A DNA stretch of 24,450 bases. It comes from a virus. Both the position numbers and the translations under genes were made by a program. The notes beneath the pieces are model-generated. The model ran no database searches, was not told where the DNA came from, and saw only the letters and a list, made by a program, of their open reading frames with translations. Numbering within the stretch: the first letter of the stretch is position 1; each line of letters begins with the position of its first letter. The stretch lies in IMG/VR virus record IMGVR_UViG_3300032006_000079, positions 1-24,450 of that record; one strand, given 5' to 3'. This document shows, one piece after another, positions 1 to 24,450 of this stretch.

Positions 1-79
1 TCTTAGCCGTAGCTTTATCAGCGACTGTTATTCCTCGGAAACTTCCTTTGCTCGCGTACGAGCGGTATTGTGCTGCCAT
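1..79 (-). CDS. Internal virion protein, N-terminal fragment (cut by window edge)
   Basis: Only the first 26 codons are inside the window; the frame starts at the ATG at 79-77 and is still open at position 1. The visible start reads MAAQYRSYASKGSFRG. It follows the gp14-like internal protein with a 45-base gap, which is where T7 carries gene 15. I therefore infer an internal core protein ejected with the DNA, but the fragment alone does not prove this. I also associate this kind of N-terminus with internal proteins of T7-like cyanophages, from memory and unchecked. There is no recognisable ribosome binding site. Confidence 0.55.
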   Translation of the reverse strand, partial: MAAQYRSYASKGSFRGITVADKATAK

Positions 80-124
80 CTATTTAGTAATGGTATTGTT
101 TGTGGGTGGGTGGATTGAATTTAT

Positions 125-1318
125 TTATGAAGTAGTGGTTGTCGGCTTTTGTGGATCAGGTGTACCAAAGTCAATGTTTGATACTGCGTTAGCTACAGAA
201 CTCATGAAGTTACCAAAGCCTATCCAGCCTGCTCCTGCTGATACATTAGGTGCTCCACCAGGTGCTGGTGATTTAGTTTGATGGAAGATCTCTGGGAATA
301 TTGTTTCAGGTGTAGCATATGGTGCTGGTATCGGTGGTAGCTCATTATACTTCGGTGGTGGTGCCATACGTCTGTTATCTGCTGCCATATCTGCTCCATA
401 CCGTTCATGGTCAATCTTAAGAAGTGCAAGCTCATTAGCTCTAAGTGCACTATCCCATGCAGCTGCTGTCTTCCTTTCTCCTAATTCCGCTTCTCTACGT
501 GCATATGTATAAGTATTGAAGTTCTCTCGTTGTTTGATATTAAATGCATGATCAGACTTAGTAGCTAAATCATTTAGAATTGCTTGGTTCTGTCCTGTAG
601 CAGCGGCTACAGCTTGTAAGTTCTTTGCACTTGTTCTACCAGCTTGGCCTAATACTCTGACCTTAGCCTCAGCATCTAAACCTTTTAGCCAGCCTTCTAA
701 ACCTTTAAGTGCAAACTCACCACGCGCATCTATATGCTTATGTGTTATATCTTCTCTGGTAATATCAAAACGATCTCTGGCTTCACCAAAGTCCATCGCG
801 ATATCTTCATACTGGAATTGCAGCTCTTGCCTTGTGTCTAGCATCCAGTTATGCTGTTCCATCCTGGCAAGCTCAGCAGACATTGCATTATAGTCTAACT
901 GCTTACCATACTGCGCTTCAGAGGCATTATATTCTTCTACCTTACTCTTATAATCATAATCCCTGATATATAACGCTCGATTATATTTATCTAGAGCTAT
1001 TGCATCGGTGAGATCCCTTAGCTGCTTCTCATTCATCCTAGCAATATCTAGTTCATATTGCTGATAAGCTTCTCTCCTCTGCTGCTCATCCCACTGCCAT
1101 TCCCATATCTCTTTAGCTGCTTTAGCTCTTGCATCTGCAGCGTCTTGTTCGGCATCGGCTTTTTTATTACCACCAATCCAGCTACTGATACCACCTAGTA
1201 CAGCTGTTCCAGCAGTTATCCATCCAGCGAGATTCATCTGTAAACCAGATTCATTTAACTGTTGTTTCCAGAGCTGATCTGATCCAGGTAGTCCTATTTG
1301 ATTCGTTTCATCATACAT
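125..1318 (-). CDS. gp14-like internal virion protein B
   Basis: 397 residues, twice the length of T7 gp14 (196). Residues about 30-50 form one hydrophobic, glycine-rich segment (LAGWITAGTAVLGG) that could cross a membrane. A long charged helical region follows (about 55-310), rich in Ala, Glu, Gln, Arg and Tyr and probably coiled coil, then a proline- and threonine-rich tail. T7 gp14 forms part of the ejected channel in the outer membrane. This assignment rests on position right after tail tubular protein B and on the one-membrane-segment plus helical layout, not on a sequence motif. It starts 3 bases after the tail tubular B stop, so the two are probably translationally coupled. A second methionine at residue 28, just before the hydrophobic segment, is an alternative start. 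Confidence 0.65.
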   Translation of the reverse strand: MYDETNQIGLPGSDQLWKQQLNESGLQMNLAGWITAGTAVLGGISSWIGGNKKADAEQDAADARAKAAKEIWEWQWDEQQRREAYQQYELDIARMNEKQLRDLTDAIALDKYNRALYIRDYDYKSKVEEYNASEAQYGKQLDYNAMSAELARMEQHNWMLDTRQELQFQYEDIAMDFGEARDRFDITREDITHKHIDARGEFALKGLEGWLKGLDAEAKVRVLGQAGRTSAKNLQAVAAATGQNQAILNDLATKSDHAFNIKQRENFNTYTYARREAELGERKTAAAWDSALRANELALLKIDHERYGADMAADNRRMAPPPKYNELPPIPAPYATPETIFPEIFHQTKSPAPGGAPNVSAGAGWIGFGNFMSSVANAVSNIDFGTPDPQKPTTTTS

Positions 1319-1321
1319 ATA

Positions 1322-4300
1322 TTAAGTCCTCTGGTAATAACGTGGTGAATATTGCCCTTCCCACATCATTGAGTTAAGTGAAGCAGGGAATGGTGAGTTG
1401 CTGAAAACTCTTAAGTTGAAATTATCAGTACGTTGATGTATCGGTATAGTAAACATACTTTCCTCTACTAGTGGTACATCATCCGCTAAGTATTGGTTGG
1501 CATCTTGTACTGGTTGTACATCGTACCAAGTGTCTGTAGTTATTTCAATCTTCTGAGCAGGTGTCGTAACATTAGCTACTGAAGAAGCTGCTGTTGGAGC
1601 AGTATTGAATGTAACTGTATCTGAGTTATCAATAGTAATACCATTCTCTACAGTTCTTGCTATTGAGTAAGCTGTAGAAGGCTGTAGAGCACCATCTAAA
1701 GTAACTCTAATACCATTCTCTTCTTTAAGTAGGAATGGCACCTTGAAGGATGTTGTAGTACCGTCTCCTGTAAACTCAGCTAACGGTCCTCGATACCCTT
1801 TACTCTTTAATTTGAAAGCTATGCCACTAGATGATCCTACTGCAAACTTCATCCGTGCGATAGTTAAGTTAGCTGAGTAATCAACTGCTTCATTCTTCTT
1901 GATGTAATAGGTTTTAGGTAACTCTACATCAAAATTATACTGATAACCTACGTAAACATCTGAAGCTGAGTTAGCAAAGTTTAACTTAGGTATTGAAAAA
2001 TATGTTTCATTAGCATCATCTTGTAGTCTTTCAGGATTAACTGTAAAACCTGATTCAGTGACACCAGAACCTTTGATAAGAATAACAGGGTTGAGTTCTG
2101 TTAGATCAGGGTAAGGTAAATAGCATCTAGATTCATCTTTAGTTTCAATGGTTGCTGTAGCTTTAGCTCGTTCACCCATACATTCCCAATCTATAGCACC
2201 GTCTGAGACAACAGTACCGACTGTTACATGTGTTGGAGGTGTTGCACCAGATGTTACAGGAGTACCTGCTGTACCTGTTTGAGATTGATAAACATGGTCA
2301 CCATTAAATACCTGAGCTTGTACTTCATATGGAGTTGCAGTTAACCACTGTTCACCAATAGTTACTGCAGGGACTGTTCTATAACCATTACCTATATTTG
2401 TAAAGGTTACTCCTGTTACGCTTGTACCGTTCCAGACAGCCGTAGCTGTAGCTGTTACTCCATCGAGATCACTCGGTGCTTCAATTGTTACTGTAGGAGG
2501 TACTGTATAACCACTATTATTGTTATTGTCTATCGTAATAGACTTTACTTCTCTACATTTAACTGAACTAGCAGGGTTAAACATATCCATATGTGGATTA
2601 ACTTGTAAGCCATCATTGGTAACTACAATATCTTCTGCTGTAGACTTACTAATACTAGCTTTCAGTAGCAGTGTATTACTACCACTTAGTACAACTACCC
2701 ACATAGTATCGTTATCAACTGTGCAGTATTGTATTTTTCCTGGTAGTTTCCACTCAAACCAAGACTGCATCAGCTGCTCTTCACCTACATTATAAACTCT
2801 ATATAGATAAAGCCTATCTGAATCTCTACTAAAAAGACCAGTAAGTGAGTTTTGTGGACTAGAGAATAGACTGTCTATTGTTTCTGGTATCCACTGAGAT
2901 ACTGCTCTACTGATATCTTGAATAATTGGACTCTCTTCATACCCTCGTGTCTGCATACCGAATACACGTGAGTAACTAGGAGTCTTACTGACAAAGTTGA
3001 TATTAGTTCCAACATCTACAGGGTCTATATTTGTATCCATCTCATAGTTAGAGATAGAACGAATGATTGCAGTGCCAGGTGTTAAAGGTCCATCAGATCC
3101 AGCAAACATCATGAACTGTTGATTCTTACTAAAGAGGATTAAACCCTGAGCAGTAGGTACTACTCCATGCAATACAGCTGGTCTAATACTTGAACAACTG
3201 AGATCAATAGGATCTGCAGATAGGCTAGTTAAAGCTGAAGTATAGTAAAAGTTATACCAATCCTGTGCTTGACTAAGGGATACATTATCTTTAGTTAGAA
3301 AACCTAACCTTGTATTATATAGGAAACATTGCTGAATAGTTGTAGGGTTATTGACATCAACAAATGAAGGATGTGAGTTTGTTGTATCATCTCCTACTAA
3401 TCTATCTTTCCAATCAATACCTTGGTAATCAAATACATCTGGTTCTGGGTTGTAAAGCTCGTGAGGCATAGTAACATTTAGAAGTCCAGTAGATACGTTA
3501 GGATCAACTGTCTCCTCCCAGTGACCTGGGCCATGTCCACTACCTGCTTCTGCTATAAATTTAGCCCAATAAGCAGTGCCTGATTCTGCTGTATTAATGA
3601 CTTTAATTAATCTATCATGAGCACATTGGTTAGGTAGATCAGTGATTACATTAACTTGCTCTTGGAATGATCCCATGTTCTGACCACCAGCATCATCAAC
3701 TGTATCGAGAGTGAATGGGGAAGTACATTCTAATTCAATGGAAGATGGTAGAGCTGTTACAGTTAAACCGCTGATATTAAGAGCATTGATATTAGTTACT
3801 AGCTGAGCCATAATATCATCCGCATTCAGAACCTCAGTGGCAGTATGTGGATCTTCCATTAAGGTGATAAGGTCTGACGTTGTATTACCATTTATGGTTA
3901 CATTATACTTAGAACCATATCTAACATGTTTTAACCGTACTGTACCTTTCTTATTACCAACATATGTGGGTGCTGTTTCAACAGTGATAGGTGTCGTCTT
4001 ATTAGTAATAAGTGTAGTGTCCTGTACAGTCAGTACGTCGTAGTTGTGCTGAGGATTATCTGCTGCACCACCTGATGGCTGTAAGTAATGAGTAGCTAAG
4101 TTTGATAAAGTAAACTCTACATCTACTGCAGTACCAGCGTCTGCTGCTGTAACTTTTAAGGTATCATTAACAGCATAACTTGTACCAGGTTCGCTTGTAT
4201 ATATCTCAGTTACTACACCACCTTGAGCGATAAGGTTTACCTTCATTCCAGTGCCACTACCTACTTGACCTGTGCCAGCAGTTGTAGCTACATTTCTCAT

Positions 4301-4657
4301 TGTAGTAGCTCCACTACCACCATCTACATTTACTGTAAAACTGAAACTGTGGTCATGTATTGTACATTCAACACCTGAAGTAGCATTCCATATTTTTATA
4401 TTACCTGGAGAGCCTTTACTAATACGACCAATATACTGCTCGTCGCCATCCCTGTGAATGTAGAACCACTTAGCATTTTCTAAGGATGTAGTGGCTAATG
4501 TTTGAATAAACTTACTACCAGGCCTCTTAATCAATCCTAATGTAGGATCAGGGTAAGCATTTAAACATTCTCTTACTTGACCTGGTTTCTTTTTACTGTC
4601 TATCTGTTTTGAAACGCCACCTAAGTAAGTAGGTATTGTTTGTGTTACTGCTGCCAT
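1322..4657 (-). CDS. Tail tubular protein B (gp12-like tail nozzle)
   Basis: 1111 residues, against 794 in T7 gp12, which forms the tail nozzle. The start, with IPTYLGGVSKQ and RPGSKF near residues 8-50, is typical of the family, whose N-terminus describes a closed list of polypeptide segments binding the gp11 ring. The extra length comes mainly from two beta-rich, Gly/Thr-rich inserts. One is near residues 108-190, with a GTSYAVNDTLKV unit. The other is near 700-845, with repeated SGYTVPPTVTI and NGYRTVPAVTI units followed by a THVTVGTVVSDGAIDWECMG element. Such units are common in phage tail and fibre proteins and may bind glycans. The start codon overlaps the stop of tail tubular protein A as TAATG. 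Confidence 0.88.
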   Translation of the reverse strand: MAAVTQTIPTYLGGVSKQIDSKKKPGQVRECLNAYPDPTLGLIKRPGSKFIQTLATTSLENAKWFYIHRDGDEQYIGRISKGSPGNIKIWNATSGVECTIHDHSFSFTVNVDGGSGATTMRNVATTAGTGQVGSGTGMKVNLIAQGGVVTEIYTSEPGTSYAVNDTLKVTAADAGTAVDVEFTLSNLATHYLQPSGGAADNPQHNYDVLTVQDTTLITNKTTPITVETAPTYVGNKKGTVRLKHVRYGSKYNVTINGNTTSDLITLMEDPHTATEVLNADDIMAQLVTNINALNISGLTVTALPSSIELECTSPFTLDTVDDAGGQNMGSFQEQVNVITDLPNQCAHDRLIKVINTAESGTAYWAKFIAEAGSGHGPGHWEETVDPNVSTGLLNVTMPHELYNPEPDVFDYQGIDWKDRLVGDDTTNSHPSFVDVNNPTTIQQCFLYNTRLGFLTKDNVSLSQAQDWYNFYYTSALTSLSADPIDLSCSSIRPAVLHGVVPTAQGLILFSKNQQFMMFAGSDGPLTPGTAIIRSISNYEMDTNIDPVDVGTNINFVSKTPSYSRVFGMQTRGYEESPIIQDISRAVSQWIPETIDSLFSSPQNSLTGLFSRDSDRLYLYRVYNVGEEQLMQSWFEWKLPGKIQYCTVDNDTMWVVVLSGSNTLLLKASISKSTAEDIVVTNDGLQVNPHMDMFNPASSVKCREVKSITIDNNNNSGYTVPPTVTIEAPSDLDGVTATATAVWNGTSVTGVTFTNIGNGYRTVPAVTIGEQWLTATPYEVQAQVFNGDHVYQSQTGTAGTPVTSGATPPTHVTVGTVVSDGAIDWECMGERAKATATIETKDESRCYLPYPDLTELNPVILIKGSGVTESGFTVNPERLQDDANETYFSIPKLNFANSASDVYVGYQYNFDVELPKTYYIKKNEAVDYSANLTIARMKFAVGSSSGIAFKLKSKGYRGPLAEFTGDGTTTSFKVPFLLKEENGIRVTLDGALQPSTAYSIARTVENGITIDNSDTVTFNTAPTAASSVANVTTPAQKIEITTDTWYDVQPVQDANQYLADDVPLVEESMFTIPIHQRTDNFNLRVFSNSPFPASLNSMMWEGQYSPRYYQRT

Positions 4658-5301
4658 TATCTATAAAGTGCGTGATAAGGTTGATAGCTGTTATAATAAT
4701 TCTGTCCTTTAGGATGTCCGAAGAATGTATAATCGCCCTGATTGGTTTCATATTCAAGAGCGTTGGCTCTTGACATCATCTCCTTCTGCTGTAATATTTG
4801 GTATATATTTGTATCTCCCACAATCCTGCTAGATACGACTGCAGCAGCTTTAGCGACTATATAATCTTGAATTGGGATAGGTAAATCAACCCAGTCAAAG
4901 TAGTATACAATGTCTAATAAAATCTCCTGCTCTGCTGTGGCAGTTAGCTCAAATGTATGATTATATTTATCATATAATTTAGATTGTGACTCTCCTGGTT
5001 TCTTCCTTCTAACTACATTTCTAGTAGAATTACTACTATTATGAGTTAAGTCAACTTGTAGATAATTATTTGGTATTGTAAATTCTTTGTTTGCATCTGT
5101 TTGTTTTGTTACACCAGACTCTGTGTTAAAAGTCCAGCCTTCTGCCTGTACTTCTCTCGACACTGTAAGTAGTGTGTTATATACGATCGCAACGTCCGGG
5201 TTGGTCTGATCGAGAGTGGTGACAGGAGCCTGACCAACTGACGCCAGGATCTCATTGATAGCAGGTAGTTCTTCTGTAGCGTTAGTGGTAGGAAAAGGCA
5301 T
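4657..5301 (-). CDS. Tail tubular protein A (gp11-like adaptor)
   Basis: 214 residues, close to T7 gp11 (196). The N-terminal helix pattern ELPAINEILASVGQAPV is the classic gp11-family opening, and the C-terminal half (YYFDWVDLPIPIQDYIVAKAA) also fits. The protein makes the ring joining the portal to the nozzle and attaches last after DNA packaging. It is the first gene after the strong terminator at 5313-5340 and ends in a TAATG overlap with tail tubular B. Translation of the tail genes must therefore depend on readthrough or on promoters that I could not identify in the 60-base leader. Confidence 0.9.
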   Translation of the reverse strand: MPFPTTNATEELPAINEILASVGQAPVTTLDQTNPDVAIVYNTLLTVSREVQAEGWTFNTESGVTKQTDANKEFTIPNNYLQVDLTHNSSNSTRNVVRRKKPGESQSKLYDKYNHTFELTATAEQEILLDIVYYFDWVDLPIPIQDYIVAKAAAVVSSRIVGDTNIYQILQQKEMMSRANALEYETNQGDYTFFGHPKGQNYYNSYQPYHALYR

Positions 5302-5312
5302 AATGCATAAAT

Positions 5313-5340
5313 AAAAAAAAAGGGAACCCGAAGGTTCCCC
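5313..5340 (-). terminator. Rho-independent terminator after the capsid gene (T-phi analogue)
   Basis: Read on the minus strand, a seven-pair stem GGGAACC / GGTTCCC closes a TTCG tetraloop and is followed by nine consecutive T. It lies 20 bases past the capsid stop codon and before tail tubular protein A. T7 has its T-phi terminator at exactly this point, between genes 10 and 11. It probably raises capsid mRNA relative to tail mRNA. Confidence 0.92.
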
Positions 5341-5360
5341 GTGTATAATGTAATTGCTAA

Positions 5361-6551
5361 TTAAGAAATGTTAGCAGGATATGTAGAACCGAATGCAGAG
5401 GGTGCTGTACCAGTACCGGCAAACAATTCAACACAAGCAGCAGGATTCAGGAAGTCTGCACCCATAGCCAAACGGCCAAGGATTACATCACCCTGATAAA
5501 CTACTGAGATATCTCCACTAGTTACTTGAACCTGTGGTCCAATTGCTTCAACACAACCAGCAGCTTCTTTCTGGAAGATCAAGCCGCAGGAGTTAGCGAA
5601 GTCAGAAGCTTGTCCATAGTTACCATTGATACCGTCAACTGAGTTACGAGCATCTTCGATATCTTCATCTACGAAAGAGCCAGTGTTACCTGGGTTTGCA
5701 GTGGCAGGATCTGTAGCAGCTGTTGGGTTAGAGGCAGGTGCATACTTAGTACCATACTTACTGAAGAATGGTACATTCATTGACTTGTAGATCTTAATGC
5801 CTGCAATTTCAATGATACCGTTTCCACCTTGCAGTGCGGTTCCTTGTACGTCACGGTTAATTAGACCGTTCTGACCTACATCTTGGATTAGTGCATAATA
5901 TTGACGTGGGTTAAGTACGGCAACACGTCCTTCTTCTGATACTCCCTTCTCGTCAAGTGCAGCAGCTGCATCATAGAATGCAGTTACTAGGTTGCCAGGA
6001 ACGAGAGCATCATCAGCATCATTACCTGCAGTACCAACTTGGATCTGTGTTCCACCTGGCTCTTCAAATGTTTTAGGTGTACCAGCTTTACCGACAGCGC
6101 TAGGTACTCGTGCGCCTTTAGCGATAGCACGGAAGATTAAGCGGTCATACTTCTGAGCTAGTGCATACCCGATCTTGCGGGAGATTTCCCCACGAAGATC
6201 ATAGTGCGCTAGTGTCTCATCGAGATCGTATACGAACGCGCTGGAAATTAAGAGATCATCAATTGTGATCGTCTTCTCAGCTACCGGAGGAGCACCGTCA
6301 TCGTTACCAAGAATGGATTGTCCTGGTACATGGTACTCAGCCGTGGTGCGGCCAGTGTAGATGAACTGCAAAGACTTGCCGTTCTTAAGTGTACGCTTCG
6401 TGACTAGATCACGAGCGATGGCATTCCGCTGGAAGCCTTTGAACATCTCGCCTGAAAACAGCTTGAGATATAGAGCCCTAGAATCATTAGCAGAGTTTAG
6501 TTGACCCGGCCTGGTTAGGTCGGCGGGCATGTCATTATTTTGATGTGCCAT
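5361..6551 (-). CDS. Major capsid protein (gp10-like)
   Basis: 396 residues; T7 gp10A has 345. The N-terminal region has the T7-family order: a LYLKLFSGEMFKGFQ segment near residues 27-42, then FIYTGRTTAEYHVPGQ, then TITIDDLLISSAFVYDLDE. This matches the N-arm, E-loop and start of the HK97-fold P domain. It forms the icosahedral shell around the scaffold. The gene is flanked by a candidate phage promoter (6607-6645) and a strong terminator (5313-5340), so it can be made as a short abundant mRNA. Base composition is more GC-rich than in the tail genes, consistent with high expression. A methionine at residue 8 is a possible alternative start. Confidence 0.93.
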   Translation of the reverse strand: MAHQNNDMPADLTRPGQLNSANDSRALYLKLFSGEMFKGFQRNAIARDLVTKRTLKNGKSLQFIYTGRTTAEYHVPGQSILGNDDGAPPVAEKTITIDDLLISSAFVYDLDETLAHYDLRGEISRKIGYALAQKYDRLIFRAIAKGARVPSAVGKAGTPKTFEEPGGTQIQVGTAGNDADDALVPGNLVTAFYDAAAALDEKGVSEEGRVAVLNPRQYYALIQDVGQNGLINRDVQGTALQGGNGIIEIAGIKIYKSMNVPFFSKYGTKYAPASNPTAATDPATANPGNTGSFVDEDIEDARNSVDGINGNYGQASDFANSCGLIFQKEAAGCVEAIGPQVQVTSGDISVVYQGDVILGRLAMGADFLNPAACVELFAGTGTAPSAFGSTYPANIS

Positions 6552-6709
6552 TTTAATTGAATAAATGTATTAGTTACTTTCTTACGCGTAATGTTTTGAT
6601 CAATTTGTTTGTGGTCTTTCCCACCGTCTAGACGGCTAAGGGTATCCTCGTAAGGGCCAAAGCCAATGAAGGAGAGGTCCGACTCTGAGGTGCCTCTCCT
6701 CCTACTCAT
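6515..6709 (-). CDS. Small hypothetical protein overlapping the capsid start
   Basis: 64 codons, starting MSRRRGTSESDLSF. The ATG overlaps the previous gene's stop as ATGA, which favours coupled translation, and its 3' end runs 37 bases into the capsid gene in another frame. I recognise no family. The same DNA contains an eight-pair inverted repeat (6670-6700), a perfect 12-base palindrome (6624-6635) and a candidate capsid promoter, so much of it may be leader rather than coding sequence. It could be a real peptide, or a frame that is open by chance. Confidence 0.4.
   Translation of the reverse strand: MSRRRGTSESDLSFIGFGPYEDTLSRLDGGKDHKQIDQNITRKKVTNTFIQLKWHIKIMTCPPT
6607..6645 (-). promoter_or_regulatory. 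Candidate phage RNA polymerase promoter for the capsid gene
   Basis: On the minus strand the sequence GGGAAAGACCACAAAC (6622-6607) closely resembles the transcribed start of T7 class III promoters (GGGAGACCACAAC). It lies about 70 bases before the capsid ATG, where T7 has phi10. Just upstream is the palindrome CCGTCTAGACGG (6635-6624). The upstream half does not match the T7 promoter consensus, as expected for a diverged polymerase. The similarity is seen directly; promoter function is inferred. Confidence 0.4.
6670..6700 (-). repeat. Inverted repeat (hairpin) in the capsid leader
   Basis: AGGAGAGG and CCTCTCCT form a perfect eight-pair stem around a 15-base loop. There is no T-run after it, so it is unlikely to be a terminator. 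It could be an RNA processing site or could stabilise capsid mRNA, but it also lies inside a possible small gene. Confidence 0.5.
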
Positions 6710-6837
6710 GATAGTACTTCTACTTCGTCAGGAGTTTTATCACTAGAAGATTGCTCTTCTTTATCTTCCTTCTTTTCTTCAGTTGAAGGAGTGAACCAGG
6801 TGATACTGGCTTTTGCTTTAGTACTTTGATGTGACAT
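6706..6837 (-). CDS. Small acidic protein, 43 residues
   Basis: Starts MSHQSTKAKASITWFTP and continues into a Lys/Glu/Asp/Ser-rich, probably disordered tail ending in VEVLS. It begins two bases after the stop of the preceding 26-residue membrane peptide and ends in an ATGA overlap with the next frame, so it sits in a tightly packed chain. I do not recognise a family with certainty. The ordered, hydrophobic SITWFTP patch followed by a charged tail could bind a partner protein. It is too short for standard gene callers. Confidence 0.55.
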   Translation of the reverse strand: MSHQSTKAKASITWFTPSTEEKKEDKEEQSSSDKTPDEVEVLS

Positions 6838-6839
6838 AA

Positions 6840-6920
6840 TTACTTTCGTTTAGTGGACCAAGTCATTTCCATACCAAACCCTAACAGTAGGGCTAAGCAT
6901 ATCATGTACAGAAGGTCCAT
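6840..6920 (-). CDS. 26-residue membrane peptide
   Basis: The ATG follows the stop codon of the secreted beta-barrel-like protein with no gap (TAGATG). Residues 3-19 are almost wholly hydrophobic (LLYMICLALLLGFGMEM) and the C-terminus is basic (STKRK), so I predict a single-pass inner-membrane peptide with a cytoplasmic tail. Function is unknown; lysis or membrane modification are possible. Support comes from the exact spacing to both neighbours and the clean hydrophobic pattern. Confidence 0.5.
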   Translation of the reverse strand: MDLLYMICLALLLGFGMEMTWSTKRK

Positions 6921-7280
6921 CTAGAAGGCCCACTTAAGACCAGCTTTGGTTCCGTAGTTGTTCTCATCAGCGTCAGTTGTAAGAAAACTGATTTCTCCAT
7001 AAACGGACACAGCTTCAGTGGCCTGAAAGGAACCTCCGGCCTTACCAGAAAACTCGGTATCGGCATCCCCTCCATCGGGTGAGACGATGGCTGGGCCTGC
7101 TTGAAGATAGTAGCCGAGACGGTCTACATTGCCTTCATAACCAATATGAAGGTCTGTGACGGATCCACCGTAGTCTGAGCCTACCCAGCCGCTGTTGATT
7201 TCCGTGTTAACATATGGGCCAGCCATTGCAGGTGTCGCAGAGAGAGCGGACAGTGTGGCAAGTGCAATAAATGATTTCAT
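6921..7280 (-). CDS. Secreted outer-membrane beta-barrel-like protein
   Basis: 119 residues from the ATG at 7280. Residues 1-20 (MKSFIALATLSALSATPAMA) are a textbook Sec signal peptide with an AMA cleavage site, leaving a mature protein that starts GPYVNTEINSGW. The mature part alternates polar and aromatic residues in short strands separated by Gly/Asp turns (LHIGYEGNVDRLGYYLQAGP, then VSVYGEISFLTT). It ends in GLKWAF, with a terminal Phe as used by outer-membrane barrel assembly. At about 99 mature residues it could form only a small barrel or an oligomer. I recall similar GPYVN-type proteins in marine cyanophages, unchecked. It may alter the host surface, for example in superinfection exclusion, or be a virion component. 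In-frame non-ATG starts extend to 7334, but the signal peptide fixes the start. Confidence 0.75.
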   Translation of the reverse strand: MKSFIALATLSALSATPAMAGPYVNTEINSGWVGSDYGGSVTDLHIGYEGNVDRLGYYLQAGPAIVSPDGGDADTEFSGKAGGSFQATEAVSVYGEISFLTTDADENNYGTKAGLKWAF

Positions 7281-7305
7281 TTTAGTTTGTTTGTATTGTT
7301 GTACG

Positions 7306-7356
7306 CTACTTTGTCTTCGTGTACTTGATGCCACGATAGCAATAAGTGACAGTCAT
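7306..7356 (-). CDS. 16-residue peptide with cyanobacterial DUF4278-like motif
   Basis: Encodes MTVTYCYRGIKYTKTK. A strong ribosome binding site (TAGGAGAACC) sits six bases before the ATG, one of the best in the window, which argues that this tiny frame is translated. The YRG.KY core resembles the N-terminal strand pair of DUF4278 proteins, which are common in cyanobacteria and their phages (from memory, not checked). Its function is unknown. Confidence 0.5.
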   Translation of the reverse strand: MTVTYCYRGIKYTKTK

Positions 7357-7397
7357 AAGGTTCTCCTATGATGTGAGCCCCGTTCCCTGCTCACAAG

Positions 7398-7532
7398 TCA
7401 TGCGTCAGAGCATAGCTCCGATGAACGGACGCTATCGTAGTAGTCATGTTTGTTGACATGTAGGCCTTGGATAAATACAGCTACGAGTAGCAACATAATT
7501 GTAATTATCCAAGGCTCTGTGAATCGTTTCAC
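7398..7532 (-). CDS. 44-residue single-pass membrane protein, GTG start
   Basis: The GTG start overlaps the stop of the 18-residue peptide (GTGA), so translation is probably coupled. Residues 8-24 (WIITIMLLLVAVFIQGL) form one membrane helix. The short N-terminus is basic (KRF) and the C-terminal 20 residues are polar with one Cys, giving an N-in, C-out orientation. The layout would suit a small holin accessory, an inner-membrane spanin-like protein or a host-membrane modifier. No motif decides between them, and I see no known lysis gene nearby. Confidence 0.5.
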   Translation of the reverse strand: MKRFTEPWIITIMLLLVAVFIQGLHVNKHDYYDSVRSSELCSDA

Positions 7533-7585
7533 TTCTTAGGGGGTCTCCCCTTTTTAGTTCCGTAAGTTCCCTTTCCTTTGGGCAT
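7529..7585 (-). CDS. 18-residue basic peptide MPKGKGTYG...
   Basis: Encodes MPKGKGTYGTKKGRPPKK, strongly basic with a KGRPPKK end resembling an AT-hook core (GRP). I recall near-identical tiny peptides in marine cyanophage genomes, but this needs a search. It starts 7 bases after the 42-residue membrane peptide and ends in a GTGA overlap with the next. It may bind DNA or RNA. The GRPPKK codons also create a GGGG-AGA-CCCC inverted repeat, so a nucleic-acid role for the site is possible. Confidence 0.5.
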   Translation of the reverse strand: MPKGKGTYGTKKGRPPKK

Positions 7586-7591
7586 AAATTT

Positions 7592-7720
7592 TTACCATAA
7601 AATATCGTAAGCAAATCCATCAGTCATAGATACCATAAGCAATGTCTGCATGATGCCTATTAAAACTGATAGGAATCCAGCTAACATCAGACCTATACCT
7701 AATGCTCTGAGGTTATCCAT
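7592..7720 (-). CDS. 42-residue membrane protein
   Basis: Starts MDNLRALGIGLMLAGF. Residues 6-31 are continuously hydrophobic with Gly spaced along the helix (ALGIGLMLAGFLSVLIGIM), followed by a short polar end with Asp and Trp. It is predicted to be a single-pass membrane protein. The ATG comes one base after the stop of the 23-residue peptide upstream. No ribosome binding site is visible, so it probably relies on coupling. Function is unknown. Several tiny membrane peptides in tandem, in late-gene territory, suggest lysis or membrane remodelling. Confidence 0.55.
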   Translation of the reverse strand: MDNLRALGIGLMLAGFLSVLIGIMQTLLMVSMTDGFAYDILW

Positions 7721-7721
7721 G

Positions 7722-7793
7722 TTAGTAAGCTAATAAAGAAATATGTATACCCATACATGTGAACATAACCAGGTGTAGTAATCTTCCAATCAT
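7722..7793 (-). CDS. 23-residue hydrophobic peptide
   Basis: Encodes a peptide starting MIGRLLHLVMFTCMGI and ending LLAY. Two bases separate its ATG from the scaffold stop codon, and one base separates its stop from the next ATG, which is the main reason to believe it is a gene. It is nearly all hydrophobic with one Arg near the N-terminus, so it is probably membrane-inserted. Function is unknown, and a chance frame cannot be excluded at this length. Confidence 0.4.
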   Translation of the reverse strand: MIGRLLHLVMFTCMGIHISLLAY

Positions 7794-7795
7794 GA

Positions 7796-8578
7796 TTAGA
7801 ATTCAATGTTAGAACGTTCAAGTTTATCCATTACTTCTCTACGATAAGCAGGGTCTTTGTCATACTTAGGATCATTCATAGCTTCAACAAGTTGAGCATT
7901 ACTTTTAAACTGATCACCTCTATTAGATGGGGCTTTACCTGTAAGCATCTGACCGTCGACACCAGCAGCTTCATCATAACGAGCCTTAAGAGCTTTTACT
8001 GCAAAGAAACAGGCGAGAGGTTCACCCCTCTCCATAACTGTATCATACATTTGTATCTCTTGATCTTGTAAAGCTTCCTTAGCCCAACCAATCATAGATC
8101 CGTAACCTTCCTCACCTCCAGCAATACCTTTCAAACCATCTGCTTGATCTTTACTGAGTTGTGCTGGTAGGTTTTCTTGAACTTCTGCACGATATTGGAG
8201 ATGCATTTGAGCGAGATCCCTAGTAGTCATATTACTAAGTTCTTGTAGAGTCTCCTCTTTGTATGAATTAGTTGAAGCTTCTTCCCAAAGACGGTCAAGG
8301 AATTCAACATCAGTAGTTTCTTCTTTCTCTGCCTTTGGTTCAGGTATCTCTGCTACCTCATCAGTAGTAGATTCTGTATCTTCTGATTTAGATTCACCTA
8401 ACTTACCTTGTAATTCGATGTAAGCTTTCTCTAATGCTTCTGCATCTTTATATTTACCAGCTAGCAGTCCTTCCTGCTCAGCTGCCATCTGTTCACCTAC
8501 CGCCAGGGAGTCCTGTTCTTCTGCTGTCAGTACTTCAGCATCTGGAGTAGCGTCTACTGTTGTAATTGTTTCTGCCAT
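7796..8578 (-). CDS. Capsid assembly scaffold protein (gp9-like)
   Basis: 260 residues, somewhat shorter than T7 gp9 (307). It is acidic and Glu/Ala-rich in the first 100 residues (QMAAEQEGLLAGKYKDAEA), predicted helical and partly disordered, with a basic C-terminal region (YDKDPAYRREVMDKLERS), as T7-family scaffolds have. It should guide procapsid assembly inside the shell and leave before DNA packaging. The position directly after the portal, with a two-base gap, is the T7 order 8-9. In T7 the capsid gene follows at once; here about 1.2 kb of tiny genes intervenes. Confidence 0.85.
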   Translation of the reverse strand: MAETITTVDATPDAEVLTAEEQDSLAVGEQMAAEQEGLLAGKYKDAEALEKAYIELQGKLGESKSEDTESTTDEVAEIPEPKAEKEETTDVEFLDRLWEEASTNSYKEETLQELSNMTTRDLAQMHLQYRAEVQENLPAQLSKDQADGLKGIAGGEEGYGSMIGWAKEALQDQEIQMYDTVMERGEPLACFFAVKALKARYDEAAGVDGQMLTGKAPSNRGDQFKSNAQLVEAMNDPKYDKDPAYRREVMDKLERSNIEF

Positions 8579-8580
8579 AA

Positions 8581-10146
8581 TTATTGTGGTGGTTGTTGTT
8601 GTTGTGCAGCTATCTCCATCTCAGCCTGCATCTGCTTCTGACCTATTGCTGCCATCTTGCTTTGCTGCTTCTGTCCTTCCATTTGAAGTGCTTGTTCTTG
8701 CTGCATCTGTTGTTGCTGCATAGCTTCTTCCTTAATTTCTTGCATACTTCTTACAAGATTAAGTACATCAATACCTGAAGCTGCTGCTAGACGTTTGATT
8801 ACTTCATCTGGATTGATAAACTGTCCAATAGCTTCTGGTCCCATTGTTTGAGCAATGGTGGTAAGGAACATACCTAAGCTTTCTCTATCTTGGCCGCGAC
8901 CAAGTGAATTAATACCAGCTACAATTGTTGGATGTACCATACCTGAAGGTAGGCGGGGAATCTTACCTGTCTTCTGAAATACACTAAGCTTACGGTCAAG
9001 GTAAGGTACTAAGAATTCAACAGTAAGTAGTGAGAATAGTCCACCTAGTGATTTCTCTAACTCCATCTGTGTGAGACGTACCTCTTCAGCTGTAGTTCGT
9101 TCAGATTGTCTAACAGTAAGGATAAGGAAAGCATCAGCTAACCGCCTTTCTAGTTGTTGGACCATACTATAAGCAGTAGAGAAGTCAGCGGTCTTACCAA
9201 CTTGGACTACACCGATATCATCGGGTCTTCCCTGTACGATTGCACCGTTACCAGCCTTAGCTAATGTAGCAGGTTTGGTTGACGATGACGGGCTTACAGT
9301 AAACACCACCTTAGCGGCTGCTGCAGAGCCTTCTACTAGGGCTTGACTGAGTGCCTCTAGGGATTTAAGGTCTCCGATAAACTCTTCGACACGGCCCCTT
9401 CCATAGCCCTCTCCGTCGACTGTATTAAATCTCAGGGGAAGCCAAGGAGTAGCGCTAATAGGTGCCTTACCTTGTGACTTAGGGATGATCTTGTCATAAA
9501 CTTCTTGGTGCCAAGAGACTTTCTTTCCATAAACTTTTACATGGGTGTAAACATCACAGTCAGTAGTATCATCATCACTATATTGGTTAAGTTCACCTTT
9601 GTTTAGATCGGGAACTAATTCCTCGATAATTTTTTTACTAATACTTTCCTTAGTAACTATTTCTATAACATTACCATTACCATCTCTATCGACAACGTAA
9701 CGGTTTAATGGGTATAATTTTAAACCTTCACTGCCCATGTAGATTAGTGCATTCCCAGCTACAACTAGATGCTTTAATGCTTGATGTACGACAACACGAT
9801 CATCAGAAGCAGCGATAGCTTCTAGTATTGTACGTTCAATTTTAGCAAAAGATAGGTCTAATTCAGATTTAAGTTCTGGACCTAATTCACCTAGCATTGT
9901 ATCGTCAACTTGTAGCTTAAAGAAGCTAGTCTGTGGTGGTAGGAGTGCAAGCATTAACTTACTAGCTAATGTCACTACTCCTTTTGCACCTACTCCTTGC
10001 CAAGGTGTTACTAATTTCCTAGCACCTGTGGCATTTTCATCTTCATGTATTAGATAGGGGATAGTTAGTTTAGCAGCATCCTCTGCAATACGTAAGTATT
10101 GAGATCGATCACTTGAAAGTACATCGTATCTTGTTTTAGCAGTCAT
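8581..10146 (-). CDS. Portal protein (gp8-like head-tail connector)
   Basis: 521 residues, against 536 in T7 gp8. The opening RYDVLSSDRSQYLRIAEDAAKLTIPYL and the segment WQGVGAKGVVTLASKLMLALLPP are hallmarks of T7-family portals. RTTAEEVRLTQMELEKSLGGLFSLL near residues 350-375 is the conserved helix at the inner channel. The last 55 residues are Gln/Met-rich (QQQQMQQEQ) and probably disordered. The protein forms the twelve-fold ring through which DNA is packaged and ejected. The start codon overlaps the previous stop as TAATG. Confidence 0.93.
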   Translation of the reverse strand: MTAKTRYDVLSSDRSQYLRIAEDAAKLTIPYLIHEDENATGARKLVTPWQGVGAKGVVTLASKLMLALLPPQTSFFKLQVDDTMLGELGPELKSELDLSFAKIERTILEAIAASDDRVVVHQALKHLVVAGNALIYMGSEGLKLYPLNRYVVDRDGNGNVIEIVTKESISKKIIEELVPDLNKGELNQYSDDDTTDCDVYTHVKVYGKKVSWHQEVYDKIIPKSQGKAPISATPWLPLRFNTVDGEGYGRGRVEEFIGDLKSLEALSQALVEGSAAAAKVVFTVSPSSSTKPATLAKAGNGAIVQGRPDDIGVVQVGKTADFSTAYSMVQQLERRLADAFLILTVRQSERTTAEEVRLTQMELEKSLGGLFSLLTVEFLVPYLDRKLSVFQKTGKIPRLPSGMVHPTIVAGINSLGRGQDRESLGMFLTTIAQTMGPEAIGQFINPDEVIKRLAAASGIDVLNLVRSMQEIKEEAMQQQQMQQEQALQMEGQKQQSKMAAIGQKQMQAEMEIAAQQQQPPQ

Positions 10147-10826
10147 TATGTTGAAATTGGATTAATCTGCATTGCAGGGTTTACACGGTGCCTTCTATCT
10201 CTCCCCTTCTTATCTCTACCAAAAGCTTGCCGAGTACCACCTCTAGTATTATCATAGTTTTCAGGTTGAGGTGAAGCTAAACCTTTTGCTGTATAACCCG
10301 CGGTGATATCTGCCCCACCATATCTAGATCCTGGTGGCGGCGGTGCATCCATCGGTGCTGGAGGTGAGTAGCTATGATCTGGTCTTTCTTTTGGCTTCAG
10401 GAACTTAGCTAGGTACGCTGAAGCTTCCTCTCCGTATCCCATTATACCTAGAGGGAAGTAGGATGAAGTATGTCCAGCACCTGCAGTGAGTCCGCTAGCA
10501 CCAGCAGCTATCAGCTCCTGCGGTGTACGTCCATCTCCAATTGCTCTCATTAAACCTTCCATACCAATAGCACCACTAGGGTTTTGGTAATTATGAAGCC
10601 AGTTACTTGGTTGACCTTTAGTTGATACTGCTGCTGCATAATGGGCACTCTGTGATGGAGGTAAGGCTCCTGGCCTCCATTTATCACCAACTGTTAAACC
10701 ATGTTGGTTCTGGTTAAGTGCTACTGCAATCTGTTTTGGTGAATAGCCGGCTGCTTGGGCTCTTTCAGCTGCACCCTGACCAAACGTACCACCAGCACCT
10801 GCGAATCTATTTAAAAAACTTGGCAT
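10146..10826 (-). CDS. Gly/Pro-rich protein upstream of the portal, probable virion component
   Basis: 226 residues. Residues 1-60 look ordered (RFAGAGGTFGQGAAERAQAA, then YSPKQIAVALN). The middle is Gly/Ala-rich. From about residue 140 on it is Pro-, Gly- and Arg-rich and likely disordered (APPPPGSRYGG), ending with a basic RDKKGRDRRHR patch. A strong ribosome binding site, AAAAGGAG eight bases before the ATG, fits high late expression. T7 places small virion proteins (6.7, 7.3) just before the portal, so a virion or ejected protein is my inference; no family motif confirms it. Confidence 0.65.
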   Translation of the reverse strand: MPSFLNRFAGAGGTFGQGAAERAQAAGYSPKQIAVALNQNQHGLTVGDKWRPGALPPSQSAHYAAAVSTKGQPSNWLHNYQNPSGAIGMEGLMRAIGDGRTPQELIAAGASGLTAGAGHTSSYFPLGIMGYGEEASAYLAKFLKPKERPDHSYSPPAPMDAPPPPGSRYGGADITAGYTAKGLASPQPENYDNTRGGTRQAFGRDKKGRDRRHRVNPAMQINPIST

Positions 10827-10854
10827 GAATCTCTCCTTTTAGTTTAGTGTTTTG

Positions 10855-11706
10855 TTATTTTAACGGTACCTTACCGTCAAATATCTCTTGAGCTTTCGGA
10901 CCAATTGTCCAACCTTTCTTCTTAGCTTCTCGCTGAATACGCTTGAGGGATTTACCTTTCTCCCACTCAGCGACTACATATTTAGCACCAATACCTGTAC
11001 GGTCACCATCTTCATTGGTTGGATGTGTAGGCCAGTTAGGATCTACTTCTTGTTTAAATCCTGGTTGTGTGCCTGCATGATATTGATAATGGAATGCCTG
11101 GCCTTCCATATCGCTTCCAGTTCTAGCTTTCAAAGCTTTCAATCTGCTTGTCATCTGAGCACCAGGCAGCGGCGCAGCTACACCTGGTATATCGAACGGT
11201 GTCTTGTAATCAGTCTTAAGTCTTTGGATTGGCTTCATTTCTGGCAGTGGATCTTCCCAAGGCTCTCGCCAGCCTTTATTATTAGCAGCCATTTTATACG
11301 TCTCAACTATATACCGAGTAGCTTCTTTTAAACTTCCATAATCTACATCATCTATATCTATAGATAAACCAGCAAAAGCCATCTGATATAAAGGATCGTT
11401 TTTGTAGTACTCGAAGTCTATATTCGCACCATCAGCAACAGAACCTTGATGAACTTCACCATCGTCCGTTTCACCTTCTTCTACTTCTGAGTCGGGGCCA
11501 ATGACTACCCAGTTCCAAGTGTCCCAATCGAATCCATCCCAGTCAATTTCATCTTCACCAAACAGTTCTTGCAATCCATCAGGGTCATAACCGGAATTAA
11601 ATACTGGGTTATAGTAGACTTTATTTGCTTCAGCGTATTCTTCAAGTTCTCTTTGCCTCGCCTCTTCCTCTCTCCGTCTTACGTGTGCAGCATAAGCTCT
11701 ACCCAT
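10855..11706 (-). CDS. Hypothetical acidic protein, 283 residues
   Basis: I recognise no family. The N-terminal 30 residues are a charged Arg/Glu helix (RRREEEARQRELEEYAEANK). Next comes an unusual Asp/Trp-rich stretch (IDWDGFDWDTWNWVV, about residues 53-67) and an acidic linker. The C-terminus is basic (KRIQREAKKKGW). The gene lies between the small protein after NrdB and the Gly/Pro-rich protein before the portal. Its start overlaps the previous stop as TAATG, and a 28-base gap with a strong ribosome binding site follows it. The position at the switch from replication to morphogenesis genes suggests a virion or packaging role, but this is only context. Confidence 0.6.
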   Translation of the reverse strand: MGRAYAAHVRRREEEARQRELEEYAEANKVYYNPVFNSGYDPDGLQELFGEDEIDWDGFDWDTWNWVVIGPDSEVEEGETDDGEVHQGSVADGANIDFEYYKNDPLYQMAFAGLSIDIDDVDYGSLKEATRYIVETYKMAANNKGWREPWEDPLPEMKPIQRLKTDYKTPFDIPGVAAPLPGAQMTSRLKALKARTGSDMEGQAFHYQYHAGTQPGFKQEVDPNWPTHPTNEDGDRTGIGAKYVVAEWEKGKSLKRIQREAKKKGWTIGPKAQEIFDGKVPLK

Positions 11707-11897
11707 TACTTCTCGTCCTCCATTCGTTTAATTAACCATTGAATTACTGACTGTTGACCAGCGTTATACATTATTTGTGATACCGTATCCGTCGGGATAG
11801 GGTCACTGGGTGGGAAGACCTCCTGAAGTTCATCCAGGAGGTACGTATTAAATTGAGGACCGTAGATGGCCTCAAGCATATTGCGGGAGGTTGACAT
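11706..11897 (-). CDS. Small hypothetical protein after NrdB
   Basis: 63 residues from the ATG at 11897, with 26 bases overlapping the end of nrdB; a second ATG at 11879 would give the eight-base overlap seen at other junctions. A GTG at 11930 is also in frame but less likely. The core (EAIYGPQFNTYLLDELQEVFP, then IMYNAGQQSVIQWLIKRM) has the amphipathic helical pattern of a small folded protein. The family is not identified. It ends in a TAATG overlap with the next gene. Confidence 0.6.
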   Translation of the reverse strand: MSTSRNMLEAIYGPQFNTYLLDELQEVFPPSDPIPTDTVSQIMYNAGQQSVIQWLIKRMEDEK

Positions 11898-12594
11898 TAC
11901 TATGTTCAAAGAAGGATGGCATTCTAGCACGCTGTGTTTCAGCTAGCTCTGGAGCCTTGCCTTCATACATTAAGCGATCACTGGAATCCAACCAGAATTT
12001 TTTGTCTAAATATCTATCATAGGTATTAACACCTAGAGGTTCCATAACCCAGTTAATGGTGGCCTTCCTAAGCTTATCCAAACTTGGACTAGGAGATAAA
12101 CCCAACTCTCTACATACAAGACTGTTAGCAGCAACGTGTATCTGTTCATCTCTTGAAATATCTGCGGATACGGTCCTCAATCCAGCGTCACCGTTAAACC
12201 TAAAAAAAGGGAGTAGTACAAAGAAAACTGCACGCTCGGCAACAAGTGCTTTGAGGATCGTGTGATCAGGATGAGAAGTCCAAGCTTCTCTGAGCTTAAT
12301 GGCTTCTGCTTCAGACTTAGGATCAGTACCGATAGCATTGGCGATGTAACCGAGAGCGAGGTCGTGGTTCTCCTCGTCCGTAACATTCGACTCAAGAAGT
12401 TCCCGCGAGTACGATGGAACCTCACGGTTAAGAGCTTCTCCAATGAAGTCACCAACCGGTAACTCCATATGACGTATTGCGAGTGCCCTATATATCGTCT
12501 CTTCACTTCCTTCTCTTAGTTTCCCTGCGGTGGTTTGTACGGGGGACCACTTCCGCTTTCGGTCCATTAGTTGTTGATAAGGATTCTTTCTCAT
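11872..12594 (-). CDS. nrdB: Class I ribonucleotide reductase small (beta) subunit
   Basis: 240 residues, much shorter than E. coli NrdB (376) but with a full ferritin-like metal site: E44, E74 and H77 (EENH), E120, and E150 and H153 (EQIH). The spacing matches the class I beta helices. Residue H77+4, where class Ia enzymes have the radical tyrosine (E. coli Y122), is Leu81; the nearest Tyr is residue 83. The C-terminus carries a lone Tyr239, as needed to pass a radical to the large subunit. The gene overlaps nrdA as TAATG, so the subunits are made together. It should supply the radical for making deoxynucleotides during infection. A metal-only cofactor (class Ic or Id type) is an inference. 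Confidence 0.85.
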   Translation of the reverse strand: MRKNPYQQLMDRKRKWSPVQTTAGKLREGSEETIYRALAIRHMELPVGDFIGEALNREVPSYSRELLESNVTDEENHDLALGYIANAIGTDPKSEAEAIKLREAWTSHPDHTILKALVAERAVFFVLLPFFRFNGDAGLRTVSADISRDEQIHVAANSLVCRELGLSPSPSLDKLRKATINWVMEPLGVNTYDRYLDKKFWLDSSDRLMYEGKAPELAETQRARMPSFFEHSNVNLPQYA

Positions 12595-13979
12595 TATTCT
12601 TGACAGTTGCAGTCCGGTTGTGTGTTCAAAATGTCTGCCAAGTAATCTTCAACTGAGGACTCATCCAGTGCCGCGTAGACATTGGTCTTGTTCTGCGTGT
12701 CTCCCATTACCTGTAGACTATAGTAAAGGGAGGTCTGGGGCGATGCCAGCCACTCCTCAACGAACGCATTGTCGTAGGCTACAACATCACTCCAAGAGTT
12801 GAAGCTGTATCCATGAAGAAGTCCCGTGTTATCCAGCATGATCATGATCTGATCTGCTACTTTTTTGTAGGCATCCCAGCCTACTTCAGACGCTATTTCA
12901 ACATCACCGTAGTCATAAGGTTCGACACCAAATGTACCACTATCTCTGTCTACTTTTCGTCCGATTGGTGGGGCGATTTCTGGTGTTGCTGTGTAGCCGT
13001 CCACGTCAGTGCTTCGATAGCTACAACTAGCAGTTGGAGCGATAGCAAAAGCCCTATCCATGTTATGACTGCGGGCAACGTTAGCAGCCGCGTCAACACC
13101 CATTTTAAACTGAAGTGCGATGTTCTTTGCTTCTCCAAGTGAGGTGTCGATGGCGTCCATGTTGAGTTTTTCAAGGGCATAGCCGAACTCCTTATAAGTT
13201 ACTGAGTACCTTCGTAAGAGGTTGGCGAGTCCAAGCATTCCCAATCCAACCTGTCTGTCTGTATCCGGGGGAAGATACTCTCCAGATTCTCCAACACCTG
13301 TTCTGCCATGGAGATCGCACAGTTCGGACATACCGCTATAGAAAGCCGTTGGGATTTCTCTGATGTCACAGGCACTGAGATTGACATGTTGGAGCAAACA
13401 GGTACCTCGTGAGGGCAGGTAAACCTCAAGGCACACATTCCCGTAGATTCTTTTTCCATTTTTATCATACTTTATTTTGTTGAGCCAGATGTCTCCACTC
13501 TTAATTCCGTATAGCAGAGATTCCCGTAGTGCGTCGCTTGTGTCGTCCCACATTTCGGTAGTGAGATTGACACATCGCTTGACCCATGGGAGTTCTCTCC
13601 TGTCGGTAGTAATAAACTCAAGTATATCAGGATGGTTGATATCCAAATGCAAGACGCAAGCGCCATTTTTGTAGACACCACCACGCCGAAGAGTTTCATT
13701 TAATGTTGAGTAGATTTTGCCGAATGATACAGGGCCAGAAGCCGTAAGACCTTTTCCGTTTTCACTTCCTTTGGGTCTGAGGTTTGATAGATGAACTGCA
13801 ACTCCTGCTCCATATCGGAGAGCATGAGAGACGAATCTCCAGCTGTTTTCGATTGAGTCACGTCCTTCGTCCATAGAATCCTCTACGACATAGACCGTGC
13901 ACGATACTGGTAATCGTCCCTCAGGATTGTCCATCCAATTTTGTACCCGACCTGTACGGGAGATTAGTTCATGTGTCAT
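12594..13979 (-). CDS. nrdA: Class I ribonucleotide reductase large (alpha) subunit, compact form
   Basis: 461 residues against about 760 in E. coli; no ATP-cone, so overall activity control by dATP is probably absent. Catalytic residues are visible: C27 (PVSC) and C194 as the redox pair, N181, C183 and E185 in NVCLE, and a C-terminal CNC pair (C457, C459). A Tyr-Tyr dyad (Y419-Y420, SLYYSL) matches the class I radical path, which class II enzymes do not need; this, with nrdB next door, argues for class I. The short spacing C183 to C194 resembles class II. As I recall, RNRs of T7-like cyanophages were first annotated class II and later revised to class I. The start overlaps the MazG-like stop as ATGA. 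Confidence 0.9.
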   Translation of the reverse strand: MTHELISRTGRVQNWMDNPEGRLPVSCTVYVVEDSMDEGRDSIENSWRFVSHALRYGAGVAVHLSNLRPKGSENGKGLTASGPVSFGKIYSTLNETLRRGGVYKNGACVLHLDINHPDILEFITTDRRELPWVKRCVNLTTEMWDDTSDALRESLLYGIKSGDIWLNKIKYDKNGKRIYGNVCLEVYLPSRGTCLLQHVNLSACDIREIPTAFYSGMSELCDLHGRTGVGESGEYLPPDTDRQVGLGMLGLANLLRRYSVTYKEFGYALEKLNMDAIDTSLGEAKNIALQFKMGVDAAANVARSHNMDRAFAIAPTASCSYRSTDVDGYTATPEIAPPIGRKVDRDSGTFGVEPYDYGDVEIASEVGWDAYKKVADQIMIMLDNTGLLHGYSFNSWSDVVAYDNAFVEEWLASPQTSLYYSLQVMGDTQNKTNVYAALDESSVEDYLADILNTQPDCNCQE

Positions 13980-14365
13980 ATCAAGTCTGTTAATGTTGGT
14001 GGTTTGTAGTTTGGTCCCTTAAGGACTTTGCCATCGTCTCGGTAGATGGGTTTGCCATCCTCTCCGAGCTTTGACATGTTCGATTGATGGACCCTATCCA
14101 TAGCTGTGTCTAGATCCCATCCCATATTCTCTGCATACTGGTAACATACGTAGACCAGATCTGCTAATTCTTTCAATGTATCTGTTGTGAAGGCAGGATC
14201 ATGTCGAAAAAGTAGACCTTCCGCCTCCAAGAACTCTTTGAACTCTTCCACTATTAGATTTTTCTGTGTTGATCTCTGGCAGACTGTCTTCGAGTTGGGT
14301 ACACGATAGGCCTTCCGAAACTCCCGTGCTTGTTGCTGTAGTGTTGATGGTGTGTTCGAGTTCAT
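13976..14365 (-). CDS. MazG-like nucleotide pyrophosphohydrolase
   Basis: 129 residues with the all-alpha NTP pyrophosphatase pattern: an EEFKE helix (EExxE) near residues 40-44 and KELADLVYV (ExxD) near 65-73, which together bind Mg. The end, KLGEDGKPIYRDDGKVLKGP, is typical of the phage group often annotated as phosphoribosyl-ATP pyrophosphohydrolase-like. It may trim NTP or dNTP pools or lower ppGpp-type signals beside the RNR genes; the substrate is not shown. Its first 167 bases overlap the tail of the DUF3310 gene in another frame, and its stop overlaps nrdA. Confidence 0.8.
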   Translation of the reverse strand: MNSNTPSTLQQQAREFRKAYRVPNSKTVCQRSTQKNLIVEEFKEFLEAEGLLFRHDPAFTTDTLKELADLVYVCYQYAENMGWDLDTAMDRVHQSNMSKLGEDGKPIYRDDGKVLKGPNYKPPTLTDLI

Positions 14366-14576
14366 TCTCTAGGTAGTGGATTGCTTTAATTAAGTCTTCT
14401 TTCTTACTGTCTTTATATCCTGCCCTGGCAATGTATTTAACTGCATTACCAAGGTGAAAGTTTAGATCGTTATCCCGAATAAAGTCCCAAACCTGGGCTT
14501 TACCTCTTTTGTAGTAGGCTGGTCCTTTTTCGTTTGTTGATCCTGTGGTGTTGCTGAGGTGGAAATAGTTGGCCAT
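14199..14576 (-). CDS. DUF3310 family protein
   Basis: 125 residues. Residues about 20-75 carry the DUF3310 pattern seen widely in phages: YYKRGKAQVWDFI, FHLGNAVKYIARAGYK, and DLIKAIHYLENELE. The family is common beside nucleotide-metabolism and replication genes and is sometimes called nucleotide-kinase-like, with little biochemical support. The C-terminal 50 residues (from about 76) have no family resemblance, are Ser/Thr-rich, and lie in DNA that also encodes the MazG-like protein. They look like an overprinted extension. The 5' end overlaps the preceding gene by more than 100 bases. Confidence 0.8.
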   Translation of the reverse strand: MANYFHLSNTTGSTNEKGPAYYKRGKAQVWDFIRDNDLNFHLGNAVKYIARAGYKDSKKEDLIKAIHYLENELEHTINTTATSTGVSEGLSCTQLEDSLPEINTEKSNSGRVQRVLGGGRSTFST

Positions 14577-14776
14577 TTCTTTACTAGATTCATCATTGAG
14601 TTGGACAGAATAAAATTCTGATGTTTAAGTGCCATTATGACTGTCAATAGATCATTTCTCTCTACTTCATCTTGTGAAACAGAATCATAAAACTTCCTTA
14701 GTTCCAGATCTTGTTCCAGAGTCATCTCTGTTATCGGTTTTGGGAGTCCAGAGGATAGGTACTCGTCGCTTGTCAT
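14462..14776 (-). CDS. Small hypothetical protein after the exonuclease
   Basis: 104 residues from the ATG at 14776. The conserved-looking core is LPKPITEMTLEQDLELRKF, then LTVIMALKHQNFILSNSMMNLVKKW (to about residue 67). After that it becomes Ser/Thr/Gln/Lys-rich and overlaps the DUF3310 start by 115 bases. The 5' part overlaps the exonuclease end by 92 bases, with alternative ATGs at 14815, 14779 and 14725. The last of these would reduce the overlap and still keep the helical core. I have the impression of similar proteins in cyanophages but cannot name a function. Confidence 0.6.
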   Translation of the reverse strand: MTSDEYLSSGLPKPITEMTLEQDLELRKFYDSVSQDEVERNDLLTVIMALKHQNFILSNSMMNLVKKWPTISTSATPQDQQTKKDQPTTKEVKPRFGTLFGITI

Positions 14777-15452
14777 CATAATAATCTTTAGTAAGGATCT
14801 TTGCAAGGCGTGCATTCATCAATGCCATATCTTCATCAAGATCTTTAGCAGCGAACGCATCTTTAATTGTTTGCCAATTATAACCTGTCTTCTCAAACAA
14901 CGCTACAGCACGTTTAATACCAATGCCAGGAACGCCGCTATAACCGTCGGTTGCGTCACCGGCAAGAGTCTGAATGTAATGCCAATTTCTACCATCAGTT
15001 TCGTTGATGAGTGTGTATTCTTTGAAGTCATAAAGTGGTCCTGGTATCTGTCTCATATCTTTATCTGGACTTACAATTACATTGCCAGGATATTTAGTAG
15101 CGTAGATGCCCATTGAATCATCAGCTTCTAGTTGAGGCATAATAATTACTTGGTAGTCATCGTGTAATGCTGATATGACTCTTTTGTAGCCACATGGCTT
15201 CTTTCTATTTCGATGCCCTTTATATTCGGGGAAAATTTTCTTCCTAAAATTATCAAAATGGGAGAAGAATAGTATGGCATCAGTAGCTTCACTGAATTCA
15301 TCTCTAATCTTCATTATTTCATGTAGTACTGCCTTATAGGCTTCACTGAATCTACTGGTAACAAGGACTACATCTTCAGCCCAGTCTATCTCATCTTCTG
15401 CTGCTGCACAGCATTTGTAGACGATGAAGTCTGCGTCAATTAGTAGTTTCAT
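14685..15452 (-). CDS. 5'-3' exonuclease (gp6-like)
   Basis: 255 residues with the FEN/T5-type nuclease layout. MKLLIDADFIVYK holds the first metal-binding Asp; FPEYKGHRNRKKP is the arch with basic residues; QLEADDSMGIYA holds the acidic cluster; VIVSPDKDMRQIPG is the D.D pair; and GDATDGYSGVPGIGIKRA is the helix-hairpin-helix DNA contact. In T7, gp6 removes RNA primers and degrades host DNA to feed nucleotide pools, which fits its place beside the RNR operon. The sequence is AT-rich (about 35% GC in one sampled line), unlike the GC-richer RNR genes next to it. The start overlaps the HNH gene by 17 bases. Confidence 0.9.
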   Translation of the reverse strand: MKLLIDADFIVYKCCAAAEDEIDWAEDVVLVTSRFSEAYKAVLHEIMKIRDEFSEATDAILFFSHFDNFRKKIFPEYKGHRNRKKPCGYKRVISALHDDYQVIIMPQLEADDSMGIYATKYPGNVIVSPDKDMRQIPGPLYDFKEYTLINETDGRNWHYIQTLAGDATDGYSGVPGIGIKRAVALFEKTGYNWQTIKDAFAAKDLDEDMALMNARLAKILTKDYYDDKRRVPILWTPKTDNRDDSGTRSGTKEVL

Positions 15453-16056
15453 TTTTTGTCATAATAGCTTTCAGTGCATTACTAATTTGTAGTAACTCTT
15501 CCCATGTAGCAGATCCTTTTATATTATTAGCTTTCCAAGAACAAACCAATAGATTATCTAGTGTATAACCTTTGCTAGAGTCTATTCTATCTAATGATTT
15601 AGCATCTGGAGCTCCTTGTCTGCCTTTCCTTCCATGTTTACCTGATTCAATATGCGTCCATCGGATAGGTATACCCATATATGGACATATATCTACATCT
15701 TTCGCTAATACATCTTCATAGGTTATAGTGAACTCTAAACCCTTTTCCGCAGCCCGTGTCGCAGCATCTCTCAACTGACTGAGACCAGGGTTCTCATTAA
15801 AATGTCTGCACTGCCTCTCAGCCATATGTTTTTTACAGTAGACTTGCATGCCTCCACCTGAACTTCCTCCGGGGCTGAAGTGATCATGAGGTAGCATTGC
15901 TTGGCAATCTGGGCACCACTTATGTGTTGGTGTATATTTATCAGTGTACTTCCGCCCATGTTCGTCCAGCTTTGGACTCTGCTGCAATGGGGATTCTGGT
16001 GTTGTAGAATTCTCCTGCTCTGGCGGCTGAGAATTCGAGGGTGAATTTAATGTCAT
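15436..16056 (-). CDS. HNH endonuclease with zinc-binding N-domain
   Basis: 206 residues. WCPDC (C48, C51) and C74 with the following His and Cys form a probable zinc ribbon. The core has CPYMGIP (C124), SLDRIDSSKGYTLDN (154-168) and CSWKANNIKG, which is the phage HNH (His-Me finger) pattern; the classical first His is not obvious. The gene sits between polymerase and exonuclease, a usual site for free-standing homing endonucleases. Residues 1-38, Ser/Pro/Gln-rich, are encoded over the polymerase C-terminus in another frame. No ATG lies between the polymerase stop and the zinc motif, so the overlap seems real. No ribosome binding site is evident. Confidence 0.82.
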   Translation of the reverse strand: MTLNSPSNSQPPEQENSTTPESPLQQSPKLDEHGRKYTDKYTPTHKWCPDCQAMLPHDHFSPGGSSGGGMQVYCKKHMAERQCRHFNENPGLSQLRDAATRAAEKGLEFTITYEDVLAKDVDICPYMGIPIRWTHIESGKHGRKGRQGAPDAKSLDRIDSSKGYTLDNLLVCSWKANNIKGSATWEELLQISNALKAIMTKNETTN

Positions 16057-17212
16057 TTACATACTTTGTTGTTGTTTGATATTGGAGTTCATCATGGATG
16101 AACGCTAGTTGAGTCGCCTCAAAATAAGGATGAGTGTGGATATAATCATTAGCGATGACCATCCATCTCTTAGCGATAACTCCGGCTGATGATTGAAGGC
16201 AGTAATTCAACGCTTTGTGTGATGAATCAACTTCAATTTTTCTTCCATCGATAGCCCGGATGAAACCCCGTTTTGACGCATCTTTGATAGCTTTAAGTAG
16301 TTTTGCAAGGCCTGGAATGGCGTCGATAAAAGCTCGACGAATCTCTTTACCTTTTGCTCTCGCCTGGTCCTCGGAAAGGCATTGTTCATATGATAGCCCA
16401 ATTTTGATGTCTCCTGCTCCATATAGGAACGCGTATGTTACAGTTTTTACAAGCCTTCTAGATATTCCTATCTTGTCGGCGTTGACTTGATGGATGTCTC
16501 CGGTGAGTAGAATATTACTGTAGCGGCCTCCATCGTAAGGATGTATATAATGGGCGAGCATACGAAGCTCGATACCACTAAGGTCTGCACCCACCATGAC
16601 TTTGTCAGGCGATGCAGTAAAGAGTTTCCTGAAGCGTTCATCTGATGGAACCTGGGATAAGTTTGGGTTTCTGTGTGCACATCTGTGCGTATTTGTTGCA
16701 ACGGAGCAGTGATGATGTATCTTAGACTTCGTAACAAGCTTGAGCCATGCGTTGTTCCCTTCGGAAAGCATCCCTAGCTTCTTGGTCAAGTCCAAGCATT
16801 TGAAGAACATCATCGATATCTCCGTCCCAATCTCCTTTAAAATCACTTCGTCTATCACGGGTTTTCCGGTGGAGGTCATTAATGACGGTTTCCAGCCATA
16901 GTGTGTTGTCAGAATCCATGCGATGTGATCTCTTGATGTAGGGTTTAATTCTTTGAGTCTCGTAAAGGTAGCCCCTCGTATGTAGCCTTGTGTTCGGTTA
17001 TCTCTTTTAGGAGTGAATTCCGTGCCTTGGATTTGAGGGTGCCTTTCTCGTAGTATTTTAACAGTTTCTTCATACTCTTTTTGGAGAGTCTGTGTAAGCT
17101 CCCATGCAGCTCTTTCATCAAATGTCCATCCATTTTCCTCCTGTGTTTGTAATATTTGTGCAACCTGATGTTCTAACGTGACCCAGTCAGGTATGGGTGG
17201 AAGTGGTCGCAT
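15941..17212 (-). CDS. Family A DNA polymerase, polymerase domain (separate frame)
   Basis: 423 residues covering thumb, palm and fingers of a T7 gp5-like enzyme. Motif A is VGADLSGIELR (D210). Motif B is SRRLVKTVTYAFLYGAG, with R252, K256 and Y260 matching T7 R518, K522 and Y526. Motif C is IHDE (D374). Tyr at the 762-equivalent position is the T7-like state. The stretch between the first thumb helix and NPTSRDH is only about 30 residues, so the 76-residue thioredoxin-binding insertion of T7 is missing. The 3'-5' exonuclease domain is in the preceding frame; this frame starts with its own ATG, 40 bases before that frame's stop, shifted by -1. No clear ribosome binding site or slippery heptamer is visible. 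Confidence 0.92.
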   Translation of the reverse strand: MRPLPPIPDWVTLEHQVAQILQTQEENGWTFDERAAWELTQTLQKEYEETVKILRERHPQIQGTEFTPKRDNRTQGYIRGATFTRLKELNPTSRDHIAWILTTHYGWKPSLMTSTGKPVIDEVILKEIGTEISMMFFKCLDLTKKLGMLSEGNNAWLKLVTKSKIHHHCSVATNTHRCAHRNPNLSQVPSDERFRKLFTASPDKVMVGADLSGIELRMLAHYIHPYDGGRYSNILLTGDIHQVNADKIGISRRLVKTVTYAFLYGAGDIKIGLSYEQCLSEDQARAKGKEIRRAFIDAIPGLAKLLKAIKDASKRGFIRAIDGRKIEVDSSHKALNYCLQSSAGVIAKRWMVIANDYIHTHPYFEATQLAFIHDELQYQTTTKYVNDIKFTLEFSAARAGEFYNTRIPIAAESKAGRTWAEVH

Positions 17213-17712
17213 AGTTTAGTTGTAACTTTTACGTCTTGGATACAATAGTCTTCCATCTCTTGACTCCATTCTTTCCAGTCAGTAGTCTTAGAGAATTCTC
17301 CTTTATACTCGCCAAGCCTGTATCCGTAGGCTTCGAGGGAGTGTCGTCCTTTCAAACGACTAGGCATGTCCTTAAACTTTGCTTTGTCTATATCTATAAT
17401 TCTGTTATGATAGAGGCGAGAAAGAATAAGAGTATCAATAACAGTCCCAGTGTAATTGAAGAAGGGATAAAGCTTCCGAATAACTGGGATATCAAAACCA
17501 ATGATATTATGCCCCACGATACTTTCAGCTTGTTCGAGGTACTGGACAGCCCGTACCACAGGCTCCGACATACCTTTACCAGGACATTCATCGTTATAAC
17601 TGGTCGTCTGGTCAGTCTCAGTATCATAGATTGCAATGCAGTGGATCTTGGTAACATCATCTAATAGTCCGTCCGTTTCTAAGTCAAATACGAGTGTCAA
17701 TTTCCTTTCCAA
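17173..17712 (-). CDS. Family A DNA polymerase, 3'-5' proofreading exonuclease domain (separate frame)
   Basis: 179 residues matching the first 190 of T7 gp5. The three exonuclease motifs are intact: D10 and E12 (FDLETDG), D74 (GHNIIGFD) and Y156/D160 (YCIQD). The sequence stops where T7 gp5 passes into the polymerase domain. There is no in-frame ATG: the only usual start after an upstream TGA is TTG at 17712-17710, overlapping the stop of a small gene. Either the polymerase is a true two-subunit enzyme, a frameshift joins the two frames, or one base is missing in the assembly. Both frames being clean and domain-exact favours a true split. Confidence 0.88.
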   Translation of the reverse strand: MERKLTLVFDLETDGLLDDVTKIHCIAIYDTETDQTTSYNDECPGKGMSEPVVRAVQYLEQAESIVGHNIIGFDIPVIRKLYPFFNYTGTVIDTLILSRLYHNRIIDIDKAKFKDMPSRLKGRHSLEAYGYRLGEYKGEFSKTTDWKEWSQEMEDYCIQDVKVTTKLCDHFHPYLTGSR

Positions 17713-17855
17713 ACATACGTCTTGTCTACGAATTGTGCTTTCTCAATCATCTCCTTTGTTGGTGGGTTTGGTTTGTTTAATTTATCTAAGTATGCATACC
17801 AAGGGTGTACATAATTAGAAGTCTGTAGCGGGGTTGAATTCTTCCTCAACTTCAT
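17697..17855 (-). CDS. Small gene hidden between helicase and polymerase, 52 residues
   Basis: The frame starts at ATG 17855, inside the helicase 3' end (41 bases overlap), and ends 16 bases inside the polymerase exonuclease gene. Between them lies sequence with no other gene. The protein part outside the overlaps (NYVHPWYAYLDKLNKPNP, then TKEMIEKAQFVDKTYVWKGN) looks like a compact folded domain, rich in aromatic and charged residues. It is not recognised. Its place inside the replisome operon suggests a helicase or polymerase partner, which is inference. Confidence 0.55.
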   Translation of the reverse strand: MKLRKNSTPLQTSNYVHPWYAYLDKLNKPNPPTKEMIEKAQFVDKTYVWKGN

Positions 17856-19401
17856 GTTCAGTGAATCTGCAAGTGTTTAAGTCGTAAGTCAGTTCGCATG
17901 CTCTACCAGTTTCGCCGCTATAGCGATTCTTAAGGATTCGCACTGTAGTTGTATTGTCCTTAGCTGTGCGCTGTTGGTCACGTTCGAGTGCAATAACTGA
18001 GTCAGAGAGTTGTGCAATTGCTGCGCTTCCCCGTAGTTGCCCAAGAGTGACGCGGGCACCTTCCTCATGATTTCTGTCATTCTGTGTTCTTCGTAAGTGT
18101 GATACTAGAAACATAGCTATACCAGTACGTTCTACAAGAGAGCGTAACTTAGTCATAGTTGTATCAATCATCCTTCGTTCATCACCATCTAAACCAGACA
18201 TAAGTATGGAGAGGTGATCAAGGAATATGATCTTAGTTTCTAGGCCAGTAGCAAGGTACTCAATTCGATTATAGATAATATCAGGATCAAAGCTGCCGAA
18301 ACCATCAAATAGGTATAAATTCCATCTATCAATTGTTTCTTTGTAGGCAGATTCGAGTTCTGTTCGGTCATGTTCTCCTAAGTGTAATGATTTACCAAGG
18401 GCGGATGACATTAATCCGAGGGCTGTACGTCTATTACTTTCCTCAAGCGCCACGTAACCGACCCGTTCCCCGGCCTGGAGAAGGTGAGTACAAAGTTCTC
18501 TACAGAAGCTTGATTTTCCCGTTCCAGTACCTGCAGTAATCGAAATAAGCTCGCCAAGTCTGATCCCGTGCAGACGTAACTGTAATCCTGTGTAAGGGTA
18601 CTCATAATCGCATGGTTTATTTGGTGTTGTTATTGCATCCAGCAGGGTCTTCGCATCGACAATACCATCTGGACGAAAGGGTTTAGCGTTCCATATGGCT
18701 TCCCGAATGAGTTCAGGTTTGCCAGCCTGTAACGCATCTGAAGGGTCCTTGAAGTTGTCCAGATGAGCGATCGAGACCTTGCCAGGTGGAAGGACGCTTG
18801 CCGCTGCCTTCGCAGCTTCACGGCCTGCCTCATCGCCGTCGAAGAAGAGGACAATCTCCTCGTAGCCTTGTAATAAGGGGATCTGGTGCTGAATATCCTT
18901 TTTTGCCCCTGCAGCACCGTGCGGTAAAGAGACCATGGGCCAGTTAGGCATCGCCTCATAACATGATGCTGCATCTAGCTCGCCTTCAGTAACAACAATC
19001 CGACGGCCACTATTAGGGAAAAGATGCTGGCCAAATAGAGTTTTAGTGGAAATTCCTTCATAGGTGAATACTTTCTTTTTTGATTTTACTTTCGCTCCCT
19101 GAAGTACTCCATCATCTGTGAAATAATGGAAGCGTAGGAGTTCTCCGTCTTTGTAGATTTTGTAGAACTCACAGGTTTTTTCGGAAATACCCCGTCGCTT
19201 AAGAGGGGTTGCATATCCTTGTAGGTAGACATCAGTTTTCATTTGATGAGTGTGGTTTTCTTTATCACCTCCGACATAATGGTGACATGCAAAGCAGTAT
19301 GTATGGCCATCTGTATATACTGAATTAGCATCAGATGACCCACATTCTGGACATGGCTCATGTCTTATGAATTCAGATGAGCCATTCGAGTGGAATGTCA
19401 T
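17815..19401 (-). CDS. Primase-helicase (gp4-like)
   Basis: 528 residues from the ATG at 19401. This start puts the first zinc Cys at residue 17, exactly as in T7 gp4A; an ATG at 19446 would add 15 residues. The zinc motif is C17, C20, C36, C39 (CPECG...CFAC). The TOPRIM part has VVTEGELDAAS and LFFDGDEAGREA. The helicase part has Walker A (GTGTGKSS), Walker B (IIFLDHLS) and LRGSAAIAQLSD. The C-terminus ends in ATDF, like the acidic-aromatic tail with which T7 gp4 touches the polymerase. The protein unwinds DNA 5'-3' as a ring and lays primers. Parts of the gene are much richer in G+C than its neighbours. Confidence 0.95.
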   Translation of the reverse strand: MTFHSNGSSEFIRHEPCPECGSSDANSVYTDGHTYCFACHHYVGGDKENHTHQMKTDVYLQGYATPLKRRGISEKTCEFYKIYKDGELLRFHYFTDDGVLQGAKVKSKKKVFTYEGISTKTLFGQHLFPNSGRRIVVTEGELDAASCYEAMPNWPMVSLPHGAAGAKKDIQHQIPLLQGYEEIVLFFDGDEAGREAAKAAASVLPPGKVSIAHLDNFKDPSDALQAGKPELIREAIWNAKPFRPDGIVDAKTLLDAITTPNKPCDYEYPYTGLQLRLHGIRLGELISITAGTGTGKSSFCRELCTHLLQAGERVGYVALEESNRRTALGLMSSALGKSLHLGEHDRTELESAYKETIDRWNLYLFDGFGSFDPDIIYNRIEYLATGLETKIIFLDHLSILMSGLDGDERRMIDTTMTKLRSLVERTGIAMFLVSHLRRTQNDRNHEEGARVTLGQLRGSAAIAQLSDSVIALERDQQRTAKDNTTTVRILKNRYSGETGRACELTYDLNTCRFTEHEVEEEFNPATDF

Positions 19402-19753
19402 GGAAATGTGTCCATGGAATCTTGTGTTTATCGCACCATTGTGCATATGTAGTTTTAGATTTCTTACTTATCCTGTTATATGGTGCTTGGAAGACCATAC
19501 GTAAGTCAAGATCAGGATTCTGTTTCTTGATTGTCTTGATCTTACGTCTGTCTTTAGCATCCCAGTACCCCTTACATTCTAATAAGACGTGCTTATTAGG
19601 TAGTATAAAGTCTGGGGTGTAATGGTGTTGGATCTGGTAAGCAATCTTAGTAGTTTCGTATTCATAATCAATACCTAAACTAGATAGTAGATCAGCTACT
19701 TGTTTCTCCAAGCCTGATCTGAACTTAGAAGTCTTCGTCGCAGGCTTTCTCAA
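19373..19753 (-). CDS. Endonuclease I, Holliday-junction resolvase (gp3-like)
   Basis: 126-127 residues (T7 gp3: 149). The catalytic set is present: E17 (RSGLE), D49 (YTPDF), E60 and K62 (LECKG), numbered from the first of two adjacent TTG codons (19756). No in-frame ATG exists. A GGAGG lies six bases before the second TTG (19753), so I chose that one. In T7 the enzyme resolves branched DNA before packaging and degrades host DNA. It overlaps the small 62-residue gene upstream by about 30 bases and the primase-helicase downstream by 29. Confidence 0.9.
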   Translation of the reverse strand: MRKPATKTSKFRSGLEKQVADLLSSLGIDYEYETTKIAYQIQHHYTPDFILPNKHVLLECKGYWDAKDRRKIKTIKKQNPDLDLRMVFQAPYNRISKKSKTTYAQWCDKHKIPWTHFHDIPLEWLI

Positions 19754-19913
19754 CAACTTCCTCCACTATTTCACTGAAGGCACGTCTGAACTCATACTTG
19801 AGATCTGACTTATCTGCTTTCATTCGAGTAACAGTAATAGGAGGTAGTTGGATAGTAGCTGTAGCTTCCCACAAACCTAACTCCTTGTTTCTAGAGCATG
19901 TAACTTCAACCAT
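19725..19913 (-). CDS. 62-residue protein with acidic DEDF tail
   Basis: Starts at an ATG that overlaps the single-strand binding protein's stop (TAATG), so it should be co-translated with it. A short beta-like N-terminal half (MVEVTCSRNKELGLWEATAT) is followed by a helical, charged half (LKYEFRRAFSEIVEEVVE) and the end ACDEDF. The adjacent SSB ends in DDGDDF and the primase-helicase in ATDF. In T7 such tails dock on basic patches of the polymerase. A replisome-binding role is therefore an inference from the tail and the neighbours. The family is not recognised. Confidence 0.65.
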   Translation of the reverse strand: MVEVTCSRNKELGLWEATATIQLPPITVTRMKADKSDLKYEFRRAFSEIVEEVVEKACDEDF

Positions 19914-20476
19914 TAGAAATCATCTCCGTCATCATTAGTGTCAACAGGATCACCTGCTTTATAACCTTGAGTAGTACCGAATAGGTCAGCTACTTCAGTT
20001 TCATTTAGGTCAGCTCCACTAACACCAGCAGCGCTAGCTGTGGAGACAACCTGTACTCCTACTAATTTCAGTGATGTACCATAGGTAGTAGCATCCTTGA
20101 GAATGTAGGGTTTTTGGTAGAAGGCTAGCTTAACCTGACTACCTGAATAAAGAGGGATATCTAGATCAGTAATAGGTGTGCCTTCTGTATCGACAATAGG
20201 AGGTTTAGCTTCTGCTTTCCAGGAGAACTTAACCTTATACTTGCCTTCAGCTACTTCTTCCCAAGGCTCAGGCTTTAGCACTGAACGCTTAGGGTTCTTG
20301 AGTTTACCTTCAGCCCACTTAAGAGCTTCTACACGGTCCTCTTCAAGTGCATCACGCATATCACTATCTACAACAGCAGATAGAGAGTAGTTGTGAAACT
20401 TCTCAGAGGGTTTCATAATACATTGGAAGCCTTCTAGCGCGACAGGCTCATCAGTCTTGTGGATAGTACGGTTCAT
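19913..20476 (-). CDS. Single-strand DNA binding protein (gp2.5-like)
   Basis: 187 residues (T7 gp2.5: 232). A central OB-fold-like beta region contains YKVKFSWKAEAKPPIVD and VKLAFYQKPYIL. The C-terminus is acidic with a terminal aromatic residue (DTNDDGDDF), the signature by which gp2.5 contacts polymerase and helicase. The place between RNA polymerase and endonuclease I matches the T7 order. It starts in a TAATG overlap with the RNA polymerase stop and ends in another with the 62-residue gene. Its job is to coat single strands, promote annealing and coordinate replication. Confidence 0.85.
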   Translation of the reverse strand: MNRTIHKTDEPVALEGFQCIMKPSEKFHNYSLSAVVDSDMRDALEEDRVEALKWAEGKLKNPKRSVLKPEPWEEVAEGKYKVKFSWKAEAKPPIVDTEGTPITDLDIPLYSGSQVKLAFYQKPYILKDATTYGTSLKLVGVQVVSTASAAGVSGADLNETEVADLFGTTQGYKAGDPVDTNDDGDDF

Positions 20477-22815
20477 TAACAGAAAAAATAAGTTGAATCA
20501 ATTACGGAAGACGGGTTTAAGTCTCCAATAATTGGGGGGTTTGTTTCAGCACCGATTTGTTTGGCAAAATCGGTAAGATAATCGTGCTCAGCAAAAAGGT
20601 ACATGTAAGTCTCTCGGATGAGTTTGGATAGGATAGACATGTCTGTAGCACGAGACAGCACGCTATCATGAATAAGGGCGATAGGCGCATCGAATTTAAT
20701 GATGGATAAGTGGAGTAGGCTAGCATCCAAACTATGAATTAGATTGGGTGCAGTAGCAGCTTTATGTCTACTAATATCTACTTCATCTGTATCATCAGTT
20801 GCAACACTAAGTTTACAACGACCTAGTAATTGTAGGTTGAGTATCTTTACATCTTTCTTCATTAAACGTTGATTGACTATGAATCCTGAAGGTGTAGACC
20901 ATTCAAGTTCATCAACACCACGCTTAATGCATTTAGTCACTTCATCTTCAATCCATTTCATAACAGCCATAGGACCAGGAACAACTGTGTTCATAGCTCC
21001 CCTAACTGCCTTGACAATTAAAGATAAGTCATCCTTCTCTATCTCAACTCCCTTCTCCCTCAGTGCATCCCGTATATAGGATCTATTAGAGAAAGGTTTA
21101 GCGTTATAAGGTACTGTCATAACTGTACGCTTAACTACCTTCCTATCCATGAAGTATTGATACTCCTTAGGACAGTTAGGTTTAGCAGTAGCAGCTACAA
21201 CAGCATAAGCATCTTGAGGTTCATCACTTGGTACTACATTCACTAACTTAGCAGTAGACTCATCTCTGGCTAATCCAGCCAGTATTTGTAAACCACTACA
21301 GGTAGCGTCTGTACTTATCATTAGTGATGTATAAGGTCTATCCTTAACTATTATACAGTGATAATACTCCTCACAAGCAGCTAAGAACTGCCAAGGCTCC
21401 TCTACATCCTCCCATTCAGTACGATTACCGATAGGATCTAATGCACAGGCACCGATGAGTGTGGAGTTATTCTTTACCCAATCAAGTCTCTCTTGCATAG
21501 TAGCCTTATCAAGACCATATGTAGTAGCTACTTGAAATGCTAACCAATCCTCAGAATCAGGTGTTAGATAAGCTGGTTCAGCAAATCGAATTAAACTTTT
21601 TCCAAAGTCTGTATCCTGAGGTGATAGGAAGGCAGGTATAGGATAGGCTCTACCTCGGTAATCGAATGACCAAGGGATATAGAATTGATCTACATCTTTG
21701 AACCTAACTGCTGCCTCCATTGTCATCCTAGTTCTACACGAGCGTTTAAACTCTTGTGCATTCCTATTCCTAACCTCAGCTGCAGCTCTACGGTAAGCCT
21801 TACGACTATCCTTGTTGTCTGCTATGTCTACAGGTTTAGGAGGTAATGGATGATCTATAATTGGAAGAAACTTACCAACTGCTATACCTCTCTTCTGCAA
21901 TGTTTCAGCCACATCCAATATAAATGGATTGAGAGTGTAAGCAACCTTCTGTATATGATTGAGAAAAGTAAGTGGTGTTTCTCCCTGTATAGGTGTGTTA
22001 TGTACTCTACGCACTAAATCGTGACCACACATAACCTCGTTCAGTAGATACCCGCCTGGTGTGTGATTAGTCCAATCGTTAGGTGGTATCAGCATAGGCC
22101 ATGTCAAAGGACTGAATAACTCAGCATTAGCCATGACTTCATCCTTGATCTTAAGGAACTCAGGAGTAGGTACGACATAGTTAATTGTCTTCTTACCTAT
22201 TCTCCGCTCTTCTTTCTCAAACCATCCACTTGTAGATAGTAAGCAATCAAGTAACCAACCTCCTAACTTAATTCTATTAGCAACTCCCCACGCAGTCCAC
22301 TTCTTAACATCACAACGATTCATGAGTGTGGATATCACTGTGATCTTCTGATGTGTACCACATGCTTTATGCCAATAGTTCTTCTTTAATACATTAAGTA
22401 AACCAGGCGCATGTTCTTCATAATGTCTAATATGACATTCATCTTCAACTGCCTTACCTATACCTTCACATATCTTTGTAAGAGCGTTGCTGTTATCCTT
22501 ATATCCGAATACCTTATCAAAGGTAATCTTACATGTAATAGCAGCAGCAGCATCAGCTTCTAACTGTGATACATAGTTCTTAATTAGTTTAAATTGATGA
22601 CCTGTACCACGGCTTAACCTATCGTATGTAGTATACTCAATCTGTTCTATTACTTTAGGTAATAGCGTATCAATAGAGGCTATACCATACACAGACGCAG
22701 AGGAGTAATTACTCTCCTCAAGACGCCTTGTGTTATCTCGTAACCTCTTAAGGCCCTGCCTTATCTGATCACGTTCAAGTTGTACTTGTTCATCAATCTG
22801 TTGAGGTGTGGCCAT
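20476..22815 (-). CDS. T7-type single-subunit RNA polymerase
   Basis: 779 residues from the ATG at 22815 (T7: 883); a TTG at 22863 would add 16 residues without family resemblance. Visible motifs, numbered from M1: DYRGR (385-389), catalytic D503 (STDATCSG), R558, K562 and Y570 (RKVVKRTVMTVPY), and D717 (IHDS). The C-terminus ends in YFFC, comparable to the DFAFA foot of T7. In the promoter-recognition loop, T7 R746, N748, R756 and Q758 align by eye with I658, N660, K668 and S670, so promoters should differ from those of T7. The enzyme transcribes the middle and late genes. Confidence 0.95.
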   Translation of the reverse strand: MATPQQIDEQVQLERDQIRQGLKRLRDNTRRLEESNYSSASVYGIASIDTLLPKVIEQIEYTTYDRLSRGTGHQFKLIKNYVSQLEADAAAAITCKITFDKVFGYKDNSNALTKICEGIGKAVEDECHIRHYEEHAPGLLNVLKKNYWHKACGTHQKITVISTLMNRCDVKKWTAWGVANRIKLGGWLLDCLLSTSGWFEKEERRIGKKTINYVVPTPEFLKIKDEVMANAELFSPLTWPMLIPPNDWTNHTPGGYLLNEVMCGHDLVRRVHNTPIQGETPLTFLNHIQKVAYTLNPFILDVAETLQKRGIAVGKFLPIIDHPLPPKPVDIADNKDSRKAYRRAAAEVRNRNAQEFKRSCRTRMTMEAAVRFKDVDQFYIPWSFDYRGRAYPIPAFLSPQDTDFGKSLIRFAEPAYLTPDSEDWLAFQVATTYGLDKATMQERLDWVKNNSTLIGACALDPIGNRTEWEDVEEPWQFLAACEEYYHCIIVKDRPYTSLMISTDATCSGLQILAGLARDESTAKLVNVVPSDEPQDAYAVVAATAKPNCPKEYQYFMDRKVVKRTVMTVPYNAKPFSNRSYIRDALREKGVEIEKDDLSLIVKAVRGAMNTVVPGPMAVMKWIEDEVTKCIKRGVDELEWSTPSGFIVNQRLMKKDVKILNLQLLGRCKLSVATDDTDEVDISRHKAATAPNLIHSLDASLLHLSIIKFDAPIALIHDSVLSRATDMSILSKLIRETYMYLFAEHDYLTDFAKQIGAETNPPIIGDLNPSSVIDSTYFFC

Positions 22816-22948
22816 TAGGTACGAGCAATTTGTTACGATCACACATGAGTTGAGCTTCAGCAAGTTGTAGTATCTCTTCCTTGTAAGGATGTTGATCTAC
22901 GTCCTTGATTAATTGCTCTACTCGTCGGTTGAATGTAGTTTCATTCAT
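22793..22948 (-). CDS. Small protein just upstream of RNA polymerase, 51 residues
   Basis: Begins MNETTFNRRVEQLIKDVDQH, continuing into a second amphipathic helix (EEILQLAEAQLMC). A good ribosome binding site (AAAGGTGATAC) precedes the ATG, and the start overlaps the stop of the gene before by eight bases. The 3' end runs 23 bases into the RNA polymerase gene, so translation may be coupled. I associate this type of small helical protein with marine T7-like phages but cannot name a function. Confidence 0.65.
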   Translation of the reverse strand: MNETTFNRRVEQLIKDVDQHPYKEEILQLAEAQLMCDRNKLLVPNGHTSTD

Positions 22949-23249
22949 ATGTATCACCTTTGTACATTAGTTTTACTTCATCTTCATCAACAATAGTTAT
23001 TTCAACTGTACTAGGATCACCCATTAGTTTATCGATCTTCTTTGTAGCTGCTGACCATCTCTTATAGCTGTACTCTTTCACTTTACCAGTGTCAGTACGT
23101 GTTCTAATGACGCAACAGTGAGTAGGTAAGATCTCCCAACCTAGAACTCTCCATTCCATGTACTCTTCATAACCAACATCAGGAAACATTTCAACAGGTG
23201 TGTCTCTATATTCCTTCCAGTTGTTAGCAAACAGTTTCTTCTTAGTCAT
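22941..23249 (-). CDS. Hypothetical early protein, 102 residues
   Basis: A small, well-balanced globular-looking protein: basic N-terminus (MTKKKLFANNWKEY), an aromatic central stretch (YEEYMEWRVLGWEIL) with a CC pair, and a beta-rich acidic end (VEITIVDEDEVKLMYKGD). Ribosome binding site GGAG lies six bases before the ATG. It overlaps both neighbours by eight bases. The family is not recognised. Its early position suggests a host-takeover role, comparable in location only to T7 gene 0.x products. Confidence 0.65.
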   Translation of the reverse strand: MTKKKLFANNWKEYRDTPVEMFPDVGYEEYMEWRVLGWEILPTHCCVIRTRTDTGKVKEYSYKRWSAATKKIDKLMGDPSTVEITIVDEDEVKLMYKGDTYE

Positions 23250-23412
23250 TCAGTACTCCAACGTCTTGTAGTTCAGCACCTAGTTTCTTAGCTTGATCTT
23301 CTGCATCTTGTGCAGCTTGATGATGCTCATTAGCCATGACATAGAATTCATGACCATTAACTAGAGTAGCTTTGTAACGACGCATGAATGGTCCGTTTCC
23401 AGTTAGTGGCAT
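23242..23412 (-). CDS. Small early protein, 56 residues
   Basis: Encodes MPLTGNGPFMRRYKATLVNG, then a helical Ala/Gln/Asp-rich second half (HHQAAQDAEDQAKKLGAEL). A GAGG ribosome binding site stands before the ATG and the stop overlaps the next gene by eight bases (ATGACTAA). The pattern of two beta strands (RRYKATLVNGHEFYVMA) followed by one helix looks like a genuine small fold of the kind that binds nucleic acid or protein. Function is unknown. Methionine 10 is an alternative start. Confidence 0.6.
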   Translation of the reverse strand: MPLTGNGPFMRRYKATLVNGHEFYVMANEHHQAAQDAEDQAKKLGAELQDVGVLND

Positions 23413-23423
23413 TAATAATAACC

Positions 23424-23564
23424 TCAGTGAGTGTGTAGATACTTATTCTTGAAAGATTGGAGAGAAGCCTTACGTTGTTGTATTTTACGTGGAGACTTCT
23501 TACCTTTATCTTTACGCTGTTTAGATTGTCTAGGCGACATCTTGGACTGCGTAGACTGGTGCAT
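23424..23564 (-). CDS. Small highly basic protein
   Basis: 46 residues from the ATG at 23564, which has a strong GGAGG site five bases upstream; the ATG at 23540 (38 residues, MSPRQSKQRKDKGKKSPRK) is the alternative and gives a shorter overlap with the preceding gene. About 40% of the sequence is Lys or Arg, and it ends FKNKYLHTH. It probably binds nucleic acid, perhaps a ribosome- or RNA-polymerase-linked early protein; no family is recognised. Confidence 0.5.
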   Translation of the reverse strand: MHQSTQSKMSPRQSKQRKDKGKKSPRKIQQRKASLQSFKNKYLHTH

Positions 23565-23808
23565 AATCCCCTCCATGATGTTCAGCTGTTGTTGGACGTT
23601 CGATAACTTCCTCAGGATGACCCCATGCGTACTTAAGGTTATCAAGCACTGTAGTGAGTAACTTATACTTACGTTGAGCTGCTGTTAGATCTAAGCAGTT
23701 TTTAATAGTCTTGAGATAGTCAGGACCATGTACTTCTACAATGTAAGCATCAATTACATCAGCATACTCGTCATAAAGACGTGATGTACCATAATGGACT
23801 CGTGCCAT
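23530..23808 (-). CDS. Hypothetical early protein, 92 residues
   Basis: Starts MARVHYGTSRLYDEYADVID and is predicted mostly helical in the middle (LTAAQRKYKLLTTVLDNLKYAW), with a His/Gly/acidic C-terminus. It is the first gene after the tRNA and has a 41-base leader holding an AGGGATT..CCCTT element (23834-23847), 26 bases from the ATG. No family is recognised. A role in early host takeover is only a guess from position. Confidence 0.65.
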   Translation of the reverse strand: MARVHYGTSRLYDEYADVIDAYIVEVHGPDYLKTIKNCLDLTAAQRKYKLLTTVLDNLKYAWGHPEEVIERPTTAEHHGGDYAPVYAVQDVA

Positions 23809-23833
23809 AATAAATAAAGTAAGTGAATAGAAA

Positions 23834-23847
23834 GGGATATAATCCCT
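23834..23847 (-). promoter_or_regulatory. AGGGATT-ATA-TCCC element before the 92-residue gene
   Basis: Minus-strand AGGGATTATATCCC includes a perfect GGGAT/ATCCC inverted repeat with a three-base centre. A similar element (AGGGATTCATAACCCC) occurs at 24435-24450, and in both cases the innermost C is 26 bases from the start codon of the next gene. It could be a promoter, an operator, or a 5' hairpin of the message. Confidence 0.35.
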
Positions 23848-23849
23848 AA

Positions 23850-23919
23850 GCGAGTAAGCGGACTCGAACCGCTAACAATAGCTTGGAAGGCTACAGTTTT
23901 ACCATTAAACTATACTCGC
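23850..23919 (-). tRNA. tRNA-Gly (anticodon UCC)
   Basis: 70 bases fold into a complete cloverleaf: a perfect seven-pair acceptor stem (GCGAGTA/TACTCGC), a four-pair D stem with a GG-containing loop, an anticodon stem of five pairs (one G-U) with loop CTTCCAA, a four-base variable region, and a five-pair T stem with loop TTCGAGT. The discriminator base is U, normal for bacterial tRNA-Gly; CCA is not encoded. It reads GGA and GGG codons. It lies between two small early genes. It may boost translation, or be left by, or serve as, an attachment site; no integrase is in the window. Confidence 0.95.
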
Positions 23920-23923
23920 GGGA

Positions 23924-23937
23924 AAGCCCGAAGGCTT
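23924..23937 (-). terminator. Possible weak terminator or processing hairpin before the tRNA
   Basis: On the minus strand AAGCC-TTCG-GGCTT forms a five-pair stem with a stable TTCG loop, followed by only TTCCC. It overlaps the stop codon of the 35-residue acidic protein and ends four bases before the tRNA. The poor T-run makes strong termination unlikely; separation of the tRNA 5' end is equally possible. Confidence 0.45.
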
Positions 23938-24043
23938 AAGCATCAGATTCCTCTTCATCAGAGTCATCATCAAACCAGTACCAATCATCTGGATATAGAT
24001 TACCATAGTTAATATCACCATGGTATTCATCATCATGATTCAT
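23936..24043 (-). CDS. 35-residue strongly acidic protein
   Basis: Starts MNHDDEYHGDINYGNLYPDD and ends in an Asp/Glu/Ser run (DDDSDEEESDA), with a WYW cluster between. Its ATG overlaps the stop of the membrane peptide upstream (ATGA). The high negative charge with a few aromatics is reminiscent of early phage DNA-mimic or inhibitor proteins, but this is only a compositional likeness. Function is unknown. Confidence 0.55.
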   Translation of the reverse strand: MNHDDEYHGDINYGNLYPDDWYWFDDDSDEEESDA

Positions 24044-24126
24044 AGTAGTTTCTCAGGTAGAATGTACATCATCCAATAGATGAACATGATCACACAAAGG
24101 ATGAATACTAAATCAATTGACATCAT
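24040..24126 (-). CDS. 28-residue membrane peptide in the early region
   Basis: Two adjacent ATGs at 24126 and 24123 start a peptide MMSIDLVFILCVIMFIYWMM ending in YILPEKLL. About 20 residues are continuously hydrophobic, giving one membrane helix with a short polar end. It overlaps the gene before by 14 bases and the acidic gene after as ATGA, and an AAAGG stands upstream. Function is unknown. Confidence 0.5.
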   Translation of the reverse strand: MMSIDLVFILCVIMFIYWMMYILPEKLL

Positions 24127-24409
24127 CAGTCTTAGCCTTTGTATCGTAGGATTTAGCAACAGCTTTGCCTACCTTATTGTAGACATTCACAAGTGTCTCA
24201 AGTCCTTGATCTATTGTAGGTTTGGATTTGTTATAAACCCAGGTCAAGTCCTTGATAAGTACTTGTATCTCATGGTTACTAATCTTAACTCTCTTCTTGA
24301 TATCAACAATATACTCCTGAATAGGAATAACATTAATATCTTCAAGATCTGTAGTGATCAGATTAATAGTTTCATCAGATACTCTGAATGATTTGGTAGT
24401 GTTTGTCAT
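24113..24409 (-). CDS. Hypothetical early protein, 98 residues
   Basis: The N-terminus (SFRVSDETINLITTDLEDIN) and the middle (VDIKKRVKISNHEIQVLIKDL) look helical with regular hydrophobic spacing; the C-terminus is Lys/Asp-rich. No family is recognised. Its 41-base leader contains the palindrome TTAAAGCGCTTTAA and an AGGGATT..CCCC element, making it the likely first gene of a transcription unit. What lies upstream is outside the window. Confidence 0.6.
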   Translation of the reverse strand: MTNTTKSFRVSDETINLITTDLEDINVIPIQEYIVDIKKRVKISNHEIQVLIKDLTWVYNKSKPTIDQGLETLVNVYNKVGKAVAKSYDTKAKTDDVN

Positions 24410-24415
24410 AGGTGT

Positions 24416-24450
24416 TTAAAGCGCTTTAATTTAAGGGGTTATGAATCCCT
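24416..24450 (-). promoter_or_regulatory. Candidate control region: 14-base palindrome plus AGGGATT..CCCC element
   Basis: TTAAAGCGCTTTAA (24416-24429) is a perfect 14-base palindrome, and AGGGATTCATAACCCC (24450-24435) resembles the element at 23834-23847. Both are in the leader of the 98-residue gene, 7 and 26 bases from its ATG. The combination suggests an operator or promoter, but the window edge cuts the context and no standard host promoter is clear. Confidence 0.35.

Follow-up and report, generated by a model that had tools for sequence, protein, structure and literature searches.

The scaffold–capsid gap and its contents

The window analysed here is a whole stretch of 24,450 nucleotides from a marine cyanobacterial virus (IMG/VR record IMGVR_UViG_3300032006_000079), in which the gap between the scaffold and major capsid genes holds nine reading frames, all on the minus strand (Table 1). 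An earlier note, made from the sequence alone, had described them as a cluster of frames of 23, 42, 18, 44, 16, 119, 26, 43 and 64 residues, and the coordinates agree with this description. The tight packing that it saw at most junctions is also borne out: from the scaffold stop onward the spacings are 2, 1, 6, -4, 41, 25, 0, 2 and -4 bases, seven of the nine being tight, and both loose ones (41 and 25 bases) border the 16-residue frame, the very frame that had been singled out for its strong ribosome binding site. The 41-base break contains the 3′ part of a riboswitch aptamer, together with that ribosome site.

Table 1. Features of the gap and its borders, in order of transcription. The dN/dS values are pairwise averages, biased low as explained in the text.
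Feature	Positions	Strand	Evidence
Scaffold (capsid assembly) gene, upstream border	7796..8578	-	PF05396, 30.2 bits (cut-off 27.1)
23-residue micro-gene	7722..7793	-	10 distinct sequences, 0 stops, dN/dS 0.14
42-residue hydrophobic micro-gene	7592..7720	-	13 distinct homologues, 0 stops, dN/dS 0.09
18-residue basic micro-gene, MPKGKGTYGTKKGRPPKK	7529..7585	-	34 distinct sequences in 39 loci, dN/dS 0.05
44-residue micro-gene, GTG start	7398..7532	-	22 distinct homologues, dN/dS 0.20
Glutamine-II (type 2 glutamine, Downstream-peptide) riboswitch aptamer	7373..7430	-	RF01704, 36.8 bits (cut-off 33), E 5.4e-7; covariation
16-residue downstream peptide, MTVTYCYRGIKYTKTK, ribosome site AGGAG	7306..7356	-	YRG micro-ORF behind riboswitch; 42 distinct sequences, dN/dS 0.26
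119-residue cyanophage outer-membrane-like beta-barrel protein	6921..7280	-	PF24653, 157.1 bits (cut-off 27); phrog_417; 29 distinct sequences, 0 stops, dN/dS 0.19
26-residue hydrophobic micro-gene	6840..6920	-	24 distinct homologues, dN/dS 0.14
43-residue micro-gene	6706..6837	-	PHROG 23119, E 4.3e-7; tblastn homologues
Structured capsid leader RNA, under the rejected 64-residue frame	6602..6703	-	Conservation, covariation; no Rfam match
Palindrome TTACGCGTAA, after the leader and before the capsid start; may form a small hairpin	6582..6591	-	Palindromes in relatives' tails
Major capsid gene, downstream border	5361..6551	-	PF21703, 238.8 bits

Conservation under purifying selection, which had been suggested as a check of the cluster, was followed in ungapped homologues of at least 55% amino acid identity from 143 loci. 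It holds for seven of the nine frames, with dN/dS values of 0.05–0.26; these were averaged over pairs with no correction for relatedness, and they are biased low because the homologues were picked by amino acid identity. It does not hold for the 64-residue frame, interrupted by stops in all its homologues, and the homologues of the 43-residue frame are too few for a test of selection (one under the coding-test rule; ten loci on nine contigs by tblastn, E<=0.1). Loci on contigs already represented (L100, L102, L107 and L123) were excluded from this test, from the survey of gap content and from the palindrome count given below; they are included in the tblastn locus count. Among the constrained frames, stops were met in 1/34 sequences of the 18-residue frame, in 1/24 of the 26-residue frame (at codon 25), in three of the 42 of the 16-residue frame (all at codon 15), of which six had no start at the same codon, and in 5/22 of the 44-residue frame, every one at the last codon; an ATG start lies one codon earlier in 5/22 of the latter.

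The cluster thus contains real, mostly conserved small genes, and its description is partly confirmed; it was incomplete, a glutamine-II riboswitch having been missed, and it included the 64-residue frame, which has to be struck from the list of genes. The accompanying interpretation is likewise partly supported. What had been seen as an uncharacterised peptide set cannot be kept under that name: a structured RNA underlies one frame, another is the downstream peptide of the riboswitch, and the 119-residue protein is a member of a known family, PF24653 (Phage_OMP), the match spanning all 119 residues, with relatives in 469 phage records.

A glutamine-II riboswitch and its downstream peptide

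Matches to RF01704 above the cut-off were found in 41/50 and 40/49 records (the second set including the window) and in five of seven named records, among them P-SSP7, P-SSP2, S-CBP1 and S-RIP2, with 0/14 control genomes positive in each of the three surveys. Five second matches of 12.4 bits (L031, L036, L040, L046 and L069) were discarded before counting. In an alignment of 24 distinct sequences 96.9% of the pairs are standard and ten pairs display two-sided change, the covariation reaching 0.495 against 0.142 after shuffling (0/500 shuffles); P1 and P2 covary, and the pseudoknot is invariant. The window's aptamer contains CGTTC, CGCATGA and AGGGAACGGG, which are the pseudoknot and ligand-site motifs of the crystal structure, following the accessible text of PMC6698751. 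Single-sequence folding gives the riboswitch stretch no more than mild stability (z -1.63); no mutually exclusive fold pair was found in it, the predicted hairpin at the ribosome site being compatible with P2. The type 1 glutamine riboswitch, RF01739, was rejected as a candidate, with 0/9 records over the cut-off and none in the window, the control being positive in Synechococcus elongatus.

A YRG micro-ORF stands directly behind the riboswitch in all 109 matches (91 distinct sequences), as against 41 of 2180 shuffles. These phage peptides, mostly of 15–44 residues, are built around a YRGxxY core, and P-SSP7 itself carries the riboswitch, the leader RNA and an unannotated 17-residue YRG peptide (20592-20645 of NC_006882); here and in related phages, peptide and leader were presumably overlooked, the gene having only 17 codons and the leader RNA belonging to no Rfam family. 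The DUF4278 profile (PF14105) gives weak matches, 17.4–17.6 bits and thus below the gathering cut-off of 25.3, in all three longer riboswitch-preceded peptides scanned, two of which come from near-identical phages, the window's own 16 residues being too short for the scan; with scores under the cut-off, the phage peptides are not filed as members of that family. A search of genome contigs for host relatives of the peptide gave only three loci; two belong to metagenome bins of gammaproteobacteria and may be phage DNA. The identity of the riboswitch and its coupling to the peptide are well supported by these comparisons; ligand binding, the direction of switching and the target of the peptide are what we infer.

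A structured RNA ahead of the capsid gene

The leader RNA is conserved and covarying, in 81/85 sources, and no family matched it in Rfam 15. Between leader and capsid start, palindromes of differing sequence occur in 106/107 tails. The leader ends in GGGAxAGACCACAA, similar to the start of the T7 phi10 transcript (GGGAGACCACAACGG) upstream of gene 10, at the same gene position; the common GGGA..GACCACAA stretch is a resemblance of sequence only, and neither the leader nor the riboswitch model matches T7. Two candidates were rejected. T-arm-like hairpins had prompted a search for tRNA or tmRNA, and ARAGORN returned none in L027, L028, L072, L076, L083, L088 and L004; as for a Syn5-type promoter, the single weak match in the window sits elsewhere and is at chance level.

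A cargo site with a putative nitrogen-sensing module

The statement that P-SSP7 carries hli and psbA at this locus was correct, as they lie between its gene 9 and gene 10, and the idea of a variable cargo site is upheld, gap content differing strongly among relatives. In the 61 gaps that bear the leader, the riboswitch is present in 59 (56 from the gap-content survey and three from a further search), hli in 35 and psbA in 25; the survey excluded T7 (L268) and one additional locus set. Riboswitch and leader are both found in most of the related viruses examined, P-SSP7 included. L090 and L091 have the leader with neither riboswitch nor YRG peptide. The window's gap, in the same place as the cargo locus of P-SSP7, differs from it in that neither hli nor psbA was found (tblastn, E<=0.01).

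We consider it probable, judging from sequence, that T7-like cyanophages have in this gap a cargo site where a near-constant nitrogen-sensing module of riboswitch and peptide is accompanied by changing passengers, glutamine probably switching on a DUF4278-like micro-peptide that would tune the nitrogen metabolism of the host. As proposed for the host copies, high cell glutamine would close the pseudoknot and free the ribosome site, allowing the peptide to be translated. It may then act like the host DUF4278 proteins under riboswitch control and adjust how nitrogen is assimilated in the course of infection, glutamine synthetase being a possible point of action. The beta-barrel protein and the other micro-genes would be separate passengers, probably sharing one transcript.

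Comparison with known systems places this module in context. It is like the glutamine-II riboswitch of marine picocyanobacteria in its score over the Rfam cut-off, its P1, P2 and pseudoknot, and the short ORF directly downstream; unlike the latter, the phage copies sit in the late structural gene block of T7-like genomes, their peptide has mostly 15–44 residues, and the window's aptamer takes in the final 33 bases of the 44-residue gene, stop codon included. With DUF4278 proteins, among them the N-terminal part of the glutamine synthetase inactivating factor IF17, the peptides would share control by a glutamine riboswitch (described for hosts in the accessible part of PMC6316151), but they are much shorter, and the match of their longer relatives stays weak. 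The same review, as far as its available text goes, gives the DUF4278 part of IF17 as dispensable for IF17 function, which weakens the reading of the peptide as a direct inhibitor of glutamine synthetase. Glutamine riboswitches are described in other marine phages, Melnitz, Mosig, AG-345-P14 and T4-like cyanophages (accessible parts of PMC9004378, PMC9964418 and PMC9602691); in those texts that of Melnitz, a T4-like phage, is glnA-like and tied to ssrA, whereas here it is of type 2, linked to a YRG peptide at a T7-like scaffold–capsid locus.

Research on the redirection of hosts by cyanophages has centred on photosynthesis genes. Besides the leader RNA, the most constant content of this cargo site is the putative nitrogen-sensing module, which is present in 59 of the 61 gaps; psbA is present in 25. 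It is tempting, if at somewhat less than an even chance, to extend this to T7-like cyanophages as a group, which would sense host nitrogen through a conserved glutamine riboswitch, act on host glutamine metabolism by a micro-peptide, and rely for capsid expression on a structured leader RNA that forms a class of its own. As P-SSP7 and several relatives are isolates, any response of phage expression to the nitrogen state of the host is directly testable.

Alternative readings

That the riboswitch is a decaying relic acquired from a host, devoid of present function, could be argued from the few copies that are below the cut-off or without a canonical first stem (S-SBP1 at 19.6 bits, L074 and L084, for example) and from the two loci where it is missing; the compensatory changes seen among 24 distinct sequences, all of which keep the same pseudoknot, as well as recurrence across diverse relatives, make this very improbable. 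Somewhat less so, but still unlikely, is the view that the YRG frame is a mere leader peptide that does nothing by itself, the riboswitch governing by translational coupling the next large gene, outer-membrane-like in the window and capsid elsewhere. Phage genes are densely packed, and this tiny peptide ends 25 bases before the 119-residue gene, yet what follows varies (that gene, the capsid leader or other small genes) when the YRG peptide is constant and its sequence constrained; the host copies, too, precede short ORFs, according to the part of PMC2864571 available. A functional riboswitch acting on the micro-peptide remains our preferred reading.

At the capsid end of the gap, the proposal of the earlier note that all nine frames are peptide genes draws on the tight junctions and on the seven frames under constraint, and it is almost certainly wrong, since the 64-residue frame (6709-6515, minus), which runs 37 bases into the capsid gene and sits on the conserved leader RNA, has stops in 8/8 homologues (three of them at codon 10), no start codon at that position in 7/9 sequences, and a pN of 0.062 exceeding a pS of 0.032 over the first 38 codons of six stop-free sequences. 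A more serious contender, to which we give appreciable weight while finding it rather doubtful, would make the leader a promoter for the phage RNA polymerase, acting as DNA instead of as an RNA element, as the likeness to the phi10 transcript start at an equal gene position may suggest; against it, the covarying stems lie upstream of the GGGA point, the leader model finds no match in T7, and each of the three leader motifs is single-copy in the window, whereas T7 promoters recur. Taken as an RNA element, the leader, last before the capsid gene, probably affects how capsid mRNA is processed or translated, or how stable it is; the leader is also a candidate for a new RNA class preceding a major capsid gene. 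Promoter and RNA-element functions could also coexist in the same stretch.

A glutamine riboswitch ahead of a conserved small peptide

Glutamine-II (RF01704) is the sole Rfam family found between positions 6400 and 7900 of the window (E<=1), and its match lies in the gap that separates the scaffold and capsid genes (see the table). The window, a virus record 24450 bases long, comes from a T7-like cyanophage; it is a fragment, and the late genes run on its minus strand. All the glutamine-site motifs of the Prochlorococcus aptamer crystal structure, as laid out in the excerpts of PMC6698751, are present. The family also exceeds its cut-off in 41 of the 50 records behind the compared loci, in 40 of 49 records of a second set (window included) and in five of seven named records, S-SBP1 and KBS-P-1A being counted in both the latter sets; many records are fragments, so that a miss is no proof of absence. 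S-SBP1 reaches 19.6 bits, under the cut-off, T7 gives no match, and none of 14 control genomes does in any of the searches.

Across 25 aligned copies, stems P1 and P2 vary in sequence yet stay paired: counting the pseudoknot, pairing holds in 96.9% of cells and the covariation score is 0.495, versus 0.142 when shuffled (0/500 as high). A model built from these copies (threshold 16 bits) matches 65 of 85 sources and, in another set, 44 of 59, the 25 matching by construction. Each of the 109 model matches (91 distinct sequences, many closely related) is followed by a short frame whose core reads Y-R-G. Because the frame-finding script favoured such frames, the same rule was applied to dinucleotide shuffles, 41 of 2180 of which yield one. 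The peptide is MTVTYCYRGIKYTKTK in the window and takes a longer form in other phages, for example MSQVELQARIKEQQDFQKEMKLKYRGVTYTKLTNN; printed lengths run from 15 to 44 residues, some from an upstream start, except in S-RIP2 (84, where the frame continues). YRG frames are present in P-SSP7, P-SSP2 and S-CBP1 too. The longer relatives match DUF4278 (PF14105) weakly, under its cut-off, and we therefore call the peptide DUF4278-like rather than a member.

Features of the window and of related phages
Feature	Record	Positions	Strand	Remarks
Scaffold gene	window	8578-7796	minus	PF05396 match; one border of gap
Capsid gene	window	6551-5361	minus	PF21703 match; other border of gap
Glutamine-II riboswitch	window	7373-7430	minus	36.8 bits, cut-off 33
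End of 44-residue gene	window	7398-7430	minus	within aptamer
18-residue basic peptide	window	7529-7585	minus	MPKGKGTYGTKKGRPPKK
Capsid leader RNA	window	6602-6703	minus
Alternative GCCG-arm folds	window	6624-6665	minus
tRNA-Gly (tcc) gene	window	23849-23919	minus	close to window's end
206-residue frame and apparent DNA polymerase	window	15436-17712	minus	polymerase appears as two overlapping frames
Riboswitch	P-SSP7	20522-20575		directly before peptide frame; unannotated
Peptide frame	P-SSP7	20592-20645 (4093-4146 in its locus, L267)		MKVTFVYRGVAYTRVIG; unannotated
Sub-threshold match	S-SM2	186778-186827
Sub-threshold match	S-H38	158363-158410

Type 2 riboswitches were described (PMC2864571) in cyanobacteria and marine sequences before reading frames of typically 17-100 residues. 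Excerpts of PMC9004378 report glutamine riboswitches in Melnitz, Mosig and AG-345-P14 and cite an earlier phage riboswitch for psbA; those of PMC9964418 and PMC9602691 state them for T4-like cyanophages, and those of PMC7760959 and PMC12753301 hold nothing on phage glutamine riboswitches. Among the open-access papers listed by literature searches, no title or abstract opening places such a riboswitch between the scaffold and capsid genes of T7-like cyanophages; a prior report is possible. RF01704 exceeded its cut-off in none of three T4-like cyanophages; in S-SM2 and S-H38, the two glutamine riboswitch families both match below threshold at the same sites, which are possibly divergent copies.

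Glutamine is proposed to stabilise the pseudoknot, thereby freeing the ribosome site (excerpts of PMC6698751), and type 2 riboswitches are reported to turn expression on with glutamine and, in marine picocyanobacteria, to be associated with DUF4278 genes (excerpts of PMC6316151). Since, moreover, the window's ribosome site and start codon can sit in a predicted hairpin adjoining P2, the phage peptide would likely be made when glutamine is plentiful. We infer that its target would be host glutamine metabolism, perhaps glutamine synthetase, a weak step because the DUF4278 part of the synthetase inactivating factor IF17 is, according to the same excerpts of PMC6316151, dispensable for function. 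The stop codon of the 44-residue gene is part of the conserved CGCATGA of the aptamer, so that translation of this gene may disturb riboswitch folding.

Coding status of the nine frames

The nine packed frames lie where the earlier note had placed them; the comparison of synonymous with non-synonymous change that it suggested shows purifying selection in seven and speaks against the 64-residue frame. Among ungapped homologues of at least 55% amino acid identity from 143 loci, the 23-, 42-, 18-, 44-, 16-, 119- and 26-residue frames, with 10 to 42 distinct sequences each, have dN/dS of 0.05 to 0.26, values that show constraint and not its exact size, being pairwise averages uncorrected for relatedness and lowered by the identity rule. 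Their few stops stand at the last codon or adjoining it, save in the 18-residue frame of one relative (L067). The 43-residue frame draws support from fewer homologues.

The 18-residue basic peptide occurs in 39 loci under strong constraint. In P-SSP2 and AP013538 no gene is annotated where its homologues lie, and its end resembles an AT-hook.

The 64-residue frame was rejected as a gene, the more firmly for a further coding test: all eight homologues hold stops, seven of nine sequences lack a start codon at the corresponding place, and pN (0.062) exceeds pS (0.032) over the first 38 codons of six stop-free sequences.

A structured leader before the capsid gene

Beneath this frame, the conservation is that of an RNA. 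The fold shared by thirty copies has three parts: a 5' hairpin that varies, a hairpin with a bulge and the arms UGGC and GCCG, and a nearly invariant GUGG-CCAC hairpin, for which independent support is therefore slight. Two-sided compensation occurs in 11 of 22 pairs; 96.3% of cells pair, a measure favoured by deriving the structure from the same sequences. Cells with two-sided changes number 78 versus 22.5 shuffled, and covariation is 0.317 versus 0.128 shuffled and at most 0.111 when slid; further pair types show no excess (22 versus 22.6). Single-sequence folding energy of five leaders is just mildly low (z -0.69 to -2.57).

The leader model matches 81 of 85 sources, 20 of which served to build it; the other four start inside the capsid match or at most 57 bases from it. 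A model search finds the leader in P-SSP7, P-SSP2 and S-CBP1, and blastn finds it in 33 phage records (E<=4e-7), the annotated ones carrying no feature beneath the match. No Rfam family matches it.

A promoter at the leader's end is possible, since this end resembles the T7 phi10 transcript start, at the same gene position. Palindromes of at least 8 bases, differing in sequence, occur in 106 of 107 tails between leader and capsid start, and in 1797 of 5350 mononucleotide shuffles.

The GCCG arm can pair either with the upstream UGGC or within CCGUCUAGACGG; the two folds exclude each other and might act as a switch. In P-SSP7 and six other relatives (L027, L028, L072, L076, L083, L088) a tRNA T-arm-like hairpin takes the place of the 5' hairpin, and outside it an acceptor-like stem can be made out by eye; in those six, no tRNA is detected by ARAGORN.

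Cargo of the gap

As the earlier note has it, P-SSP7 carries hli and psbA between scaffold and capsid. In AP013538, S-SBP1, KBS-P-1A and S-RIP2 this gap is occupied by hli, psbA, a gp222-like protein and unknown genes, small ones among them. Scaffold and capsid are both present in 65 of 147 sequences compared. Cargo in these 65 comprises the 119-residue gene (43 gaps), hli (35) and psbA (25), and the micro-genes are those of 18 (29), 26 (18), 44 (17), 42 (12), 23 (11) and 43 residues (5), counts that include many closely related loci and are not independent events. The leader lies in 61 of the 65 gaps and the riboswitch in 59 of these 61 (56 in the main comparison, with P-SSP7, P-SSP2 and S-CBP1 by separate model search); L090 and L091 have the leader without riboswitch or peptide, and the remaining four gaps (L094-L097, 205-403 bases) have neither RNA.

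Elsewhere in the window are a tRNA-Gly gene and a 206-residue frame, HNH-like by eye, which overlaps the end of the apparent DNA polymerase.

Follow-up and report, generated by a model that had tools for sequence, protein, structure and literature searches.

The DNA polymerase of phage T7 (gp5) is one chain, and in the MPP-A cyanopodoviruses (Syn5, P60, S-CBP2, and SS120-1) the exonuclease and polymerase are encoded by one continuous gene. In Escherichia coli DNA polymerase III, the proofreading exonuclease epsilon (DnaQ-type) is a separate chain that works with the polymerase chain. A DNA polymerase in two parts has been recorded in P-SSP7 (ORF17A/17B, AFK33156/AFK33157) and S-TIP37 (17A/17B), and the records of both leave undecided whether this is a split variant or a frameshift. 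A paper on P-SSP7 repeats the note and states that proteomics "confirmed" a putative frameshift or split, a result that is consistent with either (PMC3350473). In the MEP401-type phage of OM43, the polymerase also lies in two ORFs; however, it is the polymerase domain itself that is interrupted there, a small ORF separates the two parts, and the authors suspect an intron (PMC10580990).

In the present study, we analyzed a 24,450-base stretch of DNA (positions 1 to 24,450 of the IMG/VR virus record IMGVR_UViG_3300032006_000079; hereafter, the window), the minus strand of which carries the replication module of a T7-like cyanopodovirus. The genes follow one another in the order RNA polymerase, ssDNA-binding protein, endonuclease, primase-helicase, exonuclease chain, polymerase chain, endonuclease VII-like ORF, and gp6-type exonuclease, and then come genes for nucleotide metabolism and structural genes; some of these names are based on gene order and homology to annotated relatives. 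The features at the polymerase locus are listed in Table 1. Both domains of T7 gp5 are homologous to the window chains over their whole length, although the exonuclease and the polymerase lie in separate frames in the window. The gene order, the domain cut, the 40-nt overlap, and the relative frame are the same as in P-SSP7 and S-TIP37, whose proteins are 62-67% identical to those of the window; the split arrangement is already known from these phages and is not new. The MPP-A polymerases are about 40-43% identical and have the same neighbourhood, but their gene is unbroken and lacks the embedded ORF described below. E. coli epsilon belongs to a system with another polymerase family, whereas in the window the exonuclease and the polymerase come from one enzyme, of which the exonuclease was the N-terminal domain. 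The endonuclease VII/HNH-like ORF, which shares 116 nt with the 3' end of the polymerase gene (window 15941-16056, minus strand), is a neighbour and no part of the polymerase.

Table 1. Features of the split polymerase locus in the window
Feature	Position	Strand	Remarks
3'-5' exonuclease chain (DnaQ/RNase H-like)	17173..17700	-	175 aa, TTG start
Polymerase chain (family A; thumb, palm, fingers)	15941..17212	-	423 aa, ATG start
Gene overlap, dual coding	17173..17212	-	40 nt, both frames constrained
Polymerase start codon ATG	17210..17212	-	kept as ATG/TTG/GTG in all 126 clusters
Exonuclease stop TAG	17173..17175	-	from polymerase-frame Leu(YTA)-Glu(GAR)
Embedded ORF	16945..17133	-	+1 frame of polymerase codons 27-88, 62 aa
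AGGAGG, Shine-Dalgarno-like	17137..17142	-	3 nt before the ATG of the embedded ORF
Endonuclease VII/HNH-like ORF	15436..16056	-	phrog_1035, E 2.5e-25

The exonuclease chain is the equivalent of residues 1-182 of T7 gp5 (E 7e-21) and matches PF13482, phrog_17, and phrog_403. Upstream of motif Exo I, TTG is the only start codon in its frame, at 17712 or 17700. The TTG at 17700 appears to be the better candidate, in agreement with the N-termini of the relatives, with 17712 as the alternative. A TTG start is ordinary here, because GTG and TTG starts are common in the relatives (ATG in 71, GTG in 29, and TTG in 18). The motifs of a DEDDy 3'-5' exonuclease (D6, E8, N65, D70, Y152, and D156) are invariant in 119 sequences. 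The polymerase chain matches PF00476 and T7 gp5 (E 2.5e-48). In 105 sequences, its residues D210, K256, Y260, and H373-D374 in Pol motifs A, B, and C vary hardly or not at all. On its own, this chain is predicted to form a complete domain (pLDDT 89), the model of which superposes from residue 1 onto residues 194-200 to 704 of T7 gp5 (Z up to 38). Because residue 1 of the model aligns with gp5 194-200, the cut lies at the exonuclease/polymerase border. These results bear out the original prediction, made from the window alone, of a split exactly at this border with the motifs on both sides intact; its description of an exonuclease frame that has only a TTG start and ends 40 nt past the polymerase ATG in the -1 frame was confirmed by the coordinates. 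In three public genomes, S-RIP1 (L009), P-GSP1 (L020), and NATL2A-133 (L023), the polymerase is continued in another frame past motif B, from about residue 270. These changes are probably sequencing errors, although their common position is odd.

We compared 193 loci, namely 188 in which the two genes overlap at the junction, four continuous MPP-A loci, and one (L035) in which the halves are apart. The polymerase ORF of the window is in the -1 frame relative to the exonuclease, which ends 40 nt inside it. The same frame relation was found in 188 of 188 non-MPP-A overlap loci, with overlaps of 40, 52, or 34 nt, and this is far beyond chance. Clustering at 92% identity gave 126 junctions, all of which start the polymerase with ATG or, rarely, TTG or GTG; L069, whose entry in the junction table is shifted by one codon, also has ATG. 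The exonuclease residue over the polymerase start is Cys (TGC/TGT) in 87 clusters and Trp (TGG) in 38. These residues are dissimilar and have just TG in common, and no others occur, as the TG required by a polymerase start would dictate. Furthermore, the exonuclease uses TTC for F167 in 106 of 119 sequences (background 41%), TAC for Y170 in 112 of 114 (50%), and CTG for L171 in 111 of 119 (12%), and these near-fixed wobble bases are first positions of the polymerase frame. Leu13 of the polymerase is YTA in 92 of 95 sequences against a background of 30%, which preserves the exonuclease stop; as the sequences are related, binomial-style contrasts such as these overstate the significance. Grounds for trusting the signals are the use of clusters, the near-saturation of synonymous sites elsewhere in the polymerase gene, and the control genes. 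The codon constraints at both sites imply that the polymerase start and the exonuclease stop are under selection. The tree is compatible with a single origin of the split.

In L035, a complete gene for a C5-cytosine methyltransferase (687-1526, 279 aa; PF00145, E 9e-50) lies between the exonuclease and polymerase genes, which it overlaps by 13 nt and 26 nt, respectively. The polymerase keeps its ATG and N-terminus, and the exonuclease tail is without the Cys/Trp-coding TG at the site of the old start codon. A close sister, L042 (94.5% identical in the exonuclease and 89% in the polymerase), has no methyltransferase insert and keeps the 40-nt overlap. With this gene between the halves, fusion by frameshifting is impossible in L035. 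Although L035 is one metagenomic contig, its sequence is as expected of two independently started chains.

The comparative evidence indicates separately initiated chains, and neither decay nor programmed frameshifting. We consider it very probable that a polymerase of the T7 gp5 type was split once at the domain linker and that its two parts have since persisted as overlapping genes for such chains. The single division at the exonuclease-polymerase linker would have occurred in an ancestor of the P-SSP7-like (MPP-B) cyanopodoviruses. The exonuclease chain would be translated to its own stop, and translation of the polymerase chain would begin separately, 40 nt before that stop, at the conserved ATG (in rare cases TTG or GTG). 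Translational coupling to the exonuclease is the likely route, since 125 of the 126 clusters lack a Shine-Dalgarno sequence ahead of the polymerase start. The two chains presumably reassemble non-covalently by way of the former contact between the domains; the result would be a proofreading polymerase with the exonuclease as a subunit, a role like that of epsilon in DNA polymerase III. With two chains, the idea that a family A replicase can have its proofreading subunit as a free-standing protein becomes open to direct test.

Programmed -1 ribosomal frameshifting in the overlap, which would produce the full-length polymerase and leave the exonuclease alone as the unshifted product, is offered in the GenBank notes for P-SSP7 and S-TIP37. 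Several observations would fit frameshifting: the polymerase is in the -1 frame without exception, the overlap has a constant length, a CCACCC-type run is present in about half of the relatives, and a fusion of the two halves would be similar to T7 gp5 in its linker. However, a strict X XXY YYZ heptamer was found in just 3 of the 126 cluster overlaps and, as originally noted, is missing from that of the window; no slippery position is conserved, and no weaker site is kept in all 126. The RNA fold at the junction is unremarkable. The conserved start codon and the dual-frame constraint from the ATG onward also speak against frameshifting, as does L035, in which the start-codon constraint is gone and both genes persist. 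Moreover, a stop lies two codons upstream of the polymerase ATG in the window, which leaves a stretch of only about 43 nt for a -1 shift. We regard programmed frameshifting as quite improbable; a minor fusion product may arise via non-canonical frameshifting. The note "split variant or programmed frameshift" persists in public records, and our comparison largely answers it in favour of two chains. Taken by itself, a fusion gene that is broken and begins with TTG has the appearance of decay, but catalytic motifs that are invariant in both chains across all clusters, long frames, purifying selection, and a conserved junction leave hardly any probability that the polymerase is a pseudogene. The original prediction had likewise preferred two chains to decay, and the conservation of the junction, start, and stop in about 126 clusters and the gene between the halves of L035 agree with it. 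This part was right, but the arrangement had already been recorded in P-SSP7 and S-TIP37, and the embedded ORF was missed.

Loss of one base from a continuous gene by an assembly or sequencing error would give the same picture, and continuous genes do appear, on the surface, in EF535232 (S-CBP1; L204) and EF535233 (S-CBP3; L205), two older single-gene records of the 2007 era. However, when either is compared over its full length with the genome record of the phage concerned, the only difference is a single extra base, which sits at the same point of the overlap in both. The genome records of S-CBP1 and S-CBP3 and the environmental loci show the split, on which 188 loci from many assemblies and isolate genomes agree. 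The extra base may be a difference in sequencing or may reflect how the depositors interpreted their data; for the clade, the error reading has already been refuted by independent genomes, and we rate it as very improbable overall. Many genomes leave one or both polymerase halves unannotated. Since DNA polymerase serves as a field marker for these phages, the continuous-gene records and the missing CDS matter for annotation.

Within the polymerase gene, synonymous change is clearly depressed only at the exonuclease overlap and, inside the embedded ORF, at codons about 27-73; it dips weakly around codons 146-165. The ratio of observed to expected synonymous change is 0.596 for codons 27-71 (z -16.7); random sets drawn elsewhere gave 1.06 (sd 0.028), and no 45-codon window downstream of codon 73 is below 0.918. 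The helicase, used as a control, has no dip like this one; as a yardstick, a ratio of 0.61 was obtained for the 3' end of gp6, where a further ORF of the window overlaps it. The +1 frame is open over the stretch in 104 of 105 sequences, and stops in it are at 0.03-0.30 of the number expected from synonymous shuffles. ATG is found at polymerase codon 27 in 92 of 96 sequences, versus 51 expected from the shuffles. Among the clusters, the start is ATG in 121 of 126, via His CAT, Asn AAT, or Tyr TAT, unlike residues that have the needed letters in common (NAT codons). Where the residue is His, the codon is CAT in 108 and CAC in 3, against a background of 906:878. A Shine-Dalgarno-like motif precedes the ATG in 50 of 126 relatives.

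To judge from these patterns, the embedded ORF is probably an overprinted gene. An ORF of about 51-62 codons from polymerase codon 27 most likely makes a small helical protein; the products are mostly 51-62 aa, with the consensus MDGxLMxxLHGNLxxLSEESxKxLxxYYxTGxLSLxDRxxLLNEIT, and three helices are predicted with moderate confidence (pLDDT 71). No significant family match was found in Pfam or PHROGs, Foldseek gave no PDB match for this moderate-confidence model, and no such gene was found in the open-licence literature. GU943054 is the sole inspected record that annotates the ORF, as a hypothetical protein; the records of P-SSP7 and S-TIP37 do not.

One alternative is that the constraint at codons 27-71 reflects an RNA or DNA signal and not a protein. 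The mean folding z of -0.75 is slightly below shuffles, as a structure would have it. However, constraint is confined to the third positions of the polymerase codons, equivalent to second positions in the +1 frame, and positions 1 and 2 vary as much here as in the rest of the gene, which argues against RNA structure; the openness of the frame with its few stops, and the start maintained through NAT codons, also count against such a signal. We therefore consider it unlikely, if somewhat less so than frameshifting at the junction. Readthrough of the exonuclease into the embedded ORF, which is in the same frame, was considered and rejected: many relatives have extra in-frame stops at codons 17 or 21, the synonymous constraint is back to about 1.0 at codons 14-22, and L035 retains the embedded ORF despite its separated exonuclease and polymerase.

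The embedded ORF is absent from Tangaroavirus (9515-10a and its kin), a branch that likewise has the split. It takes one change on the tree to account for the split and one for the embedded ORF. Most simply, the embedded ORF would have arisen after the split, with loss in Tangaroavirus as an alternative. Polymerase residues 56-73 align to about residues 253-310 of gp5 in the sequence alignment, with about 16 residues where gp5 has about 56; residues about 254-309 of gp5 are presumably the site of the thioredoxin-binding insert in the thumb. We think it likely that a conserved gene, overprinted after the split on codons 27 to about 78-89 at the equivalent of the thioredoxin segment, encodes a three-helix protein that might act with the two-chain polymerase. 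Its involvement with the replicase is a guess from its location only. If translated, the embedded ORF would add a gene, hitherto unrecognised, to a virus group that is abundant in the ocean, and would do so inside that group's widely used marker gene; the split and the embedded gene, if true, would together represent a remodelled replicase in these phages.

Other stop-poor stretches in alternative frames of the polymerase gene, +2 at codons 98-160, +1 at 201-250, and +1 at 282-320, are not claimed as genes. They are open in 62, 74, and 87 of 105 sequences, respectively, and show no synonymous suppression, except weakly at codons 146-165. A +2 ORF at polymerase codons 98-163 (window 16722-16919, minus strand) has an ATG or GTG start at codon 98 in most relatives.
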